This document shows, piece by piece, positions 1 to 64,000 of a DNA stretch of 64,000 nucleotides. A program made the position numbers and the translations under genes. The notes below the pieces were generated by a model. The model made no database searches. It saw only the letters and a program-made list of their open reading frames with translations, and was not told the DNA's origin. The first letter of the stretch is position 1; every line of letters starts with the position of its first letter. Origin of the DNA: Bifidobacterium felsineum (GTDB lineage Bacteria; Actinomycetota; Actinomycetes; Actinomycetales; Bifidobacteriaceae); the NCBI RefSeq assembly GCF_002802915.1, contig NZ_PEBJ01000001.1, positions 558,001-622,000 on the forward strand, written 5' to 3'.

Positions 1-1
1 C

Positions 2-529
2 TTCAATATTGTATTAGGCGCGCTTATGATTCCGGCTACGGCATTGGTCATTCCGACCTTTATCCTGATGTCGAACATCGGCATGACGAATACGGTGTGG
101 GCGGTGTTGCTGCCATCGTTGCTTTCCCCGTTTGGAACGTATCTTATGCGTATCTACTGCATGAGCTCATTGCCCGATGAGATGATGGAGGCCGCACGTG
201 TGGATGGCGCCGGCGAGCTGCGAACCTTCCTGCAGATTTCATTGCCGATAATGACACCGGCGATTACCACCGTGTTCCTGCTATCGGTCGTCGGATGCTG
301 GAATAACTTCTTCCTGCCTCAGGTGGTGCTATCCGATCCGAAACTCTTCCCCATCACAGTGGGCCTTACCCAATGGCAGGCACGCTCGAGTGCCGGCTCT
401 GGTGCCGAGCAGATATGGAACCTGGTGACAAGCGGTGCATTTGTATCCATCGTCCCTCTGGTCATATCGTTCCTGCTTCTACAGCGATACTGGGTCGGTG
501 GTCTGGCCGCTGGCGCTGTAAAGGCGTGA
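2..529 (+). CDS. Carbohydrate ABC transporter permease (MalG type), 5' truncated by window edge
   Basis: C-terminal part of an inner-membrane sugar ABC permease. The frame is open to the window edge, so the true start lies outside; the first in-window ATG at 26 is internal. It shows membrane helices and the cytoplasmic EAA loop that docks the ATPase (EAARVDGAG followed by LPIMTPA), then a WNNFFLPQVV segment and the AAGAVKA C-terminus seen in MalG-type permeases. It lies 47 nt upstream of an arabinofuranosidase gene in the same direction, so import of arabinose-containing oligosaccharides is a reasonable inference. The substrate cannot be read from the sequence. Confidence 0.9.
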   Translation, partial: FNIVLGALMIPATALVIPTFILMSNIGMTNTVWAVLLPSLLSPFGTYLMRIYCMSSLPDEMMEAARVDGAGELRTFLQISLPIMTPAITTVFLLSVVGCWNNFFLPQVVLSDPKLFPITVGLTQWQARSSAGSGAEQIWNLVTSGAFVSIVPLVISFLLLQRYWVGGLAAGAVKA

Positions 530-576
530 CCGGCATCGGCATCTCATAGACAACAAGCCTTTCAAAGGAGAAAAGC

Positions 577-2076
577 ATGAAAACGACGATTAACGTTCAT
601 CGGGTAATCGGCATTCGTGATCGGATGCTATACGGGCAATTCCTTGAGCACTTTCACCGCCAAATCTATGGCGGGGTATTTGACCCTGGTTCGCCCCTGG
701 CGAATGCGGATGGATTGCGCGAGGATGTCATTGAAGCTGTGAGGAAACTCAACGTGCCGATCATGCGTTGGCCTGGCGGTTGCTTTGTGTCTTCGTACCA
801 TTGGCTGGATGGAGTGGGCGCGGACCGTGAACCTACGTTCGATAAGACTTGGCGTGTGGAAGAACCCAATACATTCGGTACGGACGAATACATCAAGCTA
901 TGCAAAGCGTTTGGCTGCGAGCCATATATCTGCACGAATGCCGGTACCGGAACCGCCGAAGAGATGAGTGACTGGGTCGAGTACTGCAATCTGGCCGGTA
1001 AAGGACGGTATGCGAAGATGCGTGCCGCCAATGGCAATGCCCAGCCTTTTAACGTGAAGTATTGGAGCATCGGTAACGAGAACTGGGGCTCATGGGAAAT
1101 CGGTGCGAAAACACGTGAGGAATGGGGGCACCTGGTTCGTGAATCGGCGAAAATGATCAAGCATGTTGACCCGACCGTTGAACTGAGTGCTGCAGCTTTG
1201 CCGGATATTGATTGGAACCTTAATCTGCTGCGCAACTGTGGTGACTACCTTGATTGGATTTCCATCCACCAATACTGGGACGTCATCCATGAAACCAACA
1301 ATGCATCGAAATTCAACCAGGTCATGGCAATGACGGCGGGCCTCGATGCCAATATCGTCAAGGTTCGTGGCTTGTTGGAGGCGCTGGGGCTCCAGAATAC
1401 AATTCGCATTGCATTCGATGAATGGAATTTACGCGAGTGGTACCATCCGAAGGCAGTGACGGTGGAGCAGGGAATTACCGAAGACGAGTATCTGACCCCA
1501 CGCAATGGCAATGACATCAATAGTCTGTACACCATGGCCGATGCGGTATTTTCGGCCAGTGTCCTGAATATGCTGCATCGCAATTGTGATGCTGTCGGTA
1601 TGGCGTGCTTCTCGCCTTTGGTGAATACGCGCGGCTGCATCTTCACGCATCCCAAAGGCATTGTGCTCCGCCCAACCTACTTTGTGTTTGACTTATATGC
1701 CAATCATTTGGGCGATACGGTGCTCGATACTTGGAATGATGGCGACGACATGATTGCGGTGGAGGATACACAAGGACGTTCAACAATGGTTCCAGCGCTT
1801 GATGTATTGGCAACGACTTGGGCGGATCGGCACGCCATCGCGATCGCCGTCGCATCGCGAGACAAGACGAATCCGCATTCCCTGCAATTGGCGGTAGATG
1901 ACGCGTGGATCGGCAAAACAGTGACCGTATACACGCTGAACGGCTCGTCGGAGGAATCTTTTAACGATATTGATCATACGGAAGTCGGTGTTGTACAACA
2001 TAAGCTAGGGGAGTATAAGCCAGGTCTGTCCGTTCGGATGGAACCGCATTCGGTTAATATCGTTGAAATAGCCTGA
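577..2076 (+). CDS. Alpha-L-arabinofuranosidase, GH51
   Basis: Cytoplasmic retaining glycosidase (499 aa, no signal peptide) that releases terminal alpha-L-arabinofuranosyl units from imported arabino- or arabinoxylo-oligosaccharides. The GH51 TIM barrel is clear: the RWPGG motif near residue 65, the acid/base Glu168 in GNENWG and the nucleophile Glu282 in FDEWN, followed by the C-terminal beta domain. An AAAGGAG ribosome-binding site precedes the ATG at 577. It sits between a sugar ABC permease and a LacI regulator, which supports an intracellular role in an arabinan-oligosaccharide operon. Length is typical of the family. Confidence 0.95.
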   Translation: MKTTINVHRVIGIRDRMLYGQFLEHFHRQIYGGVFDPGSPLANADGLREDVIEAVRKLNVPIMRWPGGCFVSSYHWLDGVGADREPTFDKTWRVEEPNTFGTDEYIKLCKAFGCEPYICTNAGTGTAEEMSDWVEYCNLAGKGRYAKMRAANGNAQPFNVKYWSIGNENWGSWEIGAKTREEWGHLVRESAKMIKHVDPTVELSAAALPDIDWNLNLLRNCGDYLDWISIHQYWDVIHETNNASKFNQVMAMTAGLDANIVKVRGLLEALGLQNTIRIAFDEWNLREWYHPKAVTVEQGITEDEYLTPRNGNDINSLYTMADAVFSASVLNMLHRNCDAVGMACFSPLVNTRGCIFTHPKGIVLRPTYFVFDLYANHLGDTVLDTWNDGDDMIAVEDTQGRSTMVPALDVLATTWADRHAIAIAVASRDKTNPHSLQLAVDDAWIGKTVTVYTLNGSSEESFNDIDHTEVGVVQHKLGEYKPGLSVRMEPHSVNIVEIA

Positions 2077-2119
2077 TAGGCTTCGGCTGCATCGACCGTA
2101 TATGACGAAAGACAGCACA

Positions 2120-3175
2120 ATGAAACGAATCACGATTAATGACGTGGCCACTGAGGCGCATGTTTCGATTAAAACGGTGTCGAACGTCATCAACAATGCC
2201 GGTAGTATGCGGCCGGAAACACGCAAGCGGGTCCAGGATGCCATAGAACGGCTGGGCTACACCGTGAATTATTCGGCGCGCTCGCTGAAAACAGGTACGA
2301 CGAATATCATTGGTCTGGCATTGATGGCGTTTGAACAGCCATGGACTTCCATGTATGCCGGCGAAATCATCAAATCCGCCCGTAAACGTGGCTACAGCGT
2401 GGTCATCGACACATATGGTGACGATGGTTTATCAAGCATTATCGATGAGACGTATTGCGTTAATGCCGATGGGTGGATTTACTATGCGGATCGCCCATTG
2501 CTCAAGCATGGTCGCTTGCTCCAGCAACGATATCCTGTGGTTCTCACCGGCGAGTCGTTATCCTACGGTCTGGTCGATAGCGTCACCATGCCCAACCGTC
2601 AGCCGGTTGATGAGATTACGACGGCATTCATACGTCAGGGTGTACAGTGCATTGGACTCATCGGGGCTCCGGACGACTTGGTAAAGGAAAGACGTCTGAA
2701 TGAGGTCCTTGACTTGAAAGAAGGAACCCGAGTACTGCGCACGCAAGGGTATTATCAGGCATTTGCCGATGCCGGCCTTCCGGTGAATACGGATGTGGTT
2801 GTCGAAGGAGGGCGTTGGGATGTGAACTGGGGTGTTTGGGGAGCTAAACGCTTGCTCGACGTCCCAGCCTTCCGTGACGCTTCGACCCGTGCTGTGATTT
2901 GCTTGAATGATGCACTGGCGTTGGGTGCTCTGCATGCGTTTAAGGAATACGGCTGGCGTGTTCCGGACGATGTGCAGATCAGTGGATTCGACGACATTGA
3001 AGAAGGCAGACATTCCGATCCTGCGCTGACGACGGTGAATTCGCAGTTGAATCGATACGCGGATTATGCGGTTGACATGTTGATTGAGCGCATTGGCGGA
3101 GACACCGGACCAACACGTGCAATATCAACGGATTACGTGATAGAGCATCGCGGTTCAACGACATTCGCGCAATAA
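2120..3175 (+). CDS. LacI-family transcriptional regulator
   Basis: DNA-binding sugar-responsive regulator of about 351 aa. The N-terminal HTH is textbook (TINDVATEAHVSIKTVSNVIN, with a hinge near RLGYTVNYSARSLK), followed by a periplasmic-binding-protein-like effector domain ending with GFDDIEEG and DYVIEHRGSTTF. I start it at ATG 2120 (MKRITIND); an in-frame ATG at 2102 would add six residues. It follows the GH51 gene by about 40 nt and precedes an aldo/keto reductase. It most likely represses this arabinose-oligosaccharide cluster with arabinose or an oligosaccharide as effector, which is inferred from context only. Confidence 0.92.
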   Translation: MKRITINDVATEAHVSIKTVSNVINNAGSMRPETRKRVQDAIERLGYTVNYSARSLKTGTTNIIGLALMAFEQPWTSMYAGEIIKSARKRGYSVVIDTYGDDGLSSIIDETYCVNADGWIYYADRPLLKHGRLLQQRYPVVLTGESLSYGLVDSVTMPNRQPVDEITTAFIRQGVQCIGLIGAPDDLVKERRLNEVLDLKEGTRVLRTQGYYQAFADAGLPVNTDVVVEGGRWDVNWGVWGAKRLLDVPAFRDASTRAVICLNDALALGALHAFKEYGWRVPDDVQISGFDDIEEGRHSDPALTTVNSQLNRYADYAVDMLIERIGGDTGPTRAISTDYVIEHRGSTTFAQ

Positions 3176-3243
3176 CAGTCTGCGTCTTTGCATTCAAGAG
3201 CAACGAATATTCGGTAATGGCCGAGGACTTGGCAAACTGAAAT

Positions 3244-4236
3244 ATGAATGGTCAACGACGACCAGGAATGAGTGTATTCCCAATGAAAACACAGCTAATC
3301 GGTACGACTGGGGTGCAAGCTTCTCGTGTTGCGCTTGGCGTGATGCGTATGGATGCGCTTACGGATGCGCAAGCAGTGGATTTGGTAACGCATGCAATCG
3401 GCCTGGGCATCGATTATTTCGACACGGCCGATATTTATGGGTTTCAGGTTCATCGTAACCATGCCAGTTCCGAAATCTTCGGCAAGGCATGGCATGCTGC
3501 GGGCATAGAGCGTAATCGCATCCAAATCCAGACGAAATTCGGCATAGTGTTCGATCACGATCGACGAGGTGTAGCCCGATACGATTATTCGGCCAAACAA
3601 CTGGTAAGTTCGTTGGATGCTGAATTGAAAGCATTGCGGACGGATTACGTTGATTCGGTGCTGTTGCATCGTATAGATGCGCTGGTCGAACTCGACGAAC
3701 TGGCACAAGTGTGCAGCCGATTGCTCTCCAGCGGGAAGGTCCGATGCTTTGGCGTCAGCAATATGGGCCCATGGCAAATCGAAATGCTTCAGGCTGCCCT
3801 CGGACAGAGGCTGGAAATTGACCAGCTGCAATTCGGACTCATGCATACACAGATGATTGATGCTGAAGTGTACATGAATACGGATGGCATAGCGGCAGCA
3901 GATAAGACCGGTGGCATTTTGCCGTATTCTCGGTTGAAAGGCATGACCATTCAAGCATGGAGCCCGTTCCAATCAGGCACTGAATATGGGCCATTTGTGG
4001 ATAATCCACATTTCCGTCAGCTTAATGGTGCGCTTGCCGATGCAGCCGACATATATGGGAGCAACAAGGAGGCTATTGCTGCAGCATGGATTTTGAGACA
4101 TCCGGCGAATATTCAGATTATTGCTGGCACAACATCCGTGCAGCGGTTGGAGCGAATCTGCTCGGGAGCTGATATCACACTCGATCGTCAGATTTGGTGG
4201 GATCTGTATAGTGCGGCGGGCCACAGGCTGCCATAA
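3244..4236 (+). CDS. Aldo/keto reductase
   Basis: NAD(P)H-dependent oxidoreductase of the aldo/keto reductase superfamily (up to 330 aa, TIM barrel). The catalytic tetrad is visible: Asp and Tyr in DYFDTADIYG, Lys in IQTKFGI and His in SVLLHRID. Later segments CFGVSNMG and the NADP-binding GTTSVQRLE region are also present. The start is uncertain because no good Shine-Dalgarno precedes 3244; ATGs at 3268 and 3283 are alternatives, and the family homology begins at about MKTQLIGTTG (3283). It is last in the arabinose-oligosaccharide cluster and may reduce a released sugar or aldehyde. The substrate is unknown. Confidence 0.88.
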   Translation: MNGQRRPGMSVFPMKTQLIGTTGVQASRVALGVMRMDALTDAQAVDLVTHAIGLGIDYFDTADIYGFQVHRNHASSEIFGKAWHAAGIERNRIQIQTKFGIVFDHDRRGVARYDYSAKQLVSSLDAELKALRTDYVDSVLLHRIDALVELDELAQVCSRLLSSGKVRCFGVSNMGPWQIEMLQAALGQRLEIDQLQFGLMHTQMIDAEVYMNTDGIAAADKTGGILPYSRLKGMTIQAWSPFQSGTEYGPFVDNPHFRQLNGALADAADIYGSNKEAIAAAWILRHPANIQIIAGTTSVQRLERICSGADITLDRQIWWDLYSAAGHRLP

Positions 4237-4310
4237 AGTTCGCCCAACATCCTTATGTCCGCGCAGGACTCGTTATATGCGCGAACAAACGAACGAATCA
4301 ACAGTAATTA

Positions 4311-5135
4311 TTACTCGAACAATGCTATGTCGCTGCTCGGGTAGCCGATTTGCATGGCGGTGTAGGCATGTTTGGCGGCGAGTGCGGCCAGGATCATCGA
4401 GGTATCGGTATCCGGTTTCGATGGGGTGCCGGTCACTGCTTCGATTTCGGCACGGGCGCAATCCATTTCAATGGCTGCCGCAGTCGGTACATTCTGCCCG
4501 CTGGACTTATCTGCAATAGCTACCGGGTTCGCCAGCAGATTATCGATTGCATACACCTTCTGACGAGGGTCGATACGAGATTTCGAGGATTGGCTTGCGG
4601 AATCGGCCAAAGACACCAACTGCTGGGCGGCGGCCTTATGCATATCACTGAGCTCAAGCGTGGCGCCTGCGGTCTGCCCCTGTGCGGCGAGTACCTCCAA
4701 CGCGAAGCCAGCTCGGTCTTCGGCCAGAGCCATAGCGTCCAAGGCGGATGCGCTGATTGTCATCGAGGTGACGCCATCAAGACGGGCCGGAGTCACCTCA
4801 GGAGCTGCTTGCCCATACTTATCGGCCAGCAGCGAAACCACTGTTTTGGATTGTGCGTTGCGCAGCGTGCCTTCGGCAAACCGGTCGGTGCACTGACCGG
4901 CAACGTCGATCCAGGCCAGGGGAGCGGTGAGCTCGGTTACGTAATACTGCAGCTGTGGTGCGCCTTGGGGCAACGCGCTGCTGGCCGTGGCTGTGGTTAG
5001 CGCCTTCTCGCATGGGCTCATCTGGCGTTCGGCTTCGGCTCGTCCAGCCAGACGGGGCATTGCGCATGCGGACAATGCAACCAGCATGGAGCCGGCACAT
5101 AGTACGGCCAGCAGTCGTTTGCCGTGGAATCGCAT
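4311..5135 (-). CDS. Putative lipoprotein, function unknown
   Basis: Predicted exported lipoprotein of 274 aa. The N-terminus has a positively charged, hydrophobic signal (MRFHGKRLLAVLC) ending in a lipobox LSAC with Cys24. I choose the ATG at 5135 because the signal peptide starts there; the open frame extends 36 codons further to 5243 but that part has no signal features. The mature part is Ala-rich and contains a ferritin-like helical look (repeated Ala/Leu helices, for example AAAQQLVSLADSAS), but I do not recognise a domain. It is convergent with the aldo/keto reductase gene and divergent from nusA. Confidence 0.75.
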   Translation of the reverse strand: MRFHGKRLLAVLCAGSMLVALSACAMPRLAGRAEAERQMSPCEKALTTATASSALPQGAPQLQYYVTELTAPLAWIDVAGQCTDRFAEGTLRNAQSKTVVSLLADKYGQAAPEVTPARLDGVTSMTISASALDAMALAEDRAGFALEVLAAQGQTAGATLELSDMHKAAAQQLVSLADSASQSSKSRIDPRQKVYAIDNLLANPVAIADKSSGQNVPTAAAIEMDCARAEIEAVTGTPSKPDTDTSMILAALAAKHAYTAMQIGYPSSDIALFE

Positions 5136-5317
5136 GCCATTGATGCGTGAGGCGAACCAGCTGTTGAAATCACTCCCGGATTCGTTTTCTCGAATGGCTG
5201 TGGTGCACGTGGCCGAATCGAAGCAAGGGGAGTGTGTCTGCATGGAAACCTAGACTAGTAGCAAACTGTGACCATTCAAGGCCATGCGCCACATAACTTC
5301 ATAGGAGGTACGGATCG

Positions 5318-6382
5318 ATGGAACTGGACCTGACAGGAATGCACAAGCTCGCAGCCGAGCAAGGAATCGAACCGGAGACTCTTGATGAGGCGCTGGCTGA
5401 AGCCCTTCGCCTCGCCTACCTCAAGACCCCGCACGCGGCCAAGCATGCGCGCGTGGAGCTGGACGAGCGTTCCGGCAACTTCACTGTGTGGGCCGCCGAC
5501 GAGATTCCGGTGGAACCCACCGAAGACGATCCGCACCCCGCCCCGAAGCTGGGTGAGGAATATGATGACACCCCGCACGATTTCGGACGTCTTGCCGCCG
5601 CCACCGCACGCCAGGTCATCACCCAGCTGTTCCGCAAGGCAGAGGACGAGAAGATCTTCGGCGCCTTCTCCGGCCAGAAGGGCAAGCTGATCACCGGTAT
5701 CGTGCAGCAGGATGTCTCCGACTCCTCCAATGTGCACGTGGCCATGGGTGATGTCGAAGCTTTGCTGCCTCGCCGTGAGCAGGTGCCCGGCGAACGTTAC
5801 CGCCATGGTGAGCGCATCCGCGTGTACGTGGTGAACGTGGCCCGCGGTGTTCGCGGCCCGGAAATCGTCGTCTCCCGCTCCCACCCGGAGCTGGTGCGCA
5901 AGCTGTTCGAACGCGAGGTCCCGGAGCTGGTCTCCGGCGCCGTGTCCATCATGGCTATCGCCCGTGAGGCCGGCGCTCGCACCAAGATCGCGGTCAAGGC
6001 CAATACCGAAGGCGTGAACCCGAAGGGCGCGCTGATCGGACCTGGCGGTTCCCGTGTGCGTGCGGTGATGGAGAACCTCGGACCGGAGAAGATCGATATC
6101 GTCGATTACTCCGATGATCCGGCGAAGTTTGTGGCCGCCGCGCTCTCTCCGGCAGTGGCCACCGGCGTGCAGGTGATCAGCGAGAAGAACAAGACCGCCA
6201 TCGCCTTCATCCATGATGATCAGCTGTCCCTGGCCATCGGCAAGGAGGGGCAGAACGCTCGTTTGGCTGCCAAGCTGACCGGTTGGAAGATCGGCATCGA
6301 ATCCGCTGAGGCCCATGCCAAGAAGGTCGCCGCCGAGAAGGCGGCTCGAGAAGCCGCTGAGGCTGCCGAGCAGCAAGACTAA
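5318..6382 (+). CDS. nusA: Transcription termination/antitermination factor NusA
   Basis: RNA-polymerase-associated elongation factor that promotes pausing, termination and antitermination. It is 354 aa, the short actinobacterial form without C-terminal acidic repeats. The N-terminal polymerase-binding domain (residues about 1-120) is followed by an S1 domain (GKLITGIVQQD...) and two KH domains with GPGG (about 245) and IGKEGQNARLAAKLTGWKI (about 310) signatures. An AGGAGGT ribosome-binding site precedes ATG 5318. It heads the nusA-infB-rbfA-truB-ribF block. The small YlxR gene often found between nusA and infB elsewhere is absent from the 246-nt gap. Confidence 0.97.
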   Translation: MELDLTGMHKLAAEQGIEPETLDEALAEALRLAYLKTPHAAKHARVELDERSGNFTVWAADEIPVEPTEDDPHPAPKLGEEYDDTPHDFGRLAAATARQVITQLFRKAEDEKIFGAFSGQKGKLITGIVQQDVSDSSNVHVAMGDVEALLPRREQVPGERYRHGERIRVYVVNVARGVRGPEIVVSRSHPELVRKLFEREVPELVSGAVSIMAIAREAGARTKIAVKANTEGVNPKGALIGPGGSRVRAVMENLGPEKIDIVDYSDDPAKFVAAALSPAVATGVQVISEKNKTAIAFIHDDQLSLAIGKEGQNARLAAKLTGWKIGIESAEAHAKKVAAEKAAREAAEAAEQQD

Positions 6383-6628
6383 TCGCAGCATAAACCTCGA
6401 ATAGGCCGCGGAGTCGCACCGATACGGGCACGGCTCGCGGCCTTTCTTATGCTATCCAGCGCTATGAGTATGCTTGATTGGCGTATGTGGGTTGTCGCAG
6501 TGTGCGTAAAATCGCCCGCACAAAAGCGAGGTAACACGAACATGGTCGAACGATGAGACAGGGTAGGCTTGCCGTCATCACCAACTGACCACGCTCTCGC
6601 ACGCGTGGTCACAGAATAGGAGTAATTA

Positions 6629-9529
6629 GTGGGGAAACCACGCGTTTATGAATTGGCCAAGGACTTGCACGTCGACAGCAAGACTGTTCTTGAGAAGCTC
6701 AAGGACATGGGAGAATTCGTCAAGTCCGCTTCTTCCACCATTGAGCCGCCGGTGGCTCGTCGTCTGAGGGCTGCATTCGCCAAAGACAACGATAAGAGCG
6801 GCGATAAGGGCAGCGCCAAGCCCGCAGCTGTCGCACCGCACAAGCCGGTTGCGCCGAGCGTCAATCCGGCTGCAGCAGCACGCAGCGCAAAGAGCGCACA
6901 GAATGGACATAAGCCGGCCGCTCCGGCTGCTCAGAATCATCATGCAGCTCCGACTCCGGGAGCTCGCCCCGCACGTCCGGGCCAGGGCAATGCTCGCCCG
7001 CAGGGTGGCGCTCGTCCCTCCGCTCCGTCTCCGGCACGTCATGGCGGCCAGCATGAGAACCGAGAAGGCGCTCGTCCGGCACGTCCGGGCCAGGGTCGTC
7101 CGAACGCCGGTCAGCCTGGCCAGCATCAGAACAACCGTAATGCTTCCGCACGTCCGGCTCCGCATGGCAACGCCAACGGCAACGGTGGCTCGAATGCCGC
7201 TTCCAATGCCATTCCGCGCCCCCACGCTCAGGGCCCGCGTCCAGGCAACAACCCGTTCTCCCGCAAGCAGGGCATGCATGCCCCTACTCCGGGTGATATT
7301 CCGCGTCCGCATCCGATGGCTCGTCCGACCGCTGAAGGTGGTCGCAACGGCCGTCCAGGTCGTCCGGGCCAAGGCCAGGGTCAGGGCCGTGGATTCCGTG
7401 GTGGTCGTCCAGGCCAGGGTGGTCCTCGTCCGGGCCAGTGGGGTCATAACCGTCCGGGCCAGGGCGCTGGTGCTCAAGGTGGCGCTCAGGGCGGTGCACG
7501 CGGTGGATTCCGCGGCGGTGCCGGTGGTAATAACTTCCAGGGCGGCGGTGCGCCGAATAACGGTCCCGCACGCGGTGGCGGTCGCGGCGGTCGCGGCGGC
7601 GCTGCAGGTGCATTCGGCCGTCAGGGCGGCAAGTCTTCCAAGGCTCGTAAGAACCGTCTGGCAAAGCGTCATGAGTATGAGGAGCTGAAAGCACCGACCA
7701 TCGGCGGCGTTCGCATCCCCAATGGCAATGGTCAGGTCGTCCGTTTGCGTCAGGGTGCCTCTTTGGCGGATTTGGCCGAGAAGATCAACGTCAACCAGGC
7801 CGCATTGGTCACCGTGCTCTTCCACTTGGGCCAGATGGCGACCGCCACGCAGTCCCTCGACGAGGAGACCTTCCAGATTCTGGGCGATGAGATCGGTTGG
7901 AAGATCCAGCTCGTCTCCGCAGAAGAGGAAGACAAGGAGCTGCTCCAGCAGTTCGACATCAACCTTGATGAGGAAGAGCTGCAGGATGACGAGGACCTTG
8001 AGCCTCGTCCGCCGGTCGTGACCGTCATGGGCCACGTCGATCACGGTAAGACCCGACTGCTGGATACCATCCGCAAGACCAACGTCATCGCACGTGAGGC
8101 CGGCGGCATCACCCAGCGCATCGGTGCATACCAGGTCACCGTCACGCTGGATGGCGAAAAGCGTAAGATCACCTTCCTTGATACCCCAGGCCACGAGGCA
8201 TTCACCGCCATGCGTGCCCGTGGTGCCGAGCTCACCGACGTCGCGATCCTTGTGGTCGCCGCCGACGATGGTGTGATGCCTCAAACCGTTGAGGCCATCA
8301 ACCACGCTCAGGCCGCCAAGGTGCCGATTGTCGTGGCTGTCAACAAGATCGATGTGCCGGGTGCCAATCCGGAAAAGGTCCGCGGTCAGCTCACCGAGTT
8401 CGGTCTGGTTCCGGAAGAGTACGGCGGCGACACCATGTTCGTCGACATCTCCGCCAAGCAGAACATCAACGTGGACAAGCTCCTCGAGGCGGTGCTGCTC
8501 ACTGCCGACGCTGAGCTTGACCTCAGGGCCAACCCGCATATGGATGCCCGTGGTGCCACCGTCGAAGCCCGACTCGATAAGGGCCGTGGTGCTGTGGCAA
8601 CTGTGCTGGTGCAGCAGGGCACCCTGCACGTGGGCGACGCCATTGTGGCTGGCACATCCTATGGTCGTGTGCGCGCCATGCTGGACGAGAATGGTCAGAA
8701 CATGAAGGAAGCCGGTCCGTCTACGCCTGTCCAGGTGCTTGGTCTGACCTCCGTGCCTACTGCAGGCGACCTCTTCCTCGTTGCCTCCGATGATCGTGCA
8801 GCCCGCCAGATCGCCGAGAAGCGTCAGGCCACCGAGCGCGCCGCCCAGCTGGCCAAGCGCCGCAAGGTCGTTTCCCTCGAGGACTTCAAGAAGAAGTTCG
8901 CCGAGTCCGAGATCGACATGCTCAACATCGTCATCAAGGGCGATTCCTCCGGTTCCGTCGAGGCGCTGGAAGATTCCTTGATGAAGATCGAGGTGTCCGA
9001 CGAGGTCGGCATTCAGGTCATCCACCGCGGCGTCGGCGCGATCACCCAGAACGATGTCAACCTCGCCACGGTCGACAAGGCCGTCATCATCGGCTTCAAC
9101 GTGCGCCCGAACCGTCAGGTCGCCGACCTCGCCGAGCGCGAGGGCGTGGAGATCAAGTACTACTCGGTCATCTACCGCGCGATCGAAGACATCGAGGCAT
9201 CCCTCAAGGGCATGCTCAAGCCGGAATACGAAGAGGTCGTCACCTCTCACTCCGAGATCCGCGAGATCTTCCGCTCCTCCAAGTTCGGCAACATCGCCGG
9301 CGTCATGGTGCAGGACGGCGAGGTCAAGCGTGGTACGAAGTGCCGTATTCTGCGCAATGGCGTTGCCACCGTCAACGATCTCGAGATCTCCTCGCTGCGT
9401 CGCTTCAAGGACGATGTTCAGTCCGTCAAGGAAGGCTACGAGGCCGGTATCAACCTCGGCACCTTCAACGACATCGAACTTGGCGATATCATCGAGACCT
9501 TCGAGATGCGCGAGGTTGAACGCAAGTAG
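6629..9529 (+). CDS. infB: Translation initiation factor IF-2
   Basis: GTPase that recruits initiator fMet-tRNA to the 30S subunit and drives subunit joining; 966 aa. Starts with GTG at 6629 behind ATAGGAGT. The IF2N subdomain ([11 protein letters not shown]) is followed by a long low-complexity linker (residues about 50-340) rich in Pro, Gly, Arg and Gln with repeated RPGQ and RGG motifs, then a second IF2N domain, the G domain ([20 protein letters not shown]) and domains II-IV. The RGG/RPGQ linker is typical of actinobacteria, is disordered, and contributes direct repeats in the DNA between 6950 and 7620. Confidence 0.98.
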
Positions 9530-9546
9530 TTCATGATATGCGTATA

Positions 9547-9658
9547 GGCCCCCTCTGACGAGGGGGCTGTCAGCCGCAGACTAGCTGGGAAAGGGGTCTT
9601 ACATAGGCTCCGCACAGTCTTGGTCTACGTTCGGCAGCCCTCCCCGATCAGAGGGGGC
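9547..9658. repeat. Intergenic inverted-repeat element between infB and rbfA
   Basis: Immediately after infB is a hairpin with arms CCCCCTC and GAGGGGG, then a tail resembling the elements at 28505 and 36471. The first arm (GGCCCCCTCTGA, 9548-9559) is also complementary to TCAGAGGGGGCC at 9647-9658, so a second, larger pairing just upstream of the rbfA ribosome-binding site is possible. It may act as terminator or attenuator; there is no clear U-tract. Confidence 0.5.
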
Positions 9659-9681
9659 CAAATTATTGAAAGGAAATACTT

Positions 9682-10149
9682 ATGGCAGGAACCAATCCCC
9701 GTGCCGCACGCATTGCAGCGTTGATTCAGCGCGTCGTAGCATCCTCCATCGAGCGCGAGCTGCATGATAAGCGACTGACCAACATCACCGTCACCGAAGT
9801 GCGTGTAACCAACGATCTGCAGATCGCCAAGATCTACTGGACCCAGCTCGGCCACGAAGGCAAGGAAGCCGGCGAACGCAAACGCGCTCAGCAGGCCCTT
9901 GATCAGGCCAAAGGCCATCTGCGCTCTCTGGTCGGCCACAAGGCAGGTCTGCGACTGACTCCGCAGCTGCAGTTCGTGTTCGACGAAGTGCCCGGCGAGG
10001 CTCACGAAATCGAAGACATCCTGGCATTGGCCCGCAAGCGCGACGAGGAACTCGCCAAGGCACGTGCCACCGCCCAGTACGCCGGCGATGCCGACCCATA
10101 TAAGCATGACGACGAATCGGACGACGAGGAAACCGAAGAGGAAGAGTAG
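9682..10149 (+). CDS. rbfA: 30S ribosome-binding factor A
   Basis: Late 30S maturation factor that binds near the 5' helix of 16S rRNA; 155 aa. The single KH-like domain is clear (NPRAARIAALIQRVVASSIE, then LTNITVTEVRVTNDLQIAKIYW). The C-terminus is a run of Asp and Glu (DDESDDEETEEEE), an acidic tail longer than in many homologues. AAAGGAAA lies about 10 nt before ATG 9682. It follows infB after 152 nt of repeat-containing sequence and is followed by a strong hairpin. Confidence 0.96.
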   Translation: MAGTNPRAARIAALIQRVVASSIERELHDKRLTNITVTEVRVTNDLQIAKIYWTQLGHEGKEAGERKRAQQALDQAKGHLRSLVGHKAGLRLTPQLQFVFDEVPGEAHEIEDILALARKRDEELAKARATAQYAGDADPYKHDDESDDEETEEEE

Positions 10150-10180
10150 TCTTCTTCTCTCTTTCCCTATTTTTTCTCAC

Positions 10181-10215
10181 AAAACGTACGCTGACTGCCA
10201 CTCAGCGTACGTTTT
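10181..10215. terminator. Perfect 14-bp stem-loop after rbfA
   Basis: Arms AAAACGTACGCTGA (10181-10194) and TCAGCGTACGTTTT (10202-10215) pair perfectly around a 7-nt loop. The 3' arm ends in TTTT, so it can act as an intrinsic terminator in either direction. A third copy of the core AAACGTACGCT lies at 10244-10254, inside the truB leader, so an alternative pairing with the first hairpin is possible. Confidence 0.65.
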
Positions 10216-10278
10216 CTGAGATGAGGCGGCGTGAAGCCTCAGCAAACGTACGCTAAGCCTGATGGAGGAAGCATAACG

Positions 10279-11400
10279 GTGCCACAAGTAGCTTCGAGCG
10301 GCCTGCTCATTATCGACAAGCCACAAGGTGTGACCAGTTTTGATGCAGTGGCCGCAGTACGAGGCGCGTTGCATATCAAAAAAGTCGGTCATGCGGGCAC
10401 ACTTGATCCCATGGCCACCGGCGCGTTGGTGATTGCATTCGGCCATGCCACACGACTGTTGAATGCGATTGTGGCGCACGATAAAACCTATGTGGCTACG
10501 ATTCGCCTTGGCCTGGGTACTACCACTGATGATGCCGAAGGCGAATTGGTGCGTATGGCTGCTTCTGCCAGTGTGCAGGATATTACTGAATCAATAATCC
10601 GTGAGATTATTGCCGATCGCTTCACTGGTGATATCGAGCAGGTGCCGAACACGTTCTCCGCTATCAAAATCGACGGCAAACGAGCCTATGATTTGGCTCG
10701 CGAAGGCAAGGACGTGGAGCTTAAGGCCCGGCCGGTGACCATCAGCGAATTCACGGTACTGGCTGTTCGCCGAGGCTATGTGCCAGGGGAGCGCGCTGGG
10801 GAAGCGCTTCTGGAAGACAAGCCGAACAATGATACGGCGGAGAGCAACGGCAGTATTCCGGTGCTGGACGTCGATGTTCGTGTCAGCTGCTCATCCGGCA
10901 CATATATTCGCGCACTGGCCCGCGATTTAGGTGCCGAGCTCGGTGTCGGTGGACATCTGATTCGTTTGCGACGCACACGAGTCGGCAGGTTTGCTCTGCC
11001 GGATGATACCAGCGGATTGATGAGTGACGTTGCCATGAGTGAAACTCGCACGCATACGATCACCGCTCATACGGAACTGAAAACGTTCACGAATCGCGAA
11101 GGCGAACGTATGACCCGCTGCAAGTGCGTGCTGGACACCCCCGACGAGCTTTCCGGTGAAGATCGGCGTGCGTGGCTGCTGAATCATGCCTTGACCATGG
11201 AACAAGCGGCACGAGGTGCCATGCCATCATTGGACATCACAGCTGAGGAGGCCGCAGAACTACGCTTCGGGCGTCGCATTGAGCGAACTGTCAGCGTGCC
11301 GACTGCAGCCATCGTGCCTGAAACGCATGATGTGGTGGCGATTATCGAGCGCGCGAATGGGCATCAGGCCAAACCCGCCACCGTATTCCCCCTCGCGTAG
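10279..11400 (+). CDS. truB: tRNA pseudouridine-55 synthase
   Basis: Isomerises U55 to pseudouridine in the T-loop of tRNAs. About 373 aa from the chosen GTG start at 10279, which has GGAGGA 10 nt upstream; an in-frame GTG at 10231 would add 16 residues but has no good ribosome-binding site. The N-terminal GLLIIDKPQGVTSFD and the catalytic loop HAGTLDPMATG with its Asp are diagnostic, with the later GTYIRALARDLG motif. An insertion of about 25 residues near EALLEDKPNNDTAESNG lengthens the middle of the protein. It is 42 nt upstream of ribF. Confidence 0.96.
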   Translation: MPQVASSGLLIIDKPQGVTSFDAVAAVRGALHIKKVGHAGTLDPMATGALVIAFGHATRLLNAIVAHDKTYVATIRLGLGTTTDDAEGELVRMAASASVQDITESIIREIIADRFTGDIEQVPNTFSAIKIDGKRAYDLAREGKDVELKARPVTISEFTVLAVRRGYVPGERAGEALLEDKPNNDTAESNGSIPVLDVDVRVSCSSGTYIRALARDLGAELGVGGHLIRLRRTRVGRFALPDDTSGLMSDVAMSETRTHTITAHTELKTFTNREGERMTRCKCVLDTPDELSGEDRRAWLLNHALTMEQAARGAMPSLDITAEEAAELRFGRRIERTVSVPTAAIVPETHDVVAIIERANGHQAKPATVFPLA

Positions 11401-11442
11401 AGTAGACGCGGTTAGTTGCGGACTTGAAAAGGAATTGCACGT

Positions 11443-12633
11443 ATGGAAATCACCTATCTGACTCCGGACGAGCAGGGCGAAGTCACTTGGCCTTCGTTCG
11501 ATAACGATAAGAAGGCCGTGGTGACGCTCGGCGCGTTCGACGGCATGCATCTCGGCCATCAGGCCGTTGTCAAGCGCGTAGTGGAACTCGCTAAGAAGCA
11601 TGATGCGTTCTCCGTGGTGATTCTCTTCGATCCTCGCCCGGCTTTCGTGCATGGGTGGGCCGCCAAGCATGACGGTCAGGAGCCTACTGAGGCCAATATC
11701 GATGCGGAAGCACTGACCAGTGTGCATGAGCGCTTGCAGCGCATCGAACAATTCGGTGTGGACCATGTGCTGGTAGTGCGCTACACGTTGGCGTTCGCTT
11801 CAAAGTCGTACATTTTCTTCCTCGGGCGACTGGTCGGCAAGCTTGGCATGCGCACATTGGTGCTGGGGCAGGATGCCGCCATGGGCAAGGATCGGGCCGG
11901 GGATATCAAGCATATCTCCAACCTTGCCGCCGGTGCTGGTGTGTTCGAATTGGATGTGGTGGATGATCGCGGCCCGGGCGAGGTACGCATTCCGCGTGAT
12001 TTCAAACCGGAAATGCCGGCCGAGTGGGGTGAGCCTGCCGACCCGCTGGCTGGCGCCACCAAGGCCGAACGCCGTGCGTGGAGCAAGAAGCACCAGGCAA
12101 AGGCGATGCGTGCGTGGAGTTCCACGAATGTGCGCTATCTCTTGGCCCATGGCCGCATTCAGGAAGCCAATGCCATTCTGGGTGCGCCGCATGCCATTGA
12201 AGGCGAAGTGGTGCATGGTGAGGAACGTGGTCGTACGATTGGATTCCCGACTGCGAACCTTGGTTCTGATATTGAAGGCTACATTCCTGTGGACGGTGTA
12301 TACGCCGGTTGGTTGGTAGATTTGGGTCCGAAAACTGCCGACTGCGAGCCTTCCGAACATACAGAATCTGATGAGGCGTCCGCCAAGCAGCCAATGCGTT
12401 GGCCGGCAGCCATTTCCATTGGTACCAAGCCAACGTTCAGCGAGAAAACCGGTCTCCATGAACGCGTCGTGGAATCCTACTGCATCACTGATGACTGGAT
12501 TGACCTTTATGGGCACAAGGTGCGCGTGGAATTCACGGGCTTCCTGCGTCCACAGGTCAAATTCGACGGCGTCGATGAACTCACGGCTGAACTCAAGCGC
12601 AATGTCGAGGAGACCAAACGCCTGACCGCATAG
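11443..12633 (+). CDS. ribF: Bifunctional riboflavin kinase / FAD synthetase
   Basis: Converts riboflavin to FMN and FMN to FAD. It is 396 aa, longer than the usual 310-330. The N-terminal nucleotidyltransferase domain has GAFDGMHLGHQ and the C-terminal kinase domain has GRTIGFPTANL and GVYAGW. Extra residues lie in the middle (about 185-225, Lys/Ala/Arg-rich) and near the kinase domain (about 295-320, EPSEHTESDEASAKQP), which look like linker insertions. An AAAGGAA site precedes ATG 11443. It ends the translation block and converges on radA with a terminator between. Confidence 0.95.
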   Translation: MEITYLTPDEQGEVTWPSFDNDKKAVVTLGAFDGMHLGHQAVVKRVVELAKKHDAFSVVILFDPRPAFVHGWAAKHDGQEPTEANIDAEALTSVHERLQRIEQFGVDHVLVVRYTLAFASKSYIFFLGRLVGKLGMRTLVLGQDAAMGKDRAGDIKHISNLAAGAGVFELDVVDDRGPGEVRIPRDFKPEMPAEWGEPADPLAGATKAERRAWSKKHQAKAMRAWSSTNVRYLLAHGRIQEANAILGAPHAIEGEVVHGEERGRTIGFPTANLGSDIEGYIPVDGVYAGWLVDLGPKTADCEPSEHTESDEASAKQPMRWPAAISIGTKPTFSEKTGLHERVVESYCITDDWIDLYGHKVRVEFTGFLRPQVKFDGVDELTAELKRNVEETKRLTA

Positions 12634-12665
12634 CAGACATGATTCTGTATTACTAGCAGAAGCCC

Positions 12666-12695
12666 GGCTCCCCTCAATGAGGGGAGCCGTTGTCG
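12666..12695. terminator. Bidirectional terminator between ribF and radA
   Basis: Ten-bp stem GGCTCCCCTC / GAGGGGAGCC around an AAT loop, lying between two convergent genes. It belongs to a GGCTCC...GGAGCC hairpin family seen again after lnpA, after the PspC pair and after the tyrosine phosphatase. Confidence 0.75.
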
Positions 12696-12747
12696 TACGA
12701 TTCGTGCAAAACCAGTCGATTGATGACGAGACCTGTTACGAACTTGA

Positions 12748-14196
12748 CTATTTCTTGATTCCTAATGCCTCCAACGCATCGGTCAGTGTTCCCGCTTCAA
12801 TCAACCGAAGCCCCTCAATATGCACCGGCTTGCGCAGCGGAGGAATAACGGCTGTGGTGAAGCCCAATCGAGCGGCTTCTCGTAGCCGGTACTCCATGCG
12901 TGGCGCCGGTCTTACCTGACCGGTCAAGGAAATCTCACCTATTGCGCAGGTTGTTCGCGCAATGGGTTTTGCCGTCGCGGCGCTCGCCAACGCGCTTACA
13001 ATCGCCAAGTCGGAGCCGGGTTCCCTGGCTTGCCCGCCGGCAATAGTCGATACGTAGAGATCATTGGCTAGCAGATTGAGCTTGCTATGACGATACAACA
13101 CGGCCGTGAGCATGGCGATACGACTGGGATCCACACCATTGACCGCACGACGAGGCGTGGGCAACACGGATTTGGTAACCAACGCCTGCACCTCGATTGG
13201 CAGGCTGCGATGACCATCGAGTGTGAACGTTACACATGTGCCTTCCACGGGAGATGATTCCGCGCTACTGGGTCCGCCTCCGGATAGGAACAGGCCGGAG
13301 GGATTAGTGACTTCCTCAATGCCCTCGCCGCTCATATCAAAGCAACCCACCTCATCGGTTGGCCCAAAACGATTCTTGATCGCACGCAGCATACGCAGTG
13401 CCGTCTCGCTATCGCCTTCAAACTGGCACACCACATCAACCAGATGCTCCAAAGTGCGTGGGCCGGCAATCGAACCATCCTTGGTCACATGACCCACCAG
13501 GAACACGGGGATGTCCAAAGTTTTGGCGGTATCAATCAGCGCGCTCGCCACCTCGCGCACCTGTGTGGAACCTCCGGAGATACCATCGACCTCCTGGGAC
13601 ACGATGGTCTGTGCGGAATCCACAATCGCCAATGCAGGCTTGGTTTGTTCGATCAATCCCAAAACGGTGGAGAGATCAGTGGTGGAAGCCAACAGCAGGT
13701 TCGGCTCCACGGCGTTGATGCGTGATGCGCGAAGCCTGACCTGTGCCTGCGATTCCTCGCCGGAAATATACAACACCGTGCCAGAACCTGCGGAATCGCT
13801 GATACCTGCCTCTGAACGGGCCACATTGCCGGCTGTCTGCAACAGCAGCGTAGATTTGCCGATACCTGGTTCGCCGGCGATCAGCGTCACCGAACCGGGC
13901 ACCACGCCACCGCCGAGCACACGATCGAACTCGCTGAACCCGGTGGACAGCCGTTCCACAGTTTCCGTGCCTATCTCGGTGATTGGTTTTGCCGCTGACC
14001 GGGAAGAGTCAGACACGACAATCGACTGTGTACGTGATGTGCGCCCTGGCGCGGCGGTTTTCGAGCCGGCAACGGGCCGTGCCTCGTGAAATTCCTCCAC
14101 GGTGCCCCACTGCCCGCACTCAGGGCATTTGCCATACCACTTCGAGCCGTTCCAGCCGCATTCGGAACAAACGTATTGCACAGTTGATTTCGCCAT
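12748..14196 (-). CDS. radA: DNA repair protein RadA
   Basis: RecA-like ATPase that processes branched recombination intermediates; 482 aa. The N-terminal zinc finger has Cys10, Cys13, Cys24 and Cys27. Walker A is GEPGIGKST, followed by the RadA-specific KNRFG motif and a C-terminal Lon-protease-like domain (SDLAIVSALASA). The start at 14196 is preceded by TAGGGT and 6 nt, a placement expected for a leaderless promoter, although GGAAG could serve as a weak ribosome-binding site. Confidence 0.97.
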   Translation of the reverse strand: MAKSTVQYVCSECGWNGSKWYGKCPECGQWGTVEEFHEARPVAGSKTAAPGRTSRTQSIVVSDSSRSAAKPITEIGTETVERLSTGFSEFDRVLGGGVVPGSVTLIAGEPGIGKSTLLLQTAGNVARSEAGISDSAGSGTVLYISGEESQAQVRLRASRINAVEPNLLLASTTDLSTVLGLIEQTKPALAIVDSAQTIVSQEVDGISGGSTQVREVASALIDTAKTLDIPVFLVGHVTKDGSIAGPRTLEHLVDVVCQFEGDSETALRMLRAIKNRFGPTDEVGCFDMSGEGIEEVTNPSGLFLSGGGPSSAESSPVEGTCVTFTLDGHRSLPIEVQALVTKSVLPTPRRAVNGVDPSRIAMLTAVLYRHSKLNLLANDLYVSTIAGGQAREPGSDLAIVSALASAATAKPIARTTCAIGEISLTGQVRPAPRMEYRLREAARLGFTTAVIPPLRKPVHIEGLRLIEAGTLTDALEALGIKK

Positions 14197-14202
14197 GCTT
14201 CC

Positions 14203-14208
14203 ACCCTA
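14203..14208 (-). promoter_or_regulatory. Candidate leaderless -10 box of radA
   Basis: TAGGGT ends 6 nt before the radA start codon, so transcription could begin at or next to the ATG. A weak GGAAG in between means a leadered transcript cannot be excluded. Confidence 0.35.
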
Positions 14209-14292
14209 ACGCCGAATTTCGGCGGCGGTAAAATTTTTCCCTGTCTTGCTATTTATTGAGCAGCGTCACACGGCTGTGAGAGAATCAAGGGC

Positions 14293-14922
14293 ATGACTAA
14301 CTCCGAGAATGTTTCGACTACGCAATCCCACGGTAAGCTGATCGCAGTGGTGGTCGCCGCCGCTGTGGTTATCATTTTGGCGGTGCTTTCGGCATTCATA
14401 TGGCCGGGCTGGGCTATCGTCAACAAATCAGACACCAGCACCACGCAAACGGCACAGCAGCAGAATACGGACACCGAGCCGACCAAGCCCACCATCGATC
14501 CCACCGCATTGCCGGATGATGCCAGCGAGCTGCTCAAGGCCATGCCGGATAGCGTACTGAACTTCGCTCGTACGAAGGCTGAAGCCTCAACCTCGTGGAG
14601 CAGCGCCTCGCCGCTCGAGGAATACACGGTGACCTATTCCACCGGCGACAATGCCAAGGATATTACCCTGATTGTGGCTCAGTGGTCGACTGCCGATAAT
14701 GCCAAGACCCAGTACGATACCTTGGCTGCGGCTCAGACCGGTGAGGAGCTGGCTTCCGGCAACGTGAAGGTTTCCGGAGACGCCACCGGCTCCTACACGG
14801 TGAAGTCTGATCCGTCCGATGCCAAGAAGGCCATTGCCGTCTGGCAGAACGACACGGTGGTGTTCCAGGCCAGCGGCAACAAGCAGGCGCTGGAGCGTTT
14901 CTACCAGAAGTTCCCGCTGTAA
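14293..14922 (+). CDS. Membrane-anchored protein of unknown function
   Basis: 209-residue protein with one N-terminal transmembrane helix (residues about 15-39, LIAVVVAAAVVIILAVLSAF), a Thr/Gln/Pro-rich stalk (TSTTQTAQQQNTDTEPTKPT) and an extracytoplasmic C-terminal domain (about 75-209) with the look of a small alpha/beta fold (EYTVTYSTGDNAKDITLIVAQW; VVFQASGNKQALERFYQKFPL). No catalytic motif is apparent. It is a single gene between radA (divergent) and the bS22 gene. I do not recognise its function. Confidence 0.8.
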   Translation: MTNSENVSTTQSHGKLIAVVVAAAVVIILAVLSAFIWPGWAIVNKSDTSTTQTAQQQNTDTEPTKPTIDPTALPDDASELLKAMPDSVLNFARTKAEASTSWSSASPLEEYTVTYSTGDNAKDITLIVAQWSTADNAKTQYDTLAAAQTGEELASGNVKVSGDATGSYTVKSDPSDAKKAIAVWQNDTVVFQASGNKQALERFYQKFPL

Positions 14923-15042
14923 ACCTTTGCTGTACACTCAGGTAAAGCTTGCATGTACGCCACACGAATTTCCTCTGTCTGGAAAGACGTGTATTATAGT
15001 GCGAGTTGCAACTTTTACGATTAATCGAAATGGAGGCTTCAG

Positions 15043-15132
15043 ATGGGTTCTGTCATCAAGAAGCGCCGCAAGCGGATGAGCAAGAAGAAGCACCGCAAAC
15101 TGCTGCGTAAGACCCGCCACCAGCGCAAGTAG
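15043..15132 (+). CDS. Small ribosomal subunit protein bS22 (AURKAIP1/COX24 type), 29 aa
   Basis: Very short, extremely basic protein (MGSVIKKRRKRMSKKKHRK then LLRKTRHQRK) matching the small actinobacterial ribosomal protein bS22, which sits on the 30S subunit. GGAGG lies 6 nt before ATG 15043, a TATAGT -10 box lies at 14995-15000, and a strong terminator follows at 15157, so it has all parts of an independent transcription unit. It is shorter than most ORF-calling thresholds and easily missed. Confidence 0.9.
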   Translation: MGSVIKKRRKRMSKKKHRKLLRKTRHQRK

Positions 15133-15156
15133 TCTTACTTAGCAATCAAGGCATTG

Positions 15157-15192
15157 AAAACCCCGCAATCACTACGGTTGCGGGGTTTCTTT
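15157..15192 (+). terminator. Intrinsic terminator of the bS22 gene
   Basis: Stem AAAACCCCGCAA / TTGCGGGGTTTC with a 9-nt loop, followed by TTTATT. It lies 24 nt after the stop codon. Confidence 0.85.
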
Positions 15193-15220
15193 ATTGCTAT
15201 CAAGCTTCGCTTGATATGCG

Positions 15221-15255
15221 AAGAGCCGCACCTGCGTTGTACAGATGCGGCTCTT
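15221..15255 (-). terminator. Hairpin downstream of rpiA
   Basis: Arms AAGAGCCGCA and TGCGGCTCTT lie about 45 nt past the rpiA stop. There is no long U-tract on the minus strand, so its role as terminator is probable rather than certain. Confidence 0.5.
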
Positions 15256-15297
15256 GACGTGACGTCAGCTGTCAGCGGGTATCGCGCCCGCAGCGAC

Positions 15298-15996
15298 TCA
15301 CTTGTTGGAGTTGGTCATCACGCGCGGACCGTTCGGGTCGCCGACGATGACCTTGTCCACCATGTTGAGGAACAGGCCATGCTCCACCACACCGACGGTG
15401 GTGATGAGGTCCTCGGCCAGCTCCTGCGGGTGATCGATGCGTTCGAGGTGCAGGTCAACCACGAAATTGTTCTCGTCGGTGCGCACTTCCTTGCCGTCGG
15501 CGTCGAGACGCAGCACCGGCTTGTAGCCCTTGGCTTCGAACTTCTTGATGACGTGGCCGGCACCGAACGGAATCACCTCGACCGGCAGCGGGAACTTGCC
15601 GATGGTGTCCACAACCTTGGACTCATCCACAATCCAGACGATCTGGTTGGAGTTGGTGGCCACGATCTTCTCCCACAACAGGGCAGCGCCGCCGCCCTTG
15701 ATGCCGTTGAAGTTCTTATCCACTTCGTCAGCGCCATCGATGGTGATATCGATGTGATCCACATCGTCGATATCCACGATCTTGATGCCGTAGCTCTCAG
15801 CCTGAGCCTGGGTGCGGCGGGAAGTGGTCACGCCGGTGAACTCCAGACCTTCCTCCTGATGACGGCGACCGAGCTCGTCCACCAGGAACTTCACGGTGGA
15901 TCCGGTGCCGAGGCCTGCAATCATGCCATCCTGAATGAGCTTGGCGGCTTCGATGCCGGCGGCCTTCTTCAGTGCGTCCTGCTGAGCCTTATCCAT
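15298..15996 (-). CDS. rpiA: Ribose-5-phosphate isomerase A
   Basis: Interconverts ribose-5-phosphate and ribulose-5-phosphate, feeding nucleotide synthesis and the bifid shunt. 232 aa, normal length. Family motifs are present: GLGTGSTV (phosphate loop), DGADEVD (catalytic Asp) and KGGGAALLWEK (general base region). AAAGGAG precedes the ATG at 15996. It is a single gene between hairpins on both sides. Confidence 0.97.
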   Translation of the reverse strand: MDKAQQDALKKAAGIEAAKLIQDGMIAGLGTGSTVKFLVDELGRRHQEEGLEFTGVTTSRRTQAQAESYGIKIVDIDDVDHIDITIDGADEVDKNFNGIKGGGAALLWEKIVATNSNQIVWIVDESKVVDTIGKFPLPVEVIPFGAGHVIKKFEAKGYKPVLRLDADGKEVRTDENNFVVDLHLERIDHPQELAEDLITTVGVVEHGLFLNMVDKVIVGDPNGPRVMTNSNK

Positions 15997-16102
15997 GGGT
16001 GTTCTCCTTTGTTTTCCTTGGGTTCAACCGTATGCATTAACGGTGTAAAGCCTTCTCTCTTATCCTAACGCGGGTGAGCGAATTTGTGCCCTCGTGTCCG
16101 TT

Positions 16103-16169
16103 TCCTATGCGTATGCGTGCGGCTGTGTGATGTGAGATTCGTCGCATAGCCGCACGCATACGCATAGGA
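16103..16169. repeat. 22-bp perfect inverted repeat between rpiA and rnhA
   Basis: Arms at 16103-16124 and 16148-16169 are exactly complementary (TCCTATGCGTATGCG... against its reverse), separated by 23 nt. Located just past the rnhA stop, it can serve as an rnhA transcript end or stabiliser; there is no U-tract. Confidence 0.7.
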
Positions 16170-16189
16170 TGGTGGACTATCGTATTGGC

Positions 16190-17179
16190 CTACTTGCGGA
16201 AGAACGGCACATTGGTAATGGTGAGGTTGCCATCGCCGTCTACATATCCCTCAATCGCAATGGTGCCGGAAATCGGCATTGGCTGCCCGTTGTAGTACGG
16301 GCTGGTCTTCGGAGCAGGGGAGAAGGTCAGATTGCCGGAGACGGTCAATCCACTGGGGGAGCCGGGCGTCGGGGCTGTAGGCGCAGCCGGTGCAGAAAGA
16401 CCAGAAGTGGCTACTGCGGTCGTGCGCTCCTGTGACTGCGCATGAGCACTGTTATCGGTATCGTCAGCATCCTCGCTAAAGTCAAAGTCCGGTACGCCCT
16501 CGGGCTCGGCTAGCATATCGGCGAGCGATTGCTTGGACGTTGCCGCAGCGGAACCGGCTGTGCTCGGCATGGGCTTGCGCAAATCAGCGGCATCCGCCTT
16601 ACCGTCGAGAACAAGCTGCACATCCGGTGGCACATCGGTGCCGTGTGCATATTCGGAGTTCAGCAGCGACTGCCATCCCTCAATCGGCAGATAGCCGTCG
16701 CGCGCGCCGGACCGGCAATCCCCGGCATAGGTGCGCGCCAGTTCGTCCACCAATTCATTGCCTGCATTGCTGGCATGCCCTTTGACCCATTTGAAATTCA
16801 CAGGCCCTGGTCGACGTGAAATCTCGGCGTCGATTGCCTTGATCAGTTCCACGTTCTTAACCGGCTTCTTCTGTGAATTCTTCCAGCCGTTGCGCTTCCA
16901 GCCTTTCACCCAAGTGGTGGAGCAGTTGATCGCATACTGCGAATCGGATTCGATGAGCAGTGGCTCGGAACCGGGATGCGCTCGCAATGCTTCAAGCACC
17001 GCGCACAATTCGCCGATCTGATTGGTGCCGTTCGTGGCACCGCCTGCATCGTATCCATGCTCGTCATGCTCGTGGCCAAGAGTGCCGCCTGCATTCTTCG
17101 CATGGTCGGCCCATGCCCACCCCATTGGGCCATTAGGATTGCCCAGTGCGCTTCCGTCTGTGGACACGGTAATAGTCAT
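16190..17179 (-). CDS. rnhA: Ribonuclease HI with long C-terminal extension
   Basis: Cleaves RNA in RNA-DNA hybrids. Residues 1-155 form an RNase HI domain with the acidic residues Asp8, Glu57, Asp79 and Asp145 and His135 in KGHASNAG. At 329 aa it is about twice the usual size: residues about 155-329 contain a segment (GYLPIEGWQSLLNSEYAHGTD), a Ser/Thr/Pro linker, and a compact Gly-rich end (TVSGNLTFSP...GTIAIEGYVDGDGNLTITN) that may be a separate small beta domain. AAGGAG precedes ATG 17179. The start overlaps the stop of an upstream ORF that copies its own N-terminus. Confidence 0.9.
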   Translation of the reverse strand: MTITVSTDGSALGNPNGPMGWAWADHAKNAGGTLGHEHDEHGYDAGGATNGTNQIGELCAVLEALRAHPGSEPLLIESDSQYAINCSTTWVKGWKRNGWKNSQKKPVKNVELIKAIDAEISRRPGPVNFKWVKGHASNAGNELVDELARTYAGDCRSGARDGYLPIEGWQSLLNSEYAHGTDVPPDVQLVLDGKADAADLRKPMPSTAGSAAATSKQSLADMLAEPEGVPDFDFSEDADDTDNSAHAQSQERTTAVATSGLSAPAAPTAPTPGSPSGLTVSGNLTFSPAPKTSPYYNGQPMPISGTIAIEGYVDGDGNLTITNVPFFRK

Positions 17180-17340
17180 TTGTGGCTCTCCTTCTTCTGG
17201 GCAATCCTAATGGCCCCTTCTCGGGCGCTTGTAGCGCGACCGCTCACTTCGCCTATGGGCAGTCCACTGGACCGTCCATTTAATGGCTCAGCATTAGGAT
17301 TGCCCAGTGCGCTTCCGTCTGTGGACAAGGTAATAGTCAT
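17127..17340 (-). repeat. Duplicated and inverted copies of the rnhA 5' end
   Basis: A 49-bp segment covering the first 16 codons of rnhA (17131-17179) is repeated directly at 17292-17340 with one mismatch. Part of it (17127-17146) is present a third time in inverted orientation at 17197-17216, 20 of 20 bases complementary. The inverted copy can pair with either direct copy, so two mutually exclusive RNA hairpins can form around the rnhA ribosome-binding site. Confidence 0.85.
17176..17340 (-). CDS. Upstream ORF (54 aa) coupled to rnhA
   Basis: Reads MTITLSTDGSALGNPN, almost identical to the rnhA start (one Val/Leu change), then diverges to unrelated sequence (AEPLNGRSSGLPIGEVSGR...) and ends at a TGA overlapping the rnhA ATG as ATGA. 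It has no Shine-Dalgarno, but TAGTGT lies 6 nt before its ATG, as expected for a leaderless start. It may couple translation into rnhA, whose AAGGAG lies inside its 3' end. Whether the peptide itself functions is unknown; a remnant of a duplication is the simplest alternative. Confidence 0.55.
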   Translation of the reverse strand: MTITLSTDGSALGNPNAEPLNGRSSGLPIGEVSGRATSAREGAIRIAQKKESHK

Positions 17341-17346
17341 GTGCCC

Positions 17347-17352
17347 ACACTA
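17347..17352 (-). promoter_or_regulatory. Candidate leaderless -10 box of the rnhA upstream ORF
   Basis: TAGTGT on the minus strand ends 6 nt before the ATG at 17340. No convincing -35 box is seen. Confidence 0.35.
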
Positions 17353-17768
17353 TCGCATAGGGCGTCGGAAGTTGCAGGTGTGCTGCGGTCTCTCAATTTA
17401 ACCCAATTTGCGGTATTGCATACATTGCTTCGCGGTACAATTTGGCGTTCTTGCTCTTTTCGTTATTTCGTGCCATGAGTTATAACAAGCGTTGTCATAA
17501 ATTCGCCATTTATGTTGTCACGATGCAATCAGCAAAGCGGCTGTGGGCTGTTGTGACCAGGTTGCGTGGTACGTCAGTTCAGAAAAGCCCATTTTGCCAT
17601 TTTGTGACAGGCACCCATTCCTGAGTGTCATAATTATTCCCGCATTTGTTCGATACGGCATTAAGTTCTTCATGATTTCTTCACCATTAATGTGGATAAC
17701 TCGGCAAGCTAGAACCACATACTCCGGATTGGCTTTGCACAAGCGTTCGCAATCGTTATTGTGACGAC
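17353..17768. other. AT-rich gene-free region with repeated TTGTSA motifs
   Basis: No credible gene. The stretch is lower in G+C than its surroundings and has a near-palindrome at 17480-17500 (TTATAACAAGCGTTGTCATAA with two imperfect positions). Related motifs TTGTCATAA, TTGTCACGA, TTGTGACC, TTTGTGACAG, GTGTCATAA and TTGTGACGA recur up to the start of the nuclease-like gene, as expected for multiple operator sites. Confidence 0.45.
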
Positions 17769-18755
17769 ATGAACAGTATGATCAACGATGATTTTCCTGA
17801 GGATTACGAGGTGCTTTGGCTGCGCAATGAGGGCGGCATGCGAGGCGGTCTTGAGCAGCGTAAGCATGACATGGTACGTCGTTGCGCTGAGGCCGCTCGG
17901 CGATTAGGCAAAAGACTGCTGTTTGGCATGACCACGTCATTGATTCTGCAGTCAATTCCGCTTCCGTCCGATTGCGATCTTGATTCGTTCGAACTCCACA
18001 CCGTTTCCGATTCATTGGAACAACGTGTTCGTATCCGCGGATTATCTATCCATCCGCATATTTGGAAACACACTTCTGTGGCCGAGAAGGTGGCAATAAA
18101 CCACTATGTATTTGCTTTAGATCTTTTTCATGTATGGGCCCAACTTGCTACTCATGTTTCTTTGGACTCATTGATTGTGCTTGGTGATTCCATTATTAGT
18201 GGAATCGCGCGGCAACCTGCACTGGCAAAGGGACGCATCGGTTCTGCGATTTATGCTGATTTGCAACGATTTGTGGATGATTTGGCAGGGTTCAAGGGAC
18301 GTTTGGCGTGTAGGCGCGCTTTGACGCTTATCTCGCCAGGCTCCGATTCTCCAAAGGAATCTGAAGGACGTCTTGCGTTACGGTCACATGGCATATCTCA
18401 ACCGGTATTGAATTATGAAGTGCCGGGTATAGCATTCAGGTCCACTGCTGCGATAACGCTGGATATGGCATGGCCGGAGTACAAGGTTGCGGTCGAATAC
18501 GACGGGGACCATCATCGTACTGACAAAGTGCAATGGCGACGTGATCAGGAAAAGCGTGATAAGCTGCGAGGCCATCAGTGGATTGTGTTTGTAGCTACGG
18601 CGTCCAGTCTGGTCAATGCGGATGCGCGTGCGGAATTCGCATTCAACGTGGCGCGTGCGCTTGCATCGCGTGGCGCGAGGTTTGAATTCTTTGTAATGCC
18701 GAAAACGGTCGAGCAGCTGGCTGATACTGCATTGCGCGTCCGCAACCGCGGTTAA
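17769..18755 (+). CDS. DUF559/Vsr-like PD-(D/E)XK nuclease-domain protein
   Basis: 328 aa. The C-terminal third carries an endonuclease-like fold: Glu199 in SPKESEGRL, Asp232 in ITLDMAWPE and Glu243-x-Asp245 in VAVEYDGDHHR, followed by QWRRDQEKRDKL. This matches the DUF559/very-short-patch-repair group that in actinobacteria is often fused to an AbiEi-type antitoxin region. The N-terminal two thirds are not recognisable as a catalytic domain and could be that region. No partner toxin gene is adjacent. Codon use and base composition are more AT-rich than the neighbours, suggesting acquisition. An ATG at 17778 is an alternative start. Confidence 0.7.
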   Translation: MNSMINDDFPEDYEVLWLRNEGGMRGGLEQRKHDMVRRCAEAARRLGKRLLFGMTTSLILQSIPLPSDCDLDSFELHTVSDSLEQRVRIRGLSIHPHIWKHTSVAEKVAINHYVFALDLFHVWAQLATHVSLDSLIVLGDSIISGIARQPALAKGRIGSAIYADLQRFVDDLAGFKGRLACRRALTLISPGSDSPKESEGRLALRSHGISQPVLNYEVPGIAFRSTAAITLDMAWPEYKVAVEYDGDHHRTDKVQWRRDQEKRDKLRGHQWIVFVATASSLVNADARAEFAFNVARALASRGARFEFFVMPKTVEQLADTALRVRNRG

Positions 18756-19050
18756 ATATGTTCGTTGGAGGTCTTTCGCGACTGGTGGTTTTACTCCGAT
18801 ATCAATCGTGTGCGAGCTTAATAAGCGGTACAAATAGCTGAATTGAACGATATTGGCATGTTGTACCAAACCGTCTTGAATGCCCCTATGAAGGAATGGC
18901 GGTTCTATTTGTCACAATTGTTGGCGATAACGGTTTGCTGTGCGATTGTGGCAAAGAATCATGGTACGACAGTGAATGAGGCGGCAGATTGCGATTTTGT
19001 ACCACGAGTGGGATGCCAAGAGCGGCATGACGGCATCAATGCAAAGAATA
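18756..19050. other. Gene-free region after the nuclease-like gene
   Basis: No supported gene. A frame from 18843 to 19088 runs through the pgm terminator and has no ribosome-binding site. GGTACAA near 18827 and TTGTACC near 18859 form a small inverted pair. Confidence 0.5.
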
Positions 19051-19086
19051 AGGGCGCTGGGTTGCATAATCGCAATCCAGCGCCCT
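19041..19086 (-). terminator. Intrinsic terminator of pgm
   Basis: On the minus strand AGGGCGCTGG...TTGC pairs with GCAA...CCAGCGCCCT and is followed by TTATTCTTT, 27 nt past the pgm stop. Confidence 0.85.
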
Positions 19087-19112
19087 AGCGCTATCTAGGA
19101 TTCAGCGGGACA

Positions 19113-20789
19113 TCACTCGCTCAGAGCCTTGTCGACAACGAGCTTGGCCTCGTCGAGTACCTTATCGAGGGCTTCAGGGCTCTCGAAGGACTCCGCGTAC
19201 ACCTTGTAGATGTTCTCGGTGCCGGAAGGACGGGCAGCAAACCAGTTGTCCTTGGTGGTGACCTTCAGACCACCGATCTTGGCGTGGTTGCCCGGAGCCT
19301 CGGTGAGCTTGGCGGTGATGTCTTCGCCGGCAAGCTGGGTGGCGGTCACGTCATCACCGGTGAGCTTGGCGAACTTCTGCTTCTGCTCAAGGGTGGTCGG
19401 GGTGTCGACGCGCTTGTACCAGGATTCACCGAAGCGGGCAACCTGATCCTTGTGCAGCTCGGCCGGGTTCTTGCCGGTCTTGGCGGTGATCTCAGCGGCC
19501 AGCAGGTCAGGAATCAGACCATCCTTATCGGTGGTCCACACGCGGCCGTCACGACGCAGGAAGCTCATGCCGGAGCTCTCCTCGCCGCCGAAAGCGACCT
19601 CGCCGGTGAACAGCGGCTCGACGAACCACTTGAAGCCGACCGGAACCTCGACCAGCTTGGCGTTGATGGAAGCGGCCACGCGGTCGATCAGGGAGGAGGA
19701 GACCAGCGTCTTGCCGATGCCGGCGCCAGCAGGCCAATCCGGACGGTTGCCGCCGAACAGGTATTCCACGACCACGGCGATGTAGTGGTTCGGGTTCATC
19801 ACGCCCCAGTTCGGGCAGACGATGCCGTGACGATCGGCATCCGGGTCGGTGCCGCCAACCAGATCGTACTTGTCCCAAGCGCCGGCGTTGAGCTCATCGA
19901 CCAGGCCCTTCATGGCGTACGGGGAGGACGGATCCATGCGGATCTTGCCATCGTGATCGATGGTCATGAAGCGCCAGGTCGGATCGACCTCAGGGCGCAC
20001 GACGCCAATGTTCAGACCGTACTTCTCGTTGATGAGCGGCCAGTAGTTCACGGAGGCGCCGCCGAGCGGGTCGATGCCGAGGCGCACGCCGGAGTTGCGG
20101 ATCACATCGAAGTCGATGACGTTCTTCAGATCGTCAACGTAGTGCTCGCGGAAGTCGAAGCCCTCGACGTACTCGGACTTGATGGCTTCCTCGTAAGGCA
20201 CGCGCTTGATGTTCTTGTAGTCGCCGAGCAGCTCATTGGCGCGAGCGGCGATGGCGTTGGTGGTCTCAGCCGGGGCCGGGCCGCCAGTGACAGGGTCGTA
20301 CTTGAAGCCGCCGTCGGTCGGCGGGTTGTGGGACGGGGTGACGACGATGCCGTCGGCAAGGCCTTCGCCCTCAAAGCGCTGGGTGCCGTCGGCCGCACGG
20401 TTGTGGGTCAGGATGGCCTGAGAAACCACAGGGGTCGGCACGAAGTCATCGCGGGAATCGATGCGAACGTGTACACCGTTGGCCACGAGCACTTCGATGG
20501 CGGTCTTCTTGGCCGGGCCGGAGAGCGCGTGGGTGTCGGAGCCGAGGTACAGCGGGCCGGTGACACCGGCCTTCTTGCGGTATTCGGCGATGGCCTGGGA
20601 GATGGCGATGATGTGAGCCTCGTTGAACGAGGTCTTCAGGGACGATCCGCGGTGGCCGGAGGTGCCGAAGATGACACGCTGCTCCGGAACGGACGGATCG
20701 GGGACAAGGTCATAGTACTTGCCGATGACCTCATCGACGTTGATCAGATCTGCTGGGGTGGCGGGTAAGCCCGCATTTTTTGCTACCAT
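19113..20789 (-). CDS. pgm: Phosphoglucomutase (alpha-D-glucose)
   Basis: Interconverts glucose-1-phosphate and glucose-6-phosphate, linking UDP-glucose and galactose metabolism to the bifid shunt; 558 aa. The active-site serine loop VVTPSHNPPTDGG is present, with the N-terminal FGTSGHRGSSL, the metal loop DPDADRHGI and the C-terminal phosphate-binding RPSGTENIYK. An AGGGA sequence precedes the ATG at 20789. It receives glucose-1-phosphate from the galactose and lacto-N-biose pathways encoded further along the window. Confidence 0.97.
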   Translation of the reverse strand: MVAKNAGLPATPADLINVDEVIGKYYDLVPDPSVPEQRVIFGTSGHRGSSLKTSFNEAHIIAISQAIAEYRKKAGVTGPLYLGSDTHALSGPAKKTAIEVLVANGVHVRIDSRDDFVPTPVVSQAILTHNRAADGTQRFEGEGLADGIVVTPSHNPPTDGGFKYDPVTGGPAPAETTNAIAARANELLGDYKNIKRVPYEEAIKSEYVEGFDFREHYVDDLKNVIDFDVIRNSGVRLGIDPLGGASVNYWPLINEKYGLNIGVVRPEVDPTWRFMTIDHDGKIRMDPSSPYAMKGLVDELNAGAWDKYDLVGGTDPDADRHGIVCPNWGVMNPNHYIAVVVEYLFGGNRPDWPAGAGIGKTLVSSSLIDRVAASINAKLVEVPVGFKWFVEPLFTGEVAFGGEESSGMSFLRRDGRVWTTDKDGLIPDLLAAEITAKTGKNPAELHKDQVARFGESWYKRVDTPTTLEQKQKFAKLTGDDVTATQLAGEDITAKLTEAPGNHAKIGGLKVTTKDNWFAARPSGTENIYKVYAESFESPEALDKVLDEAKLVVDKALSE

Positions 20790-20987
20790 GCTTCCCTATT
20801 GTGCCACGGATTTCAACGTTTTGGGCGAAGCTATGTTAAGAGTTGTCAACTTCTGTGCGAATGGCGAAAAAAGAGGCGGTGACATGCCGCCGAGAAGTGC
20901 TAACTTCCTCTGCAAAACCAATGGCCGGTATCGTGTCCCGGAAAAATCGGGGCGATACCGGCCATCAGGCGAGGAAGCCAGCTGCGA

Positions 20988-22493
20988 TCAGCGGTGGGAA
21001 ATCTCCTTCTCGATCTCCTCCAGCGACTTGCCCTTGGTCTCAGGCACGAAGCGCAGCACGAACGGGATGGACAGGGCCGCGAACACGCCGAAGATGGCGA
21101 ACGGGCCACCCACGTTGTTGCCGAAGGCGTCCAGCAGCACAAGGAAGAACTGGGAGACGATAAAGTTGCCCAGCCAGTTGGCCGCGGAACCGAAGGAGGA
21201 GCCGATGCCGCGCACGGACAGCGGGAAGATCTCACCGATCAGCACCCAAGCGATCGGGCCCCAGGAGATGGCGAAGCCAAGGATGTAGAAGGCGATCAGA
21301 ATCATGGTCGGCACAGCGAGCACGGCAACGTCGCCTACGAAGTTCATCACGGCGAGGATGGCCAGGGAGACGGTCATCACGATGGAGCCGAAGATCAGCA
21401 TGCCCTTGCGCGGGAACTTGTCCATGATCATCGTGGCCACGATGGTGGAGACAAAGTTCACCACGCCGATGCCCACGGACACCCAGATGGCATCCGCTTC
21501 AGGGAAGCCGAAGCCCTTGATGAACACCTGCGGCAGGAAGTAGATCACGGAGTTGATGCCGACAAGCTGCTGGAAAAGCATGATGCCGATGGCGGCGATC
21601 AGGGCCGGGCGGGCGATGCGGAACAGCTCGCGCACGCCGCCCTTGGTGTCTTGGGCTGCGACGGCCTTGATTTCGTCAAGCTCCAGCTGCACCTGCGCCT
21701 GGTCGACGTCCTTGCGAATCAGGGTCAGCACCTTGAACGCGTTGCGCTCGTCACCCTTGTTCACCAAGTAACGCGGGGACTCCGGCAGCATGATGCCGCC
21801 GATCAGCAGCAGGGCGGCCGGCACCAGTGCGGAGCCGAGCATCCAACGCCAATCGCGTGCGCCCAGCAGATTGTGGCCGAGGAAGCCGAGGTTGGAGGCG
21901 TAGGCCAGCAAAATGCCGAACGTGATCATGAGCTGGAACAGCGTGGAGAGCGAACCGCGGCGCTCCTTCGGCGCAAGCTCGGCCAGGTAGGCCGGGGTCA
22001 GTGCGGAGGCGGCGCCCACGGCGAGGCCCAGGATGATGCGGGCGGCGACCATCATCAGGAAGCCGGTGGCGGTGGCGCACATGCCTGAGCCGATGAGGAA
22101 CAGGATGGCGGAGACGATGAGCAGCTTCTTGCGGCCGAACTTGTCGGACAGCGCGCCGATGGACAATGCGCCGGCGCAGGAGCCGATGAGCACGGAGGAG
22201 GTGATGAAGCCGGTCTGGGAGACGCTCAGGCCGAAGTCCGATTCGATCAGCGGGGAAGCGCCGGAGATGATGCCGGTGTCGAAGCCGAACAACATGCCGC
22301 CAAGGGCGCCGAACGTGAAGATGAATGAGCTGTTCAGCGGGAAGCGCGAGGAGAATCCGCGAGATTCCGCGGCTTCGATGGTCTCAATCGTATTGGTTGC
22401 AATGTTCGTCATTGCATTGGCACCGTTCTCGAGTGCCTCAGTGGCGTCCGCTGCCACGTTCGTTGATGCGGCTGTGGTGTTTGCCGTCGTCAT
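20988..22493 (-). CDS. glcP: MFS sugar porter, GlcP-type glucose permease
   Basis: Twelve-helix major facilitator of the sugar-porter family (501 aa), most likely the proton-coupled glucose permease of B. longum. Signatures: FGFDTGIISGA in helix 1, DKFGRKK loop, ELAPKERRG, PESPRYLV, and QQLVGINSVIYFLPQ in helix 7, PETKGKSLEEIE at the C-terminus. The N-terminus has about 50 extra Ala/Thr-rich residues before helix 1. I start it at ATG 22493, 9 nt after AAAGGAAC. Its leader carries a RAT-terminator pair. It is divergent from a PTS EIIBCA gene and the gene for an antiterminator. Confidence 0.88.
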   Translation of the reverse strand: MTTANTTAASTNVAADATEALENGANAMTNIATNTIETIEAAESRGFSSRFPLNSSFIFTFGALGGMLFGFDTGIISGASPLIESDFGLSVSQTGFITSSVLIGSCAGALSIGALSDKFGRKKLLIVSAILFLIGSGMCATATGFLMMVAARIILGLAVGAASALTPAYLAELAPKERRGSLSTLFQLMITFGILLAYASNLGFLGHNLLGARDWRWMLGSALVPAALLLIGGIMLPESPRYLVNKGDERNAFKVLTLIRKDVDQAQVQLELDEIKAVAAQDTKGGVRELFRIARPALIAAIGIMLFQQLVGINSVIYFLPQVFIKGFGFPEADAIWVSVGIGVVNFVSTIVATMIMDKFPRKGMLIFGSIVMTVSLAILAVMNFVGDVAVLAVPTMILIAFYILGFAISWGPIAWVLIGEIFPLSVRGIGSSFGSAANWLGNFIVSQFFLVLLDAFGNNVGGPFAIFGVFAALSIPFVLRFVPETKGKSLEEIEKEISHR

Positions 22494-22579
22494 TGCTGTC
22501 GTTCCTTTCATCGCCATTGACGGAGTGCATTCGGTTGCACCCCATGTGCCGCGTGCAGGAAGTACCTCGTTGTGCCACC

Positions 22580-22674
22580 GGAAAACAAAAAAGACCTGGA
22601 ACAATGTGGAACGCGCACATCCAGTACGGCAAAGCCGCATACGGATATGCAAATTCCATATCGCTCCAGGTCTT
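22580..22674 (-). terminator. Intrinsic terminator in the glcP leader
   Basis: On the minus strand AAGACCTGGA (22674-22665) pairs perfectly with TCCAGGTCTT (22600-22591), followed by TTTTGTTTT. The long intervening loop has further pairing (ATGGAA with TTCCACAT, GATATG with CATATC, CGGC with GCCG). It lies about 90 nt upstream of the glcP start, so it would end transcription before the gene unless prevented. Confidence 0.85.
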
Positions 22675-22698
22675 GCCTCGTTTCCAAGTAACAACCCT
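22668..22698 (-). promoter_or_regulatory. Ribonucleic antiterminator (RAT) for a BglG/LicT/SacY-type protein
   Basis: A 31-nt minus-strand sequence of the form GGGTTGTTACTTGG - AAACG - AGGCAAGACCT closely matches the RAT targets of SacY/SacT and LicT (GGTTTGTTACTG...AGGCAAGACCT). Its last seven bases are also the first arm of the following terminator, the classical mutually exclusive arrangement. The cognate RNA-binding protein is probably the antiterminator encoded at 24985-25827. Confidence 0.85.
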
Positions 22699-22719
22699 GC
22701 TACGCAACGTGTGAAGAAC

Positions 22720-22725
22720 AGAATA
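22720..22725 (-). promoter_or_regulatory. Candidate glcP -10 box
   Basis: TATTCT lies about 22 nt upstream of the RAT, which would place the transcript start just before it. No good -35 box is visible. Confidence 0.35.
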
Positions 22726-22765
22726 CGACTTTTCCGACCGCGACACTCCGAAAATCAGGTGATTA

Positions 22766-22780
22766 CTGCAAACGTTTGTT
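22766..22780. promoter_or_regulatory. Candidate LacI-family operator between glcP and the PTS gene
   Basis: Contains the perfect palindrome CAAACGTTTG (22769-22778) within TGCAAACGTTTGTT, close to the CRE/LacI-type consensus with central CG. It is positioned to affect both divergent promoters. Confidence 0.45.
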
Positions 22781-22846
22781 GTCCGTCGGATAGACAATGC
22801 GGAGCTGATGCGGGACAATGACACCAGCCATGGAATAGGAGGGGCC

Positions 22847-24910
22847 TTGAAGAATGCAGTTGACACACCGGCATCATTGGCCTCGCATATCCTTGATGCT
22901 CTTGGGGGCGCAAACAATATCCAGGAATTCACACACTGCGCCACCCGTTTGCATGTCACGCTGGTTGACGCGTCCGTAGTCGATCTGCGCCGTTTGGAAT
23001 CTGTGCCGGGAGTATTGGGTGCGTTCCCACGAGGCGGCAACCGTTATCAAATCATTATTGGAGGTGCTGTCGCCTCAGTGTATGAGCGCATGATGGGTGC
23101 GATGAAATCGGTTGCACCAACTGCGCTTGGCACATCCGAGGAGCCCGCAACACCCATGGGCACCGCAAAGCCTGCTGCTTCCGCGTCCTCCAACACAGCA
23201 AGCCAAGAGCCTCCACAATCCTCTGCATCGCATAGGGCATTTCCTCGCACGCCGCGAGCATGGGCCGGCGCCATCCTCGACTACGTTTCCGACGCCTTCC
23301 GCCCGCTTCTCGGCGTGCTCCTGGGGGCGTCGATGATTATCGCGCTCGCCAATGTGGCTGTGGCGCTCGGTTTCACCCCAGACGGCGATACTGCCGACGG
23401 ATGGCGTGCTCTCAAGGCCATTTGGGAAGTCATGTTCGTGATACTGCCCATCATGATTGCCACGAACGCCGCACGAAAGCTCAATGTAGATCCTTGGCTC
23501 GGCGGTGCAATCATGGCCGCCTTGATGGCGCCACGAATTGCTGGACTCAGTGGTGGCATCAGCGTATTCGGCGTCACTATTCCCATTAATGATTACAGCG
23601 GCAGCGTGTTCGTGCCGCTGCTGATGGTTGCGCTGCTGGGTTTGATTTACCACGGATTAAAACGCGTGATTCCAGACAGTGTGCAGCTGGTGTTCGTACC
23701 ATTCTGTTCGCTTGTAGTGGTTTATCTGCTTTCCATACTGTTCGTTGGACCTTTGGGCGTGTGGCTTGGCGATGAGCTGAGCACCGGCACTGCTTGGCTG
23801 AACACGCATGTGCCGTTCCTGTTTGCACTCCTGATTCCGATGCTTTATCCGTTCCTGGTGCCGCTCGGTTTGCATTGGCCGCTCAATGCTTTGATGCTGA
23901 TGAACATTCAGACGCTGGGCTATGACTTTGTGCAAGGTCCGATGGGTGTATGGAATTTCGCCTGCTTCGGCGTTACGGCAGGTGTGCTTGTACTCGCTAT
24001 TCGCGAGCATGACTCTGCGATGCGCCAGACCTCGCTGAGCGCATTGTTGGCCGGTCTCCTAGGCGGTGTTTCCGAGCTGAGCCTGTATGGCATCCATCTG
24101 CAGCACCGCCGCACCTACCGCTGGCTGCTGGCAGGTTGCGCTGCAGGAGGGTTCTCCAGTGCGGTGCTGAGTTGGCTGTTTCCTTCCGTGCTGCCATCCG
24201 GCCAGGTGATTCACGGGGTCACAACCACGGCGTTTGCGTTCTCTTCGCTGCTGACCATTCCCGTGTTCAATCGTGCATGGGTATACGCGCTGTCCATTGC
24301 CATCGCATTCGTTGTTGCCATGGTGCTGACGGTGCTATTCGACTACCGTATGCCGCAAAGCGCTCGCGAGGATGCTGCCTCTGCTGATTTCGTTGATCCA
24401 CTGTGGCATGCGGAATCTCCCAATGCCGTCTTCGCTCCAATCGCTGGCACTGTGGTTGGTTTGGATGCGGTCGGCGACCCGGTATTCGCATCCAAAGCGC
24501 TTGGCGAGGGCGTGGGAATCATACCTGATAATTCAGCGGGTGTCGAAGCAGTGCATGCGCCGATAAGCGGCACGATAAAAACCGTGGCCAAAACCGGTCA
24601 CGCATTCGGCGTCAAAACTGACGAAGGCGTTGAAGTACTGGTGCATATCGGGCTCGACACAGTGGATATGGACGGGGAAGGATTCGCTCTGCAGATTGCG
24701 AAAGGGGATCATGTTGCCGCCGGTGACGTGTTGTTGCAAGTGGATTTTGCGGCAATCATTCGTTCAGGTCATAATCCAGTGGTGATAGTGACCGTGGTCA
24801 ATACGATGGCGATGACTTCAGTGGTGCCATTGCTCGCTACTGCCGATGCGCAGCGTAGCGAGTCGCGCGTGGCGGCAGCAGGTGAACCTATCATCGATGT
24901 AGAACGCTAG
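22847..24910 (+). CDS. PTS sugar transporter subunit EIIBCA (glucose/beta-glucoside type)
   Basis: Membrane phosphotransferase permease that imports and phosphorylates a sugar; about 687 aa. Domain order B-C-A: EIIB with the phospho-cysteine in HCATRL (Cys31), an Ala/Ser/Pro-rich linker (about 80-135), EIIC with many helices (about 140-500), and EIIA (about 525-687) with GHAFG and the phospho-His in LVHIGLDT. Start: TTG 22847 after AGGAGG (short spacing), or the in-frame ATG at 22808. The B-C-A order resembles beta-glucoside and glucose permeases. It lies 74 nt upstream of the bglG-type gene. Confidence 0.9.
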   Translation: MKNAVDTPASLASHILDALGGANNIQEFTHCATRLHVTLVDASVVDLRRLESVPGVLGAFPRGGNRYQIIIGGAVASVYERMMGAMKSVAPTALGTSEEPATPMGTAKPAASASSNTASQEPPQSSASHRAFPRTPRAWAGAILDYVSDAFRPLLGVLLGASMIIALANVAVALGFTPDGDTADGWRALKAIWEVMFVILPIMIATNAARKLNVDPWLGGAIMAALMAPRIAGLSGGISVFGVTIPINDYSGSVFVPLLMVALLGLIYHGLKRVIPDSVQLVFVPFCSLVVVYLLSILFVGPLGVWLGDELSTGTAWLNTHVPFLFALLIPMLYPFLVPLGLHWPLNALMLMNIQTLGYDFVQGPMGVWNFACFGVTAGVLVLAIREHDSAMRQTSLSALLAGLLGGVSELSLYGIHLQHRRTYRWLLAGCAAGGFSSAVLSWLFPSVLPSGQVIHGVTTTAFAFSSLLTIPVFNRAWVYALSIAIAFVVAMVLTVLFDYRMPQSAREDAASADFVDPLWHAESPNAVFAPIAGTVVGLDAVGDPVFASKALGEGVGIIPDNSAGVEAVHAPISGTIKTVAKTGHAFGVKTDEGVEVLVHIGLDTVDMDGEGFALQIAKGDHVAAGDVLLQVDFAAIIRSGHNPVVIVTVVNTMAMTSVVPLLATADAQRSESRVAAAGEPIIDVER

Positions 24911-24984
24911 TGCAGAGCGTCCGCGCAGCAATTGAATAATCGGTAAGACAAATTGCCAAAATAACCAGTGAGGGGAGGTGCGTC

Positions 24985-25827
24985 ATGGAAATATTGAGAG
25001 TCTTCAACAACAACGTCGTGCTCGCCAAAGACGGCAACGGCGGTGAGGTGATCCTTACAGGCCGAGGTCTGGGATTCCAAGCCAAAACCGGGCAATCGGT
25101 GGACGAATCGAAAATCGTGCGCACCTTCGTGCCGGCGGACGGGCGCGATCCCGATCATCTGGCGCAGATGCTGTCGGACATCGACCCGGAAATCATTCGC
25201 ATCGTGGTGGATGCCATGAGGCAGGCCGGGCTAGGGGAGCGCGAGATTGGCAGTACTACGCTGGTTATGGCCCTTTCCGACCACATTGCCGGTGCCATTG
25301 CAAGACAAAAGCGCGGTATTGCAGTCGAATATCCGTTGATCGGTGAAATCAGCAATCTCTATCCCAAGGAATACCAACAAGGCTGTGTGCTGCTCAAGGC
25401 CATCAATGCCAAGTTGCCGCAACCGTTGCCGGCCGGTGAGGAGACATCGCTTGCCATGCATCTGGTGAATGCCGGATTCGCCACTGGAGACCTGACATAT
25501 ACCTATACGATGACCGGCGTGATTCAGCAGATGCTCGACATCATCGAGCACGCATACAACCTGAAGCTCGATCGTGAATCAGTGAATGTGGGGCGTTTCA
25601 TCACCCATCTGCGGTATCTGTTCATTCGCATCCACCAGAACAAACAGCTTGTAGACGAGCCGGCGCCCATAGTGAAAGCCATTCGCGACGCTTACCCTGA
25701 GGCGCTGCGTTGCGCTTCAACCATCGGACGATTATTGGAGCTGCGTTTGGATGCGGACGTCAGCGAAGACGAGGTGGCCTACTTGGCCATGCACGTCGCC
25801 CGAGTCACCGCCGACGCTCAGCGGTAG
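24985..25827 (+). CDS. BglG/LicT-family transcriptional antiterminator
   Basis: RNA-binding regulator of 280 aa that stabilises a RAT hairpin and prevents termination. Residues 1-55 are the RNA-binding CAT domain (MEILRVFNNNVVLAKDGNGG...GRGLGFQAKTGQ). PRD1 (about 65-170) has LSDHIAG and AMHLVNAGF. PRD2 (about 175-278) has FITHLRYLFIRI and MHVARV, with the histidines phosphorylated by PTS proteins in relatives. GGGGAGG precedes ATG 24985. The only RAT I find nearby is upstream of glcP on the opposite strand, not before the PTS gene. Confidence 0.95.
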   Translation: MEILRVFNNNVVLAKDGNGGEVILTGRGLGFQAKTGQSVDESKIVRTFVPADGRDPDHLAQMLSDIDPEIIRIVVDAMRQAGLGEREIGSTTLVMALSDHIAGAIARQKRGIAVEYPLIGEISNLYPKEYQQGCVLLKAINAKLPQPLPAGEETSLAMHLVNAGFATGDLTYTYTMTGVIQQMLDIIEHAYNLKLDRESVNVGRFITHLRYLFIRIHQNKQLVDEPAPIVKAIRDAYPEALRCASTIGRLLELRLDADVSEDEVAYLAMHVARVTADAQR

Positions 25828-25887
25828 TCCTGCTCTTTGGCTCCTCTTTCTGAGAAGAGTTGTGTCGCCAACCGACGTATGCGGAAA

Positions 25888-27054
25888 TTATTTCACCGGC
25901 TCTAGAATGCTGGTGGTCTCAGCGAAATCGGACGTAGCGTTCGCCGCCGCAACCTGGGCGGTCTTCAGCGTGGAGGTATCCGGCACGCGCACGATGAGCG
26001 CTCGCTGGTCCACGGAGAAACGGATGTGCTTGGTCTCTGGCAGCATATCGCCATCCACCTGGGCCTTGGCCGGCTTCTCCAGCGTGATTTCCGCGGTGAT
26101 GCCCTGCACCTGCTCCACGGTGGAGTTCGTGGAGAGGGGGTTCTGTTCCGGCTTGCCGGTGATGGTCTGATGCACCACGTCGCCGAATAGGTTCGCCCAG
26201 CCCAGAATGCCTCCGGTGGTGTCGATGATTTCGAAATCAAGGATGCCGTCATCGTATGATGCGGCGGGCATCAGCGAGAACACCGGGATCTGGCCGCAGT
26301 TGCCGGCCATAATCGTGCGGAAATCGAGATTCTTGATGGAATGCGTGGAGCCGTCGGCGCTGGTGATGGTCAGGTTGCCGCGGAACTTCGGTGCGAACAG
26401 GTTCTTGATGCCGCCCACGAAGTAGGCCAGCCAGCTGATGTTGGCCTTCAGCGCGGGGTCGGTGTCGTCGATCATGGCCGCATCGAAACCGATGCCGGCG
26501 ATGATGAGGAACGCGTGGCCGTGATCATCTTCGGGATGGTCAAGCAGTCGGAGCCGTCCCATATCCACTAGGCGGGAACCGTGGGAGGTGGCCACGGTCA
26601 GCGCCGCATCGATATCATCCACAGGGATGCCCATATTACGGGCGAACAGATTGCCGGTGCCGATCGGAATGATGCCGAGCGCATGTCCGGTGCCGGAGAC
26701 CGCGCTCGCCACCGTGCGCACCGTACCGTCGCCGCCCACGGCGATGACTACATCCGCGCCATCCTCTAACGCTTCCAATGCGCAGGCGCGGCCGTCCTTG
26801 TCAAGCTGTGTATCGTAGAAACGAATGCGATTCAAGCCTTTGGCACGGCAGAATTCCTGGATGTGCAGGCGTTGGGTGGCTGCCTGAGGCTTGGAAGGAT
26901 TAATGATAAAGGCATATTGCACCTCGTCATCCCTGCGCTTTTCCAGTGTGGCGGCAAGCCTGCGGCGCCGCGCGGTGCGAATACCGAGCGTAATGGCTGC
27001 GATAAGCAGCACTGCGGCAATGATGATAAGCACTGTAAGCGTGGACTGAGGCAT
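25888..27054 (-). CDS. Diacylglycerol kinase-family lipid kinase
   Basis: Membrane-anchored lipid kinase-like protein (388 aa). A transmembrane helix (residues 7-24) precedes a basic stretch. The DAGK catalytic domain has the nucleotide-binding GGDGT (107-111) and GIIPIGTGNLFARN, then a C-terminal beta-rich domain with VDGDMLPETKHIRF. Probably phosphorylates diacylglycerol or a related lipid such as sphingosine; the substrate is not determinable. I prefer the ATG at 27054 preceding the helix with AGGA nearby; the frame opens further upstream to 27123. Confidence 0.88.
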   Translation of the reverse strand: MPQSTLTVLIIIAAVLLIAAITLGIRTARRRRLAATLEKRRDDEVQYAFIINPSKPQAATQRLHIQEFCRAKGLNRIRFYDTQLDKDGRACALEALEDGADVVIAVGGDGTVRTVASAVSGTGHALGIIPIGTGNLFARNMGIPVDDIDAALTVATSHGSRLVDMGRLRLLDHPEDDHGHAFLIIAGIGFDAAMIDDTDPALKANISWLAYFVGGIKNLFAPKFRGNLTITSADGSTHSIKNLDFRTIMAGNCGQIPVFSLMPAASYDDGILDFEIIDTTGGILGWANLFGDVVHQTITGKPEQNPLSTNSTVEQVQGITAEITLEKPAKAQVDGDMLPETKHIRFSVDQRALIVRVPDTSTLKTAQVAAANATSDFAETTSILEPVK

Positions 27055-27175
27055 GATTCCTATTTGTAGTGGCAGAAGAGCTGTTCCGGCTATCGCCATG
27101 CCGTTCGTGAACATTTCCTGCACGGTTAGTGAGATTAATGCGGCAAAGAGTCTTCTGTGTGTCGGCTTACGGCGG

Positions 27176-27181
27176 TAGTGT
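27176..27181 (+). promoter_or_regulatory. Candidate leaderless -10 box of serS
   Basis: TAGTGT ends 7 nt before the serS ATG and no Shine-Dalgarno is present in between, so the mRNA probably starts at or near the ATG. Confidence 0.45.
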
Positions 27182-27188
27182 TAGGCGC

Positions 27189-28475
27189 ATGCTTGATATT
27201 CAATTCATCCGTGAACACACTGATATTGTCAAGGAATCCCAGCGCAAGCGTGGCGAGTCCGTGGAACTCGTCGATGAGGTGCTTTCTTCTGATACCGCAC
27301 GCCGTGAAGCGCTGAAGGCTTTCGAAGAGGCCCGCGCGCAGCAGAAGGAAATCGGCAAGAAGGTCGCAGCGGCTCCAGCCGACGAAAAGGCCAAGCTGAT
27401 CGCCGAGACCAAGGAACTTTCCCAGAAGGTTGCTGAATACAAGTCCAAGGCTGATTCCGCAGCCGAGGAATACACCACCGCCATGTGGAAGCTCTCCAAC
27501 ATCGTGGAGCCGGAAGCTCCGGAAGGCGGCGAGGACGATTACGTGGTGGTCAAGAAGGTTGGCCAGATCCGTGACTTCGCCGCTGAAGGCTTCGAGCCGA
27601 AGGATCATCTGACCCTCGGCACCGAGGTGGCCGGCATCGATATGCGCCGTGGCGTGAAGGTCGGCGGCTCCCGCTTCTACTTCCTGCGTGGTGCTGTGGC
27701 CCGTATGCAGATCGCCATGCTGACCATGGCTGTGGATCAGGCCGAGGAACACGGTTTCGTGCTGGCCATCACCCCGACCCTGGTGCGTCCTGAGGTCATG
27801 CGCGGCACCGGCTTCCTGAATTCCCACGCCGACGAGATCTACCGTCTGCGCGAGCCTGATGACCAGTACCTGGTCGGTACCTCTGAGGTTGCTCTGGCCG
27901 GTATGCACGAGAACGAGATTCTCGACCTCGGCAACGGTCCGCTGCGCTACTGCGGCTGGAGCTCCTGCTACCGCCGCGAGGCCGGTGCCGCCGGTAAGGA
28001 CACTTCCGGCATCATCCGCGTCCACCAGTTCGACAAGGTGGAAATGTTCGTTTACGCCAAGCAGGAGGACTCCTACAAGGAGCATGAGCACCTGCTGGCC
28101 ATGGAGCAGGAGATGCTCGCCAAGGTCGAGGTTCCGTACCGCATCATCGATACCGCTGCCGGCGATCTCGGCTCCTCCGCTGCCCGTAAGTTCGACTGCG
28201 AGGCTTGGGTGCCGACTCAGGGCCGCTACCGTGAGCTGACCTCCACCTCCAACTGCACCGAGTACCAGGCTCGTCGTCTGAACATCCGTGAGCGTATGGA
28301 AGACGGCAACACCCGCCCGGTCTCCACCCTCAACGGCACGCTGGCCACCACCCGTTGGCTGGTCGCCATTCTCGAGAACCACCAGCAGAAGGATGGCTCC
28401 ATCGAGATTCCGAAGGCCATGCGTCCGTACATGGGCGGCAAGGAAGTCATCGAGCCCACCAAGTGGGAGGCCTGA
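27189..28475 (+). CDS. serS: Serine--tRNA ligase
   Basis: Class II aminoacyl-tRNA synthetase charging tRNA-Ser; 428 aa. The start at ATG 27189 gives the canonical MLDIQFIREH N-terminus, followed by the tRNA-binding coiled coil (about 30-105) and the catalytic core with class II motifs: motif 2 CYRREAGAAGKDTSG and motif 3 GTLATTRWLVAILEN. In-frame codons upstream to 27129 are not needed. No Shine-Dalgarno is present. It is followed after about 180 nt by a tRNA-Ser gene in the same direction. Confidence 0.97.
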   Translation: MLDIQFIREHTDIVKESQRKRGESVELVDEVLSSDTARREALKAFEEARAQQKEIGKKVAAAPADEKAKLIAETKELSQKVAEYKSKADSAAEEYTTAMWKLSNIVEPEAPEGGEDDYVVVKKVGQIRDFAAEGFEPKDHLTLGTEVAGIDMRRGVKVGGSRFYFLRGAVARMQIAMLTMAVDQAEEHGFVLAITPTLVRPEVMRGTGFLNSHADEIYRLREPDDQYLVGTSEVALAGMHENEILDLGNGPLRYCGWSSCYRREAGAAGKDTSGIIRVHQFDKVEMFVYAKQEDSYKEHEHLLAMEQEMLAKVEVPYRIIDTAAGDLGSSAARKFDCEAWVPTQGRYRELTSTSNCTEYQARRLNIRERMEDGNTRPVSTLNGTLATTRWLVAILENHQQKDGSIEIPKAMRPYMGGKEVIEPTKWEA

Positions 28476-28504
28476 TTTCATCAGGCCTGTTCCAATAGCT
28501 ATTG

Positions 28505-28560
28505 CCTCCCTCTGATGAGGGAGGTGGATTGAAGGGCCGGAGGGAGAGAAGCCGGCGAAG
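28505..28560. repeat. Intergenic hairpin-type repeat after serS
   Basis: CCTCCCTC / GAGGGAGG hairpin with a TGAT loop, followed by a tail of GGAGGGAGAG type. Related to the elements after infB (9547) and galE (36471). No U-tract. Confidence 0.55.
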
Positions 28561-28657
28561 CCGTAACGGATAATGTTGCACCGCCGCGGTGGATTCTCCC
28601 TACCGTATGTATAATTAAACATCGTGCGCTTCGAGGGTACTCTGAAACGCGCACAAA

Positions 28658-28745
28658 GGACAGATGTCTGAGCGGTCTAAAGAGACGGTCTTGAAAACCG
28701 TTGAGGGGCAACCCTCCGCGAGTTCGAATCTCGCTCTGTCCGCCA
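28658..28745 (+). tRNA. tRNA-Ser (anticodon TGA)
   Basis: Acceptor arms GGACAGA and TCTGTCC pair, the anticodon stem ACGGT/ACCGT encloses CTTGAAA (anticodon TGA), a long variable arm typical of serine is present, and the TTCGAATC T-loop follows. The discriminator is G and CCA is encoded (28743-28745). It lies downstream of serS. Confidence 0.95.
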
Positions 28746-28747
28746 CC

Positions 28748-28783
28748 AAGGGTTTCGGGCAATTGCCTGAAACCCTTTTCTTG
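28748..28783 (+). terminator. Intrinsic terminator of tRNA-Ser
   Basis: AAGGGTTTC...GGC pairs with GCC...GAAACCCTT, followed by TTCTTG, immediately after the tRNA 3' end. Confidence 0.85.
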
Positions 28784-29152
28784 TCTCGGCGCGGAATGCC
28801 GAAGTGGGTTGCCGATGCTCAGATCGACCAATGGAGTATGGAATACTTCGATCTTGACGAGAGACGATGCGCCTTCACGATTTCTTCATGATTTAGATAC
28901 ATGCCGGTGTCGCGGAAGTGTGAATGCGTGATAATATGTAACCGGTCACACGACCAAGCGTGCAAAAGTCAAGATGCCGGAGTTGTCACTATAGTTAACG
29001 GAACTAATGTGCGATAAACCAACGGAATACAACGTTTTTGTTGGGGGCGCGCAGAAATTGTTAGCAAAGTTGACAATTTTCCTTGAAGGGCATAGATTGG
29101 CAATTGTTCGTCACAGGGAAGTGATGAGACCATATAACGAAGGAGTAGAGAT
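28784..29152 (+). promoter_or_regulatory. Leader and promoter region of the lacto-N-biose binding-protein gene
   Basis: About 370 nt without a gene. A strong sigma-70-type promoter is present: TTGACA at 29070-29075, 17-nt spacer, TAGATT at 29093-29098. Candidate operators upstream are GTAACCGGTCAC (28938-28949, near-palindromic) and two AACGGAA repeats near 28996 and 29022. ATTGT at 29057-29061 and ACAAT at 29073-29077 overlap the -35 box as an inverted pair. AAGGAG is at 29143-29148. Confidence 0.7.
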
Positions 29153-30469
29153 ATGGTATCGCATAACAAGCGTCTGGTAGCCGCACTGGCTGCGGTAGCC
29201 GCCATGGGCATGGGCCTTGCCGGCTGCGGTAGCGACACTGCCAACACTGGTGATTCCAGCAGCGACGGCGGCAAGGTCACCATCACCTACATGCACCGTC
29301 TTCCGGATTCCGAGGGCATGACGCTGGTCAACGACATCGTTGCCAAGTGGAACAAGGAGCACCCGGACATTCAGGTCAAGGCCACCAAGTTCGATGGCAA
29401 GGCCTCTGAAATGATTAAGAAGCTTGAGACCGACGTCAAGTCCGGCGAGGCTCCGGATCTGGCTCAGGTCGGTTATGCTGAGCTGCCTGAGGTCTTCACC
29501 AAGGGTCTGCTTCAGGACGTGACCCAGTACGCCGAACAGTACAAGAACGACTTCGCTTCCGGCCCGTACAGCCTGGTGCAGGTGAACGGCAAGGCCTACG
29601 GCCTGCCGCAGGACACCGGCCCGCTGGTTTACTTCTACAACAAGGCTGAGTTCGAGAAGCTCGGCATCACCGAGGTTCCGCAGAGCCAGAGCGAGTTCAT
29701 CGAGGCTGCCAAGAAGGCCGCCGCCGCTGGCAAGTACATCATGTCCTACCAGCCTGATGAGGCTGGCAACATGATCTCCGGTCTGGCTGGCGCTTCCGGT
29801 GGCTGGTACAAGGTGAAGGGCGACTCCTGGGTCGTCAACACCGAGACCGACGGCTCCAAGGCTGTTGCTGACTTCTACCAGCAGCTGCTCGATGCCAAGG
29901 CCGCAACCACCAACCCGCGTTGGGATCCGTCCTTCGATGCTTCCATCAAGGATGGTCAGCTGATTGGTACCGTGGCTGCCGCTTGGGAAGCCCCGCTGTT
30001 CATGACCTCTTCCGGTGGCACCGGCTCCGGTGAGTGGCAGGTCGCTCAGCTTGGCGACTGGTTCGACAACGCTGGCAAGACCGGCCCTGACGGTGGTTCC
30101 GCTGTGGCCGTGCTGAAGAACTCCAAGCACCCGAAGGAAGCCATGGAGTTCCTGGATTGGTTCAACACCCAGGTTCCGGATCTGGTTTCCCAGGGCCTCG
30201 TGCCGGCTGCTACCACTGAAGATGCCAAGACTCCTTCCGAGTGGTCCACCTTCTTCGGTGGTCAGGACATCATGAAGGAATTCAAGACCGCCAACAACAA
30301 CATGGGTGACTTCACCTACATGCCTGGCTTCTCCGCAGTCGCCGCCAAGATGAACGAAACCGCTGCCAAGGCCACCGACGGCTCCGGCAAGGTTGCGGAC
30401 ATCTTCTCCGACGCGCAGACCACTTCTGTGGATACGCTGAAGAACCTCGGCCTGTCTGTTTCCGAGTGA
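29153..30469 (+). CDS. gltA: Sugar ABC transporter solute-binding lipoprotein (lacto-N-biose/galacto-N-biose type)
   Basis: Extracytoplasmic binding protein of the family-1 (MalE-like) type, 438 aa. Signal peptide with lipobox LAGC and lipid-anchored Cys25, then ITYMHRLPDSEGM, and typical hinge and aromatic binding segments. The best context is the LNB/GNB locus: two permeases and lnpA follow in the same direction, as in B. longum where this protein binds lacto-N-biose I and galacto-N-biose. AAGGAG lies 5 nt before ATG 29153. It has its own strong promoter and a strong terminator behind it, which would raise its level relative to the permeases. Confidence 0.9.
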   Translation: MVSHNKRLVAALAAVAAMGMGLAGCGSDTANTGDSSSDGGKVTITYMHRLPDSEGMTLVNDIVAKWNKEHPDIQVKATKFDGKASEMIKKLETDVKSGEAPDLAQVGYAELPEVFTKGLLQDVTQYAEQYKNDFASGPYSLVQVNGKAYGLPQDTGPLVYFYNKAEFEKLGITEVPQSQSEFIEAAKKAAAAGKYIMSYQPDEAGNMISGLAGASGGWYKVKGDSWVVNTETDGSKAVADFYQQLLDAKAATTNPRWDPSFDASIKDGQLIGTVAAAWEAPLFMTSSGGTGSGEWQVAQLGDWFDNAGKTGPDGGSAVAVLKNSKHPKEAMEFLDWFNTQVPDLVSQGLVPAATTEDAKTPSEWSTFFGGQDIMKEFKTANNNMGDFTYMPGFSAVAAKMNETAAKATDGSGKVADIFSDAQTTSVDTLKNLGLSVSE

Positions 30470-30520
30470 CATTAACGGCTAGGGTCCCTTCCAGCCGCTA
30501 ATATCCTCAACCACACATCG

Positions 30521-30557
30521 AAAGGCCGGAGCTCAACACTCCGGCCTTTCCTTTTGC
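30521..30557 (+). terminator. Intercistronic terminator between binding protein and permease genes
   Basis: Perfect 11-bp stem AAAGGCCGGAG / CTCCGGCCTTT with a 7-nt loop, followed by CCTTTTGC. Probably a partial terminator giving excess binding protein over permease. Confidence 0.8.
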
Positions 30558-30646
30558 TCCAGTCCGGTTCGTTTATCTCTGACTGCATCGATCCGGGCAT
30601 ACATTGCTTGTATTTTCACTGTTCTTTTGGAAGACAGGTTTTCCCT

Positions 30647-31618
30647 ATGACTGCAACAACAAAAACGGCGAAGACGGGGGTCGCCAGGCGTGCCGCCAAT
30701 CCCAAGGCATCTGACGCCGCCAAGCGTGAGAACCGCACCGGCTGGGCCTTCATGGCACCGTTCGGCATCCTGTTCGCTCTGGTCTTCATTCTGCCCATCA
30801 TTTGGGCTATTTATTCCAGCTTCTTCCGTCAGGTCACCACAGGTGGTGGCGCATACGGCGGCGGCGAACTGGTCAATAAGTTCGTCGGATTCCAAAACTT
30901 CCAGTACGTTGTTACTTCCGGTGCCTTCTGGGCTGGCGTGGGCAGGGTCGTGCTCTACACCGTGGTTCAGGTCCCGGTCATGATTATCGCGGCACTTGCT
31001 TTGGCGATGCTCATCGACTCCTACATCGTGAAGCACATTACCGCATTCCGCTTGAGCTACTTCCTGCCCTACGCTATCCCGGGCGTGGTTGCATCCATCA
31101 TCTGGGTGTACCTCTACAACGGTCAGATTTCCCCTATCGTTAAGGGCCTTGCCGCCATCGGCATCAAAGTGAACTTCTTCGGCGATAATGTGGTCCTCGG
31201 CTCTATGGCCAACATCACGACCTGGACCTTCACCGGCTATAACATGCTGATCTTCCTCGCCGCACTGCAGGCCATTCCGCATGACCTGTACGAGGCAGCC
31301 CGCATTGATGGCGCCAATGGCTTCCAGATCGCCATGAAGATCAAGCTGCCGAACGTGCGTGCGGCTGCACTACTCGCCATGTTGCTCTCCATCGTCGGCA
31401 CTATCCAGCTGTTCAACGAGCCCCAGGTGATGTCGATTTCCGATCCGAGTATTTCGAAGTCATACACGCCGATGATGATGGCCCTCAACACTTCGCAGGG
31501 CACGTTGACCCCAGGCGGTGATGGGCCTGCCTCCGCTGTGGCTATTGTTATGGCCTTGATCGCTGGCGTACTCGCCGTGGTCTACACGCTCGTTGAAAGG
31601 AAGGTGAACGCAGAATGA
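30647..31618 (+). CDS. gltB: Sugar ABC transporter permease (MalF type)
   Basis: Inner-membrane permease of 323 aa with a charged N-terminal tail (residues 1-30) and about six helices. The EAA loop is EAARIDGANGFQIAMKIKLP. I start at ATG 30647, directly before the basic tail; the open frame continues 31 codons upstream with no ribosome-binding site. Its last four bases overlap the next permease as ATGA, so the two are translationally coupled. By position it belongs to the lacto-N-biose/galacto-N-biose importer. The ATPase gene is not in this window; as in many such systems a shared ATPase elsewhere is likely. Confidence 0.9.
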   Translation: MTATTKTAKTGVARRAANPKASDAAKRENRTGWAFMAPFGILFALVFILPIIWAIYSSFFRQVTTGGGAYGGGELVNKFVGFQNFQYVVTSGAFWAGVGRVVLYTVVQVPVMIIAALALAMLIDSYIVKHITAFRLSYFLPYAIPGVVASIIWVYLYNGQISPIVKGLAAIGIKVNFFGDNVVLGSMANITTWTFTGYNMLIFLAALQAIPHDLYEAARIDGANGFQIAMKIKLPNVRAAALLAMLLSIVGTIQLFNEPQVMSISDPSISKSYTPMMMALNTSQGTLTPGGDGPASAVAIVMALIAGVLAVVYTLVERKVNAE

Positions 31619-32574
31619 GCACCGTAGAAGCTATTGACAAAGAATCACGCGCGGCAGCACGCGCTCGTAAGAAGGCTGACAAGATTCGCGACAAGCATGC
31701 CAACGATTTGCCTCGTTCCATGCAGCCTTCCGCGCTGGTCAAGACCATCACCATCGTTGTTCTGGTCTTTGCACTGATTTACTTCCTGTTCCCGATTTAT
31801 TGGGCTATCATCGCTTCGACCAAGACCCCGAGCCAGATGACCGGCAGCAATGGCCTGTGGTTCGCTGTGGGGTTGAGTGATTTGCCTGCGGCCATTGCCA
31901 AGAACTATGGCACGTTGATCGGATGGACCCGTGGCCAGTTCTGGCGCTGGGTGCTGAACTCCCTGATCTACTCGGGCGTCTCGGCTCTGGTCGGTACGCT
32001 TGTGGCTGTGATGGCAGGCTATGCCACCGCGAAGTTCAACTTCAAGGGCAAGAACCTCGCCATTGGCGTCATTATGGGCTGCATGTTGATGCCGGCTGCA
32101 CTGCTCACCATTCCGCAGTACTCCATTTTCCATGCAATGCATCTGACCAACACGATGCTCTCCATCATCATCCCGTGCTGCGTCTCGCCGTTCGGCTTCT
32201 TCCTGGGCCGCGTGTACGCGCAGACCTCGGTGCCGAACGAACTGCTTGAGGCGGCTCGTATCGATGGCGCCAGCGAGGCCCGAATCTTCTTCACCATCGT
32301 GCTGAGGATTCTGGCTCCGGCAATGGTCACGATTTTCCTGTTCCTGTTCGTGGCCACGTGGAACAACTTCCTGCTGCCGTTGATGATGGTCTCTTCCGAC
32401 ACCCTGAAGCCGGTGACCTTGGGTCTGTACGGCATGGTCTCCCTTGCAACCTTCACCGATCGTGGCGCTCTGATGATGGGTGCCTTGCTCGGTGTGCTGC
32501 CGGTGATCGTGCTCTTCCTTGGCCTCCAGCGCTACTGGCAGGCTGGCCTCGCCGCTGGTGCGGTCAAGGGCTGA
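31615..32574 (+). CDS. gltC: Sugar ABC transporter permease (MalG type)
   Basis: Second membrane subunit of the same importer, 319 aa. It has a basic N-terminus (residues 1-38), about six helices, the coupling loop EAARIDGASEARIFFTIVLR, a WNNFLLPLMM segment and the AAGAVKG terminus of this family. The ATG overlaps the previous stop (ATGA). The stop codon TGA is inside the 5' arm of an 18-bp perfect hairpin. Confidence 0.92.
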   Translation: MSTVEAIDKESRAAARARKKADKIRDKHANDLPRSMQPSALVKTITIVVLVFALIYFLFPIYWAIIASTKTPSQMTGSNGLWFAVGLSDLPAAIAKNYGTLIGWTRGQFWRWVLNSLIYSGVSALVGTLVAVMAGYATAKFNFKGKNLAIGVIMGCMLMPAALLTIPQYSIFHAMHLTNTMLSIIIPCCVSPFGFFLGRVYAQTSVPNELLEAARIDGASEARIFFTIVLRILAPAMVTIFLFLFVATWNNFLLPLMMVSSDTLKPVTLGLYGMVSLATFTDRGALMMGALLGVLPVIVLFLGLQRYWQAGLAAGAVKG

Positions 32575-32610
32575 CGCTGCAGACAGCCCGGTGGGCTGTC
32601 TGCAGCGTCA
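32572..32610. repeat. 18-bp perfect hairpin spanning the permease stop codon
   Basis: Arms TGACGCTGCAGACAGCCC and its exact complement are separated by GGT. The first three bases are the permease stop codon. There is no U-tract, so it is more likely an mRNA 3'-end protector or pause site than a terminator; the real terminator follows at 32695. Confidence 0.85.
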
Positions 32611-32694
32611 GCCTGAGCGAGGCGGTAGCTGAGCGAAGGTCGGATTGGGTCCGATCGTAGCGAGGTCCGTTCTTGTAGGGGGTTAATAATTCCC

Positions 32695-32741
32695 GCCGCC
32701 CGGTGCCTCGTGCTACTCCTTCCGGTGCCGGGCGGCTTTTT
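32695..32741 (+). terminator. Intrinsic terminator of the permease genes
   Basis: GCCGCCCGG (32695-32703) pairs with CCGGGCGGC (32728-32736), followed by TTTTT. It separates the transporter transcript from lnpA. Confidence 0.9.
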
Positions 32742-33004
32742 CAGCTATCAAGTAGCACACTGATAACTCACTTGGAGGCTTCCTGATTCCACGTTGCGAT
32801 GGAATCGCCAACGCGACCACCGATTGGGGAAGACTCCGGTGATGTTCGATTTCGCTCTTCCGGCGTTGCCGTGGGGCTACTCTCAAGGATTTATGCAGTC
32901 AGGATCCTGGACGCCCGACGGTGGCGTCGGATTCTTGTTTTATATGCATATATTGTTTACAATTTAATTATCCGAATATAATCAATGTCCTCAAAGGAGA
33001 GACT
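32742..33004 (+). promoter_or_regulatory. lnpA promoter and leader region
   Basis: Several small hairpins lie before the promoter: GATTCCA/TGGAATC near 32785-32806, and CCGACG/CGTCGG at 32915-32930 followed by ATTCTTGTTTT, which looks like another terminator. Then comes an AT-rich promoter with TTGTTT (32953-32958), an 18-nt spacer and a perfect TATAAT (32977-32982), and AAAGGAGA before ATG 33005. The AT-rich stretch around ATTATCCGAATAT is imperfectly palindromic and could be an operator. Confidence 0.75.
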
Positions 33005-35260
33005 ATGACCAGCACTGGGCGTTTTACCTTGCCTAGCGAGGAGAACTTCGCTGAGAAGACCAAGGAGCTTGCCGAGCTGTGGGGCGCGGATGCAATCCGT
33101 AATTCCGATGGCACGCATCTGGATGATGCCGTGCTTGCTCTGGGAAAGAAGATCTACAGCGCGTATTTCCCGACTCGTGCCCATAACGAGTGGATCACGC
33201 TGCATATGGATGAGACGCCGCAGGTGTATCTGCTGACCGACCGCGTTCTTGCCGAGTCGGACACTGTGGATGTTCCGCTGATGGACGGCTTCTTCGCCGA
33301 GCAGTTGAAGCCGAACCGTGATGCGGACCCGCACCGGTACTGGGAGGTTGTGGACCGTACCACCGGCGAAGTGGTCCCGACGGAACACTGGACACTGGAT
33401 GCTGATACCGACACCGTACATATAAGCGGAATCACCCCGTGGCATGAGTACACGGTGAGCTTCCTGGCCTATATCATTTGGGATCCGGTGGAAATGTACA
33501 ACCACCTGACCAACAACTGGGGTGATAAGGAACACGAGATTCCGTTCGACATTTACCATCCGGCGACCCGCAAGTTCGTGTTCGACACGTTCGAGCAGTG
33601 GTTGAAGGACAATCCGCAGGTGGATGTGGTGCGTTTTACCACGTTCTTCTACCAGTTCACCCTGCTGTTCGATCCGAAGCACCGCGAGAAGATCGTGGAC
33701 TGGTTCGGTTGCGCCTGCACGGTGAGCCCGGCCGCTCTCGATGATTTCGAGAGGGAGTACGGCTACCGTCTGCGCCCGGAGGACTTCGTGGACGGCGGCG
33801 CCTACAACAGCGCGTGGCGTGTGCCGCGCAAGGCGCAGCGCGACTGGATCGACTTCCTGTCGGGCTTCGTGCGCAGGAACGTCAAGCAACTTGCTGATAT
33901 GTCCCATGCCGCGGGCAAGGAAGCGATGATGTTCCTTGGCGACCAGTGGATCGGTACCGAGCCCTATAAGGATGGCTTCGAGAAGCTGGGTCTGGATGCC
34001 GTGGTCGGTTCCATCGGTGATGGCACCACGACCCGCATGATCGCCGATATTCCGGGCGTGCGCTACACCGAGGGACGTTTCCTGCCGTACTTCTTCCCGG
34101 ACACCTTCTACGAGGGCAACGATCCGAGCATCGAAGGCCTTGATAACTGGCGCAAGGCTCGTCGCGCGATCCTCAGGTCCCCGATCTCCCGCATGGGTTA
34201 CGGCGGCTACCTGTCCCTGGCGGCCAAGTTCCCGAAGTTCGTGGATACGGTGACCCATATCGCCGATGAGTTCCGCGACATCCACGACCGCACGGACGGC
34301 AAGGCTGCTGAAGGCGAGCTCAACGTGGCCATTCTGAACTCCTGGGGCAAGATGCGCTCCTGGATGGCGTTCACCGTGGCCCACGCATTGCCGAACAAGC
34401 AGACCTACTCCTACTACGGGATCCTGGAGTCCCTGTCCGGCATGCGTGTGAACGTGCGTTTCATCAGCTTCGATGACGTGCTCGAGTATGGCGTGGCGGA
34501 TGACATCGACGTGATCGTCACCGGCGGCCCGGTGGATACCGCCTTCACCGGCGGCGACGTGTGGGCCAACCCGAAGCTGGCCGAGACGCTGCGCGCCTGG
34601 GTGCGCGGCGGCGGTGCCCTGGTTGGTGTGGGCGAGCCGAGCTCCCTGCCGCGCTTCCAGGCTGGCCGCTTCTTCCAGCTGGCCGACGTGCTGGGCGTGG
34701 ACGAGGAGCGCTACCAGACCCTGTCCGTGGACAAGTACTTCCCGCCGGTCACCCCGGACCACTTCATCACTGCCGACGTGCCGGTCGACCCCGAGGCCCG
34801 CGAGGCCTGGGAGAAGGCCGGCTACCGGATTCCATTGTCCGGCTGCGGCGGCGGTCAGGGTATCGAGCCGTTGGGTGGCATCGACTTTGGCGAGCCGGTG
34901 CTCAACACCTATCCGATCAACGAGAAGGTGACCCTACTCCGCGCCGACAACGGTCAGGTGCAGCTCGCGGTCAACGAATACGGTGACGGCCGTGGTGTGT
35001 ACGTGTCCGGACTGCCATACTCGGCCGCCAACGCGCGCCTGCTGGAACGCATCCTCTTCTGGGCGTCCCATAACGAAGACAAGTACGCGGCATGGAGCTC
35101 CTCGAACCCGGAGTGCGAAGTCGCGCACTTCCCCGAGCGTGGCCTCTACTGTGTGATCAACAACACCGACCAACCGCAGACCACCACGGTCACCCTCGCG
35201 GACGGCAGCAGCGAGACCTTCGACCTCGAAGGCAGCGGCATCGCCTGGCGCAACGCCTGA
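33005..35260 (+). CDS. lnpA: 1,3-beta-galactosyl-N-acetylhexosamine phosphorylase (lacto-N-biose phosphorylase), GH112
   Basis: Cytoplasmic phosphorylase splitting lacto-N-biose I or galacto-N-biose with phosphate into galactose-1-phosphate and GlcNAc or GalNAc; the core enzyme for growth on human-milk and mucin glycans. From ATG 33005 it has 751 aa and Asp313 in FLGDQWIG, the same length and catalytic residue number as the characterised B. longum enzyme. The TIM barrel, Rossmann-like middle domain and C-terminal beta domain run throughout. It has its own promoter. The genes that normally follow, the N-acetylhexosamine kinase and the uridylyltransferase, are missing; galE comes next. Confidence 0.97.
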   Translation: MTSTGRFTLPSEENFAEKTKELAELWGADAIRNSDGTHLDDAVLALGKKIYSAYFPTRAHNEWITLHMDETPQVYLLTDRVLAESDTVDVPLMDGFFAEQLKPNRDADPHRYWEVVDRTTGEVVPTEHWTLDADTDTVHISGITPWHEYTVSFLAYIIWDPVEMYNHLTNNWGDKEHEIPFDIYHPATRKFVFDTFEQWLKDNPQVDVVRFTTFFYQFTLLFDPKHREKIVDWFGCACTVSPAALDDFEREYGYRLRPEDFVDGGAYNSAWRVPRKAQRDWIDFLSGFVRRNVKQLADMSHAAGKEAMMFLGDQWIGTEPYKDGFEKLGLDAVVGSIGDGTTTRMIADIPGVRYTEGRFLPYFFPDTFYEGNDPSIEGLDNWRKARRAILRSPISRMGYGGYLSLAAKFPKFVDTVTHIADEFRDIHDRTDGKAAEGELNVAILNSWGKMRSWMAFTVAHALPNKQTYSYYGILESLSGMRVNVRFISFDDVLEYGVADDIDVIVTGGPVDTAFTGGDVWANPKLAETLRAWVRGGGALVGVGEPSSLPRFQAGRFFQLADVLGVDEERYQTLSVDKYFPPVTPDHFITADVPVDPEAREAWEKAGYRIPLSGCGGGQGIEPLGGIDFGEPVLNTYPINEKVTLLRADNGQVQLAVNEYGDGRGVYVSGLPYSAANARLLERILFWASHNEDKYAAWSSSNPECEVAHFPERGLYCVINNTDQPQTTTVTLADGSSETFDLEGSGIAWRNA

Positions 35261-35267
35261 CCTGACG

Positions 35268-35312
35268 CATTGGCTCCTCTTCTTGATGAAGGGGAGCCAA
35301 TGTTCTCTTTTG
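35268..35312 (+). terminator. Intrinsic terminator of lnpA
   Basis: CATTGGCTCCTCTTC pairs with GAAGGGGAGCCAATG (one G-T pair), followed by TTCTCTTTT. lnpA is therefore transcribed as a single-gene unit here. Confidence 0.85.
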
Positions 35313-35346
35313 TGAACAAAAAGCACATGAGAACCGCTTACTGCGC

Positions 35347-35374
35347 TTGATTTTGTCGTCAAATGCAGTAAACT
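35347..35374 (+). promoter_or_regulatory. galE promoter, predicted leaderless for a leader ORF
   Basis: TTGATT (35347-35352), 16-nt spacer, TAAACT (35369-35374). Transcription would start near 35380, exactly at the ATG of the 20-codon leader ORF. Confidence 0.6.
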
Positions 35375-35379
35375 CAGTC

Positions 35380-35442
35380 ATGAAAGAACAAAAGTGCACA
35401 TTCAGGAAACAGAAGTGCACATTCTTCAAGGAGAAGACATGA
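35380..35442 (+). CDS. Candidate leader peptide (20 aa) coupled to galE
   Basis: Encodes MKEQKCTF-RKQKCTF-FKEKT, two copies of a Lys-Cys-Thr-Phe unit. Its TGA overlaps the galE ATG (ATGA), and the galE AAGGAG lies within its 3' end. The start is 5 nt behind a TAAACT box and has no Shine-Dalgarno, consistent with a leaderless message. The peptide repeat comes from a DNA repeat that could instead be an operator. Function unproven. Confidence 0.45.
   Translation: MKEQKCTFRKQKCTFFKEKT
35387..35424 (+). repeat. Two 17-nt direct repeats in the galE leader
   Basis: AACARAAGTGCACATTC occurs at 35387-35403 and 35408-35424, 21 bp apart (two helical turns). A weaker third relative, GAACAAAAAGCACAT, lies at 35314-35328. 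The GTGCAC core is palindromic. Confidence 0.8.
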
Positions 35443-36461
35443 CCACTGTTCTGGTTACGGGCGGCGCGGGCTTCATTGCCACCCACACTGACGTTGAGCT
35501 GTTGAACAAGGGATACGATGTGGTGTCCGTAGACAACTACGGCAACTCGTCTCCAATCGCTCTCGACCGCGTCGAGCAGATCACCGGCAAGAAGATCAAG
35601 CGTTACGACGGTGACGTGCGCGACGAAGCGCTGATGAACAAGATCTTCGATGAGAACCCGATCGACTGGGTCATCCATTTCGCAGGTCTCAAGGCCGTGG
35701 GCGAATCCGTCGCCAAGCCGATCGAGTACTACGACAACAACCTGTACTCCACGCTGGTGCTGCTCAAGGTGATGCGCGCCCACAACGTCAAGAAGATCAT
35801 CTTCTCGTCTTCTGCAACCGTGTACGGCACTCCGAAGGAACTGCCGATCACCGAGGAGACCCCGACCGGCGGCACCACCAACCCGTATGGCACCTCCAAG
35901 CTGTTCCAGGAGCAAATCCTGCGCGACGTGCACGTGGCCGATCCGGAGTGGACTATCGTATTGCTGCGTTACTTCAACCCGGTCGGCGCTCACGAGTCCG
36001 GCCTGCTGGGCGAGGATCCGAAGGGCATCCCGGCCAACCTGACCCCATATGTGGCCAAGGTCGCCATCGGCGAGCTCAAGGCCGTGCAGGTCTTCGGCGA
36101 CGATTACGACACCCCTGACGGCACCGGCGTGCGCGACTACATCCACGTCGTCGATCTGGCCAAGGGTCACGTGGCCGTTATCGACCACATCGAGAAGCCG
36201 GGTGTATTCACCTACAACCTGGGCACCGGCCACGGCTACTCTGTGCTCGAGGTCATCAAGGCCTACGAGAAGGCAGCCGGCCACGCGATTCCGTACGTAA
36301 TCAAGCCGCGTCGCCCCGGCGACATCGCCGCCTGCTACGCCGACGCATCCAAGGCAGCCCGTGAGCTGGATTGGAAGGCCGAGCTGACCATCGACGATAT
36401 GGCCAAGTCCTCCCTGAACTGGCAGACCAAGAACCCGAACGGTTTCCGCGACGCCAAGTGA
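35439..36461 (+). CDS. galE: UDP-glucose 4-epimerase (lnpD-type)
   Basis: Interconverts UDP-galactose and UDP-glucose (and possibly the N-acetyl forms); 340 aa short-chain dehydrogenase fold. The NAD-binding TGGAGFI motif is at the N-terminus, followed by SSSATVYG and the Tyr-x3-Lys catalytic pair in NPYGTSK, with RDYIHVVDLA later. I start at ATG 35439 after AAGGAGA. It is the last gene of the B. longum lnpABCD locus, but here it directly follows lnpA. It completes the Leloir cycle needed to use galactose-1-phosphate. Confidence 0.95.
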   Translation: MTTVLVTGGAGFIATHTDVELLNKGYDVVSVDNYGNSSPIALDRVEQITGKKIKRYDGDVRDEALMNKIFDENPIDWVIHFAGLKAVGESVAKPIEYYDNNLYSTLVLLKVMRAHNVKKIIFSSSATVYGTPKELPITEETPTGGTTNPYGTSKLFQEQILRDVHVADPEWTIVLLRYFNPVGAHESGLLGEDPKGIPANLTPYVAKVAIGELKAVQVFGDDYDTPDGTGVRDYIHVVDLAKGHVAVIDHIEKPGVFTYNLGTGHGYSVLEVIKAYEKAAGHAIPYVIKPRRPGDIAACYADASKAARELDWKAELTIDDMAKSSLNWQTKNPNGFRDAK

Positions 36462-36470
36462 CTCCTCCTC

Positions 36471-36520
36471 GGCTCCCTCTGATGAGGGAGCTGGCCGCGT
36501 AGCGGACTGAGGGAGAGACC
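36471..36520. repeat. Intergenic hairpin-type repeat after galE
   Basis: CTCCCTC/GAGGGAG hairpin with a TGAT loop, then CCGC-GTA-GCGG and ACTGAGGGAGAG. This is the most complete copy of the element also present after infB and serS. It lies between convergent genes. Confidence 0.6.
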
Positions 36521-36534
36521 TAAAACAGTCTGAT

Positions 36535-37215
36535 CTATACAATCCGCCTATCGGCGGCCCAGCGCGTGAGCTCGGTGCGGTTGGAAAGCTGAAGCTTTCT
36601 CAGCACCGAGCTCACATGCGTTTCCACGGTTTTAATCGAAATAAACAGCTCAGCGGCCACCTCTTTATAGGTGTATCCGCGGGCGATCAGCCGCATCACC
36701 TCCTGCTCGCGAGCAGACAAACGGTCCAATTCCTCGTCATGCACTGGCGCATCGGAAGCACTGCCAAACGAACCACCTTGGAATGCAGACAGCACAAACC
36801 CAGCCAATTTCGGCGAGAACACAGCGTATCCCTCATGCACTTGCTTGATTGAAGAAATCAAATCAGCGCCGGTAATGGTCTTCGTCACATACCCTCGCGC
36901 GCCGGCGCGAATCACCGAACCCACATCCTGCGGTGCGTCGGAGACGGATAATGCCAAAAACACGGTATCGGGGGAGTACGGACGGGACTTCAGCAGAATC
37001 TCAGCGCCGCCGCCGCCTTCACCACCCGGCACATGCACATCCAGTAACACCACTTGCGGTTTCACCTGCGCAATCATGGCCACCGAACCGGGCACATCCG
37101 CTGCTTGGCCCACGATATCGAACGTGTTCTGCAGCGTGGCGATTACGCCGGCGCGGAACATCTCATGGTCATCCACCACAGCAACACGAATCTTCGTTCT
37201 GTTCTCTTCGCTCAT
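36535..37215 (-). CDS. LuxR-family response regulator
   Basis: DNA-binding response regulator of 226 aa. Receiver domain with the acidic pair DD (15-16), phospho-accepting Asp59 in VVLLDVHVPGG and the conserved Lys in YVTKT. The C-terminal LuxR-type HTH starts at LSAREQEVMRLIARG and includes SIKTVETHVSSVLRKL. The ATG at 37215 overlaps the stop of the upstream sensor kinase as ATGA. With that kinase and the divergent PspC protein it forms a three-component envelope-stress-like module. Confidence 0.95.
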   Translation of the reverse strand: MSEENRTKIRVAVVDDHEMFRAGVIATLQNTFDIVGQAADVPGSVAMIAQVKPQVVLLDVHVPGGEGGGGAEILLKSRPYSPDTVFLALSVSDAPQDVGSVIRAGARGYVTKTITGADLISSIKQVHEGYAVFSPKLAGFVLSAFQGGSFGSASDAPVHDEELDRLSAREQEVMRLIARGYTYKEVAAELFISIKTVETHVSSVLRKLQLSNRTELTRWAADRRIV

Positions 37216-38534
37216 TGCTTCTCTCCTTGCTGTGAAGCAGTAGGTGCTATCGGCATATGCATGCGCACCTCGGTTCCCCATCCCGCTCTGGACACGATTT
37301 CCACTGTACCGCCGCGCCGCTCGACTCGGCCGATGATCGATTCACGAATGCCAAGACGGTCCTTCGGGATCGTACGGATATCGAATCCATTGCCATGATC
37401 GCGCACGAACACTTCCACCAGGGTTGCATTGGCCTCGCAATAGAGGGAAATCGGCTCCCCGCCATGTGTCACCGCATTCACCAGTGCCTGACGTGTGGCG
37501 TCCAGCAACGCATCGGTCTGCGCGCTTGGGCGAGCGTCTCCCACGGTCACCACCTCGATGGGCTTGCCGTGCCCGTCCTCCACCTCAGCGGCAATCGCCT
37601 TCAAGCCGGCGCTGACCGAACGATCTGAAGTGGCTCGCTCCTGATACAGCCACTCGCGCAATTCGCGTTCCTGCGCGCGCGCCAATGTGAACACGGTATC
37701 CGGTTCTTTGGAATGCAACTGAATCAACGCCAACGTCTGCAGCACGCCATCATGCAGATGCGCGGCCATATCCGCGCGCTCCTCCTCGCGCTCCTTAAGC
37801 GATTGCTCATGGGTCAGCTGCCGCAGCATCGTATTGGCCCAGGGAAGCACGGCAGTCACCATTGCCGCAATCATCACCAATCCGGATGCCATAATGCGGC
37901 GGGGTGAGGTGCCCCAGCCGATGAACGACACATTGGACACATACAAGGCCCAGCCAATGAAAATCAGTGCAAGCCCACCCAGCATCGAAAACACCTGCAT
38001 GCCTCGCGGCGCAAGATTCATCCAGGCCAGAGCGATGCCGCCGAATACCAGCAGCAGCGGCAGGATAATCGCATTATCCACGCCGGCGCTGAGCAACAGC
38101 AGACCTATAGTCATCAGAGCAAATCCGCTCAACGCCACCAATGCCGGTTTCGGTGCCCGTTTTATGGCGTCCGCCAAGGATTCCGCGCTGCCGACAATAT
38201 CTTCCGGGGGAATTGCCGAACCTTGTGCATCCACAGGACGATTGCCGTGAGCCAGAGGAGCCTGATTGATGGGCACTGTACTGGATTGTGCCGCAGCGAC
38301 TGCAATCGGATTGCCCGCTGGTACGAAAATCCACAAGAACACATAGCCGACAATGCCGGCACCGTAGAGCATCGTCAATACGATGAATGCCAAGCGCACC
38401 CATGCTACGGAAATGCCAAGGTGCAATGCAATACCTTGGCATACGCCGGTAAGCCAACGGCCACGTTTAGGGCGCAACAGCGGCATACGTGCGGGCAACA
38501 ATGGCTCGGAAGCTAGCAGTGTGGGTGAAGTCAT
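37212..38534 (-). CDS. PspC-domain sensor histidine kinase
   Basis: Membrane sensor kinase of 440 aa. Residues 20-75 form a PspC domain (RWLTGVCQGIALHLGISVAWVRLAF), then about five more helices to residue 230. The dimerisation helix has phospho-acceptor His261 in AHLHDGVLQTL and the ATPase has the N box LVNAVTHGG and the G box DHGNGFDI. HisKA_3/NarL class matches the LuxR-type partner. Start: ATG 38534 lacks a Shine-Dalgarno; Met17 is an alternative. It is divergent from another PspC protein. Confidence 0.93.
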   Translation of the reverse strand: MTSPTLLASEPLLPARMPLLRPKRGRWLTGVCQGIALHLGISVAWVRLAFIVLTMLYGAGIVGYVFLWIFVPAGNPIAVAAAQSSTVPINQAPLAHGNRPVDAQGSAIPPEDIVGSAESLADAIKRAPKPALVALSGFALMTIGLLLLSAGVDNAIILPLLLVFGGIALAWMNLAPRGMQVFSMLGGLALIFIGWALYVSNVSFIGWGTSPRRIMASGLVMIAAMVTAVLPWANTMLRQLTHEQSLKEREEERADMAAHLHDGVLQTLALIQLHSKEPDTVFTLARAQERELREWLYQERATSDRSVSAGLKAIAAEVEDGHGKPIEVVTVGDARPSAQTDALLDATRQALVNAVTHGGEPISLYCEANATLVEVFVRDHGNGFDIRTIPKDRLGIRESIIGRVERRGGTVEIVSRAGWGTEVRMHMPIAPTASQQGEKQ

Positions 38535-38647
38535 GGTTCTATTGTGCCGCGCCTAGGGAGTCATCACCGGGTTTTGAGCCTATGTTCAGGGATGAATCAG
38601 GGTGCTTTCCGGGGAGTATGGCACTGGTCAAGCGCTGTAATGGAACC

Positions 38648-40594
38648 ATGAGCAATCCGAATATGAATCAATACCAACCGCTGCGTGGCGAGTATGACCA
38701 CAGCAATAGCGCCGGCAATGGCAACATCGCTGGCAATGGCAATGGCAAAGGCAATGCCCCACGGCGCATTTTCTCATGGATTCGGTCGAGCGGCTTGATG
38801 CGAGGCGATGACCGATGGATCGGTGGCGTATGCAGTGGCATCGCCGCCCGACTTGGCTGGAGCCCTACTCTGGTGCGTGCGCTGGTCATCATCGCGACAC
38901 TGTTCTTCGGCTTCGGTGCTGCGCTCTATGCATTCGGCTGGTTCCTCATGCCGGACGTGCGCGACGGGCGCATCCTCGCTGAGGAGCTGATCGCCGGCCG
39001 ATGGGACTGGAACTGCTTGGGATGCTTTGTATTCCTTGCTGTGGCGTTGTTGATTCCAGGCGCTGGCTGGGTGAGTATCGTGGTGGCGGCGATCGCCCTG
39101 TGGTGGCTCGCGAAAAGCGGCATCCGGCAGCGTGAGGGATACGGTTTCGGTGCTCGCGGCGGACAGGCGCGCGGTGCTGCTGGACCGAATCCAGCTGCGC
39201 CTTACCCGCCGTATGGGTTCGGTGCTGACCCTGTAAATCCTCATGTTGTGCCGAACGGTATGCCATCATATGCGCCGGCTGCTCCGTATGGTTCGCCGGC
39301 ATCGTATGCGCAAGGTGTCAATCCCGGTATGGCAGCTGGTGTGCCGAATCCAATGATGAGCCAGCCGCAGCCGGCTCCCGGACCGTTTGCAGCGCAACCA
39401 GCACCTCACTATGTTTCACAAGGTGTTTCACAGAACTTCATGCAGGGGAACGCCACTGGCACTGCTGCAAGGCCTTCAACGACCTTCACCTCTGCCACGC
39501 CAGACATTGTGCCCCACAAGTCCAAGCGCCGCAAACCGGCCGGCCCAATCGTGGTGCTGAGCATTCTCGGTATTTCCTGCATCTCTTTCGCTGCGCTGAT
39601 GGGATGGATATGGTTCAACGATTTGGGCATCGAATCCATTGTGCGTTGGGGAACCGTATGGATTTCCGCGCTGTGCGTGCTGATGGGACTCGTAGTCGTA
39701 GTGCTGGGCATGAAAGGCCGGCGAACCGGAGGCCTGATTCCGCTAGGTCTTCTCGCTGGATTCTGCGCGGCATGCATGATCATGGTGTGCAGCACCTATT
39801 CGGCCTATTGGTACCACTACACGCTTGCCGATAGGCAGAACCCGGTGCAGAACATCGAACTGACGAAGCACTATGGTTCCGAAAACGCATATGACATGAA
39901 CGAAGTGCAGACCGATCGCACGTTTGCGGCTGATTCCAGTGATCGCACATTCAAGAAACTTGAGAAGGGCGTGGCATTCACCGGTGACAACTATGACCAA
40001 AGCAAGGCCATCCTCGACCTGTCCGCATGGGGTGACACGCATGCGCCGCATCAGGTGAAAACACATAACGGCAAAACCATCACCAGCAATTGCCCAGCGG
40101 GCACTATCAAGGTGGCCGCGAGAAGCGCTCAGGTGCATATCATTCTGCCGGACGGTTGCACATACGGCTTCGGCGAGGGACAGTACGGGTACATGGTCGG
40201 TCCAACCAGTGTCGGCGGCAAATACGCGCTGGTATATGACACGTCGGGTAGCTTCAACTTCAGCTTGGATGGCAGTTCGCCATTTCCCTCTGCACCGATA
40301 GGTGGAAAGAACTATGAATGGATGGGTAATCAGCCTGACTTGATGCCTGAATCCGGCCCCGAGCTGCTGATCGCCGTGCCCTACACCGTGGAGGGCCGCG
40401 TCAACGTGGTGTACGCGTCCGACTGGGAGGGAGATAGCTTCCAGACATTTGCCGACAAGTACGGCACTGAGAGCGGCAATGTTGAACGTCAGCAGTATCT
40501 GGACGAGGAAAGTGATTACGCGCCTTGGAATCAGCAGCCCGATAACTCCGGCAATGATTCCGGCAACGCCAGCAAGGAGGCGAACAATGACTGA
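38648..40594 (+). CDS. PspC-domain multi-pass membrane protein
   Basis: 648 aa. After a Gly/Asn-rich N-terminus (NSAGNGNIAGNGNGKGN), a PspC domain (residues about 58-100, DRWIGGVCSGIAARLGW) and helices to about 160, there is a Pro/Ala/Gly-rich linker (165-280), three more helices (about 300-390) and an extracytoplasmic domain of about 250 residues. The last region resembles the LiaF-like or DUF4097 beta-helical type (GTIKVAARSAQVHIILPDGCTYG). Divergent from the kinase. ATG 38648 has only a weak GGA upstream; ATG 38618 with GGGGAG is an alternative. Confidence 0.82.
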   Translation: MSNPNMNQYQPLRGEYDHSNSAGNGNIAGNGNGKGNAPRRIFSWIRSSGLMRGDDRWIGGVCSGIAARLGWSPTLVRALVIIATLFFGFGAALYAFGWFLMPDVRDGRILAEELIAGRWDWNCLGCFVFLAVALLIPGAGWVSIVVAAIALWWLAKSGIRQREGYGFGARGGQARGAAGPNPAAPYPPYGFGADPVNPHVVPNGMPSYAPAAPYGSPASYAQGVNPGMAAGVPNPMMSQPQPAPGPFAAQPAPHYVSQGVSQNFMQGNATGTAARPSTTFTSATPDIVPHKSKRRKPAGPIVVLSILGISCISFAALMGWIWFNDLGIESIVRWGTVWISALCVLMGLVVVVLGMKGRRTGGLIPLGLLAGFCAACMIMVCSTYSAYWYHYTLADRQNPVQNIELTKHYGSENAYDMNEVQTDRTFAADSSDRTFKKLEKGVAFTGDNYDQSKAILDLSAWGDTHAPHQVKTHNGKTITSNCPAGTIKVAARSAQVHIILPDGCTYGFGEGQYGYMVGPTSVGGKYALVYDTSGSFNFSLDGSSPFPSAPIGGKNYEWMGNQPDLMPESGPELLIAVPYTVEGRVNVVYASDWEGDSFQTFADKYGTESGNVERQQYLDEESDYAPWNQQPDNSGNDSGNASKEANND

Positions 40595-41363
40595 CGATAT
40601 CAATGCAACCAAGGAATTCCAGTCCGTTGAGGATATGTCTCAGACGCAGACCATTCCCACGAAGCCGAAATCAACGGAACCGGAAGTGAGCGATACCAAG
40701 GTGTTTGCATCCGTGGCTGATGACAGCCAGACCCAAGTGCTGCCCACGGCAGACGATGGTCAACAGACTCAGGTGATTGATTTTCAGGCAGCTGAGCCTC
40801 ACGATGATGAGCAGCCGGAAGCGGATACCATCGCATTGCAGTCGGTAGCCGATGTGGAGGAGCCGGACAATGCGGGAGCGGATACCACGGAAGCCACGGC
40901 AGTCACTACGCAATCTGCTGAGCCTGCGCCTGAAACTTCAGTCAAGCCGGATTTGAACGTGCCACTGATGGAAGCGTTCGCCCAGCAGACAGCTGCGCCA
41001 TCGCAGTCTCCGGACGTTGCGCCGGACAATGCCGATACCACTGACCAGCATGATTCCCACGATAAATCGGATGCACCTGCTCCAGCAGTGGCCGCTGCCG
41101 CTCCGGTAACAGCCGCCGAGATACAGCATCCCAAGCGCAAGGCCAGCGTTCCGACCATTATCTTCGGGACCCTTGGCATGGTGATCGGTGTGATTGGCCT
41201 GCTATTCGGCTGGTCATTCCCCGGGCTGCTTATCGAAAGCTTCTACATCGACCCGCGCGTGCTGACGGCCATCATTTGCGGCGGCGTTGGTGTGGTGCTG
41301 GTGATCGTGGCCATCATCTGGGCCGTTATGGGCAGCAGAAAAAAGCAGACCGGCGAACAGTGA
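40587..41363 (+). CDS. Membrane protein with repeated SQTQ-type motifs
   Basis: 258 aa, overlapping the preceding gene by 8 nt, with AAGGAGG before ATG 40587. The first 180 residues are disordered and acidic with repeats of the form S-Q-T-Q-T/V-x-P-T (MSQTQTIPT, SQTQVLPT, QQTQVIDF). Two C-terminal transmembrane helices follow (about 190-215 and 228-248), ending in a basic tail. Probably a partner of the PspC protein. The Thr-rich repeats could be phosphorylation or protein-binding sites; this is inference. Confidence 0.75.
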   Translation: MTDDINATKEFQSVEDMSQTQTIPTKPKSTEPEVSDTKVFASVADDSQTQVLPTADDGQQTQVIDFQAAEPHDDEQPEADTIALQSVADVEEPDNAGADTTEATAVTTQSAEPAPETSVKPDLNVPLMEAFAQQTAAPSQSPDVAPDNADTTDQHDSHDKSDAPAPAVAAAAPVTAAEIQHPKRKASVPTIIFGTLGMVIGVIGLLFGWSFPGLLIESFYIDPRVLTAIICGGVGVVLVIVAIIWAVMGSRKKQTGEQ

Positions 41364-41374
41364 TTTCCTATATG

Positions 41375-41397
41375 GGCTCCTCTCGGTGAGAGGAGCC
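41375..41397. terminator. Hairpin after the PspC gene pair
   Basis: GGCTCCTCTC / GAGAGGAGCC with a GGT loop, the same family as those at 12666, 35268 and 61358. Confidence 0.65.
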
Positions 41398-41468
41398 TTG
41401 ATCTGTGTTGCAACTGGGCAGTACTGCGAGTACACCTATGTTGCGTTGCGCAAGCGGAAAGGATTGCA

Positions 41469-43058
41469 ATGAAACGGGTGGCGCATGTCGGAGGCATCGC
41501 ATTGATTCTGCTGCTGATTTGCGCGCTATTGGGGTGGGGCATGATGCCGAGGTGGGACAACAAGCCCTATACCGGTCACATCGCTGTGGCATCTGCCAGC
41601 CCCGCAATCCTGCCGGCACAAGCATCCATCGCTCATGAGGGTCAATATAAAACTCGCGAAACCCAGCTTTCCATTGACATCGGTGGCGGCGTATCGCTTC
41701 CTGCGGTGCTGCGCGAGCCAGTCAATGCGCCCGGGCCGCGCCCGGCATGCTTGTTCATTCACGGATCGGGAACCAGCGGGGCCGAGGACTTCGGTGATAT
41801 CGCCAATGCGATGGCCTCCGCAGGCATCGTGACCCTGGTGCCGGCTAAAAGCAACGAAAACTATACGATATTCCATCGTGATTATCCGCGATTCGCCAGC
41901 GAATATGGTAAAGCATTGGACGTATTACATGGCATTGATGGCGTAGACCAATCCCATACCGGCATCTATGCCGAATCCGAAGGCACGTGGATCGCCACGA
42001 TTCTGGCCTCCGAACGTCACGATATCGCGTTTGCGGCACTCACTTCCGCGCCGGTGTTCAAAGGTCGTGAACAGATGGCCATGGCTATGAGCACGTACGC
42101 GCATGAAGCCGGAGCGCCAAAGCCGGTCATCGAAGACACGATGAAGCTGCTGTCTTTGGATTACCGACCATTCGGACTGCAATACGCCGACTTTGATGCC
42201 GATTATTACCTGAAATCCCTCACCATGCCAGTGCTCGTAAGCTACGGTGTATACGACACCGCCATGCCGATTGAACAGGGCGCGCAGCGCATTATGCGTG
42301 TGGCCGCGAGTAACGGGAACAATGCAGTGACCGTACGGTATTTCGCAGGCAATCATCAGATGCGAGCCGGCAAAGGGCTGTTTGTTCCGGGGTTGCCGTT
42401 GGCTGATGGATATACGCAAGCATTGGAAAACTGGGTGAATGGCGTATCGGCCGGTGCGTCTGTGAGCGGTTGGTCCACACCTCAGGTGGCAGGTGCTGCG
42501 CCGAGCCAGCAATATGAGGCACCTCGTCGGACCAATTCCGGCATCATCGGATCATTGGGAGTGCTGGTGGGCGTGATGCTTGCAGGTCCGATATTGCTGG
42601 GAATGGCATTACTGCTGGGTCTCATTGCGACTGTGCGTGCGGCATGGCTCGAGCGGGATACCGGCATCGTGCACATGCGAGGGAAACGCGCGGCTCTGTA
42701 TGCGGTACCGCCATCGCATGCTCAGAGGACGGCGGCGGTCAGTGTGGGCGAGCCATGTTGGGGCTTGGGATTGAGCTTACTCGTTTCCTCCATGTTGCTG
42801 TATGTCTATCTTGCCGCAGTAGGTGCCGCCGCGGTATTCGCCATGACCCCAGCGCCGGGACTATTCGACGTCGGCTGGCATGCTTTGCAGGTGATTGCCG
42901 TTGTCGTGGTGATCATTCTTGCGTGGAGCGGGAAGACCATGTGGTCGGTGCGTCATGGCATTACCGGTGTGCAGCGTGCGACGTGTTGGCTGGTGCTCGC
43001 AGCTGCGGCCTTCACGCTGCTCTCCATGGCGTTCTGGGGCTTGTTCGGCTGGTGGTGA
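41469..43058 (+). CDS. Alpha/beta hydrolase fused to a polytopic membrane domain
   Basis: 529 aa. An N-terminal helix (residues 8-25) exports the hydrolase domain (about 60-310): oxyanion loop LFIHGSGTSG, nucleophile Ser170 in YAESEGT (Ala replaces the usual first Gly), Asp263 in YGVYDTAM and His296 in AGNHQ. This resembles prolyl-oligopeptidase or dienelactone hydrolase relatives. After residue 355 there are about four helices. It is probably a cell-surface esterase or peptidase; substrate unknown. ATG 41469 is preceded by GGAAAGGA. Confidence 0.82.
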   Translation: MKRVAHVGGIALILLLICALLGWGMMPRWDNKPYTGHIAVASASPAILPAQASIAHEGQYKTRETQLSIDIGGGVSLPAVLREPVNAPGPRPACLFIHGSGTSGAEDFGDIANAMASAGIVTLVPAKSNENYTIFHRDYPRFASEYGKALDVLHGIDGVDQSHTGIYAESEGTWIATILASERHDIAFAALTSAPVFKGREQMAMAMSTYAHEAGAPKPVIEDTMKLLSLDYRPFGLQYADFDADYYLKSLTMPVLVSYGVYDTAMPIEQGAQRIMRVAASNGNNAVTVRYFAGNHQMRAGKGLFVPGLPLADGYTQALENWVNGVSAGASVSGWSTPQVAGAAPSQQYEAPRRTNSGIIGSLGVLVGVMLAGPILLGMALLLGLIATVRAAWLERDTGIVHMRGKRAALYAVPPSHAQRTAAVSVGEPCWGLGLSLLVSSMLLYVYLAAVGAAAVFAMTPAPGLFDVGWHALQVIAVVVVIILAWSGKTMWSVRHGITGVQRATCWLVLAAAAFTLLSMAFWGLFGWW

Positions 43059-43069
43059 TTTACGTTTCC

Positions 43070-43702
43070 TTATGCCGCTTGCACGGCTTCCGCCTCTTCA
43101 AGACTCTCGAAGCCGCCAAGTCTCACCGTGTGCAGCAGGGTTTCCTCGGTGATGTTGAGCGGGGGATTGGCGCTCGCGCGCTCGTTGATCATGGTTGCAT
43201 AAAGATCAAACGTGGCATCCGAATAGGTGCCGAGTTCGCCGCGCAGATAGGTTTCGAACGAGGTGGCTTGCGGCGTGTCTTCATTGGTGGTGAGCACGCG
43301 CATGGCTTGGCCGAGTTTTGGGTATCGGGAGCGAAAATCGGCGGCCCACGCCACTTGCTGTTTGATGACCTGTTCCTGCCGTGCGATGCGGTCCGCGGAA
43401 AGTCTTGGAATATACGGCTCGATGTTCTTTCGGAACTCGTCGGGCGCGGTGGCTGCCATCATACGACCGTATTTCTCGGTGACGAGATTGCGGCCGACCT
43501 TGTCTGCCGCATCCAGATCCGCCGCATAGGAAGACAGCAAATCATGCGGCCATGTTAGGAACTGCGCCGAACGCATCTGATGGAACACCGGCCAGTTGCC
43601 TTGGCAAGCCGCACGTCCGCCCTCGTTATTGGTGTTCTGAAACTGATTCCATTCATGCCGCACAATGGATTCGCGCAGCTCGTCATCGTGGTTCATGGTC
43701 AT
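43070..43702 (-). CDS. DUF4125-type protein
   Basis: 210 aa, soluble, all-alpha-looking (RESIVRHEWNQFQNTNNEGGRAACQ, FHQMRSAQFLTW, LVTEKYGRMM). The sequence pattern fits the DUF4125 family, of unknown function. ATG 43702 overlaps the previous gene's TGA as ATGA, so it is translationally coupled to the DUF4037 gene. The segment ending in AEAVQAA is close to the stop of the convergent hydrolase gene. Confidence 0.78.
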   Translation of the reverse strand: MTMNHDDELRESIVRHEWNQFQNTNNEGGRAACQGNWPVFHQMRSAQFLTWPHDLLSSYAADLDAADKVGRNLVTEKYGRMMAATAPDEFRKNIEPYIPRLSADRIARQEQVIKQQVAWAADFRSRYPKLGQAMRVLTTNEDTPQATSFETYLRGELGTYSDATFDLYATMINERASANPPLNITEETLLHTVRLGGFESLEEAEAVQAA

Positions 43703-45861
43703 GCCAGACTCCTCAGCGCGGGGTTGCGCGATTCGATATGCTCCTCCACATATGGCCGTTGCCATTCGAGGAACGTTTCGTTGGACGAGGTCAATCCTTC
43801 GCGTTGCAATTCTTTGACGATTTCGGCGGCGATATGTTCCACCGTATCGGCAATCGTCTCGGCGGCAGGAGCGGCCCCCTTGCCTCCTTCGCCAAATCCA
43901 GCGCCGCCGAAGCATGCTGCCGAACTTAGACGCATTACGGTTTCCAACTGCTCACAAACATCCGGCAGTAAAGCGAACATCGAGCCGGATAGCTTGCGTA
44001 ACGCGGCGAACTGCCACTTGTAATACGGCGCATACCCAACAATCAGCGGCTTGTTGATTAGGAACACCATTGATGCCGTAGCCTGGACGAACTCATTGAT
44101 GGACAGCCAGGCTGCCGCACCATCACCACGTTTCAAGGAACGCGGCAGATTGTATTGCCCTGCTTGCGCGATCATGCCCAGACGCTTGGAAATCAGCGAC
44201 AGCCTCACATCCTCAGGCATATCCTTGAAACCCTGACGCACGGCGGAAAACTCGCCAGTAGGGTCTTGGAATATTTGACCATTGGTGGCAGTAGCCAATG
44301 TGGCCTCATCCAGCATCAGCCATTCGTGCGGCGCGTCCTGAGCGGGAGCCTCGGCATATCCGGTGATGGATGTGAAGAAATCACCGATGCGGAATACGCC
44401 ATCGCGGCGGTTTGCGCCTTGTGCCCGCGGTGTGGCGGGGGAGAAGTGCTGTGCAGCATGGTCCTTGGATGCGGATGCATCTACCGAGGGCTCTTGAGCA
44501 TTTCCGGTGAAGTGCACAGCATCTTGCTCATCCACCGTAAAGTCACGTGGCAGTGCCTCATAATCGGACTGCAGTTGCTCACCAATCGCGGCATAATCCT
44601 CATCGGACAGCCATAGGCAGAATCGCGGGCCGAAATCATGGTCTTGGGAGTATTGGTCGTCAAAGCCATAGCACTCCGAACCATGGCCTACCAGGCCGGC
44701 TGCGATGCGGGCGACGTACTGCGGATACCGATGTGCAATCATCGGCTTGCCGACCTGCATCCAGAATTCGCGGGCCAATTTGAGGCCGGATACCGGACAG
44801 GGAGAAGATTGCTCGCTCTCGGAATCCGTTGTCGGCAGCGGAGCATCGTCTGCCTGTCGCAGAGCGTCGCTGCCGGTCGCGACGGTGTCCGCATTCGCCG
44901 GAGCGGAACGATCATCCGCAGTGCCAATCTTGGCTTCAGCTTCGCGTAGATTCTCGGTGGTGATGCGATAATAATCCGTATCCGTGCCGTAGCATTCGGC
45001 GATGACCGCCAATGCCTTGCGATAGTGAACCGCGGCTTCGCCATAACGCTGCTCGGCATACAGCACTTGCGCGAAACCAGCCAAAGCGGACGCATAATGC
45101 GCCGAATGCGTGAGCTTGCCGGTGGCGTAGATGGTCAATGCCTGGGCCGCATGCGTATGCGCATCTTCAAGCTTGCCCTCTTGAAGCAGCACCAAAGCGA
45201 GATTGGTGTGAGAGGAGGCCACATCGATATCGGCTTGCGGATTTACGCTGGATGCTTCGATAATGGTCAGGGCTTGCTGCAGTTCTTGTTCTGCTAGCGG
45301 TAGGCGGTTGGTTTCGCTGTAGAGCATGGACAGGTTATTGTGCAGCGCAGCGAGGCGTCGGTCGTTGGCCGGGTAGACTTTTTGCGCACATGCCAGCGCC
45401 TGCGCATACAGGTCTTCGGCTTGGTCGTATTGCTTTGCCGCACGCATGGCCGTGGCGCAATTGATTAAGGTGGTGGCCCAGGTTTCGGATCCCTCCAATC
45501 CCATGCGTAGTGCAAGTTCGATGGCTCGCTGCACAATCCACTGATTTTCTCTGTGCTTTCCTTGCGAACGATTGAACCCCATCGTCTCGTTGAGCACGGT
45601 CAAGAGGCCGGCTTCGTCACCGGCGTTCTCGGCGTCGATGGCCGCTTGCTCCAAATATGGTCCAGCCTCGCTGGCGGCGGCATGGCGATTGAATATATCG
45701 TCCAAACCCTTGAGAAAGGCATCGGTATCGAACGGTGCGGTATCTTCATCGGTGGTGTCTTCGCTATCGCTCGGCAGACCCGCAGTATCGTCCAGATCTC
45801 CAGGACCATGCGCAAACTGTGCAGCGAATTGTTCGAGCAGCGCGTCTTCGTCAACCACCAT
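43699..45861 (-). CDS. TPR and DUF4037 (nucleotidyltransferase-like) protein
   Basis: 720 aa. An acidic N-terminus (1-50) is followed by about five tetratricopeptide-like repeats (about 110-310) and, from 360, a DUF4037 domain. The latter has a nucleotidyltransferase-like signature: GHGSECYGF (Gly394-Ser395) then Asp407-x-Asp409 in QDHDFG. AAGGAGG is directly before ATG 45861. Coupled to DUF4125 downstream. The pairing of a nucleotidyltransferase-like and a helical protein recalls, but does not prove, MNT-HEPN type arrangements. Confidence 0.8.
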   Translation of the reverse strand: MVVDEDALLEQFAAQFAHGPGDLDDTAGLPSDSEDTTDEDTAPFDTDAFLKGLDDIFNRHAAASEAGPYLEQAAIDAENAGDEAGLLTVLNETMGFNRSQGKHRENQWIVQRAIELALRMGLEGSETWATTLINCATAMRAAKQYDQAEDLYAQALACAQKVYPANDRRLAALHNNLSMLYSETNRLPLAEQELQQALTIIEASSVNPQADIDVASSHTNLALVLLQEGKLEDAHTHAAQALTIYATGKLTHSAHYASALAGFAQVLYAEQRYGEAAVHYRKALAVIAECYGTDTDYYRITTENLREAEAKIGTADDRSAPANADTVATGSDALRQADDAPLPTTDSESEQSSPCPVSGLKLAREFWMQVGKPMIAHRYPQYVARIAAGLVGHGSECYGFDDQYSQDHDFGPRFCLWLSDEDYAAIGEQLQSDYEALPRDFTVDEQDAVHFTGNAQEPSVDASASKDHAAQHFSPATPRAQGANRRDGVFRIGDFFTSITGYAEAPAQDAPHEWLMLDEATLATATNGQIFQDPTGEFSAVRQGFKDMPEDVRLSLISKRLGMIAQAGQYNLPRSLKRGDGAAAWLSINEFVQATASMVFLINKPLIVGYAPYYKWQFAALRKLSGSMFALLPDVCEQLETVMRLSSAACFGGAGFGEGGKGAAPAAETIADTVEHIAAEIVKELQREGLTSSNETFLEWQRPYVEEHIESRNPALRSLA

Positions 45862-45995
45862 GTACCTCCTTGAACAGAATCTTGTATCAGTCTATGGGCA
45901 AGGAGGCCGATACATGCAGCTAAATGGCTGTGAATTCGCTCTCAGTCTTTGCGCATCACTCACTGACTCTTGTTGACTGTCGGATATTGCACACT

Positions 45996-46101
45996 GACTG
46001 ACGGTTTTTCAACAACCGCTGTAGGTTTTTGAACGTTGACTGTCGGATTTCTAACGAAATTCGTTCAAAAACCTACAGTCAACGTTGAAAAACCGTCAGT
46101 C
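45996..46101. repeat. Nested inverted repeats overlapping the MFS gene end
   Basis: Outer arms GACTGACGGTTTTTCAAC and GTTGAAAAACCGTCAGTC, and inner arms CTGTAGGTTTTTGAACG and CGTTCAAAAACCTACAG, can form one long hairpin of about 106 nt. The units are imperfect copies of each other (GTTGACTGWMGGTTTTTSAAC), with more GACTGTCGGAT copies at 45974 and 46038. The outer arm contains the stop codon of the MFS gene. Confidence 0.85.
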
Positions 46102-47286
46102 AACATTGATCTCGTGCAGACGCTGGGCGGCTTGGGTGTCGGATTCGCAGCGCCAGGAGTAGAACGTGAGTAAACCGACCGACAAAATTGCCAATGGCAG
46201 ACCGCCCAGTCCGGTGTAGCGGTAATTCATGGAGAACGTGGTCAGCATAGCACCGCCGACAATGGAGCCGACCGCGTTGCCGAAATTGAACGCCACCTGC
46301 ACTGCGGCTCCGGCGATTAGCTCACCACCACCCTGACCGGCTTCAGTCATCAGCAACTGCTGCGGAGCGGAAATGAAGAACAAGCCGAAGGCGATCCAGA
46401 ACGTGAGCAGTGCGGTGGTGAAATGATTACCAGGCAACAGCAGTACCATAAGCAAACCGATTCCGGAAATGGTCTGTCCGAGTGCCGCCGTGCCGGCGTG
46501 GCGCCAACGGTCGGTGATGCGTCCGCCGATCAGGCCGCCGACCACCATGCCGAAGCCGGCGAGCATCATCAGGAACGGTACGAATGCGGATGCCCAGCCG
46601 CCGGTTTTCTGCAGCCAGGGGGAGACGTAGCTCCACCAGCAGAACACACCTGCGTTGCCGGTGAATACGGCGGCCAGAATCACCCATGGGCCTCGGCGGG
46701 TAAGGAACTTGAACTGACCTGCAATGCCGGCATCCTTGATTGGAGCCACATATGGAATCATCGTGATGGTAAGCACAATGGTCATGGCGGCCCATGCGGC
46801 GAGCACGCCAAAGGCGAGCCGCCAGTTCAGGTATTCGGCCAGCAGCGTGCCTGCCGGTACACCGAGCATATTGGCCACGGTCTGACCGGTGACCATGATG
46901 GAAACGGCCTGAGCTTCCTTGCCCTTATCGGCCAGGGTTTTGGCGATTAACGTAGCGGTGCCGAAGAACGCACCATGCGGCAGGCCGGAGATGAATCGAG
47001 CCACGATGAGAATCGCGGCGTTTGGGGCAAAAGCAGACATCGTATTGCCGACAAGCGCAATCACCATGAACAGCACAATCAGGTTGCGTGGTGGAACTTT
47101 GCGTCCGAATACCAGAATCAGCGTACCGATGCACACACCGATGGCGTAGGCGGAAATGTAGTTGCCGGCGGTCGGGATGGAAACGTGGGTGGCCTCTGCA
47201 GCCTGCGGCAGGATGCCCATCATCACAAATTCGGCAGCGCCGAGGATGAATGCGCCGGAGGCGAGGGCGAGCAAACTTTTCTTCAT
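46096..47286 (-). CDS. MFS transporter, AraJ/drug-efflux type
   Basis: Twelve-helix proton-driven exporter, 396 aa. It begins MKKSLLALASGAFILGAAEF, with the DHA1/AraJ-like features GNYISAYAIGVCIGT and VARFISGLPHGAFFGTA. I choose the ATG at 47286; the longer frame runs into the adjacent tRNA. Substrates may be sugars or drugs; not readable. Its stop codon lies within a nested repeat. No transcriptional regulator is adjacent. Confidence 0.9.
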   Translation of the reverse strand: MKKSLLALASGAFILGAAEFVMMGILPQAAEATHVSIPTAGNYISAYAIGVCIGTLILVFGRKVPPRNLIVLFMVIALVGNTMSAFAPNAAILIVARFISGLPHGAFFGTATLIAKTLADKGKEAQAVSIMVTGQTVANMLGVPAGTLLAEYLNWRLAFGVLAAWAAMTIVLTITMIPYVAPIKDAGIAGQFKFLTRRGPWVILAAVFTGNAGVFCWWSYVSPWLQKTGGWASAFVPFLMMLAGFGMVVGGLIGGRITDRWRHAGTAALGQTISGIGLLMVLLLPGNHFTTALLTFWIAFGLFFISAPQQLLMTEAGQGGGELIAGAAVQVAFNFGNAVGSIVGGAMLTTFSMNYRYTGLGGLPLAILSVGLLTFYSWRCESDTQAAQRLHEINVD

Positions 47287-47345
47287 GATGTGATTCCTCT
47301 GATGATAGTGCTGCTGTGCGGCACCGTGTGACAGGTGCAGCACAT

Positions 47346-47383
47346 AGCAAAAGGGCCACCGGCTTGCACCGATGGCCCTTTGA
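47346..47383 (-). terminator. Terminator of tRNA-Pro
   Basis: On the minus strand AAAGGGCCA pairs with TGGCCCTTT, followed by TGC, directly after the tRNA. Confidence 0.75.
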
Positions 47384-47387
47384 GTTG

Positions 47388-47461
<74 letters not shown>

Positions 47462-47657
47462 TTTTGACAACAGACGTAGATATTACAGGATTTTGGTTTG
47501 AGTGCAAAATCGGCGTGTCGTGCAAGTCGCATTGCATGTATGTTCCGCTTACGTTCCTTTTATGGCTTGTGCGCTGCACGCATGCCTCGAGACAATAGTG
47601 TCACCGGCCGCCGGTAGGCGGGTCAGAAGCTTTACTTATATAATCGCCGGCCTTGCG

Positions 47658-47663
47658 TACACT
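47658..47663 (+). promoter_or_regulatory. Candidate leaderless -10 box of lysS
   Basis: TACACT lies 8 nt before the lysS ATG with no Shine-Dalgarno between. A TATAAT at 47639-47644 is an alternative -10 giving a 20-nt leader. Confidence 0.4.
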
Positions 47664-47671
47664 GATGAACC

Positions 47672-49354
47672 ATGGCTGAAGTTGTAGAAAACACTGAAAA
47701 TACCGAGAACGAAACCCCGGCGGTCCCGCAGATGACCACCGTTGAACGTGCGGAAATGCTGCTCAAGCAGGACGCCACCATTACCGAAAAGATCAAGTCC
47801 GGCGCCACGCTGGACGAGGCTGTGGACCCATCCAACAAGGAATTTGGCCCGCTGGCCCACCCGGAGCAGGTGCAGATGCGCGTGGCCAAGCGCGCCATGA
47901 TGCTGGACGCCGGCATCGCCCCCTACCCGGTGCATTTGGACGTGACCAGCACCATCGAAGCCGTGCGAGCCAAGTATGACGGCAAGCTCGAAGCTGGTCA
48001 GGAAACCGAGGATATGGTCGGCATCGCCGGTCGTGTGCTGTTCCTGCGTAACGCCGGCGGCCTGTGCTTCGTGCAGCTGGCCGCGGGCGATGGCACGAAG
48101 ATTCAGGGCATGATCTCCAAGAAGGAGATCGGTGCCGATTCCCTGAAGCAGTTCAAGCAGCTGGTCGATCTCGGCGATCACCTCTATCTGAAGGGCCGCG
48201 TCATCGCCTCCAAGACCGGTGAGCTGTCCGTGTTCGCCACCGAGTGGGCCATCGCTTCCAAGGCGCTGCAGCCACTGCCGGCTCTGCACAAGGAGCTGAA
48301 CGAAGACACCCGCACCCGCAAGCCTTACATCGCCATGATCGCGGACGAAAAGACCCGCAACATGGTGCGCAATCGTTCCAAGGCTGTTGCCTCCCTGCGC
48401 AGCACCTTCGCCAGCCACGACTTCCTCGAGGTCGAAACCCCGATGCTGCAGACCTTGCACGGAGGCGCCGCGGCCCGCCCGTTCACCACGCATATGAACG
48501 CCTTCGACCTGGACCTCTACCTGCGCATCGCTCCGGAACTGTTCCTGAAGCGCTGCCTGGTGGGTGGCATCGACCGCGTGTTCGAGATCAACCGCGACTT
48601 CCGCAATGAGGGCGTCGACGCCACGCACGCTCCGGAGTTTACCATGGTCGAGGCTTACCAGGCTTACGGCACCTATGATTCCATCGGCCAGCTGGTCAAG
48701 GAACTCGTGCAGAAGACCGCCATGGACGTCTACGGCTCCCATAAGGTCACGCTGCTCGACGGCACTGAATACGATTTCGGCGGCGAGTGGAAGACCATCA
48801 GCATGTATGACTCCCTCTCCGAAGCCCTCGGCGAGGAAATCGTGCCGAACGGCGGTCCTGAGCATCCCGGAACTTCCGTGGAACACCTTGGAGCCATCGC
48901 CGACAAGCTCGGTGTGGAGCGCGACGAGGTCGAAAACCATGGCAAGCTGGTCGAACACCTCTGGGAGCACTTCTACGAGGACAAGCTCTACGAGCCCACC
49001 TTCGTGCGTGACTTCCCGGTCGAAACATCCCCGCTGGTCAAGGGCCACCGCACCAAGCCAGGCGTTGTGGAGAAGTGGGACCTCTACGTGCGTGGCTTCG
49101 AGCTAGCCACCGGCTACTCCGAGCTCAACGACCCGGTTGTGCAGCGCGAACGCTTCGTAGCCCAGGCCAAGGATGCGCTCGCCGGCGATGAAGAAGCCTG
49201 CGATATCGATGAGGACTTCCTCGAGGCCCTCGGCGTGGGCATGCCTCCGGCAGGCGGCATGGGCATGGGCATCGACCGACTGCTCATCGCGCTGACCGGT
49301 GCCACGATTCGCGAAACCATCACCTTCCCGCTGGTCAAGCCTTTGGTCGCCTGA
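47672..49354 (+). CDS. lysS: Lysine--tRNA ligase, class II
   Basis: 560 aa. The OB-fold anticodon-binding domain (about 100-200, VGIAGRVLFLRNAGGLCFVQL) is followed by the class II core with motif 2 FRNEGVDATHAPEFTMVEAY and motif 3 GMGMGIDRLLIALTG. An N-terminal extension of about 60 residues rich in Glu and Thr precedes the conserved part. No Shine-Dalgarno is seen at ATG 47672, consistent with a leaderless mRNA. A long hairpin follows. Confidence 0.96.
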   Translation: MAEVVENTENTENETPAVPQMTTVERAEMLLKQDATITEKIKSGATLDEAVDPSNKEFGPLAHPEQVQMRVAKRAMMLDAGIAPYPVHLDVTSTIEAVRAKYDGKLEAGQETEDMVGIAGRVLFLRNAGGLCFVQLAAGDGTKIQGMISKKEIGADSLKQFKQLVDLGDHLYLKGRVIASKTGELSVFATEWAIASKALQPLPALHKELNEDTRTRKPYIAMIADEKTRNMVRNRSKAVASLRSTFASHDFLEVETPMLQTLHGGAAARPFTTHMNAFDLDLYLRIAPELFLKRCLVGGIDRVFEINRDFRNEGVDATHAPEFTMVEAYQAYGTYDSIGQLVKELVQKTAMDVYGSHKVTLLDGTEYDFGGEWKTISMYDSLSEALGEEIVPNGGPEHPGTSVEHLGAIADKLGVERDEVENHGKLVEHLWEHFYEDKLYEPTFVRDFPVETSPLVKGHRTKPGVVEKWDLYVRGFELATGYSELNDPVVQRERFVAQAKDALAGDEEACDIDEDFLEALGVGMPPAGGMGMGIDRLLIALTGATIRETITFPLVKPLVA

Positions 49355-49375
49355 GTCTCGTATCTCGTAAAAATC

Positions 49376-49430
49376 CAGCCCTCACGGAATGCGCGTGAAC
49401 GCAAGTTCGGCATACGTTCCGTGAGGGCTG
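49376..49430 (+). terminator. Stem-loop after lysS
   Basis: CAGCCCTCACGGAA (49376-49389) and TTCCGTGAGGGCTG (49417-49430) are exactly complementary around a 27-nt loop. A short T-rich stretch follows. Probable terminator. Confidence 0.7.
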
Positions 49431-49472
49431 AGTTGTTCTGTAGGGTTACTAAGAAAGCTAGTGTAGGGAAAT

Positions 49473-50459
49473 ATGAATCTACGTTTATGGCTCAGCGGTT
49501 TGCGTCCCAAGACTCTGCCCGCCTCCATCGCACCGGTACTGGTGGGCGCGGCATTGGCGTCGCGCATCATCAACCAACTCGGCACCTGTATCGAGATCTA
49601 TCCAGAGCCGGCCGATTGTGCTGCCAACCGAACCATTGCCGAGCCATTACAAGCCCATTTCTGGCCAGTAGCCATACTGTGCATGCTCGTTGCCTTGTTC
49701 CTGCAAATCGCGGTCAACTTTGCCAACGATTATTCCGATGGCGTGCGTGGCACCGATGATGGGCGGAATATGGCGGAATCGAAAGGATGGTCTCAGGCGA
49801 ACGGCCGTGGTGCCAAGCCGCAGCGACTCGTTGCTTCCGGAGTACCTCCGAAGCATGTGCTGGCAGCTGCCGGCATTGCAGCGGTGCTCACCGCCGTCTG
49901 CGGTCTGGTAGCGGTTATCATTTCGCAAGCATGGTGGCTGCTGGCCGTAGGTGCTTTGAGTCTGATTGCCGGCTGGTTCTACACCGGAGGCAGGCATCCA
50001 TATGGCTATGCTGGACTTGGCGAAGCCGCGGTATTCCTGTTCTTCGGGCTTGCCGCGGTACTGGGCACCGAATATGCACTAAGCAGCACCATCGATACGC
50101 TCGGCGTAGCCGCTGCCATCTGTTGCGGGCTTAATGCCGCAATGTTGCTGATGGTCAACAATCTGCGCGATATCGAATCCGACCGCGCGCATAGCAAGCG
50201 TACGTTGGCTGTGAGGCTGGGGGAGAAGCGCGCGACCATCATGCTTATGATCTGCTGCATCTTAGCGTGGGCTTTGGGATTGTTCCTATGCATGTACCTG
50301 TGGATGCCGTGGGGAGGTATCCTGCTGATTTCCGGTATCGCGGTGCCGATTCGCATGGTCTCCAGCGTGCCGAAACATCAGTTCCGCACGGCTTTAAGTG
50401 ATGCCGGCTTCCAGACGCTGTTGTTTGCCGTGGTAGTGGTTCTCTCAGCCATGCTGTAG
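49473..50459 (+). CDS. menA: UbiA-family prenyltransferase, MenA-like
   Basis: Polytopic membrane enzyme of 328 aa resembling 1,4-dihydroxy-2-naphthoate polyprenyltransferase. The prenyl-diphosphate site NFANDYSDGVRGTDD and the second Asp motif NNLRDIESDRAHSKRTLAVRLG are intact, with about eight helices. MenA makes demethylmenaquinone, but bifidobacteria are fermentative and no other menaquinone genes lie in this window. The acceptor may therefore differ, or it is a relic. ATG 49473 has GGGAAAT nearby. Confidence 0.85.
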   Translation: MNLRLWLSGLRPKTLPASIAPVLVGAALASRIINQLGTCIEIYPEPADCAANRTIAEPLQAHFWPVAILCMLVALFLQIAVNFANDYSDGVRGTDDGRNMAESKGWSQANGRGAKPQRLVASGVPPKHVLAAAGIAAVLTAVCGLVAVIISQAWWLLAVGALSLIAGWFYTGGRHPYGYAGLGEAAVFLFFGLAAVLGTEYALSSTIDTLGVAAAICCGLNAAMLLMVNNLRDIESDRAHSKRTLAVRLGEKRATIMLMICCILAWALGLFLCMYLWMPWGGILLISGIAVPIRMVSSVPKHQFRTALSDAGFQTLLFAVVVVLSAML

Positions 50460-50606
50460 TAACGACTGTTATGCGACCGTGCGCCATAATGCCTGGTCCG
50501 TGCGAAAAGTGCTATAAAAGGGCAAATTTGCTTAAGTTTCCGTAATATTCGCGCGAAACGTGTGCGGCAAGTAAGATGAATGCTCGCATTTGGCGGCTTC
50601 GGGCGG

Positions 50607-50612
50607 TAGACT
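50607..50612 (+). promoter_or_regulatory. Candidate leaderless -10 box of gpmA
   Basis: TAGACT ends 6 nt before the gpmA ATG and there is no Shine-Dalgarno. Confidence 0.45.
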
Positions 50613-50618
50613 GGCCGT

Positions 50619-51359
50619 ATGTCTTACAAACTAGTACTGCTCCGTCATGGACAGAGCGCATGGAATAAAACCAACCAGTTCACCGGCTGGGTCGACGTTC
50701 CGCTGACCGAACAGGGTGAAGCTGAAGCCAAGCGTGGTGGCGAGCTGCTCAAGGAGAAGAACGTCCTTCCGGACATCGTGTTCACCTCCCTGCTGCGTCG
50801 CGCCATCAACACCGCCAACATCGCGCTGGATGCCGCAGATCGTCTGTGGATTCCGGTTGAGCGTAACTGGCGTCTTAACGAGCGTCACTATGGCGCTCTG
50901 CAGGGCAAGAACAAGACCGAGATCCGTGAAGAGTACGGTGACGAGAAGTTCATGCTGTGGCGTCGTTCCTACGCCACCCCGCCGCCCGAGATTGATCCGA
51001 ACGATGAGTACGCCCAGAACCACGACCCGCGTTACGTCGGCGACCCGGTTCCGGAAGCCGAATGCCTGGCCGATGTGGTCAAGCGCGTTGAGCCGTACTT
51101 CAAGTCCGCCATCGAGCCGGAGCTGAAGGCTGGCAAGACCGTTCTGATTGCCGCTCACGGCAACTCCCTGCGTGCCATCGTCAAGATGCTGGATAACCTG
51201 TCCGAGGAAGAGATCGCCAAGGTCAACATCCCGACTGCTATCCCGCTGCTGTACGAGCTGGACGAGAACTTCAAGCCGATCAAGCCGCGTGGCGAGTACC
51301 TGGATCCGGAAGCTGCCGCTGCCGGTGCCGCTGCCGTCGCCGCTCAGGGCCAGAAGTGA
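50619..51359 (+). CDS. gpmA: 2,3-bisphosphoglycerate-dependent phosphoglycerate mutase
   Basis: Glycolytic interconversion of 3- and 2-phosphoglycerate; 246 aa. The phosphohistidine is His10 in [10 protein letters not shown], with [13 protein letters not shown], the ERHYG motif and the second His in [11 protein letters not shown]. The C-terminus is Ala-rich. The ATG at 50619 has no Shine-Dalgarno and follows TAGACT by 6 nt (leaderless). A strong terminator follows. As in mycobacteria, it is near a senX3-type gene and phoU. Confidence 0.97.
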
Positions 51360-51389
51360 TCTGAGGCGCCCTGGCGCTGCTAAGACATT

Positions 51390-51424
51390 AAGGGACTGCA
51401 CGTTCATGTGCAGTCCCTTTTTTC
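51390..51424 (+). terminator. Intrinsic terminator of gpmA
   Basis: AAGGGACTGCAC / GTGCAGTCCCTT with a short loop and a run of six or more T. Confidence 0.92.
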
Positions 51425-51529
51425 ATGCACCGCGCCGACACGGATTCTGAAATCAAGCAAAAGAAAACGGCGTCCAGTCGTAACCGGATCGCCGTTTCGG
51501 GCATCCCCTAGGGGATAGGTCTTGAATTA

Positions 51530-52204
51530 TCAGTCGATATCGGTACCCTCGTCACGGGTCGGCTTCTTAGAAGGATCGAAGCCGGAGACGATGTAGGCCA
51601 CGCGACGTGCCACGGAGACGGCGTGATCACCGAGACGCTCCAGGAAGCGACCCAGCAACACGATGTCCACCGTCTGCTGACGGGTCACATCATCGGAGAG
51701 AGCCAGCTCGAAGGTCTTGTGATGCAGATCGTCAAGCTTGTCATCGTTCAGAATGATGCTCTCAGCATGCTTCTCATCGCGGTTGTCCAGCAGGTTGACC
51801 AAATCGTCGGCGGTGTGGTTGAGGAAGTCGATCATCTCAGCGAACACCGGCTGAGCGGATTCCGGCAGCGGAGAAGCCGGGTAGGTGCGGCGGGCGGCTT
51901 CGGCAACGTGGCGGGCAAGATCGCCCATACGCTCGAAGGTGGAAGCCAGACGCAGGGTAGAGACCACCACGCGAAGATCCGTCGCCACCGGGTTCTGCTT
52001 GGCGAGCAGCTTCACGCACTGATCGATAACGGAGGATTCAAGGGCGTCAATCTCGATGTCGCCGTCAATCACGGTTTGCGCGGCCTCAACGTCCTGCTTC
52101 AGCAGGGCTTCGCCGGCACCGTTGATTGCCTTACGGACATCTTGCGCCATATGGTCGAGGTCGTCAGCAACCTGCTTCAGCTCCTCGTTGAAAATAACGC
52201 GCAT
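51530..52204 (-). CDS. phoU: Phosphate-signalling regulator PhoU
   Basis: Cytoplasmic dimeric regulator that links the Pst phosphate transporter to the phosphate sensor kinase; 224 aa. It has two three-helix repeats with the metal-binding patterns TFERMGDLARHVAE and FLERLGDHAVSVARR. The start at 52204 has AAAGG upstream. It is divergent from a SenX3-type kinase-like gene. No pst genes are adjacent. Confidence 0.95.
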   Translation of the reverse strand: MRVIFNEELKQVADDLDHMAQDVRKAINGAGEALLKQDVEAAQTVIDGDIEIDALESSVIDQCVKLLAKQNPVATDLRVVVSTLRLASTFERMGDLARHVAEAARRTYPASPLPESAQPVFAEMIDFLNHTADDLVNLLDNRDEKHAESIILNDDKLDDLHHKTFELALSDDVTRQQTVDIVLLGRFLERLGDHAVSVARRVAYIVSGFDPSKKPTRDEGTDID

Positions 52205-52399
52205 TTCTCTAGCCTTTCATGCTTGCTTGTTGCAACCTGTACCAGTTTATTATTCCAACTCATGCGCACTACATCAACGTAGTTAAACGCAACCTCAAGT
52301 TGTTCAACTGTTCATTGGGTCGTTTACTCGTTATTCATATTAGCGGCGCGCCGCAGCGATGAACAGCAATGAACTTCGGCGTGTGGAAGAATGTAATGC
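52205..52399. promoter_or_regulatory. Divergent promoter region of phoU and the SenX3-like gene
   Basis: AT-rich 195-nt region. GTTCAACT (52302-52309) is followed at once by GTTCATTG (52310-52317), a possible direct-repeat operator. The 8-nt period does not match the 11-nt Pho boxes known in actinobacteria, so the assignment is weak. Confidence 0.35.
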
Positions 52400-53593
52400 A
52401 TGATACAGATGCCGATTGCAGCGCTGATTGCGCTTATCGCGTTGTCCGTTGTTCTGCTGGTTGCGATTGCTGTTGTGTCTGTGGGAATCGCCACGCATCG
52501 GGTAACGCTGTCGTTTGCCCATCGCGATGAAAATGATGTCGATGATTTGTCTGATGATACGGCGGCTCTGCTGTCCATGTTGCCCGGCACGTCGATTGTG
52601 GTGGATGAGCATGACTCGGTGGTGCGATCGAGTCCGGCCGCCTATCAACTTGGTGTGGTGGAGGAAGACGCCATCATCGACGCCAAAGTGCTCAAGGCCG
52701 TTCACGAGGCAAGAAAATCCGGTGGCAAGCGTCAATTTGACCTGACCACGTCGACCCCGGATCGCTATTCGGTGGATCGCGGCGGCAACGATCACGTGAC
52801 CGCACAATCGGTGAGTCGCCCGAATTGGCTGAAGGTCACGGTGGCGCGCATCAGCGAGAAATTCGTCATCGTACTGGTCACTGATGTCAGCGAAGTCGTG
52901 CGCTTCGGCCAGGTTCGCGATTCATTCATCACCAATGTATCCGAACAGCTATTGAAGCCCACGCAGGCGTTATCCCAACTGGCCGACTCGCTCGAGCACG
53001 GTGATTTCGATAGTGAGCAGATTGCCAAGGATGCAAGGCTCGTGCGCTCCAGCTGCAACAAACTCAATCATATGGTCTCCGATTTGCTGCTGCTGATTCG
53101 CGCACAGGAGCCGATTACGCCATCCTCCGCCAACCGGCTCAATGTTATGGAACAGTTGCGTGCCACGGTCAAGCGTCTTGAGCCGGAAGCCGAGCAGGCT
53201 GGCGTGCGGTTGCATCTTAAAGGCGATGATGCCTTGGTCATTAATGGGCTGGCCGATCAAATCGACAGCGCTGTGACCAAGCTGGTGGAGAACGCCATCG
53301 GATATTCCAAGGACAATGGTGTGGTCAGTGTTTCCGCATCGGTATCCAAAGATGGCAAGCAAGCGGTGATTCGTGTAATCGATCAAGGTGCGGGCATTGC
53401 GAAGCAGGATCAGGATCGTATTTTCGAGCGGTTCTATCGCGGTGCCTCACAGAACGAGCGCACGGCCGATGGCGTGGGCCTCGGCCTGGCCATCGTCAAG
53501 CATGTGGCATTGACCCATCACGGTGATGTTTCGGTGTGGAGCGCCGCCGGTCAGGGCAGTACGTTCAGTCTGACGTTGCCGCTTGCGCAATAA
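52400..53593 (+). CDS. SenX3-like histidine kinase homologue lacking the phosphoacceptor His
   Basis: 397 aa: an N-terminal membrane helix (about 6-30), a PAS-like region (about 60-165), a HisKA-type helix pair and a HATPase domain (about 245-397). The H-box that should read NVSHELKTP reads NVSEQLLKP, so Glu182 (GAA at 52943-52945) takes the place of His. The ATPase motifs are intact: Asn298 in KLVENAI, VIDQGAGI with Asp328, FERFYRG and GVGLGLAIVKHV. It is convergent with a small membrane-protein gene, and no response regulator follows. It cannot autophosphorylate in the usual way. Confidence 0.88.
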   Translation: MIQMPIAALIALIALSVVLLVAIAVVSVGIATHRVTLSFAHRDENDVDDLSDDTAALLSMLPGTSIVVDEHDSVVRSSPAAYQLGVVEEDAIIDAKVLKAVHEARKSGGKRQFDLTTSTPDRYSVDRGGNDHVTAQSVSRPNWLKVTVARISEKFVIVLVTDVSEVVRFGQVRDSFITNVSEQLLKPTQALSQLADSLEHGDFDSEQIAKDARLVRSSCNKLNHMVSDLLLLIRAQEPITPSSANRLNVMEQLRATVKRLEPEAEQAGVRLHLKGDDALVINGLADQIDSAVTKLVENAIGYSKDNGVVSVSASVSKDGKQAVIRVIDQGAGIAKQDQDRIFERFYRGASQNERTADGVGLGLAIVKHVALTHHGDVSVWSAAGQGSTFSLTLPLAQ

Positions 53594-53601
53594 GAAAGAA
53601 T

Positions 53602-53856
53602 CTACAGACCAAGTCGCCGGTAATCCCAGCGGTCGAAGAACTCCCAGATCAGCAGCAGAAGACCGATAATCACGCCCGAAGCGCAGATCACGACGAATGA
53701 TTCCGTGCCGTGGTGAACGGTCAGTGCGATGAGAGCGATGACAAGCGCCACGGCCCATAGGCCGGTACCGATGCCGAAAACCTTACGCAAATCGACCCGC
53801 ACCGGTTTCGGCGCGGGTTTGCGAATGGCGGGATCGATGATGGGCGCAAACTTCAT
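53602..53856 (-). CDS. DUF2530-type small membrane protein
   Basis: 84 aa with two transmembrane helices (about 29-48 and 56-72) and a conserved DLRKVFGIGTGLWAVAL core and WEFFDRWDYRR end that fit the actinobacterial DUF2530 family. No known function. It converges with the SenX3-like gene, whose stop is 9 nt away, and its start lies about 95 nt from the serC stop. The N-terminus is Pro/Lys-rich. Confidence 0.82.
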   Translation of the reverse strand: MKFAPIIDPAIRKPAPKPVRVDLRKVFGIGTGLWAVALVIALIALTVHHGTESFVVICASGVIIGLLLLIWEFFDRWDYRRLGL

Positions 53857-53867
53857 AGTCTATGACT

Positions 53868-53904
53868 GTAGTAAAGAGGAACGTCAAACGCTCCTCTTTA
53901 CTAC
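53868..53904. repeat. 13-bp hairpin after serC
   Basis: GTAGTAAAGAGGA and TCCTCTTTACTAC pair perfectly around an 11-nt loop, past the serC stop on the minus strand. A further CTTTACTA copy follows at 53909. Confidence 0.7.
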
Positions 53905-53951
53905 TTCCTTTACTATGTCGCGAATGTTCCGGATGCCGTGCTGACGAATGT

Positions 53952-55115
53952 CTACAAATGCTCGACCACGTAGTCGATGCACTTGGTCAGATTCACCACA
54001 TCAGATGGTTCCACCGAGGGGAACACGCCGACGCGCAGCTGGTTGCGGCCGAGCTTACGGTAGCCGGCGCAATCCACAATGCCGTTTTCACGCAGCAGCG
54101 CCAGCACCTGATTGGCCTGGACTCGTTCATCCAGATCAATGGTGACCACTGCATGGGAGCGTGCGGCGGGATCGGAGACGAACGGTTGCGCGTAATCGGA
54201 ACGTTCGGCCCATGAATACAGCAGCGATGCGGACTTGGCGCAGCGGGTGGTGGCCCAATCAAGACCGCCGTTGTCATTCAGCCAGCGAACCTGGTTCTCC
54301 ATCATGATGAGATTCGCCACGGAAGGCGTGTTCAGCGTCTGATCCTTGCGGGAATTCTCCAATGCCTTGGTCAGCGAGAGGAACGGCGGCACCCATCGAC
54401 GCGCGCCATCGAGATGCGCGCTGGACTCCACGCCTGCCGCTCGTTCGATGGCGGCGGGGGAGAGCACGGCCACCCACAGGCCGCCGTCCGAACCGAATGC
54501 CTTTTGCGGGGAGAAGTAATACACGTCAGTCTGGCTGATATCAATGGGCAGCGCGCCTGCTGCACTTGTACCGTCGATTACGGTCAGTGCGCCAGCCTCC
54601 TGACTACCGGGGACGCGATGAATCGGGGCGGCCACACCCGTGGAGGTTTCATTATGCGCCCAGCAATACGTGTCCACACCCTCAGTGAGCTCGGGAAGAC
54701 GATACGTCCCAGGTTCCGAAGAGAAAATCGCAGGCTCTTCAAGGAAGGGCGCATTGGCTGCGGAGGCGGCGAACTTCGCGCTGAAAGAACCGTAGGTGCC
54801 GAATGCGGCACGTCGAGTGATCAGGGAGGCGCATGCGATCTCCCAAAATGCGCTGGCGCCGCCGTTACCCAAGGCGATTTCATAGCCGTCCGGCAACTTG
54901 AAGAAGTCGTGCAATCCCTCGCGAATTGAGCCAACCAGCTGCTTTACCGGAAGCTGGCGGTGAGAAGTACCGAGCAGGGTAGTGGCGCCTGCATCCAATG
55001 CGGCGATCTGCTCTGGGCGTACTTTGCTGGGGCCGGAACCGAAACGGCCGTCTTCGGGCTTTATTGAATCAGGAATCTTTACTGTCGTAGTCACGGAGAA
55101 TAGGGTAGTCAACAT
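53952..55115 (-). CDS. serC: Phosphoserine aminotransferase
   Basis: PLP enzyme converting 3-phosphohydroxypyruvate to phosphoserine in serine synthesis; 387 aa. It has the actinobacterial-type N-terminus IKPEDGRFGSGPSKVR, the TSHRQLPVKQLV substrate loop and the PLP-lysine in YYFSPQKAFGSDGG. The start may be ATG 55115 or a GTG seven codons later; no clear ribosome-binding site supports either. It is divergent from the CHAP hydrolase gene. Confidence 0.95.
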   Translation of the reverse strand: MLTTLFSVTTTVKIPDSIKPEDGRFGSGPSKVRPEQIAALDAGATTLLGTSHRQLPVKQLVGSIREGLHDFFKLPDGYEIALGNGGASAFWEIACASLITRRAAFGTYGSFSAKFAASAANAPFLEEPAIFSSEPGTYRLPELTEGVDTYCWAHNETSTGVAAPIHRVPGSQEAGALTVIDGTSAAGALPIDISQTDVYYFSPQKAFGSDGGLWVAVLSPAAIERAAGVESSAHLDGARRWVPPFLSLTKALENSRKDQTLNTPSVANLIMMENQVRWLNDNGGLDWATTRCAKSASLLYSWAERSDYAQPFVSDPAARSHAVVTIDLDERVQANQVLALLRENGIVDCAGYRKLGRNQLRVGVFPSVEPSDVVNLTKCIDYVVEHL

Positions 55116-55173
55116 GTAGGAATAACGCCAGAACCTGATCGGTTACCGGATTGACGGTTTGTCAAAAAATAAG

Positions 55174-55229
55174 GTGTCGAACCGGTTTGACACGCCCGTA
55201 TGTGCGTCATTGTGTGCTCCAATGACGCA
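55174..55229. promoter_or_regulatory. Palindromes upstream of the CHAP hydrolase gene
   Basis: GTGTCGAACCGGTTTGACAC (55174-55193) is a 20-bp palindrome with one imperfect pair; its right half contains a TTGACA -35-like box. TGCGTCATTG and CAATGACGCA (55203-55212, 55220-55229) form a second 10-bp inverted repeat. They are probable operator or leader-RNA structures. Confidence 0.6.
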
Positions 55230-55317
55230 TGTTCGTTGTAGAGTAAATGTCAGTGTCGGTACAGCAGTACCTGATCATGACGTACTGTTGTCAACCAAAC
55301 CAAGGAGTTTATTAGGT

Positions 55318-56265
55318 ATGAAGCATGCTTCGCATAAAGCGGCCAAGGTTACGCGCCAGAAGTTTAGCTTAGCGAAGGCACTGTTCTCCTCTGGTAAGGG
55401 GACGCATTCCATTCGCTCTGTTCGTGCTGTGCAGTCCGCAGGCGACGATGCCGCCGTATTGGGGTTGGACCCGGCGGTGGCTGCAAAGATCAATGAAATC
55501 GCTCCGCAAACCCGTCGCTCAATCCGTCAGGCTGCTCGTGCCGCCGAGCGTCGTAGTCATATTCTCGCCTCTGCATCGCTTGCCGCTCTGGTGGGTACCG
55601 CAGCCGGTGCCATGGCTTTTGCTAACACCGATGAAGATCTGACTGTCGCCGATAACGCCACGACCACCACGCAAATCAAGCGGGTGAGTGACCTAAGCGC
55701 TGCATCACGTTCTGAAGCTCGTGCCGATCTCACCTCGTCGGTGGCTACCCAGTCCGATGTCGAGGGTGATTGGGGCTTGAGCAATTCCGATGGCGCCCTG
55801 GATACCAAGCTGATGAACCGCAATGCGGCAAAGAATGCGGTGGTCTCCGTATTGCTCGATCAGGATGCCAACGTGGTGCCGAATGGGTTCAATCCGAATC
55901 ATGATACCGGTGCCAACGGCAATACGTACCCTTGGGGTCAATGCACATGGTATGCCTATGAGCGCCGCGCGCAGATGGGATTGCCTACCGGCAGTAAGTT
56001 CGGCAATGCCACTACCTGGGCTTCTTCTGCCAGCGCTCTTGGATATTGGGTGGATGGCACCCCTCGTCATGTCGGCGATGTCGTGGTGTTCCAGCCGGGG
56101 CAAGAAGGTGCCGCTGCATATTACGGGCATGTGGCCGTGATAGAGAAAATCAACGCGGACGGTTCGATTGAGGTTTCCGAATCCAACGTTAAGGGATTGG
56201 GTGTTATTTCCAGCCGCTCCTTCTCCGCTGATCAGGCCAGCAAACTTCAGTTCATTCACTACTGA
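55318..56265 (+). CDS. CHAP-domain cell-wall hydrolase with long N-terminal leader
   Basis: 315 aa. The C-terminal CHAP domain (about 195-315) has the catalytic Cys209 in WGQCTWYA and His271 in YGHVAVIE and should cleave peptidoglycan peptides (amidase or endopeptidase). A single hydrophobic segment (about 83-102) is preceded by an 80-residue basic part, longer than a normal signal peptide, so it may be a type II membrane anchor or an extended signal. AAGGAGT precedes ATG 55318; the open frame upstream to 55159 is not needed. Confidence 0.88.
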   Translation: MKHASHKAAKVTRQKFSLAKALFSSGKGTHSIRSVRAVQSAGDDAAVLGLDPAVAAKINEIAPQTRRSIRQAARAAERRSHILASASLAALVGTAAGAMAFANTDEDLTVADNATTTTQIKRVSDLSAASRSEARADLTSSVATQSDVEGDWGLSNSDGALDTKLMNRNAAKNAVVSVLLDQDANVVPNGFNPNHDTGANGNTYPWGQCTWYAYERRAQMGLPTGSKFGNATTWASSASALGYWVDGTPRHVGDVVVFQPGQEGAAAYYGHVAVIEKINADGSIEVSESNVKGLGVISSRSFSADQASKLQFIHY

Positions 56266-56431
56266 TATCCAGTACATTCATCCATTCATCGTGCTGATTG
56301 CCATGAAGTCGGTTTGCGTCCGGCTGATGGCGGACAAAGCACGACACGCCGTGGAATGTGCATTATCTCATAGCTTTGGATTCCACTGTCAGCGTGATTT
56401 GTTGAACGGTGCAGTGTAAGGTGAGGGTTCT

Positions 56432-57184
56432 ATGAAGACTAATTCCGTGATTTCTTCTGTGGTGGCAGTGTGCGCCGCAGCTGCATGCTTATTTGCTTTT
56501 GCTCCTGCAGCTTCGGCTGCCTCAGTTCAGGAGACCATCACCTCCACCAAGTCCTTCCCTGCATACACACAGGTGCGCAAGAACTTCGCCGCTGAAGCCA
56601 CTTCCACGGATGTGGCCGATGACGCCAGCTGGGGAGATGTGGAAAGCCTCAACGTTCCTCAGACCAAATCTCAGGCTGAGAAGGATGCAGAGGCTCAGAA
56701 GAAAGCGCAGGAAGAGGCAGCTCAGAAGGCTGCTGCTGAACAAGCTCAGTCTCAGTCCCAGTCCGACGCAGCGGCAAGCCGTAATAATTCCCGTTCCGCG
56801 TTAAGCAGCTATTCTGATTCAGGATCCAGCGCCAGCGCTGGTGCCGCAGCCTCTATTGATCGTGCATATTCGTTGATCGGCGGATCGATGGACTGCACCG
56901 CACTGGTGACCAAGGCGCTTGCTGCTCGTGGCATTAATTTCCACGGTTGGCCTGAGGATTACGTCAATGTGCCGGGCGGTTATGTGGTCACTGATGGTTC
57001 GCTCCAGCCAGGTGATATTTTGATTTACAAATATACGAATGGCGCTAATGGTGGTCTTCATTACGATCACGTCGCCTTGTATGTTGGTGGCGGCAAGGCC
57101 ATTCATGGTGGCTGGAATGGTAGCAATGTCGCGCTAGCGGGCATTTTGGCAAGCAAGCTCACCACTGTGGTGCGCATTCCGTGA
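56432..57184 (+). CDS. Secreted NlpC/P60-type peptidase
   Basis: 250 aa. Signal peptide (1-29, cleavage near ASAA), a stalk with a Glu/Ala/Gln-rich coiled coil (78-112, AEKDAEAQKKAQEE) and a C-terminal papain-like NlpC/P60 domain. Catalytic Cys155 is in MDCTALV (usually DCSGLV) and His213 is in YDHVALYVGG. Likely a peptidoglycan endopeptidase acting in cell separation, paired with the CHAP protein 166 nt upstream. A terminator follows. Confidence 0.87.
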   Translation: MKTNSVISSVVAVCAAAACLFAFAPAASAASVQETITSTKSFPAYTQVRKNFAAEATSTDVADDASWGDVESLNVPQTKSQAEKDAEAQKKAQEEAAQKAAAEQAQSQSQSDAAASRNNSRSALSSYSDSGSSASAGAAASIDRAYSLIGGSMDCTALVTKALAARGINFHGWPEDYVNVPGGYVVTDGSLQPGDILIYKYTNGANGGLHYDHVALYVGGGKAIHGGWNGSNVALAGILASKLTTVVRIP

Positions 57185-57206
57185 TATAACGGTCTGATTG
57201 TTCTTC

Positions 57207-57253
57207 ATAAGGCTCTGCGAAATCTCGAGATGAGGCTTTGCAGAGCCTTATTT
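57207..57253 (+). terminator. Intrinsic terminator after the NlpC/P60 gene
   Basis: ATAAGGCTCTGC pairs with GCAGAGCCTTAT, followed by TTGTTAT. Confidence 0.8.
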
Positions 57254-57396
57254 GTTATCGCTACAGGTACCGTCGCGGTTGGTGACGGTGACGATTGTGA
57301 TTTTTCCCGCGTTTTTATTACCGGCTAACTTGAGTATTGCGGGGTATTGTTGAAGGTATGCGGTGCTGATGCCGTAATAACTTCAAGGAGGTCGTC

Positions 57397-58434
57397 ATGA
57401 TTAACGACAAGGCCATTCTCGTCGGTGTTGACGGGTCCCATGCCAGCTATAAGGCAACATGGTGGGCCGCGAATTATGCCAAGCATGCCGGGCTCACGCT
57501 GCAGATCGTCTGCGCGTATTCCCTGCCCAGCTATGCCGCCGTATCGTTCGATGCCACCTATACGGCGATGGGGGATGACAACGCCGCCCATTCCGATGCG
57601 CAGGAGATTCTATCCAAGGCCAAGGCCATCGCCGATGAACAGGGCGTCGAGGCCGCCACTTTGATTGTCACCGGGGACCCGGCATCCGTGTTCGTGGAGC
57701 TTTCCCGCAACTACAACCTGATCGTCATCGGCAACCGAGGCAAAGGCGGTCTGGCAGAGCGTCTGCTCGGCACCACGTCGTCCTCATTGCCGGCGTACGC
57801 CTACTGCCCGATCGTGGTGGTGCCGTACACCGATGATGATGGCAACTTGATGCATCTGAACAACACCATCACCAAGGTAGCTGTCGGTTCCGATGAGTCC
57901 AAGTGGGGTCTGAAGGCATTGGAGATTGCCGCCGATTTCGCCACATGCTGGGGCGCCGAGCTCGACGTGCTGTCCGCCGTGCCGAACCTGAAGGGCATCG
58001 ATGGTGAGGATGATGTGTTGAAGTCCTACGAGGACGATCTGGAAGTGCGCATCAAGCCGTTGCAGGAATCCCACCCGAACCTGAAGATCAACAAGCGCAT
58101 CGTATCCGGCCCTGCCGTGAGCGCCCTGACCAAGGCCAGCTACGATCATGATGTCGTGGTGGTCGGCTCCCGTGGGCGTGGTGGCTTCACCGGTCTGTTG
58201 CTGGGATCCACCAGCCAAGGGCTGCTGCAGCATGCCGTGGGCCCGGTGTATGTGGTGCCGCGCAAGTACGTTGAAGCCGCAGAATCCCGTCTTGACACGG
58301 TTCCGAGCTCGCCGGCTGAAGTGCCTACCAAGTCGCTGGAGGAGATTGCAGGCGTCGAGGAGGTTCCGGTGGCCAAGGCTGAACCGGAAGTCGCCAAGGA
58401 GATCGAGAAGACCATTGATCCCGAGCGCCAGTAG
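57397..58434 (+). CDS. Universal stress protein, two UspA domains
   Basis: 345 aa with tandem UspA folds (about 5-145 and 160-300). Both have the ATP-binding signature: GNRGKGGLAERLLGTTS and GSRGRGGFTGLLLGSTS, and VDGS/SDES near the N-termini. A Glu/Pro/Val-rich C-terminal tail of about 40 residues follows. AAGGAGG precedes ATG 57397. Stress-related nucleotide binding is inferred from the family. It is a single gene with a large hairpin behind it. Confidence 0.93.
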   Translation: MINDKAILVGVDGSHASYKATWWAANYAKHAGLTLQIVCAYSLPSYAAVSFDATYTAMGDDNAAHSDAQEILSKAKAIADEQGVEAATLIVTGDPASVFVELSRNYNLIVIGNRGKGGLAERLLGTTSSSLPAYAYCPIVVVPYTDDDGNLMHLNNTITKVAVGSDESKWGLKALEIAADFATCWGAELDVLSAVPNLKGIDGEDDVLKSYEDDLEVRIKPLQESHPNLKINKRIVSGPAVSALTKASYDHDVVVVGSRGRGGFTGLLLGSTSQGLLQHAVGPVYVVPRKYVEAAESRLDTVPSSPAEVPTKSLEEIAGVEEVPVAKAEPEVAKEIEKTIDPERQ

Positions 58435-58456
58435 GCTGCGATAGGGCAACGAAACA

Positions 58457-58525
58457 CTATTGCCCGAGAATTTACCGCACTGAGTCCGTCTCAGCGCGGT
58501 AAATTCTCGAGCAATAGCTTTATTT
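58457..58525 (+). terminator. Long stem-loop terminator after the Usp gene
   Basis: CTATTGC-CGAGAATTTACCGC pairs with its complement (one bulge) and ends at 58517, with an inner CTGAG/CTCAG stem, followed by CTTTATTT. Confidence 0.85.
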
Positions 58526-58529
58526 CGAG

Positions 58530-58578
58530 AAAAACCGCGTTCAGTTTCAACATCAATTGCAACTGAACGCGGTTTTTT
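58530..58578. terminator. Bidirectional terminator for the OsmC gene
   Basis: AAAAACCGCGTTCAGTT / AACTGAACGCGGTTTTTT. It has A-tract and T-tract ends, suiting both strands, and lies just past the OsmC stop. Confidence 0.88.
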
Positions 58579-58604
58579 GTTTGGTGATATGAGTAACAGT
58601 TGAA

Positions 58605-59018
58605 TTAACGCTTGATGGTCACGTTCATGCGCACAGGGGTCTCCTGCACATAAGTGTGCTTCACCGTGCAGCCCTTGTCGATGTGACGAGTGATGCGTTC
58701 CTTGAGCTTTTCGGCATCTTCATCGGAAAGACCGGCGTCGGATGCGTCCACTACAACCTGCTCTTCAAAGCCGGTGTAAGCGTCGTTCTCGGGGTCGTAG
58801 GAGCCGTCAACCACGATCTTGGCGCCCTTGCCCTCGCCGAGCGTATGTTCGATGGCGAATTGGCTGGAGAGCGCGGCGCAGCCGGCCAAAGCCACCTTCA
58901 TCAGGTCTCCCGGCGTGAACTGTCCGCGGTCCTTACCGAACTTGATGTGCGCGCCGTCGTCACTGAACGCATCCCATGAACCATCCTTGTTGCGCTCCAC
59001 CCACAGTCGCTTACCCAT
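58605..59018 (-). CDS. OsmC-family peroxiredoxin-like protein
   Basis: 137 aa. The family's two redox cysteines are present: Cys47 in LAGCAAL and Cys117 in KGCTVKHT, with the [11 protein letters not shown] helix and conserved Glu. Probably reduces organic hydroperoxides with thiols. AGGAGG precedes the start at 59018. It is divergent from thyA, and a strong terminator ends it. Confidence 0.93.
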
Positions 59019-59065
59019 ATTTGCCTCCTTAGGCTCAATGCTGACGGTTTCTATTATGCCCCAGC

Positions 59066-59071
59066 TACACT
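59066..59071 (+). promoter_or_regulatory. Candidate leaderless -10 box of thyA
   Basis: TACACT lies 8 nt before the thyA ATG, the same arrangement as at lysS. No Shine-Dalgarno is present. Confidence 0.4.
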
Positions 59072-59079
59072 GTTGGACT

Positions 59080-59952
59080 ATGGCTTTGACTCAAGAACAG
59101 CTCGCGGAGATTCGCGCGCGTATCCCCGCCCGCCCCAAGACCGACATCCCGATGCCTTACGAGGACCTGGTCCGTAAGATTCTGACCGAAGGCACGTTGA
59201 AGTCCGACCGTACCGGCACCGGCACGATTTCCCTATTCGGCCAGCAGATGCGATTTGACATCTCCAGCTATTTCCCGCTGCTCACCACCAAGACGGTGTT
59301 CTTCAAGGGATTGGCATACGAACTGCTGTGGTTCCTGAAAGGCTCCACCAATGTGCGTTGGCTGCAGGAGCACAACGTGCATATCTGGGATGAGTGGGCG
59401 GATGAGAACGGCGATCTGGGCCCGGTCTATGGAGCTCAGTGGCGTTCATGGCCTGCGCCGACGCCCGAGGATCCGAACCGCACCATCGATCAGATCGCCA
59501 ATGTGATGGATCTGATCAAGCATCATCCCGACTCGCGCCGCATGGTGGTCTCCGCATGGAATCCGGCGGAGGTGGAACAGATGGCGCTGCCCCCATGCCA
59601 TGCGCTGTTCCAGTTCTATGTGGCCGACGGCAAGCTTTCCTGCCAGCTCTACCAGCGCTCATGCGATATGTTCCTTGGTGTGCCGTTCAATGTGGCGTCC
59701 TATTCGCTGCTGACCTTGATGATGGCCCAGCAGGCGGGCCTGGAACCCGGAGAGTTCGTGTGGACCGGTGGCGACTGCCATATCTATGACAACCATATCG
59801 ACCAGGTGCTTGAGCAGCTGAGTCGCGACCCGTATCCGTATCCGCAGATCGAAATCCGCAAGGCCGATTCACTGTTCGATTACAGTTATGAGGATTTCAC
59901 CATCGTCGGCTACCAGCATCACCCCACCATCAAGGCGCCTGTTGCGGTCTAG
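59080..59952 (+). CDS. thyA: Thymidylate synthase
   Basis: Methylates dUMP to dTMP with methylene-tetrahydrofolate; 290 aa. The catalytic Cys173 is in [11 protein letters not shown]; other signatures are [29 protein letters not shown] and HIYDNH. The N-terminal [11 protein letters not shown] indicates ATG 59080; the open frame extends upstream to 58819, but that part overlaps the OsmC gene and is not supported. folA follows after 107 nt. Confidence 0.97.
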
Positions 59953-60059
59953 TCCGATATCGGCGTGTCACGTTCGGCCCTGCTTATCGCGGCGGGGCCG
60001 TCTGACACATCAACTACACTAAGGCCCAGTTCCGTTGAATCCAGGAGGAGTAAAGCGAA

Positions 60060-60722
60060 ATGGAGCATGACAGTAGCCGTAGCGGCTATCACGAACCCGA
60101 GCCCGGGTCTGCCGGGCTGTCTGCGAGCGAGGAGGACTGGGGAGACGACTTTCCCAAGACCTTCTCGGTGAATATGATTTGGGCCGAGGCCCGCGACAAG
60201 GAAGGTCGCCCGGGAGCCATTGGCTTTAACGGTGGAATGCCGTGGCATTGCGCCGAAGATATGAAGCATTTCAAGGAGCTGACCGTATCCCATCCGGTGA
60301 TTATGGGCCGCAAGACTTGGGAGTCATTGGGATTGAAATACCGGCCGCTGCCGAACCGAGACAACATCGTCGTTTCCCGGGACCCGCTGTACAGCGCCCC
60401 TGGGGCGACAGTGGTCACCAGCCTTGATGATGCGCTTGACCTGGCCCGCCAGGAGGCGATTCCGGATGATGGCCTGGATCGCTCCGAAATCTGGGTGATC
60501 GGCGGCGCGCAGTTGTTTGCCGAAGCCCTGCCGTTCGCCAATAAGGCTTATGTGACGGTGCTGGATGCCGAGGTTGATGCCGATTCCTATGCGCCTGACA
60601 TGAACGCCCTTGTGGAAGCGGGTCTATGGCAGGAGACGGAAGTGGGGGAGCGACTGAAGCCGGCCGATCCTTCGTGCGGCATCGCATCCTACCAGTTCCG
60701 TATTCTGACGAAGACCAAGTAG
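60060..60722 (+). CDS. folA: Dihydrofolate reductase
   Basis: Regenerates tetrahydrofolate for ThyA and purine synthesis; 220 aa, longer than the usual 160. The extra part is an N-terminal acidic extension of about 33 residues (EPGSAGLSASEEDWGDD) before the core at FSVNMIWAEARD. Core motifs: GGMPWHCAEDMKHFK, MGRKTWESL and WVIGGAQLF. AGGAGGAG 9 nt before ATG 60060 supports the extended start. Adjacent to thyA, as in many bacteria. Confidence 0.95.
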   Translation: MEHDSSRSGYHEPEPGSAGLSASEEDWGDDFPKTFSVNMIWAEARDKEGRPGAIGFNGGMPWHCAEDMKHFKELTVSHPVIMGRKTWESLGLKYRPLPNRDNIVVSRDPLYSAPGATVVTSLDDALDLARQEAIPDDGLDRSEIWVIGGAQLFAEALPFANKAYVTVLDAEVDADSYAPDMNALVEAGLWQETEVGERLKPADPSCGIASYQFRILTKTK

Positions 60723-60806
60723 TGCCCAGCCCCGCATTCCATATGCGATGATGAGATCTCGCGGGATTGTGAATTGCGGGGCCGCATGCGAGAAGATTGA
60801 GTATTG

Positions 60807-61334
60807 ATGAGCAACACCACCCATCCCTATACCGTAATGACCGTTTGCACGGGTAACATCTGCCGTTCCCCAATGGGCGAGATCATCTTGCGTCACTTTT
60901 TTGACGAACGTGGTCTCGGCGATAAGGTGAAAGTGGAATCCAGCGGCGTGTCGGACGAGGAGTGGAGCCATCCGATCGATCCGCGCGCCGTGCGTGTGCT
61001 GCGCGAACGTGGGTATGGCGATGAGATTCCGCGTGACCATTTCGCTCACCGCATCTCCCGCGACGAGATCAACCGCACCGATCTGTTCCTTCCGATGACG
61101 GCTTCGCACATGCGCGCCCTGCTGCGAATGCTGCCGGCCGGCAAACGTGCTGAAGTGCATATGTACCGCAGCTTCGATCCGAATCTGCCCAAGCCGAAGC
61201 CGGGGCGCGAGGACCAGATCGATCTGGTCGACCCCTGGTATGGCGGTCCACACGAGTTCGAAGTCGCAATCGATCAGATCGAAGAGGTCGCACCCTATAT
61301 CGTCGACTGGGTGGAAAAGCAGCTGAAGGACTGA
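60807..61334 (+). CDS. Low-molecular-weight protein tyrosine phosphatase
   Basis: 175 aa. The P-loop with Cys14 and Arg20 (VCTGNICRSP) and the general-acid loop DPWYGG are present. Substrate unknown; related proteins dephosphorylate tyrosine kinases of polysaccharide synthesis. The ATG at 60807 lacks a Shine-Dalgarno; the frame also has an in-frame TTG one codon earlier. It ends before a strong terminator shared with azlD. Confidence 0.93.
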   Translation: MSNTTHPYTVMTVCTGNICRSPMGEIILRHFFDERGLGDKVKVESSGVSDEEWSHPIDPRAVRVLRERGYGDEIPRDHFAHRISRDEINRTDLFLPMTASHMRALLRMLPAGKRAEVHMYRSFDPNLPKPKPGREDQIDLVDPWYGGPHEFEVAIDQIEEVAPYIVDWVEKQLKD

Positions 61335-61357
61335 TGGCCCAAGGCTCGGATATCGGT

Positions 61358-61386
61358 AAGGCTCCCTGTGAGGGGAGCCTTTTTTC
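61358..61386. terminator. Bidirectional terminator between the phosphatase gene and azlD
   Basis: AAGGCTCCC / GGGAGCCTT with a short loop and TTTTTT, between convergent genes. It belongs to the GGCTCC hairpin family. Confidence 0.88.
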
Positions 61387-61390
61387 GTCT

Positions 61391-61729
61391 CTAGAACACC
61401 AACTGCACCAGTAGCATGTACACGATCGTGCCGGCTGCAATCGAAAGCAGCATATTGCGTTTCCACCAGTGCAGCAGCACAATCACAACGCAGGCAATAA
61501 GCTCAGGAATACCATGTGAGCCGGTGAGGATCGGCGTATTGCGCAGTGCGTACACCACCAGCAGGCCGGTCATGGCATACGGCAGTACAGCGCCAAGGTA
61601 CTCGATGACGCGTGGCGGTTCCTTGGATTCCGGGAATACCAGGAATGGCAGGAATCGTGTGAGGATAGTGCCGAATGCCACCACCGCAACGGTGATCACT
61701 CCTTGCCAGATGGCCATGGTCATAATCAA
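61391..61729 (-). CDS. azlD: AzlD-family transport subunit
   Basis: 112 aa, four transmembrane helices. The small subunit of the branched-chain amino acid exporter (LIV-E type), with the family pattern TRFLPFLVF and [15 protein letters not shown]. It overlaps the stop of azlC (61726-61729, ATGA), so the two are coupled. Export of branched-chain amino acids is inferred from the family; no substrate evidence is in the sequence. Confidence 0.9.
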
Positions 61730-62529
61730 CGAACCTCCGTGTGGTCGATGGTATTGCCGTCGGTATCGCTTTGAGAACCAGACTTCAACGTATCCAAATA
61801 AGGTCGCAGCACCATGAACAGCACCAGCATGGCGATGAGCGAGGGGATCATGAAATCGTCAGCGCCGAAAATCGCGAGGCATGCCACGGAGGCCAATACG
61901 CCGATTACCGCGGAAAGGCGCTCGCGATGCTTGCCGCCCAGCCACTGGTCCAGGAAAATCACCAAGAACAGTGCGGTAAGCACGAAGTCAAGGCCGTCGG
62001 TGTTGAATTGCAGATGCGAGCCGATAAGACCTCCGATGGTGGCTCCGGACACCCAATACGCCTGATTGAACAGCGTGACCCATAAATAGAACCAGCCTCG
62101 GTCTACGTCTTGAGGAATGCGTGCGGAGGAATTGATGGCAAACGTTTCGTCGCACATGCCATAAATCAGGTACGGGCGTTTCCAGCCAAGACCCTTGAAC
62201 TTGCCCAACATTGACAGGCCGTAGAACAAATGACGAGCGTTCACCATAAGTGCCAGCAGAAAAGCGGCCAGCGGATTGAACGCGGAAAGCAGAAGATTCA
62301 CGGTCACGAATTCCATCGAACCGGCGAAGATGAACGCGCTCATGCACATGGGCCACACGAATGAGAAGCCTTTGGTACCCATCAGCATGCCATAGGAGGC
62401 GCCGAGGAAGAGGAATCCCATGCAGATCGGCACCGTGAGCGGGAACGCGGCCTTCAATGCCCGTATGCGTATGCCGCCATGACTGTGGCGAGACATAGGA
62501 CCAGGAGTGATTTGTGATTCATGTGCCAT
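61726..62529 (-). CDS. azlC: AzlC-family transporter, large subunit
   Basis: 267 aa, five to seven helices, with the AzlC pattern [21 protein letters not shown] and [18 protein letters not shown]. It forms an exporter with AzlD. The start is taken at 62529; GGGAGG is 13 nt upstream, and Met12 is an alternative. A His/Gly-containing N-terminal tail precedes helix 1. A C-terminal tail of about 20 residues ends in VR. Confidence 0.9.
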
Positions 62530-62708
62530 GAATAATCGTGTGCCTCCCGCTGTGATTCACTTTCTGGCAGTGGGTGCAGGCGATGAACATGTTGGGCATC
62601 ATGGCCGCAGCCCAACATACGAAGATATGAATAGACCTAGACCTTGGTCGCCGGTGCGGTTGTTGGTTGTGCGGCAGGCCAGGCAAAGTAGGGGCGTACG
62701 GCCTGTCG

Positions 62709-63458
62709 CTATGCAGCCGTGTGATTGTCGTCGTCTACGAGAAGAGTATCCTTGATAGCTTTCATAGAGGCTCCTTGTACGCTAGTGTGATCGTCTTGGT
62801 GCCTGTCCCATGCGCGCTCCACAAAAACTACGGGTATGGGAGTCATACCGGTTACGGCGATATGCTCATGTACAACGTCAAGGTCGAGCATGGCCATGAA
62901 ATGTCGTTGCTCCCATTTCGGCCGCGGGTCAGGCTGACCGTTCAGCGCCTTCCATTGCGTATCGTCGATATATGCCGGTATGTGTACCGTTCGAGGTGTC
63001 GAGTTGATCTGCCAAATGACGTATTTCACCGGATACGTGGATATGTCATCATCATTGCCTCGCACATCGGCATACGCCACAAGGCCTGGATGGATTTGTT
63101 CCGCTGCGATACCGACAAATGAATCGGACTTGAGCTCCTGGCGCAGACGTTGCCATGAATGTTGGTCGCGTGAGAATGCAACCGCAATGGCCAGTGGCAG
63201 CCCGGACACCAGAATCAATGCGATCCCGCAAACCAGAGCCGGCAGATCAAGCGCTTCAGGCGTCCATACAGGTAAGTCGCCATGATTGGATACCCATAGG
63301 GATCCTGCCGCTCTGATGAGCAGGAGAATTCCTCCGCATACGAGGAGTATGAAGATGACAGCTGAGCGCCTTGTGGTACGCATGTCATGCCGTATTTCGA
63401 CGTCTTTTCCCCTGATGGCCCTGAGAACTTCAGTGTGGTTGCCTTCCAGCCATTCCAT
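62709..63458 (-). CDS. Membrane protein of unknown function
   Basis: 249 aa with a cytoplasmic N-terminus (1-30), two transmembrane helices (about 32-50 and 72-93) and a soluble C-terminal domain of about 155 residues (DQHSWQRLRQELKSDSF...WQINSTPRTVHIPAYIDD). No recognisable motif. It has no close neighbour in the same direction, and composition is slightly lower in G+C. The ATG at 63458 has only a weak purine stretch before it. Confidence 0.7.
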   Translation of the reverse strand: MEWLEGNHTEVLRAIRGKDVEIRHDMRTTRRSAVIFILLVCGGILLLIRAAGSLWVSNHGDLPVWTPEALDLPALVCGIALILVSGLPLAIAVAFSRDQHSWQRLRQELKSDSFVGIAAEQIHPGLVAYADVRGNDDDISTYPVKYVIWQINSTPRTVHIPAYIDDTQWKALNGQPDPRPKWEQRHFMAMLDLDVVHEHIAVTGMTPIPVVFVERAWDRHQDDHTSVQGASMKAIKDTLLVDDDNHTAA

Positions 63459-63603
63459 ACGCTCGTCCCTTCTCCTGACGGTTCGGTGAATTCGGCTGAT
63501 AATGAGGCCTGATATTCGAATCGCCAGTTACCCACTTTAGTGAGCTAAAGCATGATCTTTGGAATGAGCGGCTACATCATGCGTAACCGCGTATGAACAT
63601 ACG

Positions 63604-63634
63604 AAAAAACCTCGACCGATTGGCCGAGGTTTTT
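63604..63634 (-). terminator. Terminator of tRNA-Glu
   Basis: On the minus strand AAAAACCTCG...CC pairs with GG...CGAGGTTTTTT, directly downstream of the tRNA. Confidence 0.88.
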
Positions 63635-63641
63635 GTTGAAG

Positions 63642-63713
63642 TACCCCCAGAGAGAGTCGAACTCTCGTTGTCAGATTGAAAGTCTGGTGTCCTAACCGTT
63701 AGACGATGGGGGC
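63642..63713 (-). tRNA. tRNA-Glu (anticodon TTC)
   Basis: The minus strand starts GCCCCCA and ends TGGGGGT plus discriminator A. The anticodon loop CTTTCAA has anticodon TTC and the T-loop is GTTCGACTC. 72 nt; CCA is not encoded. Confidence 0.95.
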
Positions 63714-63799
63714 GGACAACTCGTCTTACTATAGTGAGCCTCTGTATTTCGCGCAAATCTCACGCCGTTTCGGCGTGTCGCGTTGGAATTGCTAGGTTT

Positions 63800-64000
63800 T
63801 GCGGGATGGATTCGCACTGAGGCGTTTTTTGTGGTTGCGTCCCACTTGTCTGCGGGATGCAACCACAAATAGCTCGATATCGCAGTCGCATCCCACGGTG
63901 TATGGGCAGGAAACGTTGATATTATGCCAATTCGGTTGTTGGGGTTAATTTGAGCATGCGGGATGGAAACGCATAAATGGCCGTGATGCTTTTCCGTCCC
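63800..64000. repeat. Repeated GCGGGATG-type motifs at the window end
   Basis: GCGGGATGGATTCGCA (63801), GCGGGATGCAACCACA (63852) and GCGGGATGGAAACGCA (about 63959) are related; the inverted forms TTGCGTCCCAC and GTCGCATCCCAC lie between. TTGTGGTTGC (63829-63838) pairs with GCAACCACAA (63859-63868). The region has no gene and continues outside the window. Confidence 0.6.

Follow-up and report, generated by a model that had tools for sequence, protein, structure and literature searches.

In the Bifidobacterium felsineum genome analysed here, the start of rnhA occurs twice, and the sequence that lies between the two occurrences is a copy of a dispersed repeat restricted to Bifidobacteriaceae. 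The explanation that we consider probable is that (i) the repeat was inserted after codon 16 of rnhA, (ii) the start of the gene was re-created behind it, and (iii) expression of the gene is preserved by termination and reinitiation. The feature is more interesting as a member of this repeat family than as an attenuator of rnhA.

Organization of the rnhA locus

The locus lies within a stretch of 64,000 nucleotides (the window). The closest named relatives of the source genome are B. saguini and B. cebidarum, rather than B. longum, to which an earlier reading of the window, made from the sequence alone, had attributed the DNA. All the sequence features that this reading described are present as stated. 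A duplicate of the first 49 bp of rnhA is present upstream, at a spacing of 161 and with one mismatch; it forms part of a direct repeat (17131–17182 and 17292–17343) of 52 nt and 96% identity. The exact 20-bp inverted copy between the two was found at 17197–17216, and pairs over 20 bp without mismatch with 17127–17146 and over 16 bp with 17292–17307. The 54-codon upstream frame (17340–17176) ends ATGA on the rnhA start at 17179, and TAGTGT, said to lie at the leaderless distance, occupies 17352–17347, 6 nt ahead of the upstream ATG. A near-identical 49-bp repeat with an exact 20-bp inverted copy inside 226 bp is not a product of chance, and other species, as well as a second gene, show the same arrangement. 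The features, in the order in which they are read (A and B denote host sequence on either side of the insertion point), are as follows:

17347–17352, minus strand: TAGTGT, a −10-like hexamer at leaderless distance from the putative original start (TAnnnT is conserved there)
17293–17340, minus strand: upstream copy A, the putative original first 16 rnhA codons, now the start of the upstream ORF (its leader matches B. saguini and B. cebidarum)
17176–17340, minus strand: upstream ORF of 54 codons, comprising A, the repeat, the inverted copy and the linker, with a TGA that overlaps the rnhA start (assigned from the open frame and stop position)
17216–17292, minus strand: dispersed-repeat core, 77 bp (BLAST and covariance-model matches elsewhere in the genome and family)
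17197–17216, minus strand: inverted copy B'A' of the rnhA A/B junction (20 bp exact to 17127–17146; covaries)
17180–17196, minus strand: linker with Shine-Dalgarno-like AAGGAG before the putative re-created start (a Shine-Dalgarno-like motif is found in 17/17 element-bearing species)
17132–17179, minus strand: downstream copy A, the putative re-created first 16 codons of an intact rnhA (sequence comparison)
16190–17179, minus strand: rnhA, RNase H with a long C-terminal extension (PF00075 RNase_H, E 8.7e-30, residues 3–150 of 329)

The core contains two hairpins, in the order GCTGAGCC, hairpin 1, TAGGCGAAGTGAGCG, hairpin 2, GAGAAGG; hairpin 1 covaries. The upstream ORF product gave no Pfam match in a family search, and a sigma-70 scan of the rnhA locus gave no match. 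At the other end of the gene (window 16190–16730, minus strand), rnhA continues for ~180 residues past the RNase H domain, made up of a linker of low complexity and the C-terminal stretch YYNGQPMPISGTIAIEGYVDGDGNLTI.

The intervening sequence is a dispersed repeat

A BLAST search of the source genome with the rnhA locus returned more copies of the stretch at 17216–17293. A covariance model, built on the first 52 nt of the core, detected 20 copies in the source genome at E<2e-5, plus weaker relatives. According to the same model, the repeat is present in 79 of 112 Bifidobacterium genomes, at up to 52 copies per genome. It also occurs in three other genera of Bifidobacteriaceae, and is absent from the 296 other genomes of the class that were searched (0/296). 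Alignment of the cores reveals a hairpin with compensatory changes. The rnhA-locus repeat has no match in Rfam up to E 1, and no description of it was found in the open-licence literature on bifidobacterial palindromic or dispersed repeats.

A mobilising enzyme was looked for among Y1 transposases in the source genome and reverse transcriptases in the 112 genomes, and was not found. The Y1 (REP-associated tyrosine) transposase, PF01797, has no match in the source genome, while control genomes were positive. Reverse transcriptase was rejected as the mobiliser: it occurs in 8 of 112 genomes, the source genome not among them, compared with 79 of 112 for the repeat.

Repeat copies at other genes share the architecture

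Reading by eye showed that local repeats accompany other copies too. In 31 of 40 strong copies, an inverted or direct repeat between the flanks of the same locus exceeds the 99th percentile obtained when left and right flanks of different loci are paired, a null that includes a few orthologous pairs and is thus conservative. Among 25 copies examined closely, the direct copy ends within 2 nt of the core in about 20, and the inverted copy extends 3–17 nt beyond the junction in about 20. For copies at gene starts and ends, the rule is A, core, B'A', and then a second A and B. Because a second A|B follows the repeat and the inverted junction copy, the host gene remains whole. This general claim rests on the flank-pair test (40 copies) and the close examination (25 copies), and not on a hairpin test; indeed, the proposal that a hairpin adjoins every core was rejected, with 5 of 37 above the 99th percentile and 18 of 37 above the 95th.

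A matching arrangement occurs at a NUDIX hydrolase gene (identified by family search) in about a dozen species, likewise after codon 16, and with the Shine-Dalgarno region inside the duplication. Further copies lie at the 3' ends of typA, era and ispH, as well as of pcrA/uvrD-like and glgP-like genes (these last two identified from sequence ends only). Repeat-free sites are found in relatives for rnhA, NUDIX, typA and others.

The rule does not extend uniformly to every copy: a second class (e.g., L040, L042, L043, L082, L088 and L089) has flanking arms only. At upp, the arms occur without the core in relatives. Specifically, the orthologs of L040 (L099, L109, L119 and L129, at the upp 3' end) have inverted as well as direct copies of the end of upp and no repeat core, so local inverted duplication also occurs independently of the core.

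The upstream copy carries the putative original start

Two signals distinguish the two starts. Firstly, TAnnnT, beginning −14 to −12 before the start, precedes the single rnhA start in 30 of 34 element-free species; in element-bearing species it precedes the upstream start in 14 of 17 and the downstream start in none. The three exceptions are tandem arrays of which an inner unit was read; in B. pluvialisilvae, TACGCT is present at the first unit. Secondly, all 17 element-bearing species have a Shine-Dalgarno-like motif before the downstream start. In addition, the leader ahead of upstream copy A is that found ahead of the single rnhA start in B. saguini and B. cebidarum. Judged by these comparisons, the upstream copy is the ancestral, predicted leaderless start, and the downstream copy is a re-created start with a Shine-Dalgarno-like motif. 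Given that TAnnnT is found only at the original start and the Shine-Dalgarno-like motif only downstream, a leaderless rnhA appears to have been turned into a second cistron, downstream of a piece of its own sequence. Leaderless initiation is frequent in Bifidobacterium: in B. pseudolongum it accounts for 15% of transcription starts (PMC4782308).

The upstream ORF ends at the rnhA start

The upstream ORF is open in all 17 element-bearing species. As expected of a translationally coupled pair, its stop lies at or next to the second start in each of them: at +1 (an NTGA overlap) in 15, and at −6 in two. Copy spacings of 140, 149, 158, 161 and 260 are all 2 mod 3 and keep the frame; only a spacing of 159 differs, and in the two species that have it the stop does not overlap the rnhA start. 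With shuffled linkers, a stop near the start is expected in about 4.9 of 17 cases for rnhA (17 observed) and in 1.7 of 11 for NUDIX (9 observed), counts that are indicative and overstate the evidence because the species share ancestry. Within the core, the upstream-ORF frame is free of stops in 13/13 rnhA copies, whereas 8 of the 32 copies from other sites contain one. The ratio of nonsynonymous to synonymous codon differences is lower in the rnhA copies (2.06) than in the others (2.9). Strict frame conservation was rejected as a general rule: it applies to rnhA, two exceptions apart, and fails at NUDIX, whose spacing varies and where one ORF stops early.

Coupling of the upstream ORF to rnhA, as the sequence-only reading had proposed, thus gains comparative support from the conservation of the stop overlap, the promoter position and the downstream hairpin.

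Hairpins, occupancy and alternative explanations

The two pairings of the inverted copy are mutually exclusive, and the predicted fold of the downstream pairing holds AAGGAG and the AUG in its loop, where the rnhA ribosome-binding site had been said to lie. The minimum-energy fold of the whole stretch chooses the downstream pairing (−89.4 kcal/mol, z −4.9), and the downstream hairpin alone has −45.3 kcal/mol (z −7.2). When partial stretches are folded, the upstream pairing has −59.8 and the downstream pairing −45.3 kcal/mol. The helix between B'A' and AB of the downstream copy covaries, with 24 double-change cells across 17 species versus 7.2 in shuffles, and this covariation includes the third base of a Gly codon outside the upstream copy. 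The inverted copy also covaries with the upstream copy. The direct copies evolve in concert (distance 0.086 within species, 0.203 between species). Selection on the hairpin, and homogenisation by template switching or gene conversion, could each account for this covariation and copy similarity.

Occupancy was compared across the rnhA protein tree. B. saguini and B. cebidarum lack the duplication and have a plain leaderless rnhA start. Absence of the duplication from close relatives with normal rnhA expression had been named beforehand as a result that would refute the attenuator reading, and the first half of this, the absence, is observed. Since the nearest relatives keep the plain start, the arrangement would not be needed for rnhA expression in the genus. 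A single clean clade of element-bearing species was rejected: presence is scattered on the tree and requires 14 changes, where shuffled labels give a mean of 13.9. Degenerate remnants without the upstream ORF were found in B. reuteri and B. myosotis. Scattered occupancy implies frequent scarless loss or repeated insertion. The sharing of one linker type by distant species, together with the remnants, would favour old insertions with repeated scarless loss via the direct repeats; other linker types suggest that repeated insertion may occur as well.

One alternative is that the arrangement is a neutral scar, tolerated as the gene was re-created, with a linker start that works independently and copies kept alike by gene conversion or template switching. 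The concerted evolution of the copies, the scattered occupancy and the B. reuteri and B. myosotis remnants are all in line with this, and hairpins are known to arise and persist through template switching (PMC8794818). However, the frame survives several indels with the stop position kept, and in the rnhA copies it is free of stops; we therefore regard a neutral scar as unlikely.

A regulatory attenuator is possible, albeit with a low probability. Here, the inverted copy would switch between its upstream and downstream partners, and translation of the upstream ORF would set rnhA output in response to a signal. Both pairings are stable, mutually exclusive and covarying, and the downstream stem encloses the Shine-Dalgarno motif and AUG. 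However, the architecture is not built for rnhA, being found also on NUDIX and at the 3' ends of typA, era and ispH; it is missing from close relatives; no sensing element was seen, and the upstream peptide is variable; and a scan of the rnhA locus for intrinsic terminators found none. It is the presence of the architecture on unrelated genes and its absence from close relatives that lead us to favour expression-preserving coupling over attenuation. Finally, a chance local tandem and inverted duplication with no repeat family involved, the origin that the window alone suggests and that the sequence-only reading had adopted, is highly improbable and is refuted by the repeat census: the intervening sequence recurs across the genome and family with flanks arranged in the same way, and most strong copies show the same duplication pattern.

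A model for insertion and for expression of rnhA

The preferred explanation, in which an inserted repeat is accommodated by re-creation and coupling of the gene start, draws on the observed repeat family, architecture, frame, stop position, promoter position and covariation. For the insertion steps, transcription start, translation and reinitiation, we propose the following. Insertion into a leaderless rnhA after codon 16 would yield the pattern A|core|B'A'|linker|A|B. It may have begun with a break or nick at A|B, from which snap-back (fold-back) synthesis would copy the junction before the end was joined to the repeat; the order of segments is consistent with such a fold-back model. Transcription would begin at the original ATG, and a leaderless ribosome would read all 54 codons of the upstream ORF, including the repeat and the inverted copy. 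This translation would open the stem formed by B'A' with rnhA codons 12–18. On reaching the TGA that overlaps the rnhA start, the ribosome would terminate and then reinitiate there. The main effect would be that RNase H expression is kept after the insertion, with regulation, if any, being secondary. Recombination between the two A copies could excise the insert scarlessly.

More tentatively, and with some doubt, the repeat may be an active mobile element with a defined insertion reaction, in which the target is duplicated and its junction is copied into a neighbouring hairpin. Junction copying and target duplication would then mean that insertions near gene starts or ends repair the gene they interrupt. 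At the 5' end, termination-reinitiation would serve this purpose, as an equivalent of self-splicing introns at the level of translation.

Comparison with known systems

Rickettsia palindromic elements (PMC2229807) are also short palindromic repeats of one lineage whose open frame is read in frame with host genes. The present repeat likewise lies in open frames within host ORFs, where its translation is predicted. However, the host protein is not lengthened here; instead, the gene has a duplicate start and begins again past the repeat, which is accompanied by locus-specific inverted and direct copies. REP/BIME sequences with RAYT transposases are, like the present repeat, dispersed short palindromes: hairpin repeats in tens of copies, extragenic and at gene ends. 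They differ in that the source genome has no Y1 transposase, the arms here are derived from the locus, and the sites lie inside gene starts and ends.

MITE-like repeats (ERIC, RUP, Correia/NEMIS, YPAL) are similarly non-autonomous, mobile-looking and <200 bp. In contrast to these, the terminal inverted repeats here are not conserved, the arms being locus-specific rather than common to copies. In addition, the direct host duplications are variable and of ~20–90 bp, with an extra inverted junction copy; those of YPAL are 3–26 bp (PMC2229807). Quasipalindrome, or template-switch, mutation (PMC8794818) also generates reverse-complement copies locally and maintains the match between hairpin arms, but here the events are tied to a specific repeat family at a fixed relative place. 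Lastly, in NTGA translational coupling the stop of the first ORF overlaps the second start, as here, except that in the present case the first ORF consists of a detached copy of the start of the second gene, joined to a repeat.

If the proposed explanation is right, this would be a bacterial repeat family able to sit inside housekeeping genes without breaking them. It would represent a natural conversion of a gene from leaderless to Shine-Dalgarno, reinitiation-dependent expression, replicated across species. Bifidobacteria would then offer numerous occupied sites with natural empty counterparts for the study of leaderless translation and reinitiation, and a consistent molecular footprint from which to work out the insertion mechanism.

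Tandem arrays and related repeats

At rnhA (L176, L198, L242) and at NUDIX (L141, L144), the entire unit of core, inverted copy, linker and start copy is repeated in tandem, probably as a result of recombination between start copies. Among the weaker model matches in the source genome, L053, L055, L059, L060, L062 and L063 represent a longer related repeat, with GAGGCGATAGCCGAGCGAAGGT and GTCCnTAATTGCAGG downstream; judged by eye, most of these are located at the 3' ends of genes. A second dispersed hairpin family comprises L042 and L043 with their relatives L101, L112 and L121, and also L082, L083, L088, L089, L094 and L097. Its members have long, locus-specific arms round a conserved top, GACACgCTCnaGGC..GGCCAAGtcTTACG, into the centre of which the repeat core is sometimes inserted.
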